NCBI RefSeq assembly: GCF_007830055.1
Contig: NZ_VLLE01000002.1
Coordinates: 1-64,000, forward strand
Length of the DNA: 64,000 bases
Source of the DNA: Lacibacter cauensis
Lineage (GTDB): Bacteria > Bacteroidota > Bacteroidia > Chitinophagales > Chitinophagaceae
Direction of reading: 5' to 3'
The notes under the pieces were generated by a model that made no database searches, was not told where the DNA came from, and saw only the letters and a program-made list of their open reading frames with translations. Below are positions 1-64,000 of the stretch, piece after piece; within the stretch, counting starts at the first letter, position 1; the number at the start of each line of letters is the position of its first letter. Position numbers and translations under genes: made by a program.

Positions 1-23
1 ATTTAAAAATACTTTTAAAAAGC

Positions 24-56
24 TTTGGATTGAAAGGTGTTAACTCCTTACCTTTG
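24..56 (+). promoter_or_regulatory. rRNA promoter P1 (Bacteroidota type)
   Basis: TTTG at 24-27 and TACCTTTG at 49-56, separated by 21 bp. This matches the Bacteroidota primary sigma factor consensus (TTTG near -33, TAnnTTTG near -7). Transcription would start near 62, about 290 nt upstream of 16S. Confidence 0.75.
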
Positions 57-154
57 CAACCCGCAAGACAAAAGCGGTAGTTCTTTATGAGGTTAGAGGG
101 TGTGATATTCAATGAGTTAGTTAGGAGATATCTTAAAAAATAAATTGAAAAAAG

Positions 155-186
155 TTTGGTTAGAATAAGCGAGGCCCTTACCTTTG
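155..186 (+). promoter_or_regulatory. rRNA promoter P2 (Bacteroidota type)
   Basis: TTTG at 155-158 and TACCTTTG at 179-186 with 20 bp between them. The second element and its flanks (ttacctttgca) copy those of P1, so the operon has tandem promoters about 130 bp apart, as is usual for strongly expressed rRNA operons. Confidence 0.8.
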
Positions 187-222
187 CACTCCGTTCGAAA
201 AACGGGTAGAAAGAAAAACAAA

Positions 223-233
223 AGATCTTTGAA
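223..233 (+). promoter_or_regulatory. boxA-like antitermination element in the rRNA leader
   Basis: The sequence agatctttgaa lies between P2 and 16S, and a close relative (agttctttgac, 2263-2273) lies in the spacer just upstream of 23S. The paired placement before both large rRNAs fits a boxA-type Nus antitermination signal. The call rests on position and similarity only. Confidence 0.45.
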
Positions 234-350
234 AGAATGGAAGCAACAGCAACGTTTTATGAAAATAGAACGGGTAAATTTTAAGCGTAATAAAATTCGA
301 TTTTGAACTGTTAATTCTTGAGAATTAATAGTCAGTATCAAACTTCATTT

Positions 351-1881
<1,531 letters not shown>

Positions 1882-1999
1882 TTAGAGCATGCTTAGATTT
1901 ACATGCTGTTGCTTTTCCACTTTCAAGAAATAAGTTCTTATAAATGGTTAGTTGGCCAGTTGCTATGGATTGTTGAGGCCACTAGGCTAAAGATTAAAT

Positions 2000-2074
2000 A
2001 GATCCGTAGCTCAGCCTGGTTAGAGCACTACACTGATAATGTAGGGGTCCCCAGTTCAAATCTGGGCGGGTCTA
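2000..2074 (+). tRNA. tRNA-Ile (anticodon GAT)
   Basis: Cloverleaf lies in the 16S-23S spacer. The acceptor stem is agatccg/cgggtct, the anticodon stem ctaca/tgtag, the anticodon GAT at 2035-2037, and the T loop ttcaaat. The 3' CCA is not encoded. Ile(GAT) is the standard first spacer tRNA. Confidence 0.95.
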
Positions 2075-2085
2075 CAAATAACCTC

Positions 2086-2159
2086 GGGGGGTTAGCTCAG
2101 TTGGCTAGAGCATCTGCCTTGCACGCAGAGGGTCATCGGTTCGACTCCGATATCCTCCA
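2086..2159 (+). tRNA. tRNA-Ala (anticodon TGC)
   Basis: Second spacer tRNA, 11 nt after tRNA-Ile. The acceptor stem ggggggt/atcctcc contains G-U pairs, the anticodon stem is tctgc/gcaga, the anticodon is TGC at 2120-2122 and the T arm is normal. CCA is not encoded. Confidence 0.95.
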
Positions 2160-2262
2160 CGAAAATTAGTTCTTTACTTCTTTGATAATGGCTTAAGGCC
2201 TGTCGGTTCGTAACCGTGTTATCAAACATAATTCTTACTCCCCTTTAGGGGATGGGGGTTAA

Positions 2263-2273
2263 AGTTCTTTGAC
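2263..2273 (+). promoter_or_regulatory. boxA-like element upstream of 23S
   Basis: agttctttgac, about 60 nt before the 23S 5' end, resembles the leader element at 223-233. It probably marks Nus-factor antitermination through the spacer. Similarity and position are the only evidence. Confidence 0.45.
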
Positions 2274-2332
2274 ATATTGGGATGTAACAAGTTGTAATTG
2301 TTTAGTAAGGCGATTTAAGTATAATAACTCTT

Positions 2333-5204
<2,872 letters not shown>

Positions 5205-5263
5205 TTTTTTTTAATTGCCAACTGCAATTACAACTTTTCCCAATATGATCTTATTTAAGAGTT

Positions 5264-5374
5264 TATGGTGGTTTTTCCGAGGGTGTTCACCTCTTCCCAT
5301 ACCGAACAGAGAAGTTAAGCCCCTCATGGCCGATGGTACTGCACTACAATGCGGGAGAGTAGGTAGCTGCCATA
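5264..5374 (+). rRNA. rrf: 5S ribosomal RNA
   Basis: About 111 nt, located 60 nt after 23S. The conserved ccgaacagagaagttaagc segment and the gggagagtaggt segment are present. The terminal helix forms between tatggtggt and gctgccata, which set the ends. Confidence 0.92.
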
Positions 5375-5382
5375 TTTATTCT

Positions 5383-5414
5383 AAACCCCTTCAATATCAT
5401 GAAGGGGTTTTTTT
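5383..5414 (+). terminator. rRNA operon terminator
   Basis: Perfect 10-bp stem aaaccccttc/gaaggggttt with an 8-nt loop, followed by a T run. It starts 9 nt after 5S. Confidence 0.93.
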
Positions 5415-5692
5415 ATGTACCTATATCAGCCCTCAGTACAGACCTTGCTAACCTATCCCTAAAAATTGGTTGAATGCGGCGTGTTATCTTCACTAGTTAA
5501 GGTGACTTCTTCTACTTACTTGGCAGGTTTAAGTACTTATTTTTTTCTTTGTATATGGATTTGTTTTAAAGTCTGTAAAATGGCAGGCAGCTGTTTTGTA
5601 TACGACAATGCCATACCGTTCTGAATATTATCATAACAAACGAATGACGAATAGCTAATTAGTTACTACTATGTGTTCTTGGTATTGATAAA
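5415..5692. other. intergenic stretch without a recognised gene
   Basis: AT-rich sequence between the rRNA terminator and the terminator of the DUF1573 pair. No coding pattern, tRNA or clear promoter pair was seen on either strand. Confidence 0.6.
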
Positions 5693-5724
5693 TAAAAAAT
5701 CCCGGTAACAAAATTGCTACCGGG
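5693..5724 (-). terminator. terminator of the DUF1573 gene pair
   Basis: Stem cccggta/taccggg at 5701-5707 and 5718-5724. On the minus strand it is followed by attttttattt, giving a U run in the transcript coming from the DUF1573 genes. Confidence 0.8.
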
Positions 5725-5770
5725 AAATAATATAGATATAAGCCTCTAGTGAGGGTATTGCAAAAGATTG

Positions 5771-6151
5771 TTACTGTTGAACCTGACCTGTAATGGTTAA
5801 TACCTGTTCCTGGTCTATACCCAGAAATTTAACTCTTACCTGTTTTGTAAAATTACCAACAGTCGCTGCATTGTAAGTGGCTGTAATGGTACCTGTTTTA
5901 CCGGGCTTAATTGGTTCTTTTGTGTAATCTGATTTTGTACAACCGCAACCAGGTGTTACTGTTTCAATAACCACATCCTCTTTACTTGTATTTGTAAATG
6001 TAAAAGTTGCAGTAACAGGATTGCCTACTTTGGGTTTGCCCAAATCAACTGTTTCAGTTGCAAACTTTGTAATGTCTGTTGGTTTTTTTGCCTGTGATTT
6101 TACAGCTGTAAAAGCGAACATCGCAACAAATGCAATAATTAAATGTTTCAT
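5771..6151 (-). CDS. secreted DUF1573 protein (short)
   Basis: 126-residue exported protein of the DUF1573 family, whose biochemical role is unknown. A signal peptide covers about residues 1-19 (MKHLIIAFVAMF then a small-residue segment ending SQA). The remainder is one beta-sandwich, immunoglobulin-like domain of the kind found in ASH/MSP-type proteins. It carries the family hallmark GCGCT, with Cys69 and Cys71. It follows the longer DUF1573 gene by 18 bp on the same strand, so the two are almost certainly co-transcribed and arose by duplication. Family membership is clear; the function is not known. Confidence 0.85.
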   Translation of the reverse strand: MKHLIIAFVAMFAFTAVKSQAKKPTDITKFATETVDLGKPKVGNPVTATFTFTNTSKEDVVIETVTPGCGCTKSDYTKEPIKPGKTGTITATYNAATVGNFTKQVRVKFLGIDQEQVLTITGQVQQ

Positions 6152-6169
6152 GTATTTTTCTTTATAGTG

Positions 6170-6643
6170 TTATTGTTTAAAAATATTCAATGCCTGGTTG
6201 GTTGGGGCTGATTGATCGGGGGTTTTCCAAACCGCACCTTTTATAACCAGTACTTTTGTCTGACCGCCGTTGTAGTACACAGTAATTGTTTTTTCGAACG
6301 GGCCTTCAGCTGCTGCATTGTAACCAACTTTGATGGTTGATTTAATGCCAGGCGCAACAGGAGTTTTATTCCATTCGGGTGTTGTACAACCGCAGGAGGC
6401 TTGCACATTGTCAAGCTTCAGCGAATCTTTGCCTGTATTTTCAAAAGTGAAAATGTACGTAACTGGTTTACCTTGAGGAATTTTTCCAAAATCGTGGGTT
6501 GTTTCCGGAAACTTGATTGTTTCTGTTACAACAACAGGCGTCGTATTGCCGGTTGTGGCATGATTATGATTATCGTGGTTCTGTGAAAAGCCTGCAATTG
6601 TAAGAAGAGTCGCAGCGAAAAGGGTGATCATTTGTTTTTTCAT
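6170..6643 (-). CDS. secreted DUF1573 protein (long, His-rich N-terminus)
   Basis: 157-residue exported DUF1573 protein and upstream member of a two-gene operon. A signal peptide ends near residue 20 (TIAGFSQ). A short His/Asn-rich segment (HDNHNH, about residues 23-28) follows, then the DUF1573 beta-sandwich starting with the typical HDFGKIPQG sequence. The CGCT motif has Cys84 and Cys86. The His-rich segment just after the signal could bind metal, but this is inference. On the minus strand TACTTTTA at 6663-6670, about 20 bp upstream, may be a variant -7 element. Confidence 0.85.
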   Translation of the reverse strand: MKKQMITLFAATLLTIAGFSQNHDNHNHATTGNTTPVVVTETIKFPETTHDFGKIPQGKPVTYIFTFENTGKDSLKLDNVQASCGCTTPEWNKTPVAPGIKSTIKVGYNAAAEGPFEKTITVYYNGGQTKVLVIKGAVWKTPDQSAPTNQALNIFKQ

Positions 6644-6833
6644 AAAAAAGTAGATTCTTTCGTAAAAGTAAGTATTACTACAGACAGTTAATAGCCTTTA
6701 AGGGTTGCCTTTCATAAATTTTTCTTAAGGATAGCTGCGTATTTGTTTTTTCTCAAATTTTGCGGTTTTTCACAACAGCTTTATTGTTATCACCAAATAG
6801 GGCTTACAAGTGTTAATGTGGGAACAAAACTGT

Positions 6834-6841
6834 TATTTTTG
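6834..6841 (+). promoter_or_regulatory. -7 element of the E1 dehydrogenase gene
   Basis: TATTTTTG fits TAnnTTTG. It ends only 4 nt before the chosen ATG at 6846, so the mRNA would be leaderless or nearly so. No good TTTG was found at the expected distance upstream. Confidence 0.45.
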
Positions 6842-6845
6842 CCGC

Positions 6846-9227
6846 ATGGAATCTACCACTAACGAAAGCCTCCAACTGCAGGAACTCTCCTTCGAGAATT
6901 TTAAACGGGAGGTGTTGCAGGATTACCGCATGGCATGTATCAGCCGTGAAGCCAGCTTGCTTGGACGTAAAGAAGTACTTACCGGTAAAGCTAAGTTTGG
7001 CATTTTTGGTGATGGTAAGGAAATACCGCAAATAGCCATGGCGAAGTTTTTCCGTAAAGGTGATTTCTACAGTGGTTACTATCGTGATCAGACGTTTGCG
7101 TTTGCAACTGGTGTGGCAACAGTAAAGGAGTTCTTTGCTCAACTGTATGCCGATCCTGATACAGCTAACGATCCGCATAGTGCAGGCCGTCAGATGAATT
7201 CTCACTTTGCATCAGCCTTTGTAGATAAAGATGGTCAGGTTCTTGACCTTGTGAACCGAAAGAATCTTACATCCGGTATGGCTCCAACTGCTGCTCAGAT
7301 GCCCCGTTCTGTAGGATTGGCATTAGCATCCAAGCTATTCCGGCATTCGGATGTTTTGCAGGAATATGGCAGTCTTTCCCAAAATGGAAATGAAGTTTGT
7401 TTTGCAACTATCGGCGACGCATCAACCAGTGAAGGCCACTTTTGGGAAACCATCAATGCCGCTGCCGTACAACAAATTCCATTGGCTGTTTTTGTGTGGG
7501 ACGATGGTTATGGTATTTCTGTTCCTAAAAAATATCAAACAACTAAAGGTTCTGTATCGGAAGCGTTAAAAGGATTTCAGAAGAAAGACGGAACAAATGG
7601 TATTGAAATTTATAAAGTAAAAGCATGGGATTACGCCGGCATGTGCGAAGTGTTTGAAGCGGGTATTGAAAAGATCCGTCAAACACATACACCGGCTTTA
7701 TTTCATGTGGAAGAAGTTACACAACCTCAAGGACATTCAACTTCGGGTAGCCATGAACGTTATAAAACAACAGAGCGTTTACAATGGGAGCGTGCATGGG
7801 ATTGTAACAAGAAAATGAAAGAATGGATTATTGAAAATAATCTGTGGGATGAAAATGATTTGCTTGAAGTTGAACGTGAAGTAAAAAACTTTGTTCGCAG
7901 TGAAAAGAATGCTGCCTGGGCGGAGTATGAACAGCCGATAAAAATCCAGGTACACGAAGTAACAGAGGCTTTACGTAATACGGGTGCAGCTACAGCCAAA
8001 GCCGATGAAATGGAAGAAGTGGTGCAGGCGCTTGCCACCAACAGGGAGCCGAGCCGTAGAGATATTATGAGCACTTTGTTTAAAGGAATCACCATCAGTG
8101 GTTTGAAACAATCGCCAGCTCATTCCTTATACAATCGTTTACAAAAAGAAAACAAGGCACTTTACAATTCGCATCTTTATAACGAAGGTGCAGGTAGTGC
8201 CATGCTTGTTAAAGAAGTAAAAGCAGAGTACAACGAGGAACCTGTGATCCTTAATGGCTATGAAGTATTGAACCGTTACTTCGATCAGTTATTTGCGCAT
8301 AACTCCAAAGTTGTGGCTTTTGGCGAAGACTTAGGTTTTATTGGTGATGTGAACCAGGGCTTTGCGGGTTTACAATTGAAATATGGTGAAAACAGAATTT
8401 TTGATACAGGTATCCGTGAATTAACAATCATGGGGCAGGGTGTTGGTTTAGCTATGCGTGGCTTACGACCAATTGCTGAGATTCAATACCTCGACTATCT
8501 TGTTTACGGATTGCAACCGTTAACCGATGATGTTGCTACACTGCAGTTCCGTACAGCAGGCCGTCAAAGTGCGCCAATTATTGTACGTTCACGAGGACAT
8601 CGTTTAGAGGGTATCTGGCACAGTGGTTCTCCAATGGGCATGATCATTAACAGCCTGCGTGGTATGTATGTTTGTGTGCCACGTAACATGGTACAGGCTG
8701 CAGGTATGTACAATACTTTGTTAGCGAGCAATGAACCCGGATTGGTGATTGAATGTTTAAATGGCTATCGCTTAAAAGAAAAACTGCCAACAAATCTTTT
8801 AGAATTTACTGTTCCAATGGGTGTGCCTGAAGTAATCAAAGAAGGTACCGATATCACTGTTGTTTCGTATGGTTCTACCTTGCGCATTATTGCGGAGGCT
8901 GCACAAACGCTGGAAGCAATGAATATCAGTTGTGAAATTATTGATGTACAGACGTTGTTGCCTTTTGATGTAAACCATATTATTCTTGAATCGCTTAAGA
9001 AAACAAACCGCATCGTATTTGTTGATGAAGATGTTCCGGGTGGTGCTGCAGGCTACATGTTTAATAAAGTAATGGAAGAGCAGGGCGGCTATCGATATCT
9101 TGATGTGGCTCCACGTACCATTACAGGTAAAGCGCACAGACCTTCTTACGGCAGCGACGGAGATTACTTCAGTAAGCCGAATGCAGAAGAAATTGTAACT
9201 GTACTGCAGGAGATGATGGCAGAGTGA
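6846..9227 (+). CDS. fused alpha/beta 2-oxoacid dehydrogenase E1 component
   Basis: 793-residue thiamin-diphosphate enzyme in which the E1 alpha and beta subunits are one chain. It decarboxylates a 2-oxoacid (pyruvate or branched-chain) and passes the acyl group to a lipoyl E2. The N-terminal half carries the ThDP-binding region GDASTSEGHFWE (from Gly190) closing with DDGYGIS, where the usual NN is DD. The C-terminal half, from about residue 465, carries FGEDLG (Glu494 is the candidate cofactor-activating Glu) and RDTG-like FDTGIREL. An in-frame ATG at 6810 exists, but the -7 element at 6834-6841 lies inside that extension, so 6846 is preferred. The substrate cannot be assigned from sequence; Bacteroidota homologues are often called branched-chain E1. 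No E2/E3 gene is nearby. Confidence 0.88.
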   Translation: MESTTNESLQLQELSFENFKREVLQDYRMACISREASLLGRKEVLTGKAKFGIFGDGKEIPQIAMAKFFRKGDFYSGYYRDQTFAFATGVATVKEFFAQLYADPDTANDPHSAGRQMNSHFASAFVDKDGQVLDLVNRKNLTSGMAPTAAQMPRSVGLALASKLFRHSDVLQEYGSLSQNGNEVCFATIGDASTSEGHFWETINAAAVQQIPLAVFVWDDGYGISVPKKYQTTKGSVSEALKGFQKKDGTNGIEIYKVKAWDYAGMCEVFEAGIEKIRQTHTPALFHVEEVTQPQGHSTSGSHERYKTTERLQWERAWDCNKKMKEWIIENNLWDENDLLEVEREVKNFVRSEKNAAWAEYEQPIKIQVHEVTEALRNTGAATAKADEMEEVVQALATNREPSRRDIMSTLFKGITISGLKQSPAHSLYNRLQKENKALYNSHLYNEGAGSAMLVKEVKAEYNEEPVILNGYEVLNRYFDQLFAHNSKVVAFGEDLGFIGDVNQGFAGLQLKYGENRIFDTGIRELTIMGQGVGLAMRGLRPIAEIQYLDYLVYGLQPLTDDVATLQFRTAGRQSAPIIVRSRGHRLEGIWHSGSPMGMIINSLRGMYVCVPRNMVQAAGMYNTLLASNEPGLVIECLNGYRLKEKLPTNLLEFTVPMGVPEVIKEGTDITVVSYGSTLRIIAEAAQTLEAMNISCEIIDVQTLLPFDVNHIILESLKKTNRIVFVDEDVPGGAAGYMFNKVMEEQGGYRYLDVAPRTITGKAHRPSYGSDGDYFSKPNAEEIVTVLQEMMAE

Positions 9228-9323
9228 TGTTTGTGCATGGTGAACAAGAACGTTTATTATCCGGGTGCGTGCTATTCATTTAACTCGTTGCGTATTTTAC
9301 ATTGACTATTCAGCTTAACAAGA

Positions 9324-9926
9324 ATGTCTTTCCTTTCTATCATCGACATACTCGGCACATTTGCTTTTGCTGTTTCAGGTGCTTTCTCTGCTATGGAGAA
9401 AAAACTCGATCCGTTTGGCGTAATCATTCTCTCATTTGTTACTGCTATCGGTGGAGGAACGTTGCGTGATGTATTGATTGGTGATACACCTGTTGCCTGG
9501 CTGCGCAATGGTACTACAACCATTGTTATTATTGTAGCAGCAATCGGCACAATGTTGTTTGGTAAATATCTTAAACGCTTTACGAGTACGTTGTTTTTGT
9601 TCGATGCTTTTGGGTTAGGGCTGTTTACATTGATTGGAGTTGAAAAAGGTTTGGAGTTACAATTGAGTCCGGGTATTTGTGTTGCCTTGGGAACCATTAC
9701 CGGTTCGTTTGGCGGAGTAACAAGAGATGTATTGCTCAACAATGTACCGTTGGTATTTCGCAAGGAAATTTACGCATCGGTTTCAATTCTAGGTGGAGTA
9801 TTGTATCTGTTCTTATTGCAGGTAGATATGTTATCGCATCTTGCTACTATCATTTCTATTTTATTTATCGTGGTGTTTCGCATAATTGTTGTGCGGTATA
9901 AACTTGCCTTGCCTAAGTTTTATTGA
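9324..9926 (+). CDS. TRIC-type (UPF0126) cation channel family membrane protein
   Basis: 200-residue polytopic membrane protein with about seven hydrophobic segments. It belongs to UPF0126/YadS, the bacterial relatives of trimeric intracellular cation channels; these conduct monovalent cations in vitro, but their physiological role in bacteria is unsettled. The two pseudo-repeats each hold the family glycine motif: GGGTLRDV at 43-50 and GGVTRDV at 130-136. Each is followed by a short polar loop (IGDTPVAWL, LLNNVPLVF). It stands alone between the E1 gene and the PhzF gene in the same direction, without a clear terminator on either side. Confidence 0.88.
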   Translation: MSFLSIIDILGTFAFAVSGAFSAMEKKLDPFGVIILSFVTAIGGGTLRDVLIGDTPVAWLRNGTTTIVIIVAAIGTMLFGKYLKRFTSTLFLFDAFGLGLFTLIGVEKGLELQLSPGICVALGTITGSFGGVTRDVLLNNVPLVFRKEIYASVSILGGVLYLFLLQVDMLSHLATIISILFIVVFRIIVVRYKLALPKFY

Positions 9927-10004
9927 GGCTTCCCTGAAAAATCACATGTTTGTGTACACGAAGGGTGTTTATTCCTTTCCTAACTTCATTCAAACTAAAA
10001 ACAG

Positions 10005-10799
10005 ATGAAACTCAATTTATGCCAGGTAGATGCATTTACATCAACATTATTTAAAGGTAACCCGGCTGCAGTTGTACCATTGGAGAAATGGATCGATGAT
10101 GCATTGATGCAACAGCTGGCTATGGAAAACAACCTTGCTGAAACAGTTTTCTTTGTTCCTTCCGAAAAAGAAGGAGCCGATTTTGACATCCGTTGGTTTA
10201 CGCCGGAAGTGGAAATTAACTTATGTGGCCATGCTACATTGGCCAGTGCCTTTGTTTTATATACGCAACTCGGATTTACAAGACCTTCAATCGTATTCAA
10301 CTCAAAAAGTGGCTTGCTGACTGTTGAAAAAAACGGATTCAATTACGAAATGGATTTTCCTTCATGGAAACCAGAACGCATCACCGATTATCCCGATGGC
10401 ATTGCAGAGATACTTGGTGTAAAAGAAGTAGTCGGTGCTTACAAGTATCGTGATCTGTTAATTGAAGTTGCTACAGAAGAAGAAGTACTCAACGCCAAAC
10501 CCGATTTTACAGCATTAAAGAAAACCGGCGAAATGCTTATTCTCACTGCCAAAGGAAAATCAGTTGATTTTGTTTCACGCTTCTTCGCACCTTCGGCAGG
10601 TATTGATGAAGATCCTGTAACAGGATCTGCTCATTCGCAATTAATTCCTTTCTGGAGCGAAAAGCTCGATAAGAAAAGGATGACTGCCAAACAACTAAGT
10701 AAACGTGGCGGCGATTTAGTGTGCGAGCAAAAAAGTGCCGAACGTGTAATGATGGGAGGCGAATGCGTGTTTTATATGAAAGGGGAGTTTGAGATTTAG
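10005..10799 (+). CDS. PhzF-family isomerase/epimerase
   Basis: 264-residue protein of the PhzF family (diaminopimelate-epimerase-like double fold). The general-base Glu of the family is in NNLAETVFF (Glu46). The second conserved segments are present: FTPEVEINLCGHATLA (about 65-80) and EDPVTGSAH (about 200). Members include phenazine-biosynthesis PhzF, but most are uncharacterised isomerases. There are no phenazine genes here, so a general metabolic or detoxifying isomerase is likelier. It sits 78 bp after the TRIC-type gene. Confidence 0.88.
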   Translation: MKLNLCQVDAFTSTLFKGNPAAVVPLEKWIDDALMQQLAMENNLAETVFFVPSEKEGADFDIRWFTPEVEINLCGHATLASAFVLYTQLGFTRPSIVFNSKSGLLTVEKNGFNYEMDFPSWKPERITDYPDGIAEILGVKEVVGAYKYRDLLIEVATEEEVLNAKPDFTALKKTGEMLILTAKGKSVDFVSRFFAPSAGIDEDPVTGSAHSQLIPFWSEKLDKKRMTAKQLSKRGGDLVCEQKSAERVMMGGECVFYMKGEFEI

Positions 10800-10817
10800 T
10801 GAATGGTGAGTTGTGAG

Positions 10818-10866
10818 TAGTGAGTGAGCCGTCGACTATGGTCTATCGTCCGTCGTCTTGCTCACT
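10818..10866. repeat. intergenic inverted repeat
   Basis: Between the PhzF stop and the DCC-protein stop there is a TGAGT-rich tract (from 10806) and an inverted match agtgagtgagc near 10819 with gctcactcc near 10860. The tract resembles the one following blaI (20668-20703). Confidence 0.4.
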
Positions 10867-11266
10867 CCACAAATCGTGCACGTTGTTCGGGTGTAGGCAA
10901 CATACAGCTTTCCTGTTTACCAAACCATTTGTAACGGTTACGCCCAACCCATTTATAAATACCATCTCTGATGAATGCAGGGATGATGATGAGTACATAT
11001 AATAACTTCCAGCCACCATCTAAATGTCTGCATACTTTGAGTGCGGCTGTAGATTCACGATAGGCAACTCCATCTTCAATAAAAATGACCGAAGTAAGAA
11101 CGGTCGGATCAATATTGTACTTTGGTAAAATTTCCTGTGCAGTAGTTCCTTGTAATGAACCGAATTTCAACTTGCCTTTTTTATCTCTTTTCAGTGCAAA
11201 CTGAATCCAGAAATTGCAGAAGTTGCAAACACCATCAAACAAAACCAAACGGTCGGGTTGTTCCAT
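10862..11266 (-). CDS. DCC-family (DUF393) thiol-disulfide oxidoreductase-like protein
   Basis: 134-residue protein of the DCC/DUF393 family, predicted thioredoxin-like. The family signature DGVCNFC is at residues 11-17 with Cys14 and Cys17, directly after a first beta strand (RLVLF). A hydrophobic segment KLLYVLIIIPAFI (about 90-103) could be a membrane-associated helix. The reaction is unproven; the CxxC motif suggests redox chemistry. The gene convergently faces phzF and lies downstream of yebC beyond a terminator. On the minus strand TATCTTTA lies about 10 bp before the ATG and may be a variant -7 element. Confidence 0.87.
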   Translation of the reverse strand: MEQPDRLVLFDGVCNFCNFWIQFALKRDKKGKLKFGSLQGTTAQEILPKYNIDPTVLTSVIFIEDGVAYRESTAALKVCRHLDGGWKLLYVLIIIPAFIRDGIYKWVGRNRYKWFGKQESCMLPTPEQRARFVE

Positions 11267-11298
11267 ACTTTAAAGATATTGGATGATTGTTGAAAAAC

Positions 11299-11330
11299 GA
11301 AAGGCTGCAATTTGCAGCCTTTCATTTTTT
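11299..11330 (-). terminator. terminator downstream of yebC
   Basis: Long hairpin with gaaaggctgca/tgcagcctttc arms at 11299-11309 and 11313-11323. There are T-rich tracts on both sides, so it can act in either direction; the transcript reaching it is yebC (minus strand). Confidence 0.8.
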
Positions 11331-11368
11331 ATACTTTGTACTTTCAACTTCGTAGTCTGTACTTGTGC

Positions 11369-12091
11369 TTATCCCATGTTATGGAACACCTTCTGCACAT
11401 CATCATCCTGCTCCAAACGTTCAATTAATTTACTTACATCTTCAGCCTGCGCATCGGTAACAGGAACGGTCGTAGTAGGAATCCATTCCAGCTCGGCACT
11501 TAACGGAGTAATGCCTTTATCTTCCAGTGCTTTTTGCATGTTCCCAAAATCGGTAAACGCACAACGCACCACTAAAATATCTTCTCCATTTTCACCGGTG
11601 CTTTCACCCAATTCCTCAAGACCAAAATCAATCAGCTCCAGTTCCATGTCTTCCGCATTTAAGCCGGCAGGGTTTAATTTAAACACACCCATTTTTTTAA
11701 ACTGAAAAGCTACAGAACCACTATTGCCTAGTGCACCGCCACCTTTGTTGAAATGACTTTTTACATTGGCTACAGTACGTACATGGTTATCGGTAGCTGT
11801 TTCAACCAGGATGGCAACACCGTGTGGTGCATATCCTTCGTACAGGATTTCGTCGTAGTTCTCCATTTCCTTACCCTGTGCACGCTTAATAGCGGCTTCC
11901 ACACGGTCTTTCGGCATGTTTACGCTCTTGGCGTTTTGCATACAGCGACGCAGGGCAGGGTTGGTAGAAGGATCGGGACCACCTGCTTTCACAGCAATGG
12001 CAATCTCTTTACCAATACGTGTAAACTGCTTGGCCATGCGATCCCAGCGGGCAAACATGGTACTCTTTCTTACTTCAAAAATCCGTCCCAT
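11369..12091 (-). CDS. yebC: YebC/TACO1-family protein
   Basis: 240-residue member of the YebC/PmpR/TACO1 family. Members act as transcriptional regulators, or help ribosomes translate polyproline stretches. The start [16 protein letters not shown] replaces the classical MAGHSKWANIKHRK; this variant N-terminus is usual in Bacteroidota. The remaining conserved blocks are present: [27 protein letters not shown] (about 63-82) and [13 protein letters not shown]. The gene has its own terminator and sits opposite to the flow of the PhzF region. Confidence 0.93.
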
Positions 12092-12131
12092 TTTAAATAT
12101 TGATTAGGGCGCAAATTTAGTGGAATGACCG

Positions 12132-12169
12132 TAAACAAAAAACCGTTCTGCAAGGCTGCAGAACGGTTT
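12132..12169 (-). terminator. terminator of the amino acid permease gene
   Basis: 13-bp stem aaaccgttctgca/tgcagaacggttt (12140-12152, 12157-12169) with loop aggc. On the minus strand it is followed by tttttgttt. Confidence 0.9.
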
Positions 12170-12189
12170 GTGTAAAAAAGATCAATTCA

Positions 12190-13719
12190 TTAATGCCGCT
12201 CAAAATCGGAGGCATGCGGTAATATTTCAGATGGATTGTGCAGTTTACTGTTTTTACGGCTGTAAAGGAAGTAAACAACTAAACCAATGGCCATCCATGC
12301 AAAAGCAACTTTTAGTGTTTGTGCATCTAAACCAATGATCATCGCCGTACAAATAAGAACACCTAAAGTTGATACAACCGGATAGATAGGTGTTTTAAAC
12401 GGACGTTGAATGTTCGGTTCTTTCACCCGCAAAATCCAAACACCGGCACTTACCAGTACAAAGGCGAAGAGTGTACCAAACGATGTAAGATCGCCTGCCA
12501 CGTGGCCAGGTACAAACGCTGCAAACAAACCAACGAATATGAATAATATCCAGTTTGCTTTGTAGGGCGTTTTGTATTTCGGGTGCAATTCGCCAAACGC
12601 TTTTGGTATTAACCCGTCGTTACTCATGGTATAGAAAATACGGCTTTGGCCCATCAACATCACCAGGATTACAGACGAGAAACCGGCAAGAATAGCAACA
12701 GTAACCGCCGTTGCTAACCAGCCATACCCCGTCATGTATTGCGAAATAGCATAAGCAACAGAAGCTTCACGACCTTTTTCAGGATCAACAAAATCTTTCC
12801 AGTTGGCAACACCGGTTAATACATGTCCGAACAAAATGTAAAGAATGGTACAAACCACGAGCGAACCAAGAATACCGATGGGCATATCACGCTTCGGATT
12901 CTTTGCTTCCTGTGCGGCTGTACTAACGGCATCAAATCCAATAAATGCAAAGAACACAATCGCTGCACCACCCAGTACGCCACCAAAACCATGTTTGTTC
13001 CAGCCACTGTAATCGGCAATTACTTTACCTGCCTGGTCAACAACCGGAGCTGTTCCTTCAGGAATGAGGTAAGGTGTATGATTTTCGGGTTTAATAAACT
13101 GCCAGCCTAATGCAATAAACAGTAATACAATACCTACTTTAATAAACACAATCACCATGTTTACAATAGCGCTTTCCTGTGTGCCTTTAATAAGCAGCAA
13201 GGTGAGCAATAATAAAATGATGAGTGCAGGTGCATTCATTATACCTGAATGATGCACACCTGCCGAATCGGTAAAGCTTTCAAACGGCGAGTGGCTCCAC
13301 TCATAGGGAATGGCTCCTCCTAACAGCTTGTTTAAATATTCACTCCATGCAATAGATACAGTGGCAGCACCCAATGCATATTCCATAATTAAAGCCCAAC
13401 CAATAATCCATGCAACTAACTCGCCCATGGTGGTGTAACTGTAGGCATACGCACTACCTGCAATCGGAATCATAGCTGCAAATTCTGCATAACACAAACC
13501 TGCAAATGCACAGCCAACAGCAGCAACGATAAATGATAATGTAACACCGGGACCGGCAGCTTGTCCGGCAGCCGCAGCAGTTCTAACAAAAAGACCGGCA
13601 CCGATAATAGCCCCGATACCTAAGGCCACCAGGTTGCCTGCTCCCAAGGTACGCTTCAAGCCTTTTCCTTCGGCCTGCGCAAGCAGCTGGTCAAGTGGTT
13701 TCTTTGCAAATAAACTCAT
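12190..13719 (-). CDS. APC-family amino acid permease
   Basis: 509-residue inner-membrane transporter of the APC superfamily, closest by eye to the YfnA/cationic amino acid transporter (CAT) branch. The first helix holds the family motif GIGAIIGAGLFV (about 34-45), followed by GPGVTLSF and about eleven more hydrophobic segments. FFAFIGFDAVSTAAQEAKNP in the middle is the conserved helix-6/loop region of CAT-like permeases. The C-terminus (FERH) is short and cytoplasmic. The substrate is probably an amino acid, but sequence alone does not say which. The gene is monocistronic with a strong terminator. Confidence 0.9.
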   Translation of the reverse strand: MSLFAKKPLDQLLAQAEGKGLKRTLGAGNLVALGIGAIIGAGLFVRTAAAAGQAAGPGVTLSFIVAAVGCAFAGLCYAEFAAMIPIAGSAYAYSYTTMGELVAWIIGWALIMEYALGAATVSIAWSEYLNKLLGGAIPYEWSHSPFESFTDSAGVHHSGIMNAPALIILLLLTLLLIKGTQESAIVNMVIVFIKVGIVLLFIALGWQFIKPENHTPYLIPEGTAPVVDQAGKVIADYSGWNKHGFGGVLGGAAIVFFAFIGFDAVSTAAQEAKNPKRDMPIGILGSLVVCTILYILFGHVLTGVANWKDFVDPEKGREASVAYAISQYMTGYGWLATAVTVAILAGFSSVILVMLMGQSRIFYTMSNDGLIPKAFGELHPKYKTPYKANWILFIFVGLFAAFVPGHVAGDLTSFGTLFAFVLVSAGVWILRVKEPNIQRPFKTPIYPVVSTLGVLICTAMIIGLDAQTLKVAFAWMAIGLVVYFLYSRKNSKLHNPSEILPHASDFERH

Positions 13720-13869
13720 ACTAGATTGGTTATAGATTTACGATTACTAACAATAATAAGCTGGAAAAATAGAGATTTATTGCAAATAACCATCAAAAGA
13801 TTTATTAACGGTTTGGGCAGATGCTGTGCAACCCGAATACCGTATATTGCGGCACTATAATTAAAAAGC

Positions 13870-15144
13870 ATGGGTAAGGGAAACAAGTTAACGCTTTACA
13901 TTTTGCTGGCCATGGCGTTGGGTATTATTGTTGGATACATTGTTCATGTAAGTGCACCCGCCGAGTTCATCCAGAGTTTTTCGAAAAATATTAAACTGCT
14001 CAGCAATATTTTCATCCGTTTGGTACAAATGATTATTGCTCCATTGGTGTTTTCAACATTGGTGGTTGGTATTGCCAAACTGGGCGATTTAAAAGCAGTA
14101 GGCCGTGTAGGTGGTAAAGCATTGCTTTGGTTTGTTACGGCCTCACTCATTTCCCTGTTATTGGGTTTGATGTTGGTGAACCTGTTTAAACCGGGTACAC
14201 ATATTAATTTAGCGCAGGCCGATACAGAAGGTGTAAAAGACCTGATGAATAAAACATCCACGTTCTCTTTACAGAATTTTGTGGAGCACATTATTCCGAA
14301 GAGCTTATTTGAAGCGATGGCTTCAAACGAAATTCTGCAGATCGTGATCTTCTCTATTTTCTTTGGTGTGGCTGCAGCAGCCATTGGCGATTACACCAAG
14401 CCATTGATCAAAGCGCTCGATGTAGTTTCACACATCATTCTTAAAATGGTGAACTATGTGATGAACTTTGCGCCCATTGGTGTATTTGGTGCATTGGCAG
14501 CAGTGGTTGCAGCAAAAGGCTTGGGTATTTTCCAGTTCTATCTTGTTTACTTTATTTATTTCTTAATCGGCATTGCTGTTCTCTGGATAATCTTAATCGG
14601 CATTGGCTTTTTGATACTGGGCAGCAGAATGAAAGTGTTGTTGCGTCGTATCGGCGGACCATTACTTATTGCTTTCAGTACAACCAGCAGTGAAGCCGTT
14701 TTCCCCAAACTTACCGAAGAGCTGGAACGTTTTGGCTGCAGAGACAGAATTGTATCGTTTGTATTACCGCTTGGTTATTCGTTTAACCTCGATGGCAGTA
14801 TGATGTATATGACCTTTGCAAGTTTAGCCATTGCACAGGCTTATGGTATCCATCTCGACCTCGGAACACAGCTGGTGATGTTACTGGTGTTGATGCTTAC
14901 AAGTAAAGGTATCGCCGGTGTACCACGTGCATCGTTGGTGGTTGTTCTGGCAACATGTGCCATGTTCAATATTCCGCCCGAAGGTGTGGCGTTGATTCTG
15001 CCCATCGATCATTTCTGCGATATGTTCCGTAGTGCAACCAATGTAGTTGGTAATGCATTGGCAACTTCAGTTGTAAGTAAGTGGGAGGGTGAGTTGAGTG
15101 ATGGGCACCATCATGTACATCACGATCATTCGCATACAGCATAA
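13870..15144 (+). CDS. dicarboxylate/amino acid:cation symporter (DAACS family)
   Basis: 424-residue transporter of the GltP/DctA family, which imports glutamate/aspartate or C4-dicarboxylates with Na+ or H+. Family landmarks are present: the serine-rich HP1 tip STTSSEAVFPKL, the helix-7 motif as FNLDGSMMYM (NMDG variant), and the HP2 tip SKGIAGVPRAS. A His-rich tail (HHHVHHDHSH) ends the protein and is not part of the family core. The gene opens a three-gene run, with 42 bp to the dedA-like gene and 21 bp from that to the MFS gene. Variant TATATTGC at 13843-13850 may be a -7 element. Confidence 0.9.
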   Translation: MGKGNKLTLYILLAMALGIIVGYIVHVSAPAEFIQSFSKNIKLLSNIFIRLVQMIIAPLVFSTLVVGIAKLGDLKAVGRVGGKALLWFVTASLISLLLGLMLVNLFKPGTHINLAQADTEGVKDLMNKTSTFSLQNFVEHIIPKSLFEAMASNEILQIVIFSIFFGVAAAAIGDYTKPLIKALDVVSHIILKMVNYVMNFAPIGVFGALAAVVAAKGLGIFQFYLVYFIYFLIGIAVLWIILIGIGFLILGSRMKVLLRRIGGPLLIAFSTTSSEAVFPKLTEELERFGCRDRIVSFVLPLGYSFNLDGSMMYMTFASLAIAQAYGIHLDLGTQLVMLLVLMLTSKGIAGVPRASLVVVLATCAMFNIPPEGVALILPIDHFCDMFRSATNVVGNALATSVVSKWEGELSDGHHHVHHDHSHTA

Positions 15145-15186
15145 TTTCAAACGAACAAGAATAATAGATTAAACGGGATAACGAAC

Positions 15187-16152
15187 ATGAAGAAAAGATC
15201 GATTCAGATAGTATTGATGGTTGTAATGCTGTTGGGTATTTCGCAGCTACATGCACAAAAGCAGGTAAATGTGCGGGTGTTTAACCAATACGAGGCACCG
15301 GCCGATAAGTTTACAGTAGATGGGGTTGAATATGCCACCACAAAAGATGGTACCATTACAATAAACATTAACGCAACCGATTCTGTTACGTTTGCCGGCA
15401 ACGAATACGATGCAAAAAAGTATGCAGTTGCAGATTTAAAAGAAGGTATTACTGTTGAATTACATAAACAGTTTACCTGGAAAGATCTGCTCAATCCCAT
15501 GTTCTACATTAAATATGGTGGACTATGGTTGCTGCTCTTCATCATTTTTGCAGAAACGGGTTTGTTGTTTGGTTTCTTTTTACCCGGCGACAGTTTGTTA
15601 TTTGTTGCCGGTATTTACAGCGGTAATCTTGCACGTGAGTTCTTAAAAATAGTCGGATTAGGTGGCGTACAAAACGAATGGTTTGAGTTATTGGTGCTCT
15701 GCACATTGATATCGTTGGCAGGTATATTGGGTAACTGGATTGGTTACTGGACCGGTCGTAAAATTGGCCCGGCTATGTATAACTGGAACGATAATCTCTT
15801 ATTTAAAAAACGCTATCTGCACGAAGCACATGATTTCTATGAGAAGCATGGTGGTGGTGCGATTGTGTTTGCACGTTTCCTGCCTTTCATCCGCACATTT
15901 GCACCCATCATTGCAGGTATTGTAGATATGGATCGTAAGAAGTTTGTTTTCTTTAATGTAGTGGGCTGTGTGGCTTGGGTAGTGAGTATGATTTTTGCCG
16001 GACACTTTTTACAGATATGGGTAAAGAAACAGTTTGGTATTGAACTGAAAGATAAACTGGAGTTGATTGTAATCATCATTATCGCTGTTACGACAGCACC
16101 GGTTTTCTGGAAGCTCATCTTTGGTAAGAAAGCTGAAAAGCCAAATGTGTAA
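15187..16152 (+). CDS. DedA-family membrane protein with an N-terminal periplasmic domain
   Basis: 321 residues. A signal peptide (residues 1-23, ending QLHAQ) leads into an extra beta-rich domain of about 80 residues, and then the DedA/SNARE-associated (VTT) membrane domain from about residue 100. DedA landmarks present are FLPGDSLLFVAG, GYWTGRKIG and FARFLPFIRTFAPIIAG, whose Arg pair is conserved. DedA proteins are implicated in undecaprenyl-phosphate or phospholipid flipping and membrane homeostasis. The N-terminal extension is not found in the short E. coli proteins and may be lineage-specific. It lies in the symporter-DedA-MFS run. Confidence 0.9.
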   Translation: MKKRSIQIVLMVVMLLGISQLHAQKQVNVRVFNQYEAPADKFTVDGVEYATTKDGTITININATDSVTFAGNEYDAKKYAVADLKEGITVELHKQFTWKDLLNPMFYIKYGGLWLLLFIIFAETGLLFGFFLPGDSLLFVAGIYSGNLAREFLKIVGLGGVQNEWFELLVLCTLISLAGILGNWIGYWTGRKIGPAMYNWNDNLLFKKRYLHEAHDFYEKHGGGAIVFARFLPFIRTFAPIIAGIVDMDRKKFVFFNVVGCVAWVVSMIFAGHFLQIWVKKQFGIELKDKLELIVIIIIAVTTAPVFWKLIFGKKAEKPNV

Positions 16153-16173
16153 TCCGACTCACTAATCTTGCTT

Positions 16174-17433
16174 ATGACCAACCAAAAAGAACATTCCATT
16201 TTTTCCCTTGCTGTTATTGTAGCAGCGCTTGGTTACTTTGTTGATATTTATGATCTGCTGCTGTTTACCATTGTACGGGAACCCAGTATTGTTGGTGTAG
16301 GTATCGATAAAGCAGATACAGCTGCAATGATTGCAGCCAGTACTAAAATCATCAACTGGCAAATGGTGGGGTTGTTGATTGGTGGAATTCTTTGGGGCAC
16401 CATTGGTGATAAGAAAGGACGCTTAAGTGTATTGTTTGGTTCTATTCTTTTATACAGTGTTGCCAATTTTGTTACAGGGTTTGTACAAACAGTGGATCAT
16501 TATGCCTATGCACGTTTTGTAGCTGGGCTTGGCTTAGCAGGAGAGTTAGGTGCAGGTATTACATTAGTAAGTGAGTTGCTTCCAAAAAATAAACGGGGTG
16601 TTGGTACTTCGCTGGTAGCGGGTATTGGTTTGTTTGGAGCTGTATTTGCCTACTTTACATTTAAACTCACCAACGACTGGCGTCTTTGTTACAAAATTGG
16701 TGGCGGTTTAGGAATAGGCTTGCTGTTGTTGCGGGTAAGTGTTGCCGAAAGCGGTATGTTTAAAACAGTAAAAGAAACCAAGGTAAGTCGTGGTAATTTT
16801 TTTATGTTTTTCAGCAGCGGCAACCGCTTCAAAAAATACGTCCTGGCAATTTTAATTGGCTTACCTACCTGGTATGTCATTGGTATTCTGGTAAACCTTA
16901 GTAACCGTTTTGCTACTGATTTTTATGGTGAGAACAAAGTAGACAGTGGCCGTGCCATTATGTTTGCTTATGCTGCAATTGCTACAGGCGATATTGCAGT
17001 AGGTCTCATCAGCCAGTATTTTAAAAGCCGCAAAAAAGCATTGTACCTGTTTTACGCATTTACAATAGTTGGCTTACTCATCTTCTTTTCACCATTGAAC
17101 AACAGCGATACGGCCATGTATCTCATTTGTGCATGGCTGGGTTTCAGTACCGGTTTCTGGGCCATATTTGTAACAATGGGTGCCGAGCAGTTTGGCACCA
17201 ACCTACGTGCAACAGCCGCAACCACTATTCCCAACATGGTGCGTGGTGCATTGCCGTTGATCAATATGATGTTTCTCGGACTGTTTCAAAAAAGCTGGGG
17301 CTGGGGTTTAACCAAGAGTGGTATTGTAACCGGTGTTGTTGTAATGGTTATTACACTTGTTGCAGCGTACTTTACCGAAGAAACCTTCCATAAGGATTTG
17401 AATTATGTGGAGGGAGAAGAGGTGTTTCCTTAA
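16174..17433 (+). CDS. MFS transporter
   Basis: 419-residue major facilitator with 12 predicted helices. The loop 2-3 signature appears as GDKKGRLSVLFGS (about 86-98). The conserved acidic residues of helix 1 are in YFVDIYDLLLF, as in metabolite:H+ symporters of the sugar/dicarboxylate type. An upstream in-frame TTG at 16168 is possible, but ATG at 16174 gives the normal start. It is third in the run after the symporter and the DedA gene (21 bp gap), perhaps handling related organic acids. The substrate is unknown. Confidence 0.87.
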   Translation: MTNQKEHSIFSLAVIVAALGYFVDIYDLLLFTIVREPSIVGVGIDKADTAAMIAASTKIINWQMVGLLIGGILWGTIGDKKGRLSVLFGSILLYSVANFVTGFVQTVDHYAYARFVAGLGLAGELGAGITLVSELLPKNKRGVGTSLVAGIGLFGAVFAYFTFKLTNDWRLCYKIGGGLGIGLLLLRVSVAESGMFKTVKETKVSRGNFFMFFSSGNRFKKYVLAILIGLPTWYVIGILVNLSNRFATDFYGENKVDSGRAIMFAYAAIATGDIAVGLISQYFKSRKKALYLFYAFTIVGLLIFFSPLNNSDTAMYLICAWLGFSTGFWAIFVTMGAEQFGTNLRATAATTIPNMVRGALPLINMMFLGLFQKSWGWGLTKSGIVTGVVVMVITLVAAYFTEETFHKDLNYVEGEEVFP

Positions 17434-17530
17434 TAGTCGGCAGGACCGAAGTCCGCAAGTCGGAAAGAAAGACACTGAAAATTATAAACCTGTTTCACTT
17501 TCGGAAACATACTTTCGGACTTCCCGACTA
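17434..17530. repeat. intergenic inverted repeat
   Basis: Two-part inverted repeat between the MFS and GT9 genes: tagtcgg (17434-17440) and gaagtccg (17448-17455) pair with cggacttc (17516-17523) and ccgacta (17524-17530). There is no T run, so it is not a standard terminator. It resembles other hairpin-rich spacers in this window. Confidence 0.6.
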
Positions 17531-17557
17531 TCTACTTTCCGTCTAATTTTATAGCGC

Positions 17558-18553
17558 ATGAAATTTCTAATCATCCGTTTCAGTTCCATCGGCGATATTG
17601 TGTTAACCACGCCTGTTGTGCGTTGTTTAAAACAGCAGGGAATTGGTGCTGAAGTACATTTTCTTACCAAGTTCAGTTTTCAGAAAGTAGTTGCATCAAA
17701 TCCGTACATCGATAAGTGTTATTATCTCAACAACGATTGGGAGCTGCTAATGCATGAATTGAAAGAAGAGAACTACGACTACATCATTGATCTGCACAAC
17801 AACATCCGCACCTTAAAAATTAAACGGGAGTTGAAAGTAAAAGCATTTGCTTTCAACAAACTGAATGTGCAGAAGTGGCTGCTTACGAATTTAAAGATCA
17901 ACCGTATGCCGGCTGTGCATATTGTGGATCGTTATCTCGATACAGTAAAATCATTTGGCATCAAGAACGATGGTAAGGGATTGGATTATTTTATTCCGCA
18001 GGAAGAAGAAACCAAACAAAGCGATCTGCCGCATTCGCATTACTTAGGTTATGTTGGCTTAGTGATTGGTGCTGCACATGCAACCAAACGCTTACCTGCC
18101 CAACAGTTAAAGAAACTCTGTTCGTTATTACATCATCCCATCATCTTACTGGGCGGACCCGAAGACAAAGCAACCGGTGATGAAATAGCAGCTGTTGATC
18201 CGGTGAAGATTTACAATGCCTGCGGTAAATTTTCAATTAACGAAAGTGCCGACCTGGTGCGTAAAGCTAAACTCATCATTACACACGATACCGGCTTAAT
18301 GCATATTGCAGCTGCCTTACACAAACCCATCATCAGCGTATGGGGCAACACGGTTCCTGCATTTGGTATGACGCCGTATTACGGCAATAAGCAAGTGCGG
18401 CATGTACAATTCGAAGTAGATGATCTTGGCTGCAGACCTTGTTCTAAAATCGGTCATGACAAATGCCCGAAAAAACATTTCAAATGTATGCAGCTGCAAG
18501 ATGTAGAAGCAATAGCAGCAACTGCACAAGCTTGGGCAAAAGAATTACGGTAA
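17558..18553 (+). CDS. glycosyltransferase family 9 (heptosyltransferase-like)
   Basis: 331-residue GT-B glycosyltransferase of family GT9, the group that adds heptose to lipid A-core. The N-terminal nucleotide-sugar fold starts MKFLIIRFSSIGDIVLTTP, the typical GT9 opening. The C-terminal half has THDTGLMHIAAALHKPIISV (about 243-262), the GT9 donor-site block. The acceptor cannot be told, but hldD (33280) in this window supplies ADP-heptose, so LPS core assembly is the likely context. The gene converges on mdh and shares its terminator. Confidence 0.87.
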   Translation: MKFLIIRFSSIGDIVLTTPVVRCLKQQGIGAEVHFLTKFSFQKVVASNPYIDKCYYLNNDWELLMHELKEENYDYIIDLHNNIRTLKIKRELKVKAFAFNKLNVQKWLLTNLKINRMPAVHIVDRYLDTVKSFGIKNDGKGLDYFIPQEEETKQSDLPHSHYLGYVGLVIGAAHATKRLPAQQLKKLCSLLHHPIILLGGPEDKATGDEIAAVDPVKIYNACGKFSINESADLVRKAKLIITHDTGLMHIAAALHKPIISVWGNTVPAFGMTPYYGNKQVRHVQFEVDDLGCRPCSKIGHDKCPKKHFKCMQLQDVEAIAATAQAWAKELR

Positions 18554-18556
18554 TAA

Positions 18557-18590
18557 AAAACGGTTGCAAAATTTGCAACCGTTTTCATTT
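18557..18590. terminator. bidirectional terminator between GT9 gene and mdh
   Basis: Stem aaaacggttgcaaa/tttgcaaccgtttt with almost no loop beyond the turn, and A/T runs on both sides. It serves convergent genes. Confidence 0.88.
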
Positions 18591-18622
18591 TCAAATTATC
18601 TGATTTTCAATTTTTCAAATTA
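18587..18622. repeat. TTTTCAAATT-type low-complexity tract
   Basis: Repeats of ttttcaaatt/ttttcaattt between the terminator and the mdh stop. Similar tracts stand at 20709-20740 and 24669-24782. Confidence 0.55.
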
Positions 18623-19549
18623 CAATGTTTTCAACACATCGTTCATGCCGCGTACAGCTGCTGCACTTTTATCGAAAGCAGCTTGCTCATCAGCATTCAA
18701 TTCAAAGTCGATGATTTTTTCCCAACCATTGCGACCAATTGTTACAGGAACGCCTAAGCAAATATCTTTCTGTCCGTATTCGCCATCTAACGCTACGCAA
18801 CAAGTAAAGAGTTTCTTTTCATCACGCAAAATGCTTTCTACCAGAGCTGCTCCAGATGCACCTGGTGCATACCATGCAGAAGTACCAATTAACGCAGTAA
18901 GCGTAGCACCACCCACCATGGTATCTTTTACAATCTGCTCTTGCTGTTCAGCAGATAAGAATTTTGTTACAGGAACACTGTTCCAGGTAGCCAAACGAAT
19001 CAAAGGAATCATGGTGGTATCGCCGTGGCCACCAACTACTACTGCATTCAAATCAGCAGGTGAGCAATTTAAGTGCTGGCTCAGTTGATATTTAAAGCGG
19101 CTGCTGTCGAGTGTACCACCCATACCAATAATGCGGTTCTTTGGTAAGCCGGTAGAAGTTAATGCCAGGTAAGTCATCGTATCCATCGGGTTACTGATGA
19201 TGATGATGATGGCATTAGGAGAATATTTTAAAATGTTTTCGCAAACAGATTTTACAATACCTGCATTTACACCAATCAGTTCTTCACGGGTCATGCCGGG
19301 TTTGCGGGGTAAGCCCGAAGTAATTACCACTACATCACTGTCGGCTGTTTTGCTGTAGTCGTTTGTGCTGCCAACAATTTTGGTGTCGAAACCGAGGAGA
19401 GCAGCAGTCTGCATCATATCCTGGGCCTTACCTTCGGCAATACCTTCTTTAATATCGAGTAACACTAATTCAGAACACAGTTCTTTGCGGGCAATATTAT
19501 CAGCACAGGTAGCTCCAACGGCACCGGCACCTACTACAGTAACTTTCAT
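18620..19549 (-). CDS. mdh: malate dehydrogenase (LDH-like)
   Basis: 309-residue NAD-dependent malate dehydrogenase of the LDH-like class, which interconverts malate and oxaloacetate in the TCA cycle. The Rossmann motif GAGAVG is at 7-12, with Asp32 (LLDIKEG) selecting NAD. The active-site loop PRKPGMTR holds the substrate Arg residues 82 and 88 that distinguish malate from lactate dehydrogenase. SNPMDTMTYL and the catalytic His175 in GGHGDT are present. A TTG two codons upstream is possible, but the ATG at 19549 gives the standard MKVTVVG start. A strong promoter lies upstream (19587-19618). Confidence 0.96.
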   Translation of the reverse strand: MKVTVVGAGAVGATCADNIARKELCSELVLLDIKEGIAEGKAQDMMQTAALLGFDTKIVGSTNDYSKTADSDVVVITSGLPRKPGMTREELIGVNAGIVKSVCENILKYSPNAIIIIISNPMDTMTYLALTSTGLPKNRIIGMGGTLDSSRFKYQLSQHLNCSPADLNAVVVGGHGDTTMIPLIRLATWNSVPVTKFLSAEQQEQIVKDTMVGGATLTALIGTSAWYAPGASGAALVESILRDEKKLFTCCVALDGEYGQKDICLGVPVTIGRNGWEKIIDFELNADEQAAFDKSAAAVRGMNDVLKTL

Positions 19550-19586
19550 GGACAAACGTATTTTTTAAGTGAAGAAAATTGTGCCG

Positions 19587-19618
19587 CAAAGGTATTGGAG
19601 GAAAGCTGAAAAGTCAAA
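19587..19618 (-). promoter_or_regulatory. mdh promoter
   Basis: On the minus strand TTTG (19615-19618), 20 bp, then TACCTTTG (19587-19594). It is an exact match to the Bacteroidota consensus and lies 37 bp upstream of the ATG. Confidence 0.82.
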
Positions 19619-19660
19619 AGAAGGAATTACTATCTTTAGTCATACCAAAATTAAAACCGC

Positions 19661-20182
19661 ATGATTCTTATCATTCTTTATGTCTTTCTCGGCATAATCG
19701 CACTTGCTTTGCTGGCAGCCGCAGTAATGCCCGGCAAATACCTTGTAGAAAAATCAACGATCATTGGCCGGCCTTCGGCAGAAGTGTATAACAAAATTGC
19801 AGATCTGCATCATTACCGTGATTGGAATCCTTGGGCTAGAATGGATCCTGATGCACAATCAACCATTACCGGCGATCCGATGCATGTGGGACATAAGTAT
19901 TACTGGAATGGAAAGAAGGTAGGCGAGGGAAGCTTAACAGTACGTTCTGCTGTGCCAAGTAAAGCCATCAACTTCGACCTGGTATTTTTAAAGCCGTTTA
20001 AATCGGAAGCGATTGATGCGTGGGATTTTACAGAAGTGGAAGGCGGAACAAAAGTGGTTTGGCGCAACAGTGGTGCTTTAGCGTTTCCTGTTGCTCGTTT
20101 AATGGGGCCATCCATTACCAAACAGCTGAACAAACAGTTTGAAGAAGGATTGCAGAACCTGAAAGAAATGTGTGAGAAGTAA
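19661..20182 (+). CDS. membrane-anchored SRPBCC (START-like) protein
   Basis: 173 residues. One N-terminal hydrophobic helix (about 3-23) precedes a domain of the SRPBCC/polyketide-cyclase type, a helix-grip fold that binds hydrophobic ligands. The domain opens with VEKSTIIGRPSAEVYNKI and contains HHYRDWNPWARMDP, typical for this superfamily. The ligand is unknown. It is divergent from mdh (about 110 bp between starts). TATCTTTA at 19631-19638 may be a variant -7 element. A terminator follows. Confidence 0.85.
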   Translation: MILIILYVFLGIIALALLAAAVMPGKYLVEKSTIIGRPSAEVYNKIADLHHYRDWNPWARMDPDAQSTITGDPMHVGHKYYWNGKKVGEGSLTVRSAVPSKAINFDLVFLKPFKSEAIDAWDFTEVEGGTKVVWRNSGALAFPVARLMGPSITKQLNKQFEEGLQNLKEMCEK

Positions 20183-20203
20183 CAATAACAATATCTGTTT
20201 TAC

Positions 20204-20232
20204 AAGCCAGTCTGCCCGACTGGCTTTTTTAT
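20204..20232 (+). terminator. terminator of the SRPBCC gene
   Basis: Stem aagccagtc/gactggctt with loop tgccc, followed by a run of T. Confidence 0.9.
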
Positions 20233-20260
20233 TTTTTTAACAGGAAAGGAGTAAAATAAA

Positions 20261-20291
20261 TTTGGAGGGTTACGATAAATTCGTAGATTTA
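20261..20291 (+). promoter_or_regulatory. blaI-M56 promoter
   Basis: TTTG at 20261-20264, 19 bp, then TAGATTTA at 20284-20291 (TAnnTTTA variant). The second element is overlapped at each end by one of the two operator palindromes. Confidence 0.6.
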
Positions 20292-20304
20292 CGAAAATTT
20301 CGTA
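20271..20304. promoter_or_regulatory. twin BlaI-type operators
   Basis: Two perfect TACGA-N5-TCGTA palindromes, at 20271-20285 and 20290-20304, 4 bp apart. They straddle the -7 element and end 3 bp before the blaI ATG. Placement is ideal for repression by the encoded BlaI-family protein, which binds as a dimer in this family. Binding itself is inferred. Confidence 0.7.
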
Positions 20305-20307
20305 GAG

Positions 20308-20667
20308 ATGTTAGAGAAACTTACACACCAGGAAGAAGAAGCCATGCAGGCCGTTTGGCGAAAAGGCGAAGGGAATATTAAATCCTTTCTTGAATTTTTG
20401 GATGAAGAGATTCCGTACACCACACTTGCATCTACCATTAAAAACCTGGAGAAGAAAGGTTATCTCGAAAGCAGGTTAGTAGGTAATGCGTATCTCTATA
20501 AACCGGCTATTACAGAAGAAGAATACAAGAAGAAGTTTATGAGCGGTTTTGTAAAAGAGTATTTCGAAAACTCGTACAAGGAGCTGGTGAATTTTTTTGT
20601 GGAGCAGAAAAAGTTATCGCCCAAAGAGCTGAAAGAAATTGTAGAAATGATTGAAGGGAAGAAGTAA
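20308..20667 (+). CDS. BlaI/MecI/CopY-family transcriptional repressor
   Basis: 119-residue winged-helix repressor. The N-terminal domain (LTHQEEEAMQAVWRKGEG to about residue 65) includes the recognition region IPYTTLASTIKNLEKKGYLE. The C-terminal dimerisation and cleavage region runs from about 70 to 119. In BlaR/BlaI systems the M56 membrane sensor triggers repressor cleavage. Here the M56 gene follows 75 bp downstream, and two palindromes overlap the promoter, so autoregulation of the pair is likely. No beta-lactamase gene is adjacent, so the inducing signal is open. Confidence 0.9.
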   Translation: MLEKLTHQEEEAMQAVWRKGEGNIKSFLEFLDEEIPYTTLASTIKNLEKKGYLESRLVGNAYLYKPAITEEEYKKKFMSGFVKEYFENSYKELVNFFVEQKKLSPKELKEIVEMIEGKK

Positions 20668-20740
20668 TGAATAATGAGTAATGAATGATCAGTGATGAGT
20701 TACTGATGTTCAATTTCCAAATTTTCAAATTTTCAAATTA
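20668..20740. repeat. intergenic low-complexity spacer (TGAT/GAGT and TTTTCAAATT repeats)
   Basis: The first half repeats variants of aatgagtaatgaatgat. The second half (20709-20740) repeats ttttcaaatt. It fills the space between blaI and the M56 gene; the two genes may still be co-transcribed, as no T-run terminator is present. Confidence 0.5.
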
Positions 20741-20742
20741 AG

Positions 20743-22695
20743 ATGCCTTTTTTAATTGAATACCTGCTGAAAGTTTCGATTGCACTTGCACTGGTGTATT
20801 TATTTTATCAATTGGTGCTGCGCAGGCTAACTTTTTATAACTGGAACAGGTGGTACCTGATCGGATATTCGGTGTTGAGTTTTGTGATACCCTTTATGAA
20901 CATTACCGATTTCCTGTTCAAGCACGAACTGGATGAAGCACAGTTTGTGCAAATGGTGCCTGTTTATCATTTAAATCTCACTGCAACGGGCGCAGGCTTT
21001 GAATGGAACAGCTGGAATATTGCCATTGTGATTTTACTTGCCGGTATGTTGGTGATGGGGCTGCGTATGCTGTTACAGTTTTTCAGTTTGCGCAAGATGA
21101 AGGCGAAAGCAAAGTTGCTGAACGAAGGAGACATCAGACTCTTTGATGTTGAGGATAACATTATGCCCTTTTCTTTCAGCAATGGCATTTACATTAACAG
21201 TAAACTGCATACAGAAGCTGAGCTGCAAGAGATCATCCGCCACGAGTTTGTGCATGTAAAACAAAAGCACAGCATTGATATTTTATTTGCCGAATTACTG
21301 TGTATGCTGTTATGGTTTCATCCCGCAGCATGGCTTATCCGTAAAGCAATCCGTCAGAACCTTGAATTTATTGCCGACGAAAAAGTATTACAGGATGGTG
21401 TTGATAAAAAGCAATACCAATACCTATTGCTGAAAGTAGTAGGCTACAATCATTACAGCATTGCATCCAACTTTAATTTCTCATCACTTAAAAACCGAAT
21501 CATCATGATGAATCAAATCAAATCTGCCCGCGTGCAGGTCATTCGTTTCTTGTTTATACTGCCGCTGGTGGCAGTATTGTTACTGGCCTTTAGAGAAGTA
21601 AGACAAAAAGAACAGCGTAAAGATTTTCAACAGCAATTACTGTTGAGCGATACCATACCTGCCAGCGAAATTGCATCTGTAAATGTGAATAAGAATGGCG
21701 ATGAAAAAACAATTACCATTATTCTAAAAAACGGAACAACGGATACCTATAACCTGAACGATCCGAAACAAAAAGAAGCGTTTGAAAAGAAGTATGGCAA
21801 AGTTGATCAACTTGCGCCACCTCCGCCACCGCCCCCGGCAGTCATTCAATCGGATGAAGTAGAAAGGGTAGATGTGACCAAAGCAAACGGTAAAGGCATT
21901 ATCCGCATCCGTTTAAAAAACGGCACTGTAGAAACCTTCGATTTAAACAATGAAAAGGATAAAGAAACATTGCGTACAAAATATAAATTTAGTACAGCTG
22001 GGTCTTCTTCATCAACAAATTCATCTGGCAATAAAAACCTGGCTATAACTGTAAAGCCTGCAAAAGAAACGGTAAAGCTAAACAAGAAAGGATATTATGT
22101 AAGCATTGCCGATGATATGGGTGAGTGTGTAGTAATTGTAAAAGACAAGAATAAAAAAATTATAGAGGCATTAAAGTTAACAGACTGGAATGCAGCTGAA
22201 GCAAAATACGAAGCGAAGTATGGCGAAATTCCTCCCCCTCCACCACCGGCTCCATCTGCTCCGGTAACCGTAGTAGGTTATCCATCACCTGTATCTTCTC
22301 CCGCAGCTATTACTGTAGAGGGCAAGCCTGCAACGATTACTGTTACAGAAGCAACATCTCCTGTAAAAGAAGTAACAGTTACCGGATATAAAAAAGTAGT
22401 AGGTACCGCCACAATAGATACCGATGTTAAAACCACCACAGCTGCAGAACCGGGTGTGGTTACTGTAGTGGGTTATGGCAAATCGACCAAAGAGTCTGGA
22501 AACATAAAGCTTAAAAAAGGTATTGATAACGTTTTGTATATATTGGATGGTAAAGAAGCAACGTCCGAGGATATCAATGGCCTTGATCCAAATACCATTG
22601 AAAGTATTTCTGTTTTAAAAGATGATAATGCCGTAAAACTGTATGGTGAAAAAGGAAAGAACGGAGTAATTATCATTAAAACAAAAAAGAAATAA
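20743..22695 (+). CDS. M56 (BlaR1-like) sensor metallopeptidase with C-terminal TonB-plug-like domain
   Basis: 650 residues. About four membrane helices frame the M56 peptidase domain. The zinc site is HEFVH (His167, Glu168, His171), with NLEFIADEKV (about 206-215) as the third-ligand region. A last helix (about 265-285) leads to an extracytoplasmic part of about 365 residues: two NG-T-x-YNLN type repeats separated by Pro runs, a GYYVSI segment, a second Pro run, then TVVGYG and VTGYKK motifs and a final block ISVLKDDNAVKLYGEKG-KNGVIII, which resembles the plug start of SusC-type TonB receptors. It would sense a signal outside and inactivate the BlaI protein encoded just upstream. The C-terminal domain suggests contact with outer-membrane or TonB components; this is inference. 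Confidence 0.85.
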   Translation: MPFLIEYLLKVSIALALVYLFYQLVLRRLTFYNWNRWYLIGYSVLSFVIPFMNITDFLFKHELDEAQFVQMVPVYHLNLTATGAGFEWNSWNIAIVILLAGMLVMGLRMLLQFFSLRKMKAKAKLLNEGDIRLFDVEDNIMPFSFSNGIYINSKLHTEAELQEIIRHEFVHVKQKHSIDILFAELLCMLLWFHPAAWLIRKAIRQNLEFIADEKVLQDGVDKKQYQYLLLKVVGYNHYSIASNFNFSSLKNRIIMMNQIKSARVQVIRFLFILPLVAVLLLAFREVRQKEQRKDFQQQLLLSDTIPASEIASVNVNKNGDEKTITIILKNGTTDTYNLNDPKQKEAFEKKYGKVDQLAPPPPPPPAVIQSDEVERVDVTKANGKGIIRIRLKNGTVETFDLNNEKDKETLRTKYKFSTAGSSSSTNSSGNKNLAITVKPAKETVKLNKKGYYVSIADDMGECVVIVKDKNKKIIEALKLTDWNAAEAKYEAKYGEIPPPPPPAPSAPVTVVGYPSPVSSPAAITVEGKPATITVTEATSPVKEVTVTGYKKVVGTATIDTDVKTTTAAEPGVVTVVGYGKSTKESGNIKLKKGIDNVLYILDGKEATSEDINGLDPNTIESISVLKDDNAVKLYGEKGKNGVIIIKTKKK

Positions 22696-22788
22696 CTACG
22701 TGTGCTTTTCTGCCTGTCCGTTGCAGCCGGAAACTACCGGTTGTGCAGATTAGGATTCTGTTACCGTTATTATTAAACCTTATTCTCA

Positions 22789-22817
22789 GCGAAACAATTA
22801 ATTTGTTTCGCTTTTTT
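22789..22817. terminator. terminator downstream of the M56 gene
   Basis: Stem gcgaaacaa/ttgtttcgc (22789-22797, 22803-22811) followed by six T. It overlaps the end of the convergent redox gene. Confidence 0.85.
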
Positions 22818-23319
22818 ATTTGGTTGCCAGTTGTATTAATTGTGCTGTTGGTAATCCTCCATCGAAATAGTGCAGCAGTTCACCTTTCTTACTGTAAATG
22901 GTAATCAGTGGCAGGTAGTGGTTGCGGTAATATTTGGGAAAGAAATACAACACATCCCGTCCCATAATGATGTTCTTGTATTTTGAAATCTGGTAGTCGT
23001 TGTAAAACTGTTTCATCATTTCAAAAGGGTAGGTGGTAGCCATTACAATCTGTACCGATTTCAGCTTTTCAATATTTTCGATGAGTTCCTTTGTTTGGTT
23101 TTTGCAATGATCGCAATCGGGGCTGAAGCTCATGAGAATGGTGGTTTTCTTTTTGTTCAGCTGTTCGGTGTAAAAGCTACTGCTGCTGTCGGTAAGTAAC
23201 AGTTTAAAATCGGGGAGGCGCAGATTCTGTAAGTGCGACGGAATGGTATCAACTTTAACCTGGGCTGTAACGGGATATGTAAATAAAAAAACAAGTGCAG
23301 CAACGATGAACTTTTTCAT
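22816..23319 (-). CDS. periplasmic thioredoxin-fold protein (TlpA/redoxin-like)
   Basis: 167-residue exported protein. A signal peptide ends near residue 19 (YPVTAQ). A thioredoxin-like fold follows, with the active-site motif CDHC in SFSPDCDHCKNQT (about residues 69-72). A cis-Pro candidate is in HYLPLITIY (about 134). It probably reduces or isomerises disulfides, or acts as a peroxide-linked redoxin in the periplasm; the partner is unknown. It converges on the M56 gene and diverges from efp, about 110 bp between starts. Confidence 0.85.
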   Translation of the reverse strand: MKKFIVAALVFLFTYPVTAQVKVDTIPSHLQNLRLPDFKLLLTDSSSSFYTEQLNKKKTTILMSFSPDCDHCKNQTKELIENIEKLKSVQIVMATTYPFEMMKQFYNDYQISKYKNIIMGRDVLYFFPKYYRNHYLPLITIYSKKGELLHYFDGGLPTAQLIQLATK

Positions 23320-23365
23320 ACCTGCAATTTAGCAAAATCTGCCTTTACAGGTATTTTGCTGCAAG

Positions 23366-23396
23366 TTTGCTGAGCCAACCTGTTACCTTATATTTG
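23366..23396 (+). promoter_or_regulatory. efp promoter
   Basis: TTTG at 23366-23369, 19 bp, then TATATTTG at 23389-23396. It is a full consensus match lying 30 bp before the ATG. Confidence 0.82.
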
Positions 23397-23426
23397 CAGC
23401 CTTAAATTAATATTCAACGAGTTTTT

Positions 23427-23993
23427 ATGGCAACTACATCAGACATCAGTCGTGGTATGATCATCAAGCAAGACGGCAGCTTGTATAAAATTGTGGAGTT
23501 TGGCGAAAACAAAACAGCCCGTGCAGCCGCAAAAGTTTGGGCTAAATTAAAAGGTGTTGATAATAATCGCTCCATAGAAGTTACATGGAACAGTGGTGAA
23601 ACCATTTACCCGGTTCGTGTAGAACGCCACGATTTCCAGTTCTTGTATAAAGACGATACCGGCTATAACTTCATGAACAATGAAAGCTTTGAGCAGATTG
23701 CTGTTCAGGAAGCGGTGATTGATGCTCCCCAGTTTTTGAAAGAAGGTGATACCGTATCGGCTCTCATCAATACAGAAACCGAAATGCCGATGAGCATTGA
23801 GTTGCCCGACAAAATTGTGGTGAAAGTTACTTACAGCGAACCTGGTGTAAAAGGCGATACGGCTACCCGTACGTTAAAGGCAGCTACCATTGAAACAGGT
23901 GCAACTGTAATGGTGCCTTTGTTTGTAAACGAAGGCGAATTGATCCGCATTAACACCAAAACTGGTGATTATGTGGAGCGTGTAAAAGAATAA
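23427..23993 (+). CDS. efp: elongation factor P with an arginine-type tip loop
   Basis: 188-residue EF-P, which binds between the P and E sites and rescues ribosomes stalled at consecutive prolines. All three beta-barrel domains are present, and the C-terminal signature TEPGVKGDTA is read here as SEPGVKGDTA. The domain I tip loop normally reads PGKG with a modified Lys34. Here it reads NKTARAAAKVWAKLKG, with Arg32 (codon 23520-23522) at the tip. That closely resembles the NKSGRNAAVVKMKLKN loop of Pseudomonas EF-P, where Arg32 is rhamnosylated by EarP. No EarP-like gene is seen in the window. The gene has its own promoter and terminator. Confidence 0.96.
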   Translation: MATTSDISRGMIIKQDGSLYKIVEFGENKTARAAAKVWAKLKGVDNNRSIEVTWNSGETIYPVRVERHDFQFLYKDDTGYNFMNNESFEQIAVQEAVIDAPQFLKEGDTVSALINTETEMPMSIELPDKIVVKVTYSEPGVKGDTATRTLKAATIETGATVMVPLFVNEGELIRINTKTGDYVERVKE

Positions 23994-24011
23994 TCAAGGA
24001 AATATTTTGCG

Positions 24012-24045
24012 AAAAGGCGATTCTTTAAAAATCGCCTTTTTTTAT
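24012..24045 (+). terminator. efp terminator
   Basis: Stem aaaaggcgatt/aatcgcctttt with a 7-nt loop and T tail. Confidence 0.92.
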
Positions 24046-24173
24046 TGTTTTTTGCGGGTTTTTAGGCAAAACAAGGGTGTTTTTACCTCGTTTTTTATTA
24101 AATATGAATTTTCTGGGTGTTTATTCCCTTATCTTAGCCGCCCAATATTTATCAACTTTTAAACCTCACTATC

Positions 24174-24668
24174 ATGGATTTTAAACAAATTCAGGAACTT
24201 ATTAAATTGGTTAACAAATCCAACCTCAGTGAACTCACCATCGAAGAGAAAGACTTTAAGGTTACTATAAAACAAAAAGACGAAATCATTCAGCAAACTG
24301 TTATTTCAGGACAGTTCCAGGCTGCACCTCAGGCGCTGCCTACTGCAACGGCACCAGCTGCAATTCCTGCTGCTGCAAGTGCGGCTCCCGCAGCACCTAA
24401 AGCCGGCGGCGGAGAAGATACCAGCAAGTATGTAACAATTAAGAGCCCGATGATCGGTACTTTCTACCGTAAACCTGCACCCGACAAGCCATTGTTTGTT
24501 GAAGTTGGTACAGAAGTAACACCCGGCAAGGTTGTTTGCATTATCGAAGCCATGAAGTTGTTCAACGAAATTGAAAGTGAAGTAAAAGGTAAAATCGTGA
24601 AGATTCTGGTAGAAGATCAGTCACCTGTTGAATACGATCAGCCTTTATTCCTGGTAGATCCCAGCTAA
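24174..24668 (+). CDS. accB: biotin carboxyl carrier protein of acetyl-CoA carboxylase
   Basis: 164-residue AccB, the biotin-bearing subunit in malonyl-CoA synthesis. An N-terminal interaction region (about 1-45, starting MDFKQIQELIKLV) is followed by an Ala/Pro-rich linker (about 55-85) and the biotinyl domain. The biotinylated Lys is in the EAMKLFNEIE motif (about residue 128). GTFYRKPAPD in the domain is typical. accC follows after 120 bp of hairpin-rich spacer. TATCTTAG at 24130-24137 is a near match to a -7 element. Confidence 0.95.
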   Translation: MDFKQIQELIKLVNKSNLSELTIEEKDFKVTIKQKDEIIQQTVISGQFQAAPQALPTATAPAAIPAAASAAPAAPKAGGGEDTSKYVTIKSPMIGTFYRKPAPDKPLFVEVGTEVTPGKVVCIIEAMKLFNEIESEVKGKIVKILVEDQSPVEYDQPLFLVDPS

Positions 24669-24782
24669 TTTGAAAATGATTCAATTTGCAAATTTGAAAA
24701 TGGAAAGGGCGTTTCTGTAAAAGCAGCCCGGCATTTTCAGGTTTTCAATTTTCAAATTATTCAATTCTCAAATTTTCAAATT
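24669..24782. repeat. hairpin-forming TTTTCAAATT spacer between accB and accC
   Basis: aatttgaaaatg-type copies in the first third are complementary to cattttcaaatt-type copies in the last third, so the whole spacer can fold as one long AT-rich hairpin. It has the same unit as 18587-18622 and 20709-20740. Confidence 0.6.
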
Positions 24783-24788
24783 AACTCC

Positions 24789-26126
24789 ATGTTTAAAAAG
24801 ATATTAATTGCCAACCGTGGTGAGATTGCGTTACGTATTATACGTACCTGCCGTGAAATGGGCATCAAAACGGTTGCTGTTTATTCAACTGCAGATCGTG
24901 AAAGTCTTCATGTAAAATTTGCCGATGAAGCAGTTTGTATTGGTAAGCCTGCAGGTGCAGAATCGTACCTCAACGTACCCAACATTATTGCTGCTGCTGA
25001 AATTACCAATGCCGATGCAATTCATCCCGGCTACGGTTTTTTAGCTGAGAATGCAAAGTTTGCTGAAATATGCGGACAGAACGGCATCAAGTTCATTGGT
25101 CCAACTCCTGAGCAAATCCGTTTAATGGGTGATAAAGTAACAGCTAAGGAAACCATGATCAAAGCAGGTGTTCCTGTTGTGCCTGGTGGACAAGGTTTGT
25201 TGCCGAGCCTCGAAGAAGCCAAGCGTATTGCAAAAGAAATTGGTTACCCTATTATCTTAAAAGCAACTGCAGGTGGTGGTGGTAAAGGTATGCGTGTTGT
25301 GTGGGCCGAAGAAGACCTGGAGCGTAACTACGATATGGCGAAGAATGAAGCTGCTGCTTCATTTAAGAATGATGGTATTTATATGGAGAAGTTCGTAGAA
25401 GAACCCCGCCATATAGAAATCCAGGTAGCCGGCGATCGTTATGGAACTGTTTGTCACCTGAGTGAGCGTGATTGTTCTATCCAACGTCGTCACCAGAAAT
25501 TGGTAGAAGAATCTCCTTCTCCGTTTATGACTCCCGAACTGCGTAAAGCAATGGGTGATGCGGCGAAGAAAGCTGCGTCTGCTATTAATTACGAAAGCGT
25601 AGGTACCATCGAGTTTCTTGTTGACAAACACCGCAACTTCTACTTCATGGAAATGAACACACGTATCCAGGTAGAACATTGCGTTACAGAAGAAGTAACC
25701 AATTTCGATTTAATTAAAGAGCAGATTCTGATTGCCATGGGCGAAAAGATCAGCGGTTTGGATTACGAACCTGAGATGCATGCCATTGAGTGCCGTATCA
25801 ATGCAGAAGATCCTTACAATGATTTCCGTCCATCACCCGGTAAGATTACTACATTGCATCAGCCTGGTGGTCATGGTATCCGTATCGATTCGCATGTGTA
25901 TGCCGGTTATGTGATTCCTCCTTACTACGATTCTATGATTGCAAAAATTATTGCAGTTGCACGTACACGTGAGGAAGCTATTAACACCATGAGCCGTGCA
26001 TTAAGTGAATATGTAATTGAAGGAGTGAAAACAACGATTCCATTCCATCAGCAACTCATGAAAGATGAAAACTTCCGCAAAGGAAATTTCACTACCAAGT
26101 TTTTGGAAACGTTCCAGATGAAGTAA
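24789..26126 (+). CDS. accC: biotin carboxylase of acetyl-CoA carboxylase
   Basis: 445-residue AccC, which carboxylates biotin on AccB using ATP and bicarbonate. The order of domains is the biotin-carboxylase N-domain ([17 protein letters not shown] at the start), the ATP-grasp domain with the glycine loop [11 protein letters not shown] (about 158-168), and the C-domain. Catalytic segments [10 protein letters not shown] and [12 protein letters not shown] are present. The length matches the usual 445-450 residues. It ends with a strong terminator shared with the convergent glutamine synthetase gene. Confidence 0.96.
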
Positions 26127-26146
26127 GATGTATACACATTATGTAT

Positions 26147-26184
26147 AAAAAGAAAAGGCCGGTTTTTCCGGCCTTTTCTTTTTA
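26147..26184. terminator. bidirectional terminator between accC and glnN
   Basis: Stem agaaaaggccgg/ccggccttttct with a T-rich loop and A/T runs on both flanks. Confidence 0.92.
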
Positions 26185-26199
26185 TGTGCTGATGTTGTA

Positions 26200-28389
26200 T
26201 TAACGCAGGAACAACAACTCCCTGTACTTCGGTAAATACCAGCTCGCATCATCTACCAGCAGTTCAAGCTTATCAACATGGTAGCGGATCTCATCAAAAA
26301 ATTTACCTTTTACATCATCGCAGTAAGCAATGGCTTTTTCCCGTGTATCGGTAATGGCATTTGCTTTTTTACGTGCTTCAATCATTTGCTCAACAAGGTC
26401 GCTTCCTTTGTTGATGTGCAGGGAGATTTTTTCAAGAATCTGTAACTGGTTTTCGTAACCTTCTTTACCAATACCAATTTCTTTTAAGCCTTTAATGTTG
26501 TTGATAAGAACGTTCTGGTATTTAATGGCAGCAGGCAATACATGGCTTGTGCAAAGCTCGCCCATTACACGGCCCTCTATCTGCACACGCTTAATATAGT
26601 TTTCCAGTTCAATTTCATGGCGTGCTTCCAGCTCTGCATGTGTAAATACGCCGGTATTTTCAAACAATGCTTTTGCTTTTGAAGTAACCATTGCATCGAG
26701 TGCAAGTGGTGTTGTTTTTACGTTCGGCAATCCTCGTTTGGCTGCTTCTTTCTCCCATGCTTCGCTGTAACCATCTCCTTCAAACAATACCTTTTTGCTT
26801 TCGCTTACATAACGCTGCAGCACATGCATAATGGCGATTTCTTTTTTCTCACCTTTCTCAATCAACGTATCTACTTCTTCTTTAAAAGTGATGAGCGTCT
26901 GCGCCATAATAGCGTTCAGCACCGTCATAGCATTGGAGCAGTTGGCACTTGAGCCTACTGCACGGAATTCGAATTTGTTTCCGGTAAATGCAAAAGGCGA
27001 TGTACGGTTACGGTCTGTATTATCTAAGAATAATTCAGGAATACTTTTATGCAGATCGAGTTTCAAAATAGCTTCATCCTGCTCATCGAATTTTGTGGTT
27101 ACACGTTTTTCAACGGCTTCCAGTACTTCGGTTAAGTATTTACCAACAAATACCGAGATAATTGCAGGTGGCGCTTCGTTTGCACCTAAACGATAATCGT
27201 TACCTGCACTTGCGATGGATGCACGCAACAGATCGGCATACTGATCTACTGCACGGATCACATTGGTAAAGAAGGTAAGGAACATTAAGTTCGTCTTGGG
27301 AGTTTTACCGGGTGCAAGCAGGTTCACACCTGTATCGGTAGATAAACTCCAGTTATTATGCTTGCCACTTCCGTTAATGCCGGCAAATGGTTTTTCGTGC
27401 AGTAATACACGCAACTTATGCCTGCGTGCTACACGATCCATAATATCCATCAACAACGAGTTGTGATCAATGGCAACAGCCACTTCTTCAAAAATTGGTG
27501 CACACTCAAACTGTGCAGGTGCAACTTCGTTGTGGCGTGTACGTAAAGGAATACCCAGTTTGTACGATTCATTTTCAAAGTCACGCATAAAGGCATAAAT
27601 GCGCTCAGGGATAGAACCAAAATAATGATCTTCTAATTGTTGACCTTTTGCGGAAAGATGACCAAACACGGTGCGTCCGCTCAGCACTAGGTCGGGACGT
27701 GCATTAAACAAGGCTTCATCAACCACAAAATATTCCTGTTCCCAGCCAAGGGTAGGCGTAACTTTCGAAATGTTTTTATCGAAGTAATGACAAACATCGA
27801 GTGCAGCTTTGTTCACAGCTTCCAATGCTTTCAGTACAGGTCCTTTGTAATCGAGCAGTTCACCGGTATAGGAAACAAATACAGTAGGAATGCACAGCGT
27901 TTTGCCTTCACCAATTTCCATAATAAACGCAGGCGAGGAGGGATCCCATGCGGTGTAACCACGTGCTTCAAATGTTGCACGAATGCCACCACTTGGAAAC
28001 GATGATGCATCGGGCTCCTGCTGAATCAATGCACCGCCATCAAACTCTTCAATAGCAGTACCATCGCCTTTGAGTGTAAAGAACGAATCGTGTTTTTCAG
28101 CAGTTGTACCTGTTAACGGTTGGAACCAGTGTGTGTAATGCGTTACACCTTTGCTCTCGGCCCATTGACGGATACCGGCAGCAATCTGGTTGGCATTTAC
28201 ACGGTCAATTTTTTTATTTCCTTTGATAGATGAGACAAGACTTTTATAGGCTTCATCACTTAAGTATTCACGGGCAGTTTTCAAAGTAAAAACGTTCTGA
28301 CAAAAGATAGCAGTAATCTTGGTTGGAGAACTTACTTCTGTACTTCTTTGTTTCGAAAAATTTTTAATGGCCTGGTAGCGTAACGACAT
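26200..28389 (-). CDS. glnN: glutamine synthetase type III
   Basis: 729-residue GSIII, which makes glutamine from glutamate, ammonia and ATP. The length (over 700) and the MSLRYQAIKNF start identify type III, common in Bacteroidota. Seen motifs are the GSIII core EVAPAQFECAPIFEE, the catalytic KPFAGINGSGKHNNWSLS and the FRAVGSSANCSNAM region. An in-frame TTG 33 bp upstream would add 11 residues, but the ATG at 28389 fits the family. The type II gene lies directly upstream on the same strand behind its own terminator. Confidence 0.94.
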   Translation of the reverse strand: MSLRYQAIKNFSKQRSTEVSSPTKITAIFCQNVFTLKTAREYLSDEAYKSLVSSIKGNKKIDRVNANQIAAGIRQWAESKGVTHYTHWFQPLTGTTAEKHDSFFTLKGDGTAIEEFDGGALIQQEPDASSFPSGGIRATFEARGYTAWDPSSPAFIMEIGEGKTLCIPTVFVSYTGELLDYKGPVLKALEAVNKAALDVCHYFDKNISKVTPTLGWEQEYFVVDEALFNARPDLVLSGRTVFGHLSAKGQQLEDHYFGSIPERIYAFMRDFENESYKLGIPLRTRHNEVAPAQFECAPIFEEVAVAIDHNSLLMDIMDRVARRHKLRVLLHEKPFAGINGSGKHNNWSLSTDTGVNLLAPGKTPKTNLMFLTFFTNVIRAVDQYADLLRASIASAGNDYRLGANEAPPAIISVFVGKYLTEVLEAVEKRVTTKFDEQDEAILKLDLHKSIPELFLDNTDRNRTSPFAFTGNKFEFRAVGSSANCSNAMTVLNAIMAQTLITFKEEVDTLIEKGEKKEIAIMHVLQRYVSESKKVLFEGDGYSEAWEKEAAKRGLPNVKTTPLALDAMVTSKAKALFENTGVFTHAELEARHEIELENYIKRVQIEGRVMGELCTSHVLPAAIKYQNVLINNIKGLKEIGIGKEGYENQLQILEKISLHINKGSDLVEQMIEARKKANAITDTREKAIAYCDDVKGKFFDEIRYHVDKLELLVDDASWYLPKYRELLFLR

Positions 28390-28492
28390 AAAATAGGTTT
28401 GAATGTTATTTGCCGATGGCAAGTTTTGTTTGCTGTATCAACGGTCTGCCAACCGCTGTGCGAATTTCTGTTTTCTTACCGAAAATAATGTA

Positions 28493-28524
28493 TAAAAAAA
28501 TCCCCCCGTAGAAGCGGAGGGATT
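28493..28524 (-). terminator. terminator of the type II glutamine synthetase gene
   Basis: On the minus strand aaatccctccg pairs with cggggggattt (one G-U pair), then a T7 run. It separates the two glutamine synthetase genes. Confidence 0.88.
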
Positions 28525-28546
28525 TCTATCAGATATCGCAGTTGAT

Positions 28547-29560
28547 TTAGGCTTGTACGCTCTTAACTGTTTTAATGATGCGTGCAGCAACTTTGTAAGG
28601 ATCTGCAGCTGAGTTTGGACGACGATCTTCCAGGTAGCCCTTCCAGCCCCATTTTGGAACTACAACAGGGATACGGATAGAAGCACCACGGTCAGAAACG
28701 CCATAGCTGAAATCGTGAATGCTTGCAGTTTCGTGCTTACCTGTTAAACGCAGGTGGTTATCTGCACCGTAAACTTCAATATGTTCTTTTACTACAGGAC
28801 GGAAAGCTTCACAAACTTTATCGAAGATTTCTTTGCTGCCTGCAGTACGTAATAATGTGTTAGAGAAGTTGGCGTGCATACCACTACCGTTCCAGTCTAA
28901 TGCGCCGAGAGGCTTACAATGCCAGTTGATGGATACACCATATTTCTCCCCAATTCTTTCGAGGAGGTAACGACCTAACCAGATTTGATCGCCAGCCTCT
29001 TTTGCACCTTTAGCGAAAATCTGGAATTCCCACTGGCCTGCTGCTACTTCAGCATTGATACCTTCAACATTCAAACCTGCCTCTAAGCAAGCATCCAAAT
29101 GTTCTTCGATGATATCACGACCGTAAGCGTTGTTGGCACCTACAGAGCAGTAGTAAGGACCTTGTGGTGCAGGATAGCCACCTGCAGGGAAACCAAGCGG
29201 TTTGTTTGTTTCAGGGTTCCAAAGGAAATACTCCTGTTCGAAACCAAACCAGAAATCATTATCATCATCATCAATATGTGCACGGCCATTTGATTCATGC
29301 GGAGTACCATCAGCATTCAATACTTCACACATTACCAGGTATCCATTCTTACGCTGAGGATCGGTAATAATATAAACCGGTTTTAACAAGCAATCAGATG
29401 AACCACCGGGAGCCTGTTCTGTAGAAGAACCATCGAAACTCCACATGGGGCAATCTTCTAACTTACCGCTGAAGTCTTTTTCAATTTTTGTTTTGCTGCG
29501 AAGGCTTTGTGTTGGTTTGTAACCATCGAGCCAGATGTACTCAAGTTTTGCTGCTGACAT
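28547..29560 (-). CDS. glutamine synthetase type II (eukaryote-like)
   Basis: 337-residue GSII, the short beta-grasp form best known from eukaryotes, rhizobia and some Bacteroidota. Motifs are LEYIWLDGYKPTQSLRSKTK at the N-terminus, WSFDGSSTEQA (about 41-51), FGFEQEYFLW (Glu ligands), GINAEVAAGQWEFQ and HANFSNTLLR. It has its own terminator and lies 157 bp upstream of glnN on the same strand, so two unrelated-size glutamine synthetases are encoded in tandem. No PII or adenylyltransferase gene is adjacent. Confidence 0.95.
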   Translation of the reverse strand: MSAAKLEYIWLDGYKPTQSLRSKTKIEKDFSGKLEDCPMWSFDGSSTEQAPGGSSDCLLKPVYIITDPQRKNGYLVMCEVLNADGTPHESNGRAHIDDDDNDFWFGFEQEYFLWNPETNKPLGFPAGGYPAPQGPYYCSVGANNAYGRDIIEEHLDACLEAGLNVEGINAEVAAGQWEFQIFAKGAKEAGDQIWLGRYLLERIGEKYGVSINWHCKPLGALDWNGSGMHANFSNTLLRTAGSKEIFDKVCEAFRPVVKEHIEVYGADNHLRLTGKHETASIHDFSYGVSDRGASIRIPVVVPKWGWKGYLEDRRPNSAADPYKVAARIIKTVKSVQA

Positions 29561-29711
29561 TTTTTACCGCTTTGATTTAGTTTGAAAAAACAATAAATAT
29601 TGCTAATTGCGCTGCTAATTTACGATTGAAAATGTTTAAAATCTAAAAATTTTCAGATAATTCCCCAATTAAAACGTTAGTTAGTGTGGAAAAGTAAATA
29701 TGTAATTTATT

Positions 29712-30959
29712 TTAATTTGTTTTCTTCCAGTCGATGGTCGCAATGATAGGCACAAGGATGAAGGGAAAGAAGATGGCACGGTAACGTACAATTGCTCCTA
29801 ATTGTGGTACAATATAACCTGTAAGCAGCAGCAGCACCATCGATACAAGAAAGAGAAACATCACAACCGTATGTTTATACGGATTGGCATTGTAACGGAA
29901 GAACCAAACAGAAACCAGCAGCCAGATGAATAAGATTTCAATTGCACAGATGATATAAAAAGGTGATTGAAACTCGGTAATGTATGGACGAACAAGTGCA
30001 TGGTTTAATGCCTGTGGTGCATTTTGCATGAAGCTTGAAAAGTTAGCATGCAGTTTCCGTTGTGGTAAGAATGAATTACCGCCCAGCTTAATAAATTCTT
30101 TATTGCGCAGTGTAATGGAAACCGGTAGGTCGAGTTTGGGATGAACATATTTCGCCGAAAAGAAAACTGTAGTGCCGATAACAGTAACCAGTGCAAAGGC
30201 AATCCATTTGTTTTTCGTAAAAAATCGTTCAGCCACCCACCAGGCAAACAATCCCGGTACGCAGGCTAGCACAACATGATTACGTACAGGAAAAATAGCC
30301 AGTAACAACAACAGCACAATGGCAATATTGCGAAAGTTGAGTTGCCTGTTCTTTACTGCAAAGTACATCACAAATACAATCAACGACAGATAGGTAAATA
30401 CCAGGCCATCCTTATGAATCCCACTCGACCAAAACAAAAACGATGGAAACAAAAACGTACTGCAGGTTATCAGTAATTTTTTGCCTGGGAAAACATCGTT
30501 CATTACACGAATGAATGCAATAGGTCCAAAGAACGTAAGAAAGGAATAGAAAATGACATTCACATAGTATCTCGAACCACTGAAAACATTGAACAGCGAA
30601 ACGATCTTAACCATATACGTGTGCTTCAAATCGTTCCAGTACGAATTGACGCTTGAAAATAAATGGCGATACTCATGACCGTAAGGATTATCGAAGATGC
30701 TCAAAAAATAACGGGCAGGGTTTTGATATAGAATCCTGGTATCCTTTTCAGCATCAAAAAAGAATTTCCAGCTGTCGGCCGATTGTTGGTAATTAGGTAT
30801 TGTAGTAAAAAAGTAGCCATAGGCAACCCCGGCCATCACTTTTAATATAAAAAGGCCTGCTATCCACGTACCGGATAATTCAGTCTTTCGTATAAATTGA
30901 ATACGGGTAACGAGCCAGCTAAATAAGGCCAGGTAAACGGCAAAAAGGAAATAAGTCAT
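29712..30959 (-). CDS. polytopic membrane protein, function unknown
   Basis: 415-residue integral membrane protein with about ten hydrophobic helices spread over the whole length. A hydrophilic loop of about 70 residues (about 55-125, including PARYFLSIFDNPYGHEYRHLF) lies between early helices, and another loop precedes the last three. The arrangement resembles polysaccharide polymerases (EpsG type) or GT-C enzymes, but no diagnostic motif was recognised. It is divergent from purL, with 86 bp between starts, and 151 bp upstream of the type II glutamine synthetase start. The long even reading frame supports a real gene. Confidence 0.8.
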   Translation of the reverse strand: MTYFLFAVYLALFSWLVTRIQFIRKTELSGTWIAGLFILKVMAGVAYGYFFTTIPNYQQSADSWKFFFDAEKDTRILYQNPARYFLSIFDNPYGHEYRHLFSSVNSYWNDLKHTYMVKIVSLFNVFSGSRYYVNVIFYSFLTFFGPIAFIRVMNDVFPGKKLLITCSTFLFPSFLFWSSGIHKDGLVFTYLSLIVFVMYFAVKNRQLNFRNIAIVLLLLLAIFPVRNHVVLACVPGLFAWWVAERFFTKNKWIAFALVTVIGTTVFFSAKYVHPKLDLPVSITLRNKEFIKLGGNSFLPQRKLHANFSSFMQNAPQALNHALVRPYITEFQSPFYIICAIEILFIWLLVSVWFFRYNANPYKHTVVMFLFLVSMVLLLLTGYIVPQLGAIVRYRAIFFPFILVPIIATIDWKKTN

Positions 30960-31021
30960 GCGTTAGTGCAGCAAATTAAAATATTTCTTTTCACAGTTTC
31001 AAACCATTGCTGCTGCATTTG

Positions 31022-31029
31022 TACTTTTG
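31022..31029 (+). promoter_or_regulatory. purL -7 element
   Basis: TACTTTTG at 31022-31029, with TTTC at 30997-31000 standing 21 bp upstream in the TTTG position. It lies 16 bp before the ATG at 31046 and argues against a start further upstream. Confidence 0.6.
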
Positions 31030-31045
31030 CGCTTTCTTACACATC

Positions 31046-33280
31046 ATGGAAGTAACAGTTAAAACCGCACAGCAGCTTCGTTTAACCGAAGAAGAATTTG
31101 AACTCATCAAACAGAAACTTGGCCGAACTCCCAACTTTAATGAACTCTGCGCCTTTAGTGGTATGTGGAGCGAACATTGCAGTTATAAGAACTCGATCAA
31201 GTGGTTAAAAACATTACCCCGTGAAGGCGGACGTATGTTAGTTAAGGCCGGAGAGGAGAATGCCGGCTTAATGGATATTGGTGACAATCTGGGTGTGGTA
31301 TTTAAAATTGAAAGTCATAACCACCCGTCGGCCATTGAACCGTTTCAAGGTGCAGCTACCGGTGTAGGTGGTATTCATCGTGATATTTTCACCATGGGTG
31401 CACGCCCCATTGCTGCGCTCAACTCACTTCGTTTCGGAAATCTGAAGGAAGCTAAAACACAACATCTGTTGGGTGGAGTGGTACACGGCATTGGTCATTA
31501 CGGCAATTGTTTTGGCGTACCAACTGTTGGCGGCGAAATCTATTTTGAAAACTGTTATCATACCAACCCGCTTGTGAACGCTATGAGCGTGGGTATTGTA
31601 AAAGCAGGTGAAACTGTTTCGGCAACAGCTGAAGGTTTGGGTAACCCTGTATTTTTTGTTGGTAGTGCTACGGGTAAAGATGGTATTGGTGGTGCAAGTT
31701 TTGCGAGCGCTGATATTACTGCGGAAAGTGCAGAAGAATTACCTGCAGTACAGGTAGGTGATCCTTTCCAGGAAAAGAAATTACTGGAAGCTTGCCTTGA
31801 AGTAATTCAAACCGGTGCAGTTGTGGGTATGCAGGATATGGGTGCAGCGGGCATTATCTGTTCTACTGCAGAAATGAGTGCAAAAGGTGGCGTAGGTATG
31901 CGTATCGATCTGGATAAAGTGCCAACCCGCCAGCAGAATATGAAAACATGGGAACTGTTGCTGAGCGAAAGCCAGGAACGTATGCTCATGGTGGTAGAAA
32001 AAGGAAAAGAGCAACTGGTGTTGGATGTGTTTGAAAAATGGGATTTGCCTTGTTCTGAAATTGGTGAAGTAACCGGCGATGGTATGCTTCGTTTTTATAT
32101 GCATGGTGAGCTGGATGCCGAACTTCCTGCACATGATTTAGTGTTGGGTGGTGGTGCCCCTCAATATACAAGAGAGTACAGCGAACCTGCTTACTTCGAA
32201 AAAATCAAAGCTTTTGATGCCAGCAGTATTGCAGTTCCTGAAGATCTGAAAGCAACAGCTGAGCAATTGATTCAACTACCCAACATTGCCAGCAAACGTA
32301 CAGTTTATCACCAGTACGACAGCATGGTGGGAACCGGTAACTCGAGCACCAATGCTCCAACCGATGCCGCAGTAGTACATGTAAAAGGTACCACAAAAGG
32401 TATTGCTGTTACAACCGATTGTAACAGCAAATATGTGTTTGCCGATCCGTATAAAGGTGCAATGATTGCGGTAAGTGAAGCTGCACGTAACATTGTGTGT
32501 AGTGGTGGTTTGCCATTAGGTGTAACCAACTGTTTGAACTTCGGTAATCCTTACGATCCGCAGGTGTATTACCAGTTTGTACATGCCATCAAAGGTATGG
32601 GCGAAGCGTGCGTGAAGTTTGATACGCCAGTAACAGGTGGTAACGTAAGTTTCTATAACCAAAGTCCGGATGGTGCAGTTTATCCAACACCAACGATTGG
32701 TATGGTGGGTTTGCTGGAAAACATTGCAGATAAAATGACACTCGACTTTAAAGAAGAAGGCGATGTGATCTTCCTTGTTGGTAAAGCAACAGACAATTTC
32801 AGCTCAAGTGAATATTTGCATAAAATACATGGTGTGGAATTCAGTCCTGTTCCTCATTTTGAACTGGAAGAAGAATTTGCATTACAACAAAAGATCGCAG
32901 CACTCATTGGTAAAAAACTGATTGCTTCTGCACACGATGTAAGCGAAGGTGGTTTGTTTGTAACCTTAACGGAAGCAGGCTTCAACCGTAACCTTGGTTT
33001 TGATGTTACAGCAGCTGATAACACTATCCGCAAAGATGCATATTGGTTTGGCGAAGGACAAAGCCGTGTGGTGGTAACCGTGAAGAAAGAACAGGTGGAA
33101 GCGTTTAAGCAAGAGTTAGGCAATCATCCTTACAGTGAATTGGGTGCAGTTACAAACGGCAGTATTGCTGTTGATGGAGCAGATTGGGGTACGATTCTCA
33201 GCTGGAAAGAAAAATACGATACTGCAATTGAAGCATTATTAGCTGGTCATGAGAGTGAGCATGCATTAACGGCTTTATAA
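31046..33280 (+). CDS. purL: phosphoribosylformylglycinamidine synthase subunit PurL
   Basis: 744-residue small-form PurL, the synthetase subunit that makes FGAM from FGAR in purine synthesis together with PurQ and PurS. Conserved blocks are MWSEHCSYKNS (about 36-46), KIESHNHPSAIEPFQGAATG, DMGAAGIICSTAEM and the second-half HDVSEGG. No glutaminase domain is present, so it is not the 1300-residue form. The ATG at 31046 gives the standard start and sits after the -7 element. It overlaps hldD by one base (TAATG), which couples the two. Confidence 0.95.
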   Translation: MEVTVKTAQQLRLTEEEFELIKQKLGRTPNFNELCAFSGMWSEHCSYKNSIKWLKTLPREGGRMLVKAGEENAGLMDIGDNLGVVFKIESHNHPSAIEPFQGAATGVGGIHRDIFTMGARPIAALNSLRFGNLKEAKTQHLLGGVVHGIGHYGNCFGVPTVGGEIYFENCYHTNPLVNAMSVGIVKAGETVSATAEGLGNPVFFVGSATGKDGIGGASFASADITAESAEELPAVQVGDPFQEKKLLEACLEVIQTGAVVGMQDMGAAGIICSTAEMSAKGGVGMRIDLDKVPTRQQNMKTWELLLSESQERMLMVVEKGKEQLVLDVFEKWDLPCSEIGEVTGDGMLRFYMHGELDAELPAHDLVLGGGAPQYTREYSEPAYFEKIKAFDASSIAVPEDLKATAEQLIQLPNIASKRTVYHQYDSMVGTGNSSTNAPTDAAVVHVKGTTKGIAVTTDCNSKYVFADPYKGAMIAVSEAARNIVCSGGLPLGVTNCLNFGNPYDPQVYYQFVHAIKGMGEACVKFDTPVTGGNVSFYNQSPDGAVYPTPTIGMVGLLENIADKMTLDFKEEGDVIFLVGKATDNFSSSEYLHKIHGVEFSPVPHFELEEEFALQQKIAALIGKKLIASAHDVSEGGLFVTLTEAGFNRNLGFDVTAADNTIRKDAYWFGEGQSRVVVTVKKEQVEAFKQELGNHPYSELGAVTNGSIAVDGADWGTILSWKEKYDTAIEALLAGHESEHALTAL

Positions 33281-34260
33281 TGAAAAAAGAAGCGGCAATA
33301 ATTGTTACCGGTGCTGCCGGTTTTATCGGCAGCTGCATGGTGAGTTATCTCAATCAGCTGGGTTATACTAATCTTATTTTGGTTGATGAATTTAACCGTG
33401 CAGATAAAGAGCCCAACTTAACAGGTAAACAGTTTGTGCGTAAGGTTGAACGGGAAGAATTATTCACCTGGTTGTATAACGAAAAGCCGGTGATTGATTT
33501 TGTGATTCACCTTGGCGCAAGAACAGACACAACTGAGTTCAATTACGCTATTCATCAGCACCTCAACGTTGAATATTCGCAACACATCTGGAACTACTGT
33601 ACGGTAAACAATGTGCCGTTGATCTATGCATCATCTGCAGCAACTTACGGTGATGGTGAATTAGGTTATGATGATGCACATGAACTGAGTCATCAGTTAC
33701 AACCATTGAATCCCTACGGCGTTTCCAAGAATGAATTTGATAAATGGGTCCTGCATCAGAACGATCATCCACCTTTTTGGGCGGGGTTGAAGTTCTTCAA
33801 TGTATATGGTCCAAACGAATACCACAAGGCTCGTATGGCCAGTGTTATCTTCCATGCCTTTAATCAAATAAAGCAAAACGGAGAGATGAAACTCTTCCGT
33901 TCGCACAAAGAAGGCTTTAAGGATGGCGAACAGTTGCGTGATTTTGTATATGTGAAAGATGTAGTGCAGGTAATTGCCTGGCTGATGCAGGAACAACCGG
34001 CATCTGCTATTTATAACCTGGGTACAGGCAAGGCAAGAAGCTTTCACGATTTGGTGGCGGCAACTTTTCGGGCACAGCATCTTGAAACAAAGATTCAGTT
34101 CATTGATATGCCCGAAGACATCCGTGATAAATACCAATACTTCACTGAAGCAAACATGAACAAGTTGCGTGCAGCCGGTTACAAACAACCGTTCTTTTCG
34201 TTAGAAGAAGGTGTTACCGACTACGTTCAAAATTATCTTGTTCCTCATCGTTATTATTAG
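33280..34260 (+). CDS. hldD: ADP-L-glycero-D-manno-heptose 6-epimerase
   Basis: 326-residue extended short-chain dehydrogenase that epimerises ADP-heptose for the LPS inner core. The NADP-binding motif is GAAGFIGS (about 11-18). The catalytic Tyr-Lys are in NPYGVSKNEFD, preceded by YASSAATYGDG. FFNVYGPNEYHK and FVYVKDV are HldD landmarks. Its ATG overlaps the purL stop. The product is the donor for heptosyltransferases such as the GT9 protein at 17558. Confidence 0.94.
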   Translation: MKKEAAIIVTGAAGFIGSCMVSYLNQLGYTNLILVDEFNRADKEPNLTGKQFVRKVEREELFTWLYNEKPVIDFVIHLGARTDTTEFNYAIHQHLNVEYSQHIWNYCTVNNVPLIYASSAATYGDGELGYDDAHELSHQLQPLNPYGVSKNEFDKWVLHQNDHPPFWAGLKFFNVYGPNEYHKARMASVIFHAFNQIKQNGEMKLFRSHKEGFKDGEQLRDFVYVKDVVQVIAWLMQEQPASAIYNLGTGKARSFHDLVAATFRAQHLETKIQFIDMPEDIRDKYQYFTEANMNKLRAAGYKQPFFSLEEGVTDYVQNYLVPHRYY

Positions 34261-34285
34261 TTAATTTTATAGCTGTAACGAAAGC

Positions 34286-34320
34286 ATGCCACAGTGAAAA
34301 AATCGCTGTGGCATTTTATT
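34286..34320 (+). terminator. purL-hldD terminator
   Basis: Stem atgccacag/ctgtggcat extended by a G-U and a G-C pair, with an A-rich loop, then ttttattt. Confidence 0.9.
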
Positions 34321-34336
34321 TATCAAATACGCAGTT

Positions 34337-35131
34337 ATGAATAAGAAGATTGCCATTATCGGAGGAGGAAACCTTGGTGTAGCTATTGCAGAAGGATTGA
34401 TCAAGAGCGGTTTTTGTTTGCCAAGTCACATCATCATTACCAAACGAAATATTAAAACACTCAGCGATATTGAGAGCAAAGGTGTGCTGGTATCGAGCGA
34501 TAATAAAGAAGCCGTTCGCTATGCCGATCTTGTAATACTTGCAGTAAAGCCTTTCCAGATAAAAGATGTGTTGCTGGATATGAAGGAAGAGCTTAGCGCT
34601 AACAGGCATGTGCTGGTGAGTGTCATTACCGGCATTACCATTAAAGATATGCAGGAATGGGTGGGCAGTAATATGCCTGTGATCCGTGCAATGCCCAACA
34701 CGGCCATTGCTATCCAGGAAAGCATGACCTGTATCAGTTCTATCAACACTGTACAGGAACAGCTCGATTATGTACACGACCTGTTTTCGCAGCTGGGACG
34801 TGTCGCCATGATCGATGAAAAACTGATGGATGCCGCTACGGTATTAGGCGCCTGTGGTATTGCATATGCGTTACGTTACATCCGGGCGAGCATACAAGGT
34901 GGTATTGAAATTGGCTTTGATGCTAAAACAGCCACATTGATTGCTGCACAAACGGTAAACGGTGCTGCTGAATTACTCATTCAGAAAGGGTCGCACCCTG
35001 AAGCTGAAATTGACAAGGTAACAACACCTCGAGGCTGTACCATTGCGGGGCTTAATGAAATGGAGCACATGGGCTTCAGTTCTTCGTTAATTAAAGGAAT
35101 TAAAACGAGTTACGACAGCATCGGCAAATAG
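34337..35131 (+). CDS. proC: pyrroline-5-carboxylate reductase
   Basis: 264-residue ProC, last step of proline synthesis, reducing P5C with NAD(P)H. The Rossmann motif is IIGGGNLGVAIAEGL (about 7-21), followed by AVKPFQ (about 70-75) and RAMPNTAIAI (about 117-126). The C-terminal helical dimer domain contains TTPRGCTIAGL, the family signature. It stands alone between the hldD terminator and pyrG. Confidence 0.94.
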   Translation: MNKKIAIIGGGNLGVAIAEGLIKSGFCLPSHIIITKRNIKTLSDIESKGVLVSSDNKEAVRYADLVILAVKPFQIKDVLLDMKEELSANRHVLVSVITGITIKDMQEWVGSNMPVIRAMPNTAIAIQESMTCISSINTVQEQLDYVHDLFSQLGRVAMIDEKLMDAATVLGACGIAYALRYIRASIQGGIEIGFDAKTATLIAAQTVNGAAELLIQKGSHPEAEIDKVTTPRGCTIAGLNEMEHMGFSSSLIKGIKTSYDSIGK

Positions 35132-35202
35132 TTCCAAATTCTTCTTTCCTTGTTTTTTCCACAGGCAGGCCAACTGATTTTTTTCAATCCAAAAAATCAT
35201 TG

Positions 35203-35210
35203 TAGGTTTG
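35203..35210 (+). promoter_or_regulatory. pyrG -7 element
   Basis: TAGGTTTG at 35203-35210 fits TAnnTTTG, with a T run (35178-35184) in place of TTTG upstream. It implies a leader of about 60 nt. Confidence 0.5.
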
Positions 35211-35258
35211 CATGACCTCCACTATTTATTTCCATTTTACATTACGGCAGGTCTGTAA

Positions 35259-36926
<1,668 letters not shown>

Positions 36927-36931
36927 AATGA

Positions 36932-37006
36932 TGTCTGATTTCGGATGTATGATTTCTGATTTAGTTGAATCCCTTAAATCATACATCCGAACTCCTACAT
37001 CAGACA
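36932..37006. repeat. intergenic inverted repeat after pyrG
   Basis: Nested inverted repeat: tgtctgat (36932-36939) with atcagaca (36999-37006), and the 14-bp cggatgtatgattt (36942-36955) with aaatcatacatccg (36976-36989). There is no T run. It fills the whole gap to the convergent DUF4407 gene. Confidence 0.75.
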
Positions 37007-37012
37007 ATTTGA

Positions 37013-38209
37013 TTAGTTCTCCGGTCGTCCAATCATCTGTTGTTTGATCTTTTCCCAGAAGCCCTGCACATTTTCATCGTTGCGTTTCCAGTCTTTTCCA
37101 AAATGTGAAAGCTTGGCTTTTTGTTCTTCTTTCTGCATCCGGAAAAATTCTTCCATCGTTTCTGTATCCTGCTGCATCGATAGTTTATTGTAGAGCCGTT
37201 TCATTTCCCGTTCATAGTCTACACTTTCTTCGGCCATTTGTTTTTCCAGTGCTTCACGCTGTTTTACTTTTTCGTCGTATACGCCTACAGGCAACAAGGT
37301 TTTTGCAATAACCGGCATCAGTTCAATCAACATCAGAATAACAAGAATGAGATAATAGCGAAACTGCAAAGCACCGTTTTCTTTCAACAGGTTATTCATC
37401 GCTTCAATACGGGTTAAAAAACCTGTATTGAGATAAGCAAGAAACTCCGTTTCCTGTTTCTTAATGGTTTCTTCCATTGTCTTCAGTTCTTCATCAATGG
37501 CATCGATGCGTGGCTGCTGTTGCGTTTGTACTGCTTTGTATTCTTCATCCAGCTTTTGGTATTCGTTGCGTTTCGCCATGGCGATATCTTTCATGCCCAC
37601 TTTACCGCTGCCGCCGCTTCCATCGGTTTCAGCAATAAACTTTTCCCGGGCATTGTTCACCAATGCATATTTTGTTGCAAGGTCTTTTTGCAGTGCGGCC
37701 TTTTCTTTCAGTAACTCATCTTTTCGGTTTTTGTACAACAGATCCAGTTCGGTACGTTTGGTGAGTTTGCGTTTTTCATTATCCAAGGACACCTGCATTT
37801 TAATTTCTTTATCGAACATGTACAGAATGGCCGGCTGTGCCATAAACGTACCAATGGTCAACGCTAGCAATCCACGGAAAAGTAGCGGCGTGAATTTCCG
37901 TTTATTGAATTGATTGATGCCTTTGATCAATGCTCTGTCGATACTAAGTATCACAAAGCCCATAAACACACCGCTGCCAACATATAGGAATACATTGTCA
38001 ATAACGGTTGAGAAGAAGTAAGTCCATGCGAGTGTGGCAAAGATCCAGGTAGCTAAAACGCTCATGCCGACTATGCGATAACGGTTACGATCGACCACAC
38101 AGTCTTTAATCAGTTCTTTTTCTGCTGTTGCCAGCCACCAAAGCAATTCATCGGTTTGGGTAGGGGCATACGTTTCCCTTTCGTACAAGGGCGTAATCGG
38201 TTGGCTCAT
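37013..38209 (-). CDS. DUF4407 membrane/coiled-coil protein
   Basis: 398-residue protein of the DUF4407 type. Two to three helices (about 45-65, 75-95, 112-130) with the family-typical SIDRALIKG are followed by a long charged region (about 140-255) rich in Lys/Glu and predicted coiled coil. A further helix (about 282-302, YYLILVILMLIELMPV) and a charged C-terminal tail complete it. The function is unknown. It converges on pyrG. Confidence 0.85.
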   Translation of the reverse strand: MSQPITPLYERETYAPTQTDELLWWLATAEKELIKDCVVDRNRYRIVGMSVLATWIFATLAWTYFFSTVIDNVFLYVGSGVFMGFVILSIDRALIKGINQFNKRKFTPLLFRGLLALTIGTFMAQPAILYMFDKEIKMQVSLDNEKRKLTKRTELDLLYKNRKDELLKEKAALQKDLATKYALVNNAREKFIAETDGSGGSGKVGMKDIAMAKRNEYQKLDEEYKAVQTQQQPRIDAIDEELKTMEETIKKQETEFLAYLNTGFLTRIEAMNNLLKENGALQFRYYLILVILMLIELMPVIAKTLLPVGVYDEKVKQREALEKQMAEESVDYEREMKRLYNKLSMQQDTETMEEFFRMQKEEQKAKLSHFGKDWKRNDENVQGFWEKIKQQMIGRPEN

Positions 38210-38479
38210 AATAATGATTTAAATGTTAAGCTTGGTTAAAGCGGGAACAGCGAAGTGGTTAAAGCTGGAAGTAAAACGAGCAGTAAAAATAGTTATTGCA
38301 AAAGAAATGGTAAAGCCGGGCAAAGAAAATCCAAGGCGCAAGGCACAAAACCCAAGAGTCGTGAGATTATTTGAAACCGTTTGAATATTGGTTTTTGGGC
38401 ATTGGGTTTTAAATCTTGTGCCTTGTCTCCTTGTACCTTGAGCCTTTTCTTTCGTACCTCGTACTTCAAGCCAAATGCC
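38210..38479. other. yidC upstream region with inverted repeat
   Basis: About 300 bp between the DUF4407 start and yidC. It holds an imperfect inverted repeat: aaggcacaaaacccaa near 38340 with ttgggtttt/ttgtgcctt near 38403-38424, and scattered ccttg copies. No convincing gene was seen; an in-frame ATG extension of yidC into this region (38381) is unlikely because the -7 element lies downstream of it. Confidence 0.55.
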
Positions 38480-38487
38480 TACCTTTG
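38480..38487 (+). promoter_or_regulatory. yidC -7 element
   Basis: TACCTTTG at 38480-38487, 22 bp before the ATG at 38510, with the same flanks (ctacctttgccg) as the rpsL promoter. No clear TTTG upstream. Confidence 0.6.
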
Positions 38488-38509
38488 CCGCTCCAAAATA
38501 ATTACACAA

Positions 38510-40366
38510 ATGAATTTTGACCGGAATACGATTATTGGTTTTGTGGCGATGATGGTGCTGCTGTTTGGTTATATCTTTTTTACCCAACGTCAGCAGGGAG
38601 CATTGGAAGCAGATAAAAAGCGCATTGCTGATTCAATAGCGCAAATAGAAGCAGTAAAGCGTAAAGCAGCAGAAGAAAAAGCAAAGGCGTTGGCTGCACA
38701 AAAGCCTGCCGATACAGCTGCGCAGGCACCCATTGCTGCCGATGAGTTTCAAACAGGAGGTGCAGAACAGATAACTGTTGTTGAAAACGAAGTGATGAAG
38801 GTGAGCTTTACCAGCAAAGGTGGTTACCCCAAATCAATAGAACTTAAAAATTACAAACGTTTCGACGGCAAACAAGTACTGTTGGGTGGCAATACACATC
38901 AGTTAGTGTACCAGGTAAACGCCGGTACGAACAAGTCGGCTAAAACAAGCGATCTGCAGTTTGCAGCAGGTGCAATTACAACTACTGCCGATGGACAGGC
39001 CATTACTTTCAGCGTAGCAAATGCAGCCGGCCAAGCGATCGAACATACGTATAAAATTAAAAACAACAGTTACCTCATTGACTGGACTGTTCAACTCAAA
39101 GGAGCAGAAAAACTTTTAACGCAAGGTATCCTTAATCTTAACTGGGATATTACAGCGAATCAACAGGAAAAGGATTTGAAATACGAAAAAGGACAAAGTA
39201 ATATCGGGTATGTTGAAGATGGCGATTACGATTTTACGGCTGCGGGTACAGGCGATAGCAAAAAGTTTGGCGATAAAACAAAATGGATTGGCGTAAAGCA
39301 GCAGTTTTTCAACACTTCACTTGTTGCGGTAAACAATTTCGCTGCTGCAGAAACCAACTGGACAGTACCCGGTAAAGAAGAAGATTCGTTGCACAAAGTA
39401 ATGGATGTAAAGTCTACACTTCGCTTTAACCTTGCAGGTGTTTCGGCTGCAACAATTCCCATGCAATTGTACTTCGGTCCAAATGATTATCATATTCTCA
39501 AGTCGTTTGATAATAAGCTTGAAAGCCATGTGCAGCTCGGGTATGGTATTTTCGCTTTCGTAAAATACATCAACCGTTTTGTGGTAATGCCTGTGTTCGA
39601 TTTCTTTAACAAGAACATCGGCAGCATGGGTATTGTAATTCTCCTGCTTACATTCTTTATCCGTTTGATCATTTCTCCGCTCACATATACGAGTTATTTG
39701 AGTGGTGCCAAAATGAAAGTACTTCGTCCTGAAATTGAAGAGCTGAAGAAGAAATACGGCAGCGATCAGCAGGCAATGAGTATGGAGCAGATGAAGTTGT
39801 TCCGCCAGGCTGGTGTTAATCCATTAGGAGGTTGTATCCCTGCAGTATTACAGATTCCAATCTTCTTTGCTTTGTACAGTTTCTTTAACTCAAATATTGC
39901 GTTACGTGGTGAAACGTTCCTGTGGGCGAAAGATCTGTCGGCCTACGATACCATCGCTAATCTGCCGTTCACCATTCCTTTCTATGGCGATCATGTGAGT
40001 TTGTTTACCATTACAGCAACTATAACCAGTTTGCTCATCTCGGTTTACAATCAGTCGATGACGCCAACGCAGGATAACCCGGTAATGAAGTACATGATCT
40101 ATTTCTTCCCGATCATGCTGTTGTTCATCTTTAACAGCTTACCATCGGCATTAACCTGGTATTATACGGTATCAAACGTTGTAACATTGGGCTTGCAGTT
40201 GATCATTCAGAAGTTCATCATTAACGAAGAGAAACTGCATGCAAAACTGCAGGAGAATAAGAAAAAGCCGGTTTCGAAATCGAAGTGGCAGGAGCGTTTA
40301 GAGCAAATGCAGGCAAGTAACCAGAAACTGCAGGATATGCAGAAGAAAACACAGAATAAGAAATAA
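38510..40366 (+). CDS. yidC: membrane protein insertase YidC
   Basis: 618-residue YidC/Oxa1 insertase, which places proteins in the inner membrane alone or with SecYEG. An N-terminal helix (FVAMMVLLFGYIFFT) is followed by a low-complexity Ala/Lys region (about 30-75), a large periplasmic beta domain (about 80-350) and the conserved Oxa1 core with five helices. The core opens around YGIFAFVKYINRFVVMPVF and contains NPLGGCIPAVLQIPIFFALY. The basic C-terminal tail (from about 570) could contact ribosomes. The start was set by the MNFDRNTIIGF opening and the -7 element. Confidence 0.95.
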   Translation: MNFDRNTIIGFVAMMVLLFGYIFFTQRQQGALEADKKRIADSIAQIEAVKRKAAEEKAKALAAQKPADTAAQAPIAADEFQTGGAEQITVVENEVMKVSFTSKGGYPKSIELKNYKRFDGKQVLLGGNTHQLVYQVNAGTNKSAKTSDLQFAAGAITTTADGQAITFSVANAAGQAIEHTYKIKNNSYLIDWTVQLKGAEKLLTQGILNLNWDITANQQEKDLKYEKGQSNIGYVEDGDYDFTAAGTGDSKKFGDKTKWIGVKQQFFNTSLVAVNNFAAAETNWTVPGKEEDSLHKVMDVKSTLRFNLAGVSAATIPMQLYFGPNDYHILKSFDNKLESHVQLGYGIFAFVKYINRFVVMPVFDFFNKNIGSMGIVILLLTFFIRLIISPLTYTSYLSGAKMKVLRPEIEELKKKYGSDQQAMSMEQMKLFRQAGVNPLGGCIPAVLQIPIFFALYSFFNSNIALRGETFLWAKDLSAYDTIANLPFTIPFYGDHVSLFTITATITSLLISVYNQSMTPTQDNPVMKYMIYFFPIMLLFIFNSLPSALTWYYTVSNVVTLGLQLIIQKFIINEEKLHAKLQENKKKPVSKSKWQERLEQMQASNQKLQDMQKKTQNKK

Positions 40367-40385
40367 TCTTAACAAAGTTTAACAG

Positions 40386-40411
40386 GCCCCGGAAGTTCTC
40401 CGGGGCTTTTT
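40386..40411 (+). terminator. yidC terminator
   Basis: Stem gccccgga/tccggggc with a 5-nt loop, then a short T run. Confidence 0.85.
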
Positions 40412-40476
40412 ATTGCCTGTTGATGCAACTTGGCTTACTATTTTTATATCTTTAACCGTATAGAATTGAATCTACT

Positions 40477-41142
40477 ATGAACCAAATGATGAAAGCCGGT
40501 TTTTTGTTTTTGTTTACAGCTGTAGTTGGTGCCGCAAAGGCACAACAAACCTACAGCGAGGGCATGGTTACGTATAACATTGTTGTAAATACCGGCAACA
40601 ACGAGCCCAAAGCGGCCGATCTGTTAGATGGTGCTACGCAAAAAATATGGTTTAAGGGCGTTAATACACGTACTGAGCTTTCCAGCATTCTGGGTAAAAC
40701 AGTAACGCTGCACGATTCGAAGACAGGTGCTGCTGTTGTAATGAATGAATATGGCGAGCAGAAGATATTGATACGTATGACGAAAGATGATTACGATGAT
40801 CGAAATGGCAAATATGCAGGTGTACAATTTGAACTGATGCCCGAAACAAAAAAGATCATGGGCTATAACTGTAAGCTGGCTATTGCTAAGTTGAAAGATG
40901 GTACAACTTTTCGGGTGTACTACACTACAGAACTTGCTTTCCAGAATAAAGATTATGGTGCTCAGTTTAAAAACCTGCCCGGCTTTCCGTTAGAATATGA
41001 ATCGGAGTTGGGAAAAATGAAAGTAACCTGTATTGCAGATAAAGTAACGTTCGATCCTGTTCCTTCTGCGATGTTCGATGTGCCGAAAACAGGCTACCGT
41101 GAAATGACTTACGAAGAAATTAAAAAAGTAAGAAAGAATTAA
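40477..41142 (+). CDS. secreted protein, GLPGLI-like
   Basis: 221-residue exported protein. A signal peptide ends near residue 22 (VGAAKAQQ). The mature part is beta-rich, and FKNLPGFPLEYE (about 166-177) resembles the LPG signature of the Bacteroidota GLPGLI family. MGYNCKLAIAKLKDG before it is also typical of that group and of DUF4412-like proteins. The role is unknown; an outer-membrane-associated or periplasmic location is likely. TATCTTTA at 40447-40454 may be a variant -7 element. It shares its terminator with the convergent small gene. Confidence 0.78.
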   Translation: MNQMMKAGFLFLFTAVVGAAKAQQTYSEGMVTYNIVVNTGNNEPKAADLLDGATQKIWFKGVNTRTELSSILGKTVTLHDSKTGAAVVMNEYGEQKILIRMTKDDYDDRNGKYAGVQFELMPETKKIMGYNCKLAIAKLKDGTTFRVYYTTELAFQNKDYGAQFKNLPGFPLEYESELGKMKVTCIADKVTFDPVPSAMFDVPKTGYREMTYEEIKKVRKN

Positions 41143-41158
41143 AAAGATAGCAGCAAAA

Positions 41159-41186
41159 GAAAGCCCCGATTTTATCGGGGCTTTTC
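41159..41186. terminator. bidirectional terminator
   Basis: Stem aagccccgat/atcggggctt, loop ttt, with A and T runs on the flanks, between two convergent genes. Confidence 0.9.
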
Positions 41187-41188
41187 AT

Positions 41189-41530
41189 TTATTTAATCTC
41201 TTTTTGCGGAGTTTTAAACTTGCTGAACACAGCCTTTTTCTTCACCGGTAACACATACAGGTTATTGCCTTTCTGATAGGTAACAGTGTTACCACTAAAA
41301 ACAAGATTATTGTTAGTGTTTGAAGAGAAGCTGAATCCACTCTTAAAGCGGAAACCGTTTTGTAGTGTTAAAGGACTGCTTTTGAGGTTAAGTGTTGTTT
41401 CGTTTTTCTTTTTACCACCACCGCCAGAAAAGAAAGAGGCAGATGAAGCAGTAAAGAAGATGGCAAAACAGCTTACAAACATCAAACCGTTCCGCAGATA
41501 ATTTTGGCGATATGTTGTTTTGGCTGTCAT
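41189..41530 (-). CDS. small secreted or membrane-anchored protein, unknown
   Basis: 113 residues, not recognised. A hydrophobic segment (about 14-32, NGLMFVSCFAIFFTASSAS) could be a signal or anchor. A Gly4-Lys3 linker and a beta-rich remainder of alternating polar/hydrophobic residues follow (KSGFSFSSNTNNNLVFSGN). Support for a real gene comes from the shared terminator just after its stop and from TAAATTTG on the minus strand (41538-41545), 8 bp before the ATG. Confidence 0.6.
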   Translation of the reverse strand: MTAKTTYRQNYLRNGLMFVSCFAIFFTASSASFFSGGGGKKKNETTLNLKSSPLTLQNGFRFKSGFSFSSNTNNNLVFSGNTVTYQKGNNLYVLPVKKKAVFSKFKTPQKEIK

Positions 41531-41683
41531 TTGATAACAAATTTAACGATGAATAATGGGATTCTGTTATCCGCCTATCATTTTTTTATAATTATATTAA
41601 CGCATGTTGATAACTAAATGTTACATGGCTCACGTAAATTCTCTGAAATACGGGTTAAATTACAGTAACCCACCCGCAACTAC

Positions 41684-43105
41684 ATGAAACAAAACCCCTC
41701 AAGAAACGACAAAGAAGAAATCAGAGAATTACTTCGTTTGTACGAAAACCTCAAGAACGGCCGTTCGCATTCCTTCCTTGAAGAGGAGAGCTTTGAGAAG
41801 TTGATCGACTATTTTGATGATAAAGAGGATTTGCCACAGGCTTTACAGGCAGCGGAATTGGGTATTGAAATTTACCCGTATTCATCTATTCTTCTGGTGA
41901 AAAAGGCCGATTTGTTGCTGGCAACCCGTCAATACAAAGCTGCGTTGGAAATATTGGAACAAGCAGAGTTGCTGGATAGTAACGACATTAACCTGTATAT
42001 CCTTCGTACCGATGCCTACCTGGCTTTAGACCAGCAGGAAAAAGCGGTTGAACTATTGGAAGAAGCTTTGCAGTTGTTTACAGGTGAGGAGCGTTTGGAG
42101 CTACTCTTCGAATTATCGGATGTGTATGACGATTACGAAGAATTTGAAAAGGTATTTGATTGTCTCAAGCTGATATTAGAGGAGGAACCAACCAACGAAG
42201 AGGCCTTGTATAAAATTTGTTTCTGGACCGATTTTACCGGCAGAAATGAAGAGTCAATTAAGCTGCATCTCAACATCATCAACGAAAATCCCTATAGCGA
42301 ACTTGCATGGTTTAATCTTGGAGCAGCCTACCAGGGGTTGAAGCTTTACGAAAAAGCCATTGATGCATACATGTACTGCATTGCCATTGATGAAAAGTTC
42401 GATTATGCGTATCGCAATATCGGCGATGCGTATATCCGTCTGCGCAAGTACAAAGATGCAATTGAAATGTTGGAAAAGGTGCTGGAGTTAAGCAGACCTG
42501 AAGAAGTTATTCATGAAGCGATCGGGTATTGTTACGATCGTATGCAGCAATATGCCCAGGCGAGGTTTCATTACCGCAAGGCTTCGCACATGAACCCCGA
42601 CGACAGTAAATTGTATTACAAAATAGCCTGCACCTACATTAACGAAGCGCAATACGAAAGCGGAATAAAGCAATTGCAGCAGGCATTGCGTATTCATCGT
42701 ACGCAACCTGAATACAATCTGGCAATGGGCATGGCGCTGGTGGAAATCGGCGAGTACAAATCGGCAATTGAACACTACAGCCATGTTATTAAAGCAAGAC
42801 CGAAGAATGTGAAAGGCTGGAGTGCTATACTCGAATGTATGCTAAAGGCCGATATGCTCGACAATGCCGATGAGTATGCAATTGCAGCCTACGAGGCCAC
42901 CGGCGATAAACCTGTATTCCTCTTTTACAGGGTGGCCATCTTTTTTGCATTAGGCAAAACCAAGCAGGCGATAACACAGCTGGAGTATGCCATGAGCAAG
43001 GCGCCAAAGCTGATAAAAAAACTCATCGAGTTGCAGCCCCGCTTATTGCAACATCCGCAGGTGGTAGAGCTGGTTACCCGGTACAAACGGTCGAACTCTT
43101 TGTAA
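41684..43105 (+). CDS. cytoplasmic TPR-repeat protein
   Basis: 473 residues, almost entirely tetratricopeptide repeats (about ten), with no signal peptide. Clear units include AWFNLGAAYQGLKLYEKAID (about 208-227), YRNIGDAYIRLRKYKDAIEM and YYKIACTYINEAQYESGIKQ. TPR solenoids mediate protein-protein contacts; the partner is unknown. A short hairpin gggtta/taaccc lies just upstream (41650-41669). It stands alone before the comA operon. Confidence 0.88.
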   Translation: MKQNPSRNDKEEIRELLRLYENLKNGRSHSFLEEESFEKLIDYFDDKEDLPQALQAAELGIEIYPYSSILLVKKADLLLATRQYKAALEILEQAELLDSNDINLYILRTDAYLALDQQEKAVELLEEALQLFTGEERLELLFELSDVYDDYEEFEKVFDCLKLILEEEPTNEEALYKICFWTDFTGRNEESIKLHLNIINENPYSELAWFNLGAAYQGLKLYEKAIDAYMYCIAIDEKFDYAYRNIGDAYIRLRKYKDAIEMLEKVLELSRPEEVIHEAIGYCYDRMQQYAQARFHYRKASHMNPDDSKLYYKIACTYINEAQYESGIKQLQQALRIHRTQPEYNLAMGMALVEIGEYKSAIEHYSHVIKARPKNVKGWSAILECMLKADMLDNADEYAIAAYEATGDKPVFLFYRVAIFFALGKTKQAITQLEYAMSKAPKLIKKLIELQPRLLQHPQVVELVTRYKRSNSL

Positions 43106-43142
43106 CTCATGCTGTCGTCTGACGAATGTCAGTAAATCACTA

Positions 43143-43173
43143 ATTGCAGGTTGCGGCTGTATCCCTAAATTTG
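43143..43173 (+). promoter_or_regulatory. comA operon promoter
   Basis: ATTG at 43143-43146, 19 bp, then TAAATTTG at 43166-43173, 25 bp before the ATG. Confidence 0.65.
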
Positions 43174-43198
43174 CCACGATTCAACAAAAAGCAATTGG

Positions 43199-43969
43199 AT
43201 GAACTTTAATCTTACGCAAATTCCGGAACGCAACAAGAAGCCCCGTACACATGGTATTACAATGGTGATGGATAAAGGGCTGAGTATAGAGGAAGCTAAA
43301 AATTTTATGAGTATTGCCGAGCCGCATGTAGATGTGGTGAAGCTTGGTTTCGGAACTTCGTTCGTTACCCCTAAGCTCAGAGAGAAGCTGGAAGTATATG
43401 CATCTTACAATATCCCCGTTTATTTTGGTGGTACTTTGTTTGAAGCGTTTCTCATCCGTAATCAATTCGAAGATTATATCAGCGTTTGTAAAGAATACGG
43501 CGTTACATACATGGAAGTGAGTGATGGTTCCATTGAAATACCTCATGCCGAGAAATGCGGTTACATTGAAAAATTAACCAAGCACGGAACGGTGTTGAGT
43601 GAAGTGGGTAGTAAAGATGCTGCACATATCATTCCTCCTTATAAATGGATTGAATTAATGCGTGCCGAACTGGAAGCCGGTTCGAGCTATGTAATTGCCG
43701 AAGCACGTGAAGCAGGAAATGTAGGTATTTACCGGGGCAGTGGAGAGGTGCGTGAAGGTTTGGTGCAGGAAATCTTAACCCAGATTCCTGAAGAAAAAAT
43801 TATCTGGGAAGCTCCGCAAAAAGCCCAACAGCTATACTTCATTGAACTGATCGGTCATAATGTAAACCTGGGCAACATTGCGCCAACAGAAGTTATTCCG
43901 TTAGAAGCAATGCGTATTGGTTTGCGTGGCGACACCTTCCACATGTTCCTCGATAAACAAAAAGCATAA
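43199..43969 (+). CDS. phosphosulfolactate synthase (ComA-like)
   Basis: 256-residue TIM-barrel protein of the ComA family, which adds sulfite to phosphoenolpyruvate to give (R)-phosphosulfolactate. Family blocks are TMVMDKGLS (about 21-29), VVKLGFGTSFV, VYFGGTLFEAF, MEVSDGSIEI, VLSEVGSKD, AEAREAGNVGIYRGSGEVRE, IIWEAPQKAQQ and IGLRGDTFH; these match archaeal ComA along the whole length. Archaea use it for coenzyme M. In Bacteroidota a likelier outlet is sulfolactate or cysteate, for example for sulfonolipids, but that is inference. Its stop overlaps the aroE start (TAATG). Confidence 0.88.
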   Translation: MNFNLTQIPERNKKPRTHGITMVMDKGLSIEEAKNFMSIAEPHVDVVKLGFGTSFVTPKLREKLEVYASYNIPVYFGGTLFEAFLIRNQFEDYISVCKEYGVTYMEVSDGSIEIPHAEKCGYIEKLTKHGTVLSEVGSKDAAHIIPPYKWIELMRAELEAGSSYVIAEAREAGNVGIYRGSGEVREGLVQEILTQIPEEKIIWEAPQKAQQLYFIELIGHNVNLGNIAPTEVIPLEAMRIGLRGDTFHMFLDKQKA

Positions 43970-44700
43970 TGCGGCAATTTGGATTGATCGGGTATCCGTT
44001 GAGCCATTCGTTCTCGAAAAAATATTTTACAGAGAAGTTTGCAGCAGAAAACATCAGCGGCTGCAACTACGAATTGTATGCAATTGAATCAATCGATCTG
44101 CTGCCTTCTTTATTGCAGAATGTACAGGGCCTGGAAGGGCTGAATGTGACCATCCCTTACAAAGAATCCGTATTGCCTTACCTGCACGACCAATCGGCTG
44201 CAGTACAGGAAATAGGAGCCTGTAACTGCATCCGCATCAGTAATGGTAAGCTTACGGGTTTTAATACTGATGTGGTTGGTTTCCGTCAATCGATAGAGCC
44301 TTTATTGAAAACACATCATCGCAATGCATTGGTACTGGGTACCGGTGGCGCTGCCAAGGCTGTGGTTTGGGTATTGAAGCAGCTGGGTATTGCGTACAGC
44401 TATGTTTCCCGCAAAAAAGCCGAGGGCATTTTAAGCTACGAGGAGATAACTGCAGCGGTATTGAAGAATTATCCGCTGGTGATAAATACAACCCCCCTGG
44501 GCATGCAACCGAATGTGCTTGCAAAACCATCATTACCCTACGAATGTGTAACGGAAGATTTTCTCTTTTACGACCTGGTGTACAACCCGGCTAAAACCGC
44601 TTTTCTGGAAGCTGCAGAAAAGCAGGGAGCAACAATTAAAAACGGCGCAGATATGCTGGTAATCCAGGCAGAAGAGAGCTGGAAAATCTGGAACAGTTAA
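43969..44700 (+). CDS. aroE: shikimate dehydrogenase
   Basis: 243-residue AroE, reducing 3-dehydroshikimate to shikimate with NADPH. The substrate-binding motif YPLSHSFSKKYF (about 9-20), catalytic Lys65 in NVTIPYK, Asp in TGFNTDVVGF (about 101) and the nucleotide loop GTGGAAKAV (about 119-127) are present, with NTTPLGMQP later. It is slightly shorter than typical AroE (about 270). The one-base overlap with comA implies translational coupling. Confidence 0.93.
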   Translation: MRQFGLIGYPLSHSFSKKYFTEKFAAENISGCNYELYAIESIDLLPSLLQNVQGLEGLNVTIPYKESVLPYLHDQSAAVQEIGACNCIRISNGKLTGFNTDVVGFRQSIEPLLKTHHRNALVLGTGGAAKAVVWVLKQLGIAYSYVSRKKAEGILSYEEITAAVLKNYPLVINTTPLGMQPNVLAKPSLPYECVTEDFLFYDLVYNPAKTAFLEAAEKQGATIKNGADMLVIQAEESWKIWNS

Positions 44701-44739
44701 CGATTATTGTGGAACTATAGTTATCATTGTAATAGATAC

Positions 44740-45570
44740 ATGATGCGCAGAAAATTTTTTCTTTTCGTTTTGCTTGCAGTTGCATCCGCAACTGTTTTTG
44801 CACAGGCCGATAAGGCAGAGGACTATCTGCAAACGGCCCGCAAGCTTCGTAAAGAAGGAAAATGCGCCGAAGCACTGCCTTTGTTTAAAAAGGTGATTGA
44901 TGCAAAACCTACACTTGCTGCCGCTTACTACGAATTAGGATGGTGCTATAACGAAATGAAGCAGTACGACCAGGCTTTGCCGGTTTTAGAAAACGCACTG
45001 AAGCTCGATCCCACCAACTTTCGCATCATCTACGAATCGGGATTTGCACAATACAAACTGGGAAAAACAGAAGTGGCTTTGCAGCAATTCAACAGGGTAT
45101 TGCAAATGAATGCTTCGTTTACAAAGGCCTATATTGCAAGAGGCGATTTGTACAAGGATGCACAAAAAAACACCAACGCCGCATTAACTGATTTTCTCAA
45201 AGCTTTTTCAATCGACAGTACAGAAAAGAAACTGCACTACCGGATTGGCTGGTGTTATAACGATCTTGGCCGCTTTACCGAAGCGTTGCCTTATTTACAA
45301 AAAGCCATCAGTTTCGAAGAGCAGAATTATCTTTCGCACAGCGAACTCGGGTTTACACTCTTTTCCTTGAACCGGTACGATGAAGCCATTGTGCATTTGC
45401 AACGGGCAAACAGTTTGAAAGCAGGTTTCGAAACCACTGTTTATTACTTAGGGTTGTGTTTCGTTAAGAAGCAAAAGAAGCAGGAAGCAGTTCAAAAATA
45501 CAACGAGCTTGTTCAGCTGAACAGTACGTACGCACCGGAATTGTTGAAGGGAATTAAAGAAATGAATTAA
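44740..45570 (+). CDS. exported TPR-repeat protein
   Basis: 276 residues. The ATG at 44740 gives MMRRKFFLFVLLAVASATVFAQ, a good signal peptide. An in-frame TTG at 44707 would bury that signal behind an extra segment and is disfavoured. About six TPR units follow, for example AAYYELGWCYNEMKQYDQAL and LHYRIGWCYNDLGRFTEALP. A periplasmic scaffold role is likely. It is third in the comA-aroE run (39 bp gap) and ends directly against the stop of the convergent thioesterase gene with no gap. Confidence 0.85.
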   Translation: MMRRKFFLFVLLAVASATVFAQADKAEDYLQTARKLRKEGKCAEALPLFKKVIDAKPTLAAAYYELGWCYNEMKQYDQALPVLENALKLDPTNFRIIYESGFAQYKLGKTEVALQQFNRVLQMNASFTKAYIARGDLYKDAQKNTNAALTDFLKAFSIDSTEKKLHYRIGWCYNDLGRFTEALPYLQKAISFEEQNYLSHSELGFTLFSLNRYDEAIVHLQRANSLKAGFETTVYYLGLCFVKKQKKQEAVQKYNELVQLNSTYAPELLKGIKEMN

Positions 45571-45996
45571 TTATTCGCCCGACAGTTTTGCTTTTACTTC
45601 TGCAGGTACAGCGGCAATCTTTTTTACCTCATAATTGTAACAGATCATTCCTGTTTTTGCAAGTGCAACTACAACGTTTTCTTTGTTGAGTATACGGTAG
45701 AATAAATCGAAACCAACCGAAGAAAAATTAATGGCTGCTATCTGCACAGCTAATACATCGCCATAAAAAATTTCTTTCTTAAACTCAATACCAACATCGC
45801 TCATAATTAAGCCAACGCCGCCACAGTTTAATTCGGCATAACCGTTGTGGGACAGAAACTGCACCCTCGCTTCATGTATAATGGATAACACCGCATCGTT
45901 ACCAACATGGTTGCCATAATTAAGATCGGTAATGCGTACGGGTATCGTTGCAATAAAGGAAAAGGTTTCGGGGAAAGCAATTTTAATGCGGGACAT
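45571..45996 (-). CDS. hotdog-fold acyl-CoA thioesterase
   Basis: 141-residue protein of the 4-hydroxybenzoyl-CoA thioesterase/YbgC group. The family motif appears as RITDLNYGNHVGNDAVLSII (about 22-41), with Asp24 as the likely catalytic residue and HEARVQFL after it. The substrate is probably an acyl-CoA. It is the last gene of a five-gene reverse run (unknown, rdgB, sigma, anti-sigma-like, thioesterase) with 21 bp to the anti-sigma-like gene. It meets the convergent TPR gene stop to stop. Confidence 0.85.
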   Translation of the reverse strand: MSRIKIAFPETFSFIATIPVRITDLNYGNHVGNDAVLSIIHEARVQFLSHNGYAELNCGGVGLIMSDVGIEFKKEIFYGDVLAVQIAAINFSSVGFDLFYRILNKENVVVALAKTGMICYNYEVKKIAAVPAEVKAKLSGE

Positions 45997-46017
45997 AAAA
46001 GCTGTTAGCGTTAGCGT

Positions 46018-47049
46018 TTATTGTTGTTCGGTGCTGTTTACCAATTCACTTAAATCAATATCACCTGCAGATGCGGAGATCGCAGCAGCAAAGGCCATTT
46101 TCTCACGCCATTTTTTGATCTGCTCGGTGCACTCTTTCGATTGTAATGCAGCAGCTGCATCTACCTGTGCGCTGCCGTTGGTAACAGCGCATTTAAGGTT
46201 GTTGATTTTTTTCGACACACGTACCAGTTCGCCGTTTTCATTCAACACCAGGTAATATTGGTTTTCGGAGAAGCCGGTTGCGTTTGCAGCAACATCTGTT
46301 GTTTGATGATGAATGCCTTGGTAAGCAACTACATTTTGTAAGTTATGATCGGGTACATCAACATAAGCAACTGCATCTTTTAACGATGACCGTTGTTTGA
46401 TGCGTTCTTTAATGGCTGCACGGCGTACAATTTCTGTATCTGCAGTTTCTTCATCGGCTGCGGCAACAATATTTGAATCGGTTTTAGAACTGTTTGTTGT
46501 TGCTGATGGTTCATTTTTCACAGAAGCATCGGCTACTACAGCTATGTTTTCCTGTTCTGATGCAGTAGGGTTAAGCATGCGGTAGCCACCAAACGCAAGA
46601 ATGCCTGTTATAGCAGCTGCAACAGCAATCCGTACAAAGCGTGTATTCTTATTGATGGAAATAACTTTAGCCGGTACTGTTTCCTGTAACTGCTGTTCAA
46701 TAGCATTCCAGTTTGATGGGGGAGGCATCTCTTCTGCCAGTTGCAATGTTTCAGCAACCTTTGCATCAAATGCATCTACAGAGAGTTCGGCATCAATTGC
46801 ATTCCATATTGCCGGTGGAACAGTTTCTTCAACAGCAAGGAGTTTTTGCTGCACAGCAAGATCATCCAATGCCGGTTCAATCTGCTGCCATGCATTTGCC
46901 GGTGCTTCGGCTTCCATTGCCAGCAGATGCCTGCGCAATGGCTCGTCTGTTTCCTGTTCATCAAGGGAAACAGCAATCTTCTCCCACACGCTTTGCGGCG
47001 GGGTAACTTCTGCGTTGAGCAGTGTTTGTTGAAGATTGGAATCGTTCAT
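46018..47049 (-). CDS. anti-sigma-factor-like membrane protein with N-terminal Trp repeats
   Basis: 343 residues, encoded 15 bp after an ECF sigma factor gene. The N-terminal 125 residues hold four imperfect repeats of the form (E/A)xxPPxxxWxxI, with Trp at 22, 54, 82 and 114. One membrane helix follows (about 141-156, IAVAAAITGILAFGGY), then a periplasmic part of about 185 residues. A cytoplasmic repeat domain, one helix and a periplasmic domain beside a sigma gene is the layout of anti-sigma factors. No classical ZAS or FecR motif was recognised, so the role is inferred from context. The repeats may be the sigma-binding part. Confidence 0.72.
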   Translation of the reverse strand: MNDSNLQQTLLNAEVTPPQSVWEKIAVSLDEQETDEPLRRHLLAMEAEAPANAWQQIEPALDDLAVQQKLLAVEETVPPAIWNAIDAELSVDAFDAKVAETLQLAEEMPPPSNWNAIEQQLQETVPAKVISINKNTRFVRIAVAAAITGILAFGGYRMLNPTASEQENIAVVADASVKNEPSATTNSSKTDSNIVAAADEETADTEIVRRAAIKERIKQRSSLKDAVAYVDVPDHNLQNVVAYQGIHHQTTDVAANATGFSENQYYLVLNENGELVRVSKKINNLKCAVTNGSAQVDAAAALQSKECTEQIKKWREKMAFAAAISASAGDIDLSELVNSTEQQ

Positions 47050-47064
47050 ATTATTTAAACCAGA

Positions 47065-47598
47065 TCAGCGTTTAATTTTTTCCTGTAAAATCATCCTGGC
47101 CCTTGCCAGTTGCGATTTGCTGGTGCCTTCGCTGATGCCCAGCAGTTCGCCAATTTCTTTATGGCTGTAACCTTCAACCACGTACAGGTTAAAAACAGCC
47201 CGGTAGCCAGGCGAAAGTTCCTTGATGACTTTCATCAGATCTTTTTCATTGATGTTTTCAATGGCGGTTACAGATTTCAGCTCGATACTTTCTTCTTTTT
47301 CCGTCAGCGACAGGTCGTTTTTCTTTTTGCGGATTTGTTCAATGGCTGTGTTTACAAAAATGCGTCGAACCCAACCTTCGAAAGAGCCTTCGCCCCGGAA
47401 CCGTTCCAGGTTTTTGTACACCTTAATAAAACCATCCTGCAAAATGTCCTGTGCATCATCGGCATTGCCCATATAACGCAGGCAAACGGCATACATTTTT
47501 CCTGCGTACTTGTCGTATAGCGCTTTCTGCATACGTCGGTCGCCTTGAATGCATCCCTGTATTAAGTCGGCATCGGTGAACGTTTGGTTGCTTTGCAT
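47065..47598 (-). CDS. ECF RNA polymerase sigma factor
   Basis: 177-residue sigma-70 family ECF factor. Region 2 includes DAQDILQDGFIKVYKNLERF (about 48-67) and FEGWVRRIFVNTAIEQIRKK. Region 4 has the helix-turn-helix YSHKEIGELLGISEGTSKSQ (about 144-163) followed by LARARMIL. The target promoters are unknown. It is followed at 15 bp by the anti-sigma-like gene and preceded at 16 bp by rdgB. Confidence 0.93.
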   Translation of the reverse strand: MQSNQTFTDADLIQGCIQGDRRMQKALYDKYAGKMYAVCLRYMGNADDAQDILQDGFIKVYKNLERFRGEGSFEGWVRRIFVNTAIEQIRKKKNDLSLTEKEESIELKSVTAIENINEKDLMKVIKELSPGYRAVFNLYVVEGYSHKEIGELLGISEGTSKSQLARARMILQEKIKR

Positions 47599-47614
47599 GC
47601 TTAATTCTCTTTGA

Positions 47615-48190
47615 TTATTGCTGAAGGAACTGAATCATTTGGTCCAGCCCTTTTTTCCGGTGGCTGAACTGGTTCTTTTCTTCCATCGTCATTTCGGCAA
47701 AAGACCGGTTACTTCCGTCGGGTAAAAATACAGGGTCGTAGCCAAATCCCCCTGTTCCTGTTCTTTTTTCTAAAATCGTGCCGTTACAAATGCCTTCAAA
47801 CTGGTAAAGTTTTCCGTTACGGATGAGTGAGAAAACAGTACGAAAGCGTGCCCTGCGATTGTGAATGCCTTGGAGATGGGTAAGCAGTTTATCAATATTG
47901 GCTTCAAAATCTCTTCCGTCGCCTGCATAACGGGCCGATTTTACACCCGGCTCTCCATGCAGTGCTTCCACTTCAAGCCCTGTGTCTTCTGCAAAGCAAT
48001 CCTGCTGCAAACGGGTAAACAGGAAATCGGCTTTGTGCCGGGAGTTGGCTTCCAGTGTATCGAAAGGTTCAGGTATCTCTTCGGTAATACCTGCATCCTT
48101 CATAATCGTAATCCGGAAACCGTTGGGGAGAGCGGCTTCAATTTCTTCGGCTTTATGCCTGTTGCCGCTGGCGAAAATAAGTTGTTGCAT
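47615..48190 (-). CDS. rdgB: non-canonical purine NTP pyrophosphatase
   Basis: 191-residue RdgB/HAM1 enzyme, which hydrolyses dITP, XTP and similar nucleotides to keep them out of DNA and RNA. Motifs are IFASGNRHKAEEI (about 5-17), ANSRHKADFL, AEDTGLEVEALHGEPGVKSA (about 67-86) and the GGFGYDPVFLP block. Second gene of the reverse run (6 bp after the unknown gene). Confidence 0.94.
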   Translation of the reverse strand: MQQLIFASGNRHKAEEIEAALPNGFRITIMKDAGITEEIPEPFDTLEANSRHKADFLFTRLQQDCFAEDTGLEVEALHGEPGVKSARYAGDGRDFEANIDKLLTHLQGIHNRRARFRTVFSLIRNGKLYQFEGICNGTILEKRTGTGGFGYDPVFLPDGSNRSFAEMTMEEKNQFSHRKKGLDQMIQFLQQ

Positions 48191-48196
48191 AGTTGC

Positions 48197-48736
48197 TTAA
48201 AGACCCAGCATCTGTTTTAATGCCAGCCAGAGTTTTGATTTTTTTGTTTTGTCTAAGCGGATTGCTTCCAGCGATTCGGTATAGCACAGCTGATAGTTTT
48301 GTTGCTGCAGTACTTTGTAATCGGCGGTTTGAATGGGCAGTGCATCTATCTGCACCGCTGCGGCGATAACGTATTTGGGTTGCAGTTGTTGTACCAATTG
48401 TTCAAAGCCGGAACGGTTGTTGGCAACGTTTACCAGCGCAATGTCTTCCATGTTCATTTTACAGGCTGTGAGCACATCACTTAAAAACTGGAAATCGGCA
48501 TCGGCCAGGTAAGGGTAGTGGTGTTCTTCTACCAGCCACACAAACTGTTTTTTGTTTTTGCCGGTGATGCCTTGTGTAGAAACGGTTGCGGTTTGTACCG
48601 GTGCAGGCGCTGGTTCTGCTTGAACGGACACTGTAGCCGTTGTTTTTGCAGGCAGGTCGTTTTCAAGAACAACGAGTTGTTTGCCGTATAAATCGGCTAA
48701 TTGATCGTCAGTAAGTTGAATCTGTTGAAAAGACAT
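48197..48736 (-). CDS. unknown protein, first gene of the rdgB-sigma operon
   Basis: 179 residues, not recognised. An N-terminal segment (MSFQQIQLTDDQLADLYGKQ) and a Pro/Ala/Val linker (about 30-57) precede a globular alpha/beta part. That part contains FVWLVEEHHYPYLADADFQF, IALVNVANN and YVIAAAVQIDALP, and ends in a Lys-rich helix. There is no signal peptide. It precedes rdgB by 6 bp, so it is co-transcribed with DNA-precursor hygiene and an ECF sigma factor. The N-terminal helix plus linker suggests docking to a partner protein, but no function can be named. Confidence 0.78.
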   Translation of the reverse strand: MSFQQIQLTDDQLADLYGKQLVVLENDLPAKTTATVSVQAEPAPAPVQTATVSTQGITGKNKKQFVWLVEEHHYPYLADADFQFLSDVLTACKMNMEDIALVNVANNRSGFEQLVQQLQPKYVIAAAVQIDALPIQTADYKVLQQQNYQLCYTESLEAIRLDKTKKSKLWLALKQMLGL

Positions 48737-48801
48737 AGTTCGCTTGCAACAAAACCCTTGTTTATTTTTTTCGTTTCTTTGCGCAACAAAAATAACGAGT
48801 T

Positions 48802-49866
48802 ATGGTTGGCGCATTGGATATTTCAATAACAAAATCTGAAACAAGTAAACTCGGCACGCTTGATCTGGCCAATATTCCTTTTGGAAAATATTTTACCGAT
48901 CACATGTTGGTTGCCGATTATGAAAATGGTGAGTGGAAAAACGTATCCATTCAACCTTACGCACCGATTACGATTTCACCGGCAAATGCTGCCATCCATT
49001 ACGGACAAAGTATTTTCGAGGGTATTAAAGCATACCGCCATGAAAATGGTGAAGCATATATCTTCCGTCCATTTGATAATTATAAGCGGTTCAATAAATC
49101 GGCAGAACGTATGCAGATGCCTGCAGTGCCTGAAGAAATTTTTATTGAAGGCATGCGTAAGTTGATTGAGATTGATAAAGACTGGATTCCTGCCAAGAAA
49201 GATCATTCGTTGTACATCCGTCCGTTTATGTTTGCGAACGATGATGTAATTGGTGTGAAGCCGAGCGATAAGTATAAGTTCATGGTTATTCTTTGTCCTA
49301 CCGGTCCTTATTATGCTGTACCGATGAAGATTTATGTAGAAGAACATTTTGTACGTGCAGTGCCCGGTGGTGTTGGCTTTGCAAAAGCAGCGGGTAACTA
49401 CGGTTCATCGATGTACCCCACCAACGAAGCCAAGAAAAAAGGCTACGACCAGGTGTTGTGGACAGATGCGGTAGAGCACAAATACTTACAGGAGTTTGGT
49501 ATGATGAATGGATTTGTGATTATTGGTAATACTGCCATTACACCAAACTTAGATGAAGGAACCATACTTGCCGGTGTTACAAGAGATACGGTGATTACCA
49601 TTTTAAAAGAGATTGGTTTAACAGTTGAAGAAAGACCCATCAGCATTCACGAAGTGGTGGACGCTTACCAGAACGGTACATTGAAAGAAGTGTTTGGTAC
49701 AGGTACAGCGGCAACTATTTCCATGATCAAAGAATTATGTTACAAAGACAATGTAATGACTTTTGATACGGATAGCTGGACTATTTCTCCCGAAGTGAAG
49801 AAGCGCTTAACTGATATTCGTGAAGGAAGAGCAGCTGATACACATGAGTGGTTATATAAAATTTAA
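48802..49866 (+). CDS. ilvE: branched-chain amino acid aminotransferase
   Basis: 354-residue class IV aminotransferase (BCAT), last step of Val, Leu and Ile synthesis using PLP. HYGQSIFEGIKAYR (about 73-86), the Lys-bearing FAKAAGNYGSS (about 193-203), the segment LQEFGMMNGFVII and the GTGTAATISMI PLP-phosphate loop are present. The length fits the eukaryote-like BCAT group. It is divergent from the rdgB operon, with 65 bp between starts. Confidence 0.95.
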   Translation: MVGALDISITKSETSKLGTLDLANIPFGKYFTDHMLVADYENGEWKNVSIQPYAPITISPANAAIHYGQSIFEGIKAYRHENGEAYIFRPFDNYKRFNKSAERMQMPAVPEEIFIEGMRKLIEIDKDWIPAKKDHSLYIRPFMFANDDVIGVKPSDKYKFMVILCPTGPYYAVPMKIYVEEHFVRAVPGGVGFAKAAGNYGSSMYPTNEAKKKGYDQVLWTDAVEHKYLQEFGMMNGFVIIGNTAITPNLDEGTILAGVTRDTVITILKEIGLTVEERPISIHEVVDAYQNGTLKEVFGTGTAATISMIKELCYKDNVMTFDTDSWTISPEVKKRLTDIREGRAADTHEWLYKI

Positions 49867-49887
49867 ACAGTACTGTAATAGAAAGAG

Positions 49888-49918
49888 AAAAGCGGCTTTG
49901 GAAGAAGCCGCTTTTTTG
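49888..49918 (+). terminator. ilvE terminator
   Basis: Stem aaaagcggctt/aagccgctttt with a 6-nt loop and T tail. Confidence 0.92.
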
Positions 49919-49998
49919 TTTTTGGCTTTTTAGTACTTTACATTTTCTATAATCAACGACTATTATTATCGGATATCAGCAATTAAATGCAGTAGCAA

Positions 49999-50408
49999 AT
50001 GGTCAAACTGAACAAAAGAAAAAAGGATCGGAACATAAGAATCACCTTTATTTCTATAATTGGCTTGGCAGTAATCATATTAATATTCTTTAGAACTTCA
50101 GATGAGAACTCTTTAGAAAAACATGGTTATATAGGTAACGCCCATATTTACCTTGTTAACCGAGGCTCTTTAAAAGGTCGGAAAATTGTAATTAAATATT
50201 ATTTTGACTATAACGGAAAAAAATATACGGAGGTTTAGATTCATGGCTTTCCTATAGAATAAGATCTAGGCTATTAAATAATAAATTTCCCGTGTTAATT
50301 GATAGTACAAATCCGGAAAATAATGTTCTGCTAGTTTCCCCTTACTGGTGGCGTAAAATAAATTTAGAAATGCCAGATTCAATAAAGTGGATCACTTCAA
50401 ATTATTGA
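49999..50408 (+). pseudogene. frameshifted small membrane protein gene
   Basis: The first frame codes for 79 residues: a basic N-terminus, one helix (about 14-31, ITFISIIGLAVIILIFF) and a beta-rich start (GNAHIYLVNRG, KIVIKYYFDYNGKKY), then stops at 50236. The next frame continues without a stop through FPVLIDSTNPENNVLLVSPY and WWRKINLEMPDSIKWI to a stop at 50406. The two halves join smoothly if the A7 run at 50217-50223 had eight A, giving about 136 residues. Small Bacteroidota proteins of this shape end in similar PV-DS-NP sequences. It is either a decayed gene, a sequencing error or frameshifting at the A run. Confidence 0.65.
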
Positions 50409-50626
50409 TATCCTTCTTCCCGGCAACGTATGCCAATAGATGCAGCCGATTGTTTGTATTATGATAGTTGGGACGTTGCGTACTACGAAGAAGAAGTTTA
50501 TAGTTAGGATGAGTTATAAAATGTTTATATACTTACACGCAACGTCCTCCCCAAACTGGTTAATAAAATTGCAATTAATAGCATGGAGAGATGTTGCTGG
50601 GAAAGTAGCTATAATGTTGTGAAAAT
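50409..50626. other. AT-rich stretch without a recognised gene
   Basis: Between the broken gene and the terminator. A 60-codon frame at 50440-50622 has no start context, domain or homology that can be recognised. Confidence 0.5.
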
Positions 50627-50657
50627 AGAAAGGCGACTGCTAAGTCGCCTTTCTTAT
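50627..50657. terminator. terminator of the PKD-repeat gene
   Basis: 12-bp stem agaaaggcgact/agtcgcctttct with loop gcta. It is T-rich on the minus strand side (ctattttc) and on the plus side (tatttt), so it may act both ways. Confidence 0.88.
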
Positions 50658-50658
50658 T

Positions 50659-53600
50659 TTATCTGATCAATGTAATTGTTCCCTGCATTCTAAACACGGC
50701 ACCATCGCCACAAATAACATCCGTAATATAGGTATACACGCCCGGGCCTTGCTCATAACCATTCATGGTTCCATCCCAGCCAACAGCAGGATTGTTACCT
50801 TGAATATTTTCTCTTGTATAAACTGGTTTACCCCAGCGATCGTATACAATGATGCGTCTTATTTTATCTACACCATCACCCATTACAAAGAAGCGGTCAT
50901 TACGTCCGTCGTTGTTGGGTGTAAACGAGTTCGGAATATAAATTCGTCCGGCCAAACAACCCACCAACACCGTTACACTATCAATCGATTTGCAGCCTGC
51001 AATATTGCTTACTTCAACAGCATACGTAGTATTGTTTTTTGGTGTGGCTACAGGGTTGGCGCAGGTTGTACAGCTTAATGTATTTGATGGCGACCAGTTG
51101 TACGAAATAACATCAGAAGAACCGATTGCAAGTAGCTGTGCCGATGTGCCACCCAATATTACTGTATCGTTACCTGCATTAACCGTTGGGTAATTGTACA
51201 CATATACTGTGACAGTTTTGGTGTCGGTGAAACAATTATCAGTATCGGCACCAGTGACCGTATAGGTAGTCGTTGTTGTTGGTGTTGCCAACGGATTTGC
51301 TGCAGTGGTACTGCTTAACCCGGCTAGAGGAGTCCAATTATAAAGTTCGGCACCAGTTGCTGTAAGTCTGATACTTTCGCCCACACACAATGTATCGCCT
51401 GCACTAACTGTGATGTTAAACGGCTTGCGTACACGAATAACTATGGAATCGCTGTTGCTGCAACCTTGCGGGGTAGAACCTGTAACACGGTACACAATAT
51501 TGTTGGTTGGTGTTGAAACCGGATTGGTACAGTTGGTACAACTTAAATCGGTTCCGGGACTCCACAAGTAGGTTGATGCGCCGGATGGGTTTAACACAAA
51601 GCTGCTGCCCAGACAAATGGTGGTGTCTTTACCTGCATCGATGGTTGGTGTTTGATTAACGATAACTGTTGTTGATGTACTGTCGGTACAACCGCTGCTG
51701 TTGGTTGTAATGAACCATGCCGGATAAGAGCCAGCTGTCGTTATAGAGAAGTTCGACAGGTTTTGTGTGGTAATAATTCTGTTATCGATCTTCCACATCC
51801 AACTGACAGCAGAGGTATCCGGATTTGCAATACTGCCATTGAGATTAACCAATGCCGGGCTACAGTAGGTGGTTGTACCGGTAATGATTGGTTGTGGTGT
51901 TGCAACCACTTTTATCAGTTGCGGTTTGGTAATAGTGTTGGTACAACCATTTACTGTATTAATGGTTAACGTAACATCGTACACACCTGTACTGCTGTAA
52001 TTGTGCGATGGGTTACGCAAGTTGCTGGTAGTACCATCGCCGAAATTCCAGAGATAGCTGCTGACTATATCTGCTGTAACAGATGAATCTCTGAATTGAA
52101 CTGTACCGTTATCGCACAAAACAGTTTTGTCAAAACTAAAGTCCGGTTTTGAACCGAATATTTTAATGGTATCAACGCCGATCAATGGTGTTAAACAACC
52201 TTGTGTATCCTGCAACAAAACTTTCGGTACATAAAAGCCCGGGTATTGATAATTGAAGGCAACAATTGAATCGGTTGAAAACAAGGTATTGCCATCGCCA
52301 AAATCCCAAAGATATTTTACTTCGTTATTGGATGTTACAGCAAAGTTTACCTGCATCGGGAAACAACCTGTAATTGGAGTGTAGGTAAGATTGGCAACTG
52401 TGTTCGATAATACACGAATGCGCATTTGCTTTCTGTCGATACAACCACCGGCCGATGTTACGGTTAATGTAACAATGTAATCGTTGGGGATTGCATAAGA
52501 GTAAGATGGATTTGCTGCGGTAGATGTGTTGCCATCGCCAAAATCCCATAGTACGGTTTTATAAAATGTGGATGTATTGGTAAACTGTACCTGCAACGGC
52601 GGACAAATTGTAAACGTATCGCTGGCAATGAAATCAGCTTTCGGTACATCAACCGTGATGTAGTTTGTTTTGACAATGGAATCAACACAACCAATTGCTT
52701 CACGGCCGATGAGTTTAACCGTGTACTTACCGGTTGCTGTATAACTGTGTGTTGGGTTTAAAGCGGTTGAAGTAGTACCATCGCCAAAATCCCAGGTATA
52801 GCTCAGGTTGTTGCCAGATGATGTATTGATGAATTGTACAGATCCGTTGGGACAAGACAAGGTATCAACCGCATAAAAATTAATCTTCGATTCAAATATG
52901 TCGAGGATTGGTCCGCCTAAAGTACTATCTACACACCCGTACGAATCCGTTACAATCAATTTCGGGAAATAAGTTGATGCTGTGGTATATGTGTGCTGAA
53001 CAGGAGAAGTGGGGCTTGTTAATGTGTTGCCATCGCCAAACTGCCAGTTATAACTTGTAATCGGGTGCAGGCCATCGGTTATGCTTGTGCTGGTAAAATT
53101 AACTGCCTGGCCAACGCATTGCGGATTAGGTAATGCAGTAAAGGATGGAGTAGGACCATACACATTCAGCACTTTTGTAACACTGTCTTTACAACCATTG
53201 ATATCCGTAACAACGAGCTTAACTGTATAGTTTCCGATTGCTGTATACGCATAACTAAACGATGCAGTTGTTCTTACCGAACCATCACCAAGATCCCACG
53301 ACCATGCAGATACATTTGCAGGATTAATGTTGCCTGCAGAAAAATTAAATGATTGCAAACGGCATCTTGCATTCTGATCGGTTGTTATAACGGGAGCAAG
53401 ATTGTAGAAGTTGATCGCTTGGCTGGTTGAATTTGTACAAGCTCCGTTTGTAACGGTAAGTGTTGCCGTATAAACACCGGGTGCGGCATAGGTATGCGTT
53501 GGGTTACTTGCATTTGACGTATTACCATCGCCAAAGTTCCATGCGTATGTTACTGCACCGTTTGAGTTGTCTACAAACGAAACGCTTGAGCTGCTGGTAC

Positions 53601-55482
53601 AATCGTAGTTAACGGTAAAGTTTGCAATAGGCGGAAGAATATTGATGTAGCTTGTTTTTGTAATGGTATCGGGGCAACCGTTTTTAATGGCAATCAGCCG
53701 CACCGTCATTGGGCCTGCTTTTGTATAAGCGTAAGATGGGTTTTGCTGTGTACTGGTACCATTATCGCCAAAATCCCATCGCCATTCGTCGGGTGAGCCG
53801 GTGCTTTGGTCGGTAAATACAATGGGTTGGCCTGCACAACTCGAAAGCGGTGCCGCAGAAAAATTTGCCGTTGGTTTGGTACCTGTCTTCACACCATTCA
53901 CATAACTGATGGTTTCGGTACAACCTGAACTTGTGGTGATTGTTAAGCGAACGGTATAACTGCCTTGATTGGGATAAAGATGACTGGGGAACTGTTGTGT
54001 GGAGGTGCCACCATCACCAAAATCCCACAACCACGCTACAACCGAATCAATTGAAGTAACAATGGGCGTTGGCCTGAATGTATACGGGAAACAACCTCCG
54101 CCCGGCATATTGGCAATGGCTACCACCGGTTTTTGTATCCGTATGAAATCTGTTTTTGTTACAGAGCCGCTGCAACCAGCAGACAAAGTAATGTTTAACC
54201 GAACAGTATAGTTTCCTTCGGCTGTATAGGTATGACTGGGGTTTTGCAAGGTAGAAGTTGTGCCGTCGCCAAAATCCCAGAACCATTGTTTAACGCCCGG
54301 AGTATTGTTCGAAAAGTTAACAGTAAAAGGTGCTTTACACGAAACTGAATCATTAACAGTAATTGTTGGTACCGGATTATTAATGATGTTAATGGTTTTG
54401 ATCGCTGAGTCAATACAGTTGCCGTAATTATTAACAAGCTTAACGGTGTAGGTGCCAGTTGTGTTGAAGATTTTTATTGGGTTAGCCGCAATGGAAGTTG
54501 TTCCATCTCCAAAATACCAGGTAACAGCATTTGATAGGGGCATTGACTGATTGGTGAATTTTACCGTGTCGCCAATACAAACACTATCTCTGAAACTGAA
54601 GTTGGAGTTGAAATTACCAATACTCATTTGGTTATTCTTGGTAATGGTATCAATACAACCTTGATCACTTTCGGCAATTAACCGAACATTAAACGTGCCT
54701 GCTGTATTATATGTATGAACCGGGTTTGTGCTGGTTGAGTTACCACCATCACCGAAATCCCATTTATAAGTTACAGTACCGGGACCGGTGGTTAGGTTGG
54801 TGAACGTGATCGCCTCTGGCGGTTTACAATTAACGGGCGAGCTGGCACTGAAATCGGCCTTAACGCCTGTTGTCACCCTGATAAAGGAAGATTTGACCAA
54901 TAAGGAAAAACAACCATTACTGTTGGTTACTTTCAACGCAACATTATAATTACCGCTGTTATAATATACATGATAAGGATTTTGTGCGGTGCTGGTGGTA
55001 CCATCACCGAAGTCCCATTCCCACGAGGTAATGGTGCCACCGGATGTTGCCACAGAGTTATCAGTAAACTGCACCCTTAGTGGAAAACAGCCAACAGAAC
55101 TGGTGGAAGTTGAAAAAGCAACCTGCGGCGGTTGCAAAACATTAATATAATTTGTTTTTACAAGCGAATCCTTGCCTGCCGCATTGGTAATAATCAGTTT
55201 TACGGTATAAATGCCCGGAGTTAAATAAGTAGTGGAGGGGTTTTGTTGGGTTGAAATGGTTCCGTTACCTAAATCCCATCGCCATCCTGTTGGCCCTCCG
55301 GTAGATTCATCGGTAAAATTTACGAGCAAGGGAGCACAGCCGCTGGTAGGGGAGGCTTTAAATGCTGTGGTTAATTGACTCCATGCCGGAACTGCAGCCG
55401 ATACAATCAGCAGGAATAGTGCAATAAACCGCTTGATTGCACCTGAATTTGGTGGTGTTACGTCAGCCTTGAGTTTTGTCAT
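50659..55482 (-). CDS. giant secreted PKD-repeat protein with T9SS type B C-terminal domain
   Basis: 1607 residues. A signal peptide (about 17-36, ending AWSQ) is followed by 14 clear PKD domains of about 80 residues, each with a W-x-(F/L)GDG-type core (for example WEWDFGDGTTSTAQNP), and a fifteenth degenerate one lacking FGDG. Three Ig-like units then follow (SAGDTLCVGES, NAGNDTVILGG type). The last about 90 residues open IPNSFTPNNDGRNDRF and end GTITLIR, the gliding-motility-associated C-terminal domain that directs type IX secretion to the cell surface. An adhesin or surface-layer role is likely. The PKD units are also visible in DNA as near copies of ccatcgccaaaatccca about every 245 bp. 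Confidence 0.92.
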   Translation of the reverse strand: MTKLKADVTPPNSGAIKRFIALFLLIVSAAVPAWSQLTTAFKASPTSGCAPLLVNFTDESTGGPTGWRWDLGNGTISTQQNPSTTYLTPGIYTVKLIITNAAGKDSLVKTNYINVLQPPQVAFSTSTSSVGCFPLRVQFTDNSVATSGGTITSWEWDFGDGTTSTAQNPYHVYYNSGNYNVALKVTNSNGCFSLLVKSSFIRVTTGVKADFSASSPVNCKPPEAITFTNLTTGPGTVTYKWDFGDGGNSTSTNPVHTYNTAGTFNVRLIAESDQGCIDTITKNNQMSIGNFNSNFSFRDSVCIGDTVKFTNQSMPLSNAVTWYFGDGTTSIAANPIKIFNTTGTYTVKLVNNYGNCIDSAIKTINIINNPVPTITVNDSVSCKAPFTVNFSNNTPGVKQWFWDFGDGTTSTLQNPSHTYTAEGNYTVRLNITLSAGCSGSVTKTDFIRIQKPVVAIANMPGGGCFPYTFRPTPIVTSIDSVVAWLWDFGDGGTSTQQFPSHLYPNQGSYTVRLTITTSSGCTETISYVNGVKTGTKPTANFSAAPLSSCAGQPIVFTDQSTGSPDEWRWDFGDNGTSTQQNPSYAYTKAGPMTVRLIAIKNGCPDTITKTSYINILPPIANFTVNYDCTSSSSVSFVDNSNGAVTYAWNFGDGNTSNASNPTHTYAAPGVYTATLTVTNGACTNSTSQAINFYNLAPVITTDQNARCRLQSFNFSAGNINPANVSAWSWDLGDGSVRTTASFSYAYTAIGNYTVKLVVTDINGCKDSVTKVLNVYGPTPSFTALPNPQCVGQAVNFTSTSITDGLHPITSYNWQFGDGNTLTSPTSPVQHTYTTASTYFPKLIVTDSYGCVDSTLGGPILDIFESKINFYAVDTLSCPNGSVQFINTSSGNNLSYTWDFGDGTTSTALNPTHSYTATGKYTVKLIGREAIGCVDSIVKTNYITVDVPKADFIASDTFTICPPLQVQFTNTSTFYKTVLWDFGDGNTSTAANPSYSYAIPNDYIVTLTVTSAGGCIDRKQMRIRVLSNTVANLTYTPITGCFPMQVNFAVTSNNEVKYLWDFGDGNTLFSTDSIVAFNYQYPGFYVPKVLLQDTQGCLTPLIGVDTIKIFGSKPDFSFDKTVLCDNGTVQFRDSSVTADIVSSYLWNFGDGTTSNLRNPSHNYSSTGVYDVTLTINTVNGCTNTITKPQLIKVVATPQPIITGTTTYCSPALVNLNGSIANPDTSAVSWMWKIDNRIITTQNLSNFSITTAGSYPAWFITTNSSGCTDSTSTTVIVNQTPTIDAGKDTTICLGSSFVLNPSGASTYLWSPGTDLSCTNCTNPVSTPTNNIVYRVTGSTPQGCSNSDSIVIRVRKPFNITVSAGDTLCVGESIRLTATGAELYNWTPLAGLSSTTAANPLATPTTTTTYTVTGADTDNCFTDTKTVTVYVYNYPTVNAGNDTVILGGTSAQLLAIGSSDVISYNWSPSNTLSCTTCANPVATPKNNTTYAVEVSNIAGCKSIDSVTVLVGCLAGRIYIPNSFTPNNDGRNDRFFVMGDGVDKIRRIIVYDRWGKPVYTRENIQGNNPAVGWDGTMNGYEQGPGVYTYITDVICGDGAVFRMQGTITLIR

Positions 55483-55703
55483 ATAATATTCGGCCTTTAC
55501 TGATCGAAATGTGCGATATTGGGAGTAAAGCTGTATGTACTAACAAATATAGCTTTCATTTTCAGTATTTTATAATAATCAGGTCGTGAATTTAGTTTTG
55601 ATTTTTACGCCCGTTTATTCATAAACGCAAAACCATGAGGAATCATATCTCAAAAAAAAGTTTAGTTATTTACATTTATGTGAACAGAAAACTGCGAAAG
55701 TTT

Positions 55704-55734
55704 TTTGTAGTTTAATTGTGTACTCCTACCTTTG
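55704..55734 (+). promoter_or_regulatory. rpsL-rpsG promoter
   Basis: TTTG at 55704-55707, 19 bp, then TACCTTTG at 55727-55734, 26 bp before the rpsL ATG. Full consensus match. Confidence 0.83.
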
Positions 55735-55760
55735 CCGTCCGAAAAATAATAAGGTAAGGA

Positions 55761-56141
55761 ATGCCTACAATACAACAATTAGTAAGAAAAGGAAGAGAAA
55801 TCATCAGGGCAAAAAGTAAATCCCGTGCGTTGGATGCATGCCCGTTCCGCAGAGGTGTTTGTACACGTGTGTACACAACTACGCCTAAAAAGCCAAACTC
55901 GGCTCTGCGTAAAGTAGCAAAAGTGCGTTTAACCAACAAAGTGGAGGTAATTGCCTACATCCCGGGTGAAGGGCACAACCTGCAGGAGCACTCAATCGTA
56001 TTGGTGCGTGGCGGTCGTGTTAAGGATCTTCCTGGTGTACGTTACCATATCGTTCGTGGTTCGCTCGATACTGCCGGTGTAAAAGACCGTAAGAAGAGCC
56101 GTTCTAAGTACGGTACTAAGAAAGAAAAAGCTAAAAAATAA
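55761..56141 (+). CDS. rpsL: 30S ribosomal protein S12
   Basis: 126-residue S12, a decoding-centre protein. The conserved [19 protein letters not shown] block has Lys43, and [10 protein letters not shown] and [10 protein letters not shown] are normal, so the usual streptomycin-resistance positions look wild type. It has its own promoter. rpsG follows after 38 bp. Confidence 0.98.
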
Positions 56142-56179
56142 TCCTTCGGCTCTTTTAAGAGTCTTAAAATAACAGTACA

Positions 56180-56647
56180 ATGAGGAAGACGAAACCTAAA
56201 AAGATAGCGCTGGCGCCAGATCCAAAGTTTAACGATGCACTGGTAACACGTTTTGTAAACAACCTGATGTGGCAGGGTAAAAAAAGCACTGCTTTCACCA
56301 TCTTCTACGATGCAATTGATAAGGTTGCAAAAACAACCGGCGAAGACGGTTATGAAGTTTGGAAAAAAGCAATTGCAAATGTTACCCCTGCGGTAGAAGT
56401 ACGCAGCCGTCGTATCGGTGGTGCTACTTTCCAGATTCCTTCTGAGGTTCGTGCCGACAGAAAGATCTCTTTAAGCATCAAATGGCTGGTTCGTTACAGC
56501 CGTGAGCGTAACGGTCGCAGCATGGCTGATAAATTAGCTAACGAAATCGTAAGCGCAAGCAAGGGTGAAGGTGGTGCTTTCAAAAAGAAAGAAGATACAC
56601 ACCGTATGGCTGAAGCGAATAAAGCTTTCGCACACTTCAGAGCTTAA
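56180..56647 (+). CDS. rpsG: 30S ribosomal protein S7
   Basis: 155-residue S7, which nucleates assembly of the 30S head. Conserved segments are [16 protein letters not shown] (about 74-89) and [11 protein letters not shown], with [11 protein letters not shown] at the end. It is co-transcribed with rpsL and followed by a strong terminator, so fusA is not in the same transcript. Confidence 0.97.
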
Positions 56648-56668
56648 TTTTTGTAAGATCATATTTTT

Positions 56669-56699
56669 AAAAGTCCCTCCATTTGGAGGGACTTTTTTT
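56669..56699 (+). terminator. rpsL-rpsG terminator
   Basis: Stem aaaagtccctcc/ggagggactttt with loop attt, then T7. Confidence 0.93.
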
Positions 56700-56890
56700 A
56701 TGTTCCTGCATCAGATATCGTTATATCTGCACGGTTATAAATCCGAATCGCCTAATTTCAATTACTCCCTTTTTTTATTTATCGGTTGGGAATATATTTG
56801 ACAGGAAACCATGGTTGACCGCCCATTAAAAGCCTGTGGTGAAATCAAACACGATAACCACTCTAATCTAAACAACAATTCCCTGTGAAT

Positions 56891-58762
56891 ATGCGAGTTC
56901 ATTTTTTGTTTGTTGCCTGTTTACTGATGTTTCAGTTATCTGCTGCAGCACAGGAAACGGAGGATGATAATATTTCCATAGTAAAATCAATACGTTCATT
57001 CAGGTTTGTAAAAGGCACGGTTGATAATCCTGTAGTTATTAAAGAGGAGCATAGCCGTATGTTTACCTGTAACAAGTATCGTACGGATGTACCCGTGGTA
57101 GAGCTCTTTAATATCATTGAAACGATCGATGAGGTAGATATACGTGTTGATGGTTCGAAACGCCATGGTATTGTACCAGCTTATGAGTATTACAATCGTG
57201 ATGGCATTTTCTACTCCGATGAGCAGGTTTGCTACTTTACATTGCCTGTTTCAAAGATTGGCAATAAATCAGAAGTAACCCTCAAAAAGACAATCAAAGA
57301 CCCTAGGTATTTTACGAATATTTTTTTCACGGAAGGCTATGCTATTAATGAACAGGAAATTAAACTATACGTACCCGCCTGGGTTAGTCTTGACATAAAA
57401 GAATATCATTTCGGCAAGTATAACATCCGCAAATCTGTATCGCAGGAAAGCGGCGAAACTGTTTATACTTTTTTGATGAATAATATTCCCAAGTTTAAAC
57501 AAGAATCATCGGCACCCGGCTTGACCTATTATGCACCACATATTCTTGTGCTTTGTAAATCGGCTCAACCAAAAGACGTTCCTTACACTTATTTTAAAAC
57601 CGTAAAAGAACAGTACGAGTGGTATCAAAGTCTTGTAAAGACAATTGGTGATGATGAAAAAATCGTAAAAGAAAAAGCAGAAGAGATCGTAAAAGGGATC
57701 AGCAATGATGAAGAAAAAGTAAAAAAGATATTTCAATGGGTGCAAGACAATATACGTTACATCGCTTTTGAAAATGGGATAGCAGGGTTTAAGCCTGAAA
57801 AAGCCCAGGAGGTGTTGCGAAAAAAATATGGCGACTGTAAAGGCATGGCTAATTTACTTACAGTTATGTTACGTTCAATTAAATTAGATGCACGCCGGTG
57901 CTGGATTGGTACAAAGCATATTGCATACGATTACAGCACGCCTTCTCTTTCGGTAGATAATCACATGATCTGTGCATGGATGAAAGACGGGAAACCGGTT
58001 TATTTAGATGCAACAGAAAAGTATATTGGTTTTGGAGAAATTGCTGAACGGATTCAAGGACGCCAGACACTTATTGAAAATGGGAATCAATACCTGCTGG
58101 AAAAAGTACCCGTTGCCAGTTACTTACAGAATACGTCTACTGAAAAACGAAAGTTAGTGATTGAAGGTAATAATCTGAGAGGCCATATAACGCATGTATG
58201 GAAAGGCGAAAATAAAGAGTGGCTGTTAAATGCACTTACAGACATTAAACAGGATAAACAGGAAAATGCCCTGAAACAATTTCTTGCTGAAGGTGAGAGC
58301 GGTTTCGAAATAAGTAATTTGAAGATCACGAACCTTGCCGATTACAATAATGATCTGAAGATTGAGTATGATGTTTTGTGGAAAAATGCAGTATCGGTAT
58401 TTGATAAAGATGCTTACCTGAGCATTGATAACAGGGTGAATTTTAAAGACTTTAAAATTGATACGGATAAACGAACCTTGCCCTATTGGCTGCAGTTTAA
58501 AAATAATCTTGTGTTTGAAATTGAGTTAGTACTCCCTTCAGATAAAGTTGTATCCGAATTGCCTGAAAAGATAAATATTAAACAGCCGGGGTATAGTTTT
58601 TATGCAGCTTATACAAACGAAGCGGGGAAGATCAATTACCGTAGTGAGATCATTATTAACAACGCAGAAATTGTTCCGGAAAATTTCTCACAGTGGAACA
58701 AAGACATTAAGCAGCTTACAGATTTTTATGACCAGCAATTAGTACTTACCTCTAAAAAATAA
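56891..58762 (+). CDS. secreted DUF3857/transglutaminase-like protein, catalytic triad present
   Basis: 623 residues. A signal peptide (about 1-18, ending SAAAQ) leads into an N-terminal DUF3857 domain and a transglutaminase-like domain. The triad is visible: Cys316 in YGDCKGMANLL, His358 in VDNHMICAW and Asp373 in YLDATEK. The C-terminal about 230 residues are beta-rich. Such proteins act as periplasmic peptidases or cross-linking enzymes; the substrate is unknown. A GTG two codons upstream is possible, but ATG at 56891 starts the signal. The related gene follows after 5 bp. Confidence 0.88.
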   Translation: MRVHFLFVACLLMFQLSAAAQETEDDNISIVKSIRSFRFVKGTVDNPVVIKEEHSRMFTCNKYRTDVPVVELFNIIETIDEVDIRVDGSKRHGIVPAYEYYNRDGIFYSDEQVCYFTLPVSKIGNKSEVTLKKTIKDPRYFTNIFFTEGYAINEQEIKLYVPAWVSLDIKEYHFGKYNIRKSVSQESGETVYTFLMNNIPKFKQESSAPGLTYYAPHILVLCKSAQPKDVPYTYFKTVKEQYEWYQSLVKTIGDDEKIVKEKAEEIVKGISNDEEKVKKIFQWVQDNIRYIAFENGIAGFKPEKAQEVLRKKYGDCKGMANLLTVMLRSIKLDARRCWIGTKHIAYDYSTPSLSVDNHMICAWMKDGKPVYLDATEKYIGFGEIAERIQGRQTLIENGNQYLLEKVPVASYLQNTSTEKRKLVIEGNNLRGHITHVWKGENKEWLLNALTDIKQDKQENALKQFLAEGESGFEISNLKITNLADYNNDLKIEYDVLWKNAVSVFDKDAYLSIDNRVNFKDFKIDTDKRTLPYWLQFKNNLVFEIELVLPSDKVVSELPEKINIKQPGYSFYAAYTNEAGKINYRSEIIINNAEIVPENFSQWNKDIKQLTDFYDQQLVLTSKK

Positions 58763-58767
58763 CCATC

Positions 58768-61035
58768 GTGAAACAATTAGTTTTTTCAGCAGTATTGTGT
58801 TTTGCTTTTTTTTCTTCATTCGCACAGTCGAAAAAAGCAATAGCCTATCGGAAAGAATCGGAAGATATGCGTAAATCAGTTTGGGCTTGGGAAAACCCTA
58901 AGTTTAAAGTGAGAGACATTCCGCAGAAGTATGCAAATGCATCAAAAATAATTATTGCACATCATACAGAATTAATAGCAGACAGTAAGTCGTCTATTGC
59001 ATTTTATGGATTGGGCTTTGGGGCAAAGTTTAAACAGGATCTTACGGAAATTGTAAGAGAGGTTGTAAAGCTAAATGATAAAAGTGCTATTGCTGAATAT
59101 TCAGAACTTAGCTTTACACAATTCGAAAAGCGAAGTGGTTTTTATGGTTCTGATAAAACAAGTACATATATTGGAGTTCGAATTATTAAACCTAATGGAG
59201 TAATAAAAGAAGTTAACGCTGATGACATTGTTCTTACAAAAGACGCTGCAAACGAAAAACAAGCTAAGCTTGCAATTCCTGATTTAGAAGTTGGGGATAT
59301 CTTGGATTATTTTTTTGCAACAGCCAGAAACACTATTGATGACATGTCTACTAAGCAATACAATTTAATTTTGTTTGCGGATGCACCTGTTCTTAGTTAC
59401 TCTTTTCACGGGCAACTTGCTAAGAAGTATGCTATCGAATATCGAAGTTATAATAATGCTCCGGAGCTAAATGTTCGTAAAAACGACGATGGGACTATTG
59501 TAATTGATGTTGTTAAAAATGATATTCCTTCCTTTGAAACATCTCTTTGGGTTTCTGTGTCACGACAACTCCCTTTTATTAGAATGAATATTGCGCAAGG
59601 ATTCAAAGGAATAGGAAGTGAAAGTTTAGGTATTAGCAAACCAGGTGAGGTTATAAAAGTAACAAATGAAAGAATGGCTATCGAAGAAAAGGCCAGAACT
59701 TATTCTTTGGACTATTATAATGGCTATTTAATCAGAAATGCTAAAAAAGAGTATGAACGGCTTGAGGATTTAGCAAAACAAAAAGCAAAACAAAAGGGAG
59801 TAAACTACGAGCTTTTAAGCAATGAAGAAAAGGCCGCAATGTTATATTACACGTTTAGATTTGATTGGCTTTTAAAATTTTCAATCTATCGGCTTGCTGA
59901 TAAAATTAATATTGGATACAGGGAATATGATGAAGGTTATAATCTTGTTCTCTTTTTTCTTTTCAAAACTGCAGGGCTAAATCCAGACGTAGTAGTATGT
60001 GAAGATCGAATGGGGTATAGAGTCAGCGAATCAATGAATGGAACTGATTTGCTTGCTCTAGCATATATTCCTAGTATAAAAAGTTTTTTTTCTGTACGCA
60101 ATATTTTTGATGTTCCTTTTACAATACCGGTAGCAGCCGAAGGAGCACAAAACACATCAAGTTTCTCTTTTGAACATCGGGCAAAGGATAAACCAGCAGG
60201 TGTTAACAATCTTACTGAGATTAAAACAGGTCCCGATGTTCCGGTTAGTAAATCGTCAAACAATTCAAGAGTTGAAAAGCTTCGTCTTTCAATAACATCC
60301 GATCAATCCCTCGTAAGTGTAAAACGTACTTGTACTTTAAAAGGGCATAATAAACATGCAGTTCAGGAAAAGCTTTTGTTATATGAGGATATAATGAATT
60401 ATGAATTTAAAGAGTTTAACGAGAGTACAACTTTTTTAGACGAAATTGCAGATGAGAAAGGGAGTAAGAAATACATTGAAGAAGTAAAAAATGCTTTTGC
60501 AGAAGCGAAGAAAAAACAGAAGGATGCATTTTTAAAGGATGCAAAAAATTATTTTGAGCAGGAGATAACCAACATGAAAGATTTTGGAATAGATAATCCG
60601 GGCATCAGGCACACGGCTCCTGACTTTATATATCGTTCAACATTTGAAATGGGCGGCTTGTTAAAAAAAGCCGGTAACAATATTATTGTTGAAATTGGCA
60701 AAATACAGGGTACGCCATTTGTTATAAAAGAAGAACAACTGAAGCGTGATTTAGATGTGTACATGCCTTTTGCCCGCAGTATTGAATACCATGTTGAACT
60801 AGAAATTCCCGAAGGGTACACTGCCGAAGGGATTGCTGCGTTGAATACGAAAGTTGAAAACGAAACAGGTTTTTTTACTACTGAAGCAACACAGAATGGT
60901 AATACTGTTTCAATAAAAATACGCAAGCATTATTTGCACAATTTCGAATCGGCTAAAAACTTCGAAAAAATAGTAGCATTTGTAAATGCATCAGCAGAAT
61001 GGGCAAACGCAAAATTGTTGTTGAAAAAAAAGTAA
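58768..61035 (+). CDS. secreted DUF3857 protein without the transglutaminase Cys
   Basis: 755 residues starting at a GTG (58768), 5 bp after the stop of the preceding gene. A signal peptide ends near residue 19 (FSSFAQ). A DUF3857 domain (about 75-270) is followed by a transglutaminase-like helical region. The GDCK motif is missing; the equivalent place reads REYDEGYNLVLFFLFKTAG (about 384-402). It is probably a non-catalytic partner of its neighbour. A beta-rich C-terminal part follows. Base composition of the first three quarters looks more AT-rich, with more AGA codons, than neighbouring genes; the last 160 codons look normal. Confidence 0.85.
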   Translation: MKQLVFSAVLCFAFFSSFAQSKKAIAYRKESEDMRKSVWAWENPKFKVRDIPQKYANASKIIIAHHTELIADSKSSIAFYGLGFGAKFKQDLTEIVREVVKLNDKSAIAEYSELSFTQFEKRSGFYGSDKTSTYIGVRIIKPNGVIKEVNADDIVLTKDAANEKQAKLAIPDLEVGDILDYFFATARNTIDDMSTKQYNLILFADAPVLSYSFHGQLAKKYAIEYRSYNNAPELNVRKNDDGTIVIDVVKNDIPSFETSLWVSVSRQLPFIRMNIAQGFKGIGSESLGISKPGEVIKVTNERMAIEEKARTYSLDYYNGYLIRNAKKEYERLEDLAKQKAKQKGVNYELLSNEEKAAMLYYTFRFDWLLKFSIYRLADKINIGYREYDEGYNLVLFFLFKTAGLNPDVVVCEDRMGYRVSESMNGTDLLALAYIPSIKSFFSVRNIFDVPFTIPVAAEGAQNTSSFSFEHRAKDKPAGVNNLTEIKTGPDVPVSKSSNNSRVEKLRLSITSDQSLVSVKRTCTLKGHNKHAVQEKLLLYEDIMNYEFKEFNESTTFLDEIADEKGSKKYIEEVKNAFAEAKKKQKDAFLKDAKNYFEQEITNMKDFGIDNPGIRHTAPDFIYRSTFEMGGLLKKAGNNIIVEIGKIQGTPFVIKEEQLKRDLDVYMPFARSIEYHVELEIPEGYTAEGIAALNTKVENETGFFTTEATQNGNTVSIKIRKHYLHNFESAKNFEKIVAFVNASAEWANAKLLLKKK

Positions 61036-61060
61036 GCCGGCAATAGTAATCTGTGATTGT

Positions 61061-61099
61061 AAAAAAGGAGCAACTTCTGCAAGTTGCTCCTTTTTTAAT
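61061..61099. terminator. bidirectional terminator after the DUF3857 pair
   Basis: Perfect 16-bp stem aaaaaaggagcaactt/aagttgctcctttttt with loop ctgc. It is shared with the convergent secreted-protein gene. Confidence 0.93.
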
Positions 61100-61133
61100 A
61101 CCTATGTTACAGCGAATAAACTATGATTTATTC

Positions 61134-62489
61134 TTACCTGGTTTTTTGTTTTTTCTTTTGTTTCATTTTGTTTTTTGTCATAGGCACCTGTACAATTACT
61201 GTTTCGCCACGTCCTTTTTCATTTGACCTGCTTTGTATGGTCCACAGGTCAAGCTGGTTATCACCATCAACAACACTGCCGCTGTAATCGCCCCAGGCAA
61301 CACCATCGGCTGCTCCTCTGCCTTCGCCAACACGAACAATTTCCCGGATAGTACCTGCAGCATCGTTCGATTTCCGGTACGCAAAGCGTGGACTTACAAA
61401 CATGTTTCCATTTGCTTCCTGGAAGCCGATGAGTACATCGTTCTTTTTATTGACAGCAAGTGTTGTTTGAATATAGTTGGTTGTATCGCTTTTGATTAAA
61501 CCTGTTTGTACAATGGTTCCATCAATTGCATTAACCTGGTGCCATTGTACAGCGGCACGCCCTTCGCAATGAACAGCCTGCGAAAACCAGATGCTTCCAC
61601 TTTGCAACACAAGATTTTTTGGATTGCGATCGCCGGAAGAAACTTTTTGTTGTGTACCGTATTGTGGAGATTGAGGAGGACCGCCAACATATTTTAAATT
61701 ATGGGGTTTGCTGCTCACCAAAACACAAACCGGAGTACCGTCGGCAGCTTCTGTTACACGACGGATCACAAACTTGTCACGATCAATTTCGAAAAAGTAA
61801 ATATCATCCGTTCCATCTTGTCCGTAAACAGGATGGCCAAGGCTTCCGCTGAAATGGTAAATTGTTGCAGGCTTACCCGATTTCGCATCAGCTGTTTTCA
61901 ATACAAATGTTCTTTCTGTACCTCCGGGAAAAGAATAGCCAATCCATCTTTTACTGTAACCAATACCGCCACCATCAACACCTTTGGGAGCAGGAACAGG
62001 GTAGGTGTTCCAGGCGCCACGGGGATCGTTGGTTTCGGACACGGAAATGTTGACTGGTTTTATTTTGGCAGAGTCCCAATACACCCACAGGTCAAATCCG
62101 AATACCTGGTTGTGTGCATCGAAGAACAGTTTCGGATCAATACCATTGTTGAAGCATTTTTGCGAAATGCCTTGCACGTATTCGCCTTTTTTATTGTAGA
62201 TGACCAAACCATTGTTGGTGCCATGCAATACATAGCCGCCACCCACAGCAATCTGCGGGTCCACCTGGCGGTTACCGTCCATTGAACCGTCGAAAACCAA
62301 GTACCCGTTGACCATGCGGGAGTTGCCGCCCTGTTTCCGTTCGGGACATTCACCATTATTATTGAAACTGTTTTTATGAATCGGGCTGATCATTTCGGTG
62401 CGTACAGGACGAACCGTATCGCCGATAGTCTGTGCCTGCAAGTTGCCGGTAAGGCTCAGCAGCAGGCCCAGTAAGTAAGCTTTGCTCAT
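61134..62489 (-). CDS. secreted protein, unknown (possible beta-propeller)
   Basis: 451 residues. A signal peptide ends near residue 20 (GNLQAQ). The mature part shows repeated beta strands with Asp/Gly turns: FDGSMDGNRQVDPQIAVGGG, NDPRGAWNTYPVPAPKG, DKFVIRRVTEAADGTPV, GVAWGDYSGSVVDGDNQLDL. These are suggestive of a six- or seven-bladed propeller of the BNR/sialidase-like kind, but no family signature was recognised. A Lys-rich tail (KNKMKQKKKQKTR) ends the chain, unusual for an exported protein. It lies between the DUF3857 pair and fusA, facing the opposite way. Confidence 0.82.
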   Translation of the reverse strand: MSKAYLLGLLLSLTGNLQAQTIGDTVRPVRTEMISPIHKNSFNNNGECPERKQGGNSRMVNGYLVFDGSMDGNRQVDPQIAVGGGYVLHGTNNGLVIYNKKGEYVQGISQKCFNNGIDPKLFFDAHNQVFGFDLWVYWDSAKIKPVNISVSETNDPRGAWNTYPVPAPKGVDGGGIGYSKRWIGYSFPGGTERTFVLKTADAKSGKPATIYHFSGSLGHPVYGQDGTDDIYFFEIDRDKFVIRRVTEAADGTPVCVLVSSKPHNLKYVGGPPQSPQYGTQQKVSSGDRNPKNLVLQSGSIWFSQAVHCEGRAAVQWHQVNAIDGTIVQTGLIKSDTTNYIQTTLAVNKKNDVLIGFQEANGNMFVSPRFAYRKSNDAAGTIREIVRVGEGRGAADGVAWGDYSGSVVDGDNQLDLWTIQSRSNEKGRGETVIVQVPMTKNKMKQKKKQKTR

Positions 62490-62710
62490 TGGTTTAGAAT
62501 TATTTGCAGCAAAGTAAACGGCTGGGGAAATGCAAAAGCAGGCTCAATCGTTTGCACGATTTCGACCGTTCGTGTAAAAGGAAAAGCTGATAATGGGGTT
62601 GGTAGCGGCTCTCATGTCGCAGGCCAGGAGAAAAGGAGGGTACTCGTTTATCAGAAGACTTCCTGCCAATCAATAGCGGCAATGCTTTGCAGGTTTTTTC
62701 CTTTTCCTAT
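62490..62710. other. intergenic stretch upstream of the fusA promoter
   Basis: No coding pattern or RNA gene seen. It holds the promoter region of the minus-strand secreted protein; only a near match to the -7 element (CAAAGTAA, 62504-62511) was found for it. Confidence 0.45.
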
Positions 62711-62744
62711 TTTGGTTAGATTTTGAAAAAAATCCCTACTTTTG
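62711..62744 (+). promoter_or_regulatory. fusA promoter
   Basis: TTTG at 62711-62714, 22 bp, then TACTTTTG at 62737-62744, in the same tttgcggc context as other strong promoters here. Confidence 0.7.
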
Positions 62745-62749
62745 CGGCC

Positions 62750-63022
62750 GCCAAAGTTTCCAACCAAAGGGTGCAATTGAATAGCGGATATGGGGTTCGA
62801 AATTGATTGGCATAATATGAGAGTCTAAAAATCACATATCAGCCCATTCCTGAAAAGGATCATATCTCCGGGCATATTGTCTCCAGAATTGGGGATAACA
62901 GTTCAATAGAATTCATAGAGTACAAGAGTGCGACGCCGATGTGGTTGAAGAGAATTACAGGAGGCGGTCTCAAAAAACAAATCAAGATTTTTTAAACGAT
63001 AAACATTCAAACAAAAACAGTC
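62750..63022 (+). promoter_or_regulatory. long fusA 5' leader
   Basis: If transcription starts near 62750, the untranslated leader is about 270 nt, far longer than for the other mapped promoters here (under 70 nt). It contains several partly complementary segments built on gatatg/catatc and ctccgg/ccagaattggggat. No known riboswitch or ribosomal-protein leader was recognised. Confidence 0.45.
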
Positions 63023-64000
63023 ATGGCAGACTTAAAATTTCAGAGAAACTTTGGTATTGCGGCACACATTGATGCCGGTAAGACCACAACTACTGAGCGT
63101 ATCCTCCGCTATACCGGTATGATTCACCGTATTGGTGAAGTGCACGATGGTGCAGCTACAACCGACTGGATGGAGCAGGAAAAAGAAAGAGGTATTACCA
63201 TTACTTCTGCGGCAGTAAGCTGCCAGTGGAACTTCCCTACAGTGTTAGGTAAGCAAACTCCGGACACAAAGAAATATTCTTTCAACATTATTGATACTCC
63301 CGGTCACGTGGACTTTACCGTAGAGGTAGAGCGTTCTATGCGTGTATTGGATGGTTTGATCGCTTTGTTCAGTGCGGTTGATGGTGTAGAACCACAATCG
63401 GAAACTGTATGGCGCCAGGCAAACCGTTACAACGTACCACGTATCGGTTTCGTAAACAAAATGGATCGTAGCGGTGCTGACTTCTTAAACGTAGTGAAGC
63501 AGGTACGTGAAATGTTGGGTTCTAAAGCCGTTCCTCTTCAGTTGCCAATTGGTGCAGAAGATGATTTTAAAGGTGTGGTGGATCTGATTAAAATGAAAGG
63601 TATCATCTGGCACATGGAAACAGAAGGTATGACGTTCGATGAGATCGACATCCCTGCTGACATGCTGGAAGAAGCAAAAGAGTGGAGAGCACAACTGGTA
63701 GAAGCTGTTGCTGAGTACGATGATAACCTGATGGAGAAATTCTTCGACAATCCGGACAGCATTACTGAAGAAGAAATTCACGAAGCTGTGCGCAAGGCAA
63801 CAATTGATCTTTCAATTGTACCTATGATGTGCGGTTCTTCATTTAAGAATAAAGGTGTACAAACTGCACTGGATGCGGTTTGCCGTTACCTGCCTTCACC
63901 AGTTGACGTTGAAGCGATCAAAGGAACTGATCCTGATACAGGCGAAGAGTTAACACGTAAGCCTGATGCAAAAGAACCATTTGCAGCGTTGGCGTTTAAG
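63023..64000 (+). CDS. fusA: elongation factor G (N-terminal part, runs off the window)
   Basis: The first 326 codons of EF-G, the translocation GTPase, with an open frame to the end of the window. It starts [20 protein letters not shown]; the P-loop AHIDAGKTT (about 14-22), switch [14 protein letters not shown] and FVNKMDR are all normal. An insert of about ten residues ([12 protein letters not shown]) before DTPGH is as in Bacteroidota EF-G. It has its own promoter and is separated from rpsL-rpsG by about 6.4 kb. Confidence 0.97.

Follow-up and report, generated by a model that had tools for sequence, protein, structure and literature searches.

How an elongation factor P (EF-P) with an arginine at its tip could work in a member of the Bacteroidota was the question raised by the window, the whole 64,000-nucleotide stretch of Lacibacter cauensis DNA analysed here. 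The efp gene lies on the forward strand at 23427..23993 and encodes 188 amino acids; it was recognised from its open reading frame and from Pfam and TIGR profiles, and is the sole EF-P match in its own genome (search at E ≤ 10). The EFP_N, EFP OB and C-terminal domains all scored above the Pfam gathering cut-offs, and the TIGR00038 'efp' model gave 197.7 bits against a cut-off of 185.8. An earlier note on this DNA had read an arginine at position 32, in the tip loop that usually carries a lysine, and this reading was borne out: the codon, CGT at 23520..23522 (forward strand), lies within a complete three-domain protein. The same note had supposed that the organism acquired the EarP pathway, in which this arginine is rhamnosylated, uses another arginine modifier, or works with an unmodified arginine.

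An AlphaFold model of the protein (mean pLDDT 86.8, pTM 0.65, from a 27-row alignment) predicted that residues 29-35 (KTARAAA) form a seven-residue turn between strands 18-28 and 36-43. In this model Arg32 sits in the middle of the loop, with no proline two positions before it, and a fold search with the model returned EF-P structures as its top matches, with that of Thermus leading by E-value. The remodelled tip region, NKTARAAAKVWAKLKG, comprises 16 residues (23508..23555, forward strand), delimited from the translation, an alignment of 141 loci and the predicted model. It includes the codon for Ala31 (23517..23519, forward strand), a position at which the lysine-tip (K-type) and EarP-linked EF-Ps that were compared carry glycine. 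In length the loop equals NKSGRNAAVVKMKLKN of Pseudomonas aeruginosa EF-P (3oyy), and it aligned without gaps with two EarP-linked EF-Ps, as the earlier note had claimed. The likeness to the Pseudomonas type was limited to part of the loop and did not extend to domain I overall, where identity to the EarP-linked EF-Ps was 0.25, the same value that the K-type EF-Ps of the order show to the EarP-linked ones.

The earlier note had treated the arginine tip as a feature of this organism, which proved too narrow, as Thr-Ala-Arg occupied positions 30-32 in all of the Chitinophagaceae loci compared. These 141 loci, the window gene included, comprise 80 named contigs (the best 80 of 447 relatives) and 61 loci from a separate collection of genomes, and the two collections may share species; the loop was read in 60 of the 94 family genomes with an EF-P match, and one further locus came from another search. 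N28, K29, T30, A31, R32, K36, W38 and A39 were invariant (141/141), and this constancy rules out chance or a sequencing error as the origin of the arginine tip. Exactly one EF-P match was found in 94 of 98 family genomes and none in the other four, three of which are less than 90% complete (the fourth, G056, is at 97%). A second, Lys-type efp, which the earlier note had named as evidence against its reading, was sought in the Lacibacter genome at E ≤ 10 and was absent.

Outside the family, 74 distinct loci from other families of the phylum (as grouped by the search tool) comprised 68 with a lysine tip (KPGKG), five with an asparagine tip and a single one, L194, with Ala-Arg. Identity to the window protein was 60-100% among the family members found, the nearest species-named genome being that of Lacibacter luteus (97%), a genus belonging to the Chitinophagaceae; the best match outside the family was 55% identical. 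The family boundary of the arginine tip is thus sharp. The asparagine-tip EF-Ps (L147, L167, L168, L169 and L170) come from other groups of the phylum and have loops such as NPGNWRAF and TPGNLRAF. Two or three EF-P matches each were seen in seven genomes of another family (f3) of the class (G193, G211, G234, G249, G324, G469 and G485).

The idea of an acquired EarP pathway found no support in genome searches. The EarP family model PF10093 matched neither the Lacibacter genome (0/1), nor any of 117 Chitinophagaceae genomes, 107 of which are at least 90% complete and clean, nor any of 395 genomes of the phylum, some genomes being present in both the family and the phylum sets. As PF10093 also matched none of 14 built-in control genomes, a positive control set was built from five of nine plasmid-collection records (Pseudomonas, Shewanella, Pseudoalteromonas, Ilyobacter and Variovorax); all five were detected, with scores from 532.3 bits down to two partial Variovorax matches of 56.4 and 44.4 bits, and earP lay directly before efp in 4/4 annotated control loci. 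Several records of this plasmid collection, among them Escherichia and Proteus records of 4-5 Mb, are of whole-chromosome size and apparently mislabelled. A profile built from the EarPs of the four annotated control loci, used without a control of its own, likewise gave no match in the Lacibacter genome at E ≤ 10. EpmA, for which the earlier note had advised a genome search, was not found either: the best match of E. coli EpmA was lysyl-tRNA synthetase (TIGR00499, 615.9 bits), which reached only 238.2 bits with the EpmA model against a cut-off of 286.9. The same query gave two weak matches to a second, longer frame, taken to be another, putative aminoacyl-tRNA synthetase. With no lysine at the tip and no single-domain EpmA found in the genome, the protein falls outside the Lys-type, EpmA-modified EF-Ps.

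That Arg32 is rhamnosylated by an EarP so divergent that these searches missed it appears extremely improbable. Such an enzyme would fit the arginine tip, the lack of a proline at the -2 position and the gapless match to the EarP-type loop, and overproduced EarP was able to modify even poor substrate variants completely in vivo, according to an excerpt of PMC6544042. Yet both profiles came back empty, even though PF10093 gives 330.6 bits on an EarP as distant as that of a fusobacterium, and the residue before the arginine argues against EarP as well. Position 31 is alanine in 141/141 Chitinophagaceae loci and glycine in 4/4 EarP-linked EF-Ps, and the window EF-P therefore lacks the Gly-Arg pair that goes with efficient action of EarP in vitro. 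In P. putida EF-P the G31A exchange reportedly lowered in vitro rhamnosylation to less than 1% of the wild-type rate, and position 31 is reported to be of functional importance; this block is an effect on rate, the variant being modified in vivo with overproduced EarP (excerpt of PMC6544042). The same exchange is described there as abolishing the function of E. coli EF-P and harming that of P. putida EF-P, so that the Chitinophagaceae loop would need compensating changes.

The Ala-Arg pair is found elsewhere. The pattern HVKP[G/A]RGxA, searched in 396 genomes of the order, gave six matches, all of them EF-Ps and all Ala-Arg, with no Gly-Arg among them; they span three genus groups and two sister families. 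A first version of the KPARG pattern, run on 395 genomes of the class, had given four matches, none of them EF-P. The KPARG EF-Ps (L280, L281, which is the L194 gene, L282, L283, L284 and L285, from genomes G988, G641, G1070, G1082, G557 and G574) carry an arginine tip in an otherwise Lys-type loop in which the proline at -2 is kept. This is a rare combination; a proline accompanies 2.33% of arginine tips in the figures quoted from PMC6544042. On a careful tree the Ala-Arg pair required four changes, the one in the Chitinophagaceae included (bootstrap unsettled), and a single origin of the Ala-Arg rows of the sister families was not rejected (p 0.319). In the loop of E. coli EfpL, SPTARGAAT, Arg33 was found by mass spectrometry to be unmodified (excerpt of PMC11611912); our search for EfpL diversity in the plasmid collection was uninformative, with enterobacterial EfpL only among the 40 listed of 84 records. 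The occurrence of Ala-Arg in the Chitinophagaceae, in two sister families and in EfpL raises a possible sequence rule for arginine EF-Ps that are not EarP substrates. The Thermus EF-P has Gly-Arg in its loop (KLGRGGA), so Gly-Arg need not mean EarP, and the comparison of sequences suggests that the rule, if real, runs one way, from Ala-Arg to no EarP.

The origin of the tip was approached through the surroundings of the gene. In the window, efp is followed on the forward strand by frames at 24174..24668 and 24789..26126, which we take to be accB (biotin carboxyl carrier protein) and accC (biotin carboxylase), both conserved in the neighbourhood comparison. An accB homologue was present within the efp stretch in 131/140 Chitinophagaceae loci and 23/30 other loci, stretches ended by a contig edge being scored as misses. 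Both groups share this order of efp, accB and accC, which makes a rebuilding of the tip in place most likely. Domain identities, computed with every fourth family row and with five genomes of the order counted twice, agree with a local change: loop identity between the family and the K-types of the order was 0.32, against 0.82 between those and other K-types, and domains II and III gave 0.51 and 0.60 for the first comparison and 0.47 and 0.58 for the second. The differences thus lie mainly in domain I, and most of all in residues 26-62.

The alternative is that domain I, or the whole of efp, was acquired horizontally from a different lineage of the arginine type. The family loop is indeed closer to that of Thermus (0.44) and to those of the four EarP-linked EF-Ps (mean 0.41) than to the K-types (0.32), but over the whole of domain I the family shows no greater likeness to Thermus (0.36) or to the EarP-linked EF-Ps (0.25) than to the K-types (0.35), and the accB-accC neighbourhood is conserved. 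In the careful tree (77 rows, loop columns excluded) the Chitinophagaceae formed one clade (100/99) among the Bacteroidota rows, and the EarP-linked EF-Ps formed a clade elsewhere in the tree. A grouping of the family with Thermus was rejected on this tree (AU test, p 0.014), though it had not been on a quick tree (p 0.555), and a Thermus-type origin was set aside. Joining the family with the EarP-linked EF-Ps as one clade was not rejected (p 0.255), so that the tree by itself does not settle the question of ancestry. On the quick tree this joining had the higher likelihood (p 0.901), and one clade of the family with the K-types of the order was rejected (p 0.0026), the K-types themselves being scattered. 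Better trees had escaped the quick search, and for the groupings with Thermus and with the EarP-linked EF-Ps its tests were replaced by those on the careful tree. Horizontal transfer is, on this evidence, unlikely, and synteny and tree together speak most for a change of the tip in place.

The proposed sequence of events is then that the window efp would be an ordinary, vertically inherited EF-P of the Chitinophagaceae, in which the tip half of domain I was probably rebuilt in place at the stem of the family, from KPGKG to KTARA. The same remodelling would have brought Trp38 and an arginine behind the GDT motif of domain III, Arg148 (23868..23870, forward strand). A comparison of rows showed residue 148 to be basic in 142/142 Chitinophagaceae rows (140 Arg and 2 Lys, the window gene being counted twice), Lys in 4/4 EarP-linked EF-Ps, and Asn, Gly or Ser in 68/68 K-type rows. 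Counter-examples are the Lys in one of the five asparagine-tip rows, the Gly in Thermus, which has an arginine tip, and the Asn in the KPARG rows. With few independent changes, a coupling of a basic residue 148 with the arginine tip is suggestive only, as judged from aligned rows. Residue 148 of the window EF-P aligns with residue 149 of E. coli EF-P, in which the E-site codon is contacted by residues 144-148 and, as docking suggests, by residues as far as 151 (excerpt of PMC11611912). With its added positive charge in domain III, the Chitinophagaceae EF-P might bind more strongly around the E-site codon.

The window EF-P combines an arginine tip with a genome in which EarP was not detected, the combination for which an unmodified arginine has been proposed in Thermus, and we infer that the Chitinophagaceae Arg32 tip probably works unmodified. 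Reports on other arginine EF-Ps speak both for and against this. The unmodified EF-P of N. meningitidis is reported to work weakly on its own ribosome (excerpt of PMC4739656), and those of P. putida, S. oneidensis and N. meningitidis are reported as inactive or inhibitory on E. coli ribosomes (excerpts of PMC6544042 and PMC4739656).

A possible but doubtful alternative is that the Chitinophagaceae lineage evolved or acquired an arginine modifier, an undescribed enzyme unrelated to EarP that acts on the Thr-Ala-Arg tip and for which the invariant NKTARAAAKVWA tip would be the recognition site. The strict conservation of N28-R32, K36 and W38 would suit the recognition surface of an enzyme. A modifier would also be in keeping with what is reported in the excerpts of PMC6544042 and PMC4739656, where overproduced E. 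coli EF-P retains roughly half of its activity when its modifier is absent and EarP-type arginine EF-Ps lose nearly all activity on E. coli ribosomes. However, nothing resembling a modifier gene sits next to efp in the family, in contrast to the annotated EarP loci, where earP is adjacent. Clustering of the neighbours of the 141 family loci found no constant extra gene beside efp other than accC (124 loci) and accB (120 loci); the next commonest were two genes in 58 and 55 loci, presumably malate-dehydrogenase-like and redoxin-like, and all others occurred in at most 34, so that a modifier gene next to efp was rejected. A gene at 17555-18550 of the window recurs upstream of efp in 26/141 family loci, although only 56 of the loci reach its median distance of about 5 kb. 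We take it to be glycosyltransferase-9-like, which could speak for a modifier, but by its motif it seems to resemble the common LPS heptosyltransferases, and the gene is inconstant beside efp.

A small test gave no sign that proline runs are depleted in the family. Nineteen 20-kb stretches from the family contained 12 PPP in 111,221 aa and 20 stretches from sister groups contained 13 in 116,445 aa (Mann-Whitney p 0.42), the comparison covering 39 stretches with mechanically called reading frames, one of the sister stretches coming from the Ala-Arg genome G641. In the window, the reading frame at 20743-22695, presumably a BlaR1-like membrane protein, has runs of seven and six prolines, and by its translation its product is likely to be a strong client of EF-P. 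Conservation of the protein, its single copy and proline runs that are not fewer would be consistent with a role in polyproline translation.

Set beside known systems, the Chitinophagaceae EF-P shares with the EarP-type proteins of P. putida, P. aeruginosa, S. oneidensis and N. meningitidis the seven-residue loop with an arginine tip and no proline at -2, and a basic residue behind GDT in the four rows examined. It differs from them in that EarP was not found in its own genome or in the family and phylum samples, in having alanine rather than glycine before the arginine and alanine rather than asparagine after it, and in domains II and III and an accBC neighbourhood of the Bacteroidota kind. 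With the Lys-type (KPGKG) EF-Ps of sister Bacteroidota it shares this neighbourhood and these two domains, whereas their tip is lysine, their loop is 0.32 identical and their residue 148 is Asn, Gly or Ser.

Close parallels are arginine tips without a known modifier, as in Thermus, Borrelia and Deinococcus; Deinococcus is not known to have EarP. In Thermus, Arg32 of EF-P is said to contact C75 of the tRNA, and it has been argued that the ribosome can adapt to unmodified EF-P (excerpt of PMC2821294); the Thermus protein differs from that of the Chitinophagaceae in its Gly-Arg loop, and a grouping of the two was rejected on the careful tree. Deinococci and Borrelia have EF-Ps with arginine, Borrelia being described as without EarP in the excerpt of PMC4739656. 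The Thr-Ala-Arg tip is shared with EfpL/YeiP of E. coli, the one with an arginine unmodified by mass spectrometry, but the EfpL loop is two residues longer, has a conserved proline upstream and belongs to a protein that accompanies a Lys-type EF-P. The window protein is no member of that group: it scored 92.7 bits with TIGR02178 against a cut-off of 264.05, has a seven-residue loop and is present without a second copy.

Arginine EF-Ps without EarP have thus already been described in other lineages. Among the matches listed in the open-access literature on EF-P of Bacteroidetes, Bacteroidota or Chitinophagaceae and on the transfer of EF-P, which covers the field in part, there was no description of a Chitinophagaceae EF-P, and within the literature searched both the occurrence throughout the family and the Ala-Arg pattern appear to be new. 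They bear on whether an arginine-tip EF-P can work without modification: on E. coli ribosomes, proteins of the EarP type do not work when left unmodified, whereas Thermus and EfpL suggest that it is possible. The Chitinophagaceae are a large family in which to test this, with several named isolates, a single-copy EF-P where one was found, EarP undetected and a strictly conserved tip, and they can show whether EF-P functions without chemical decoration.
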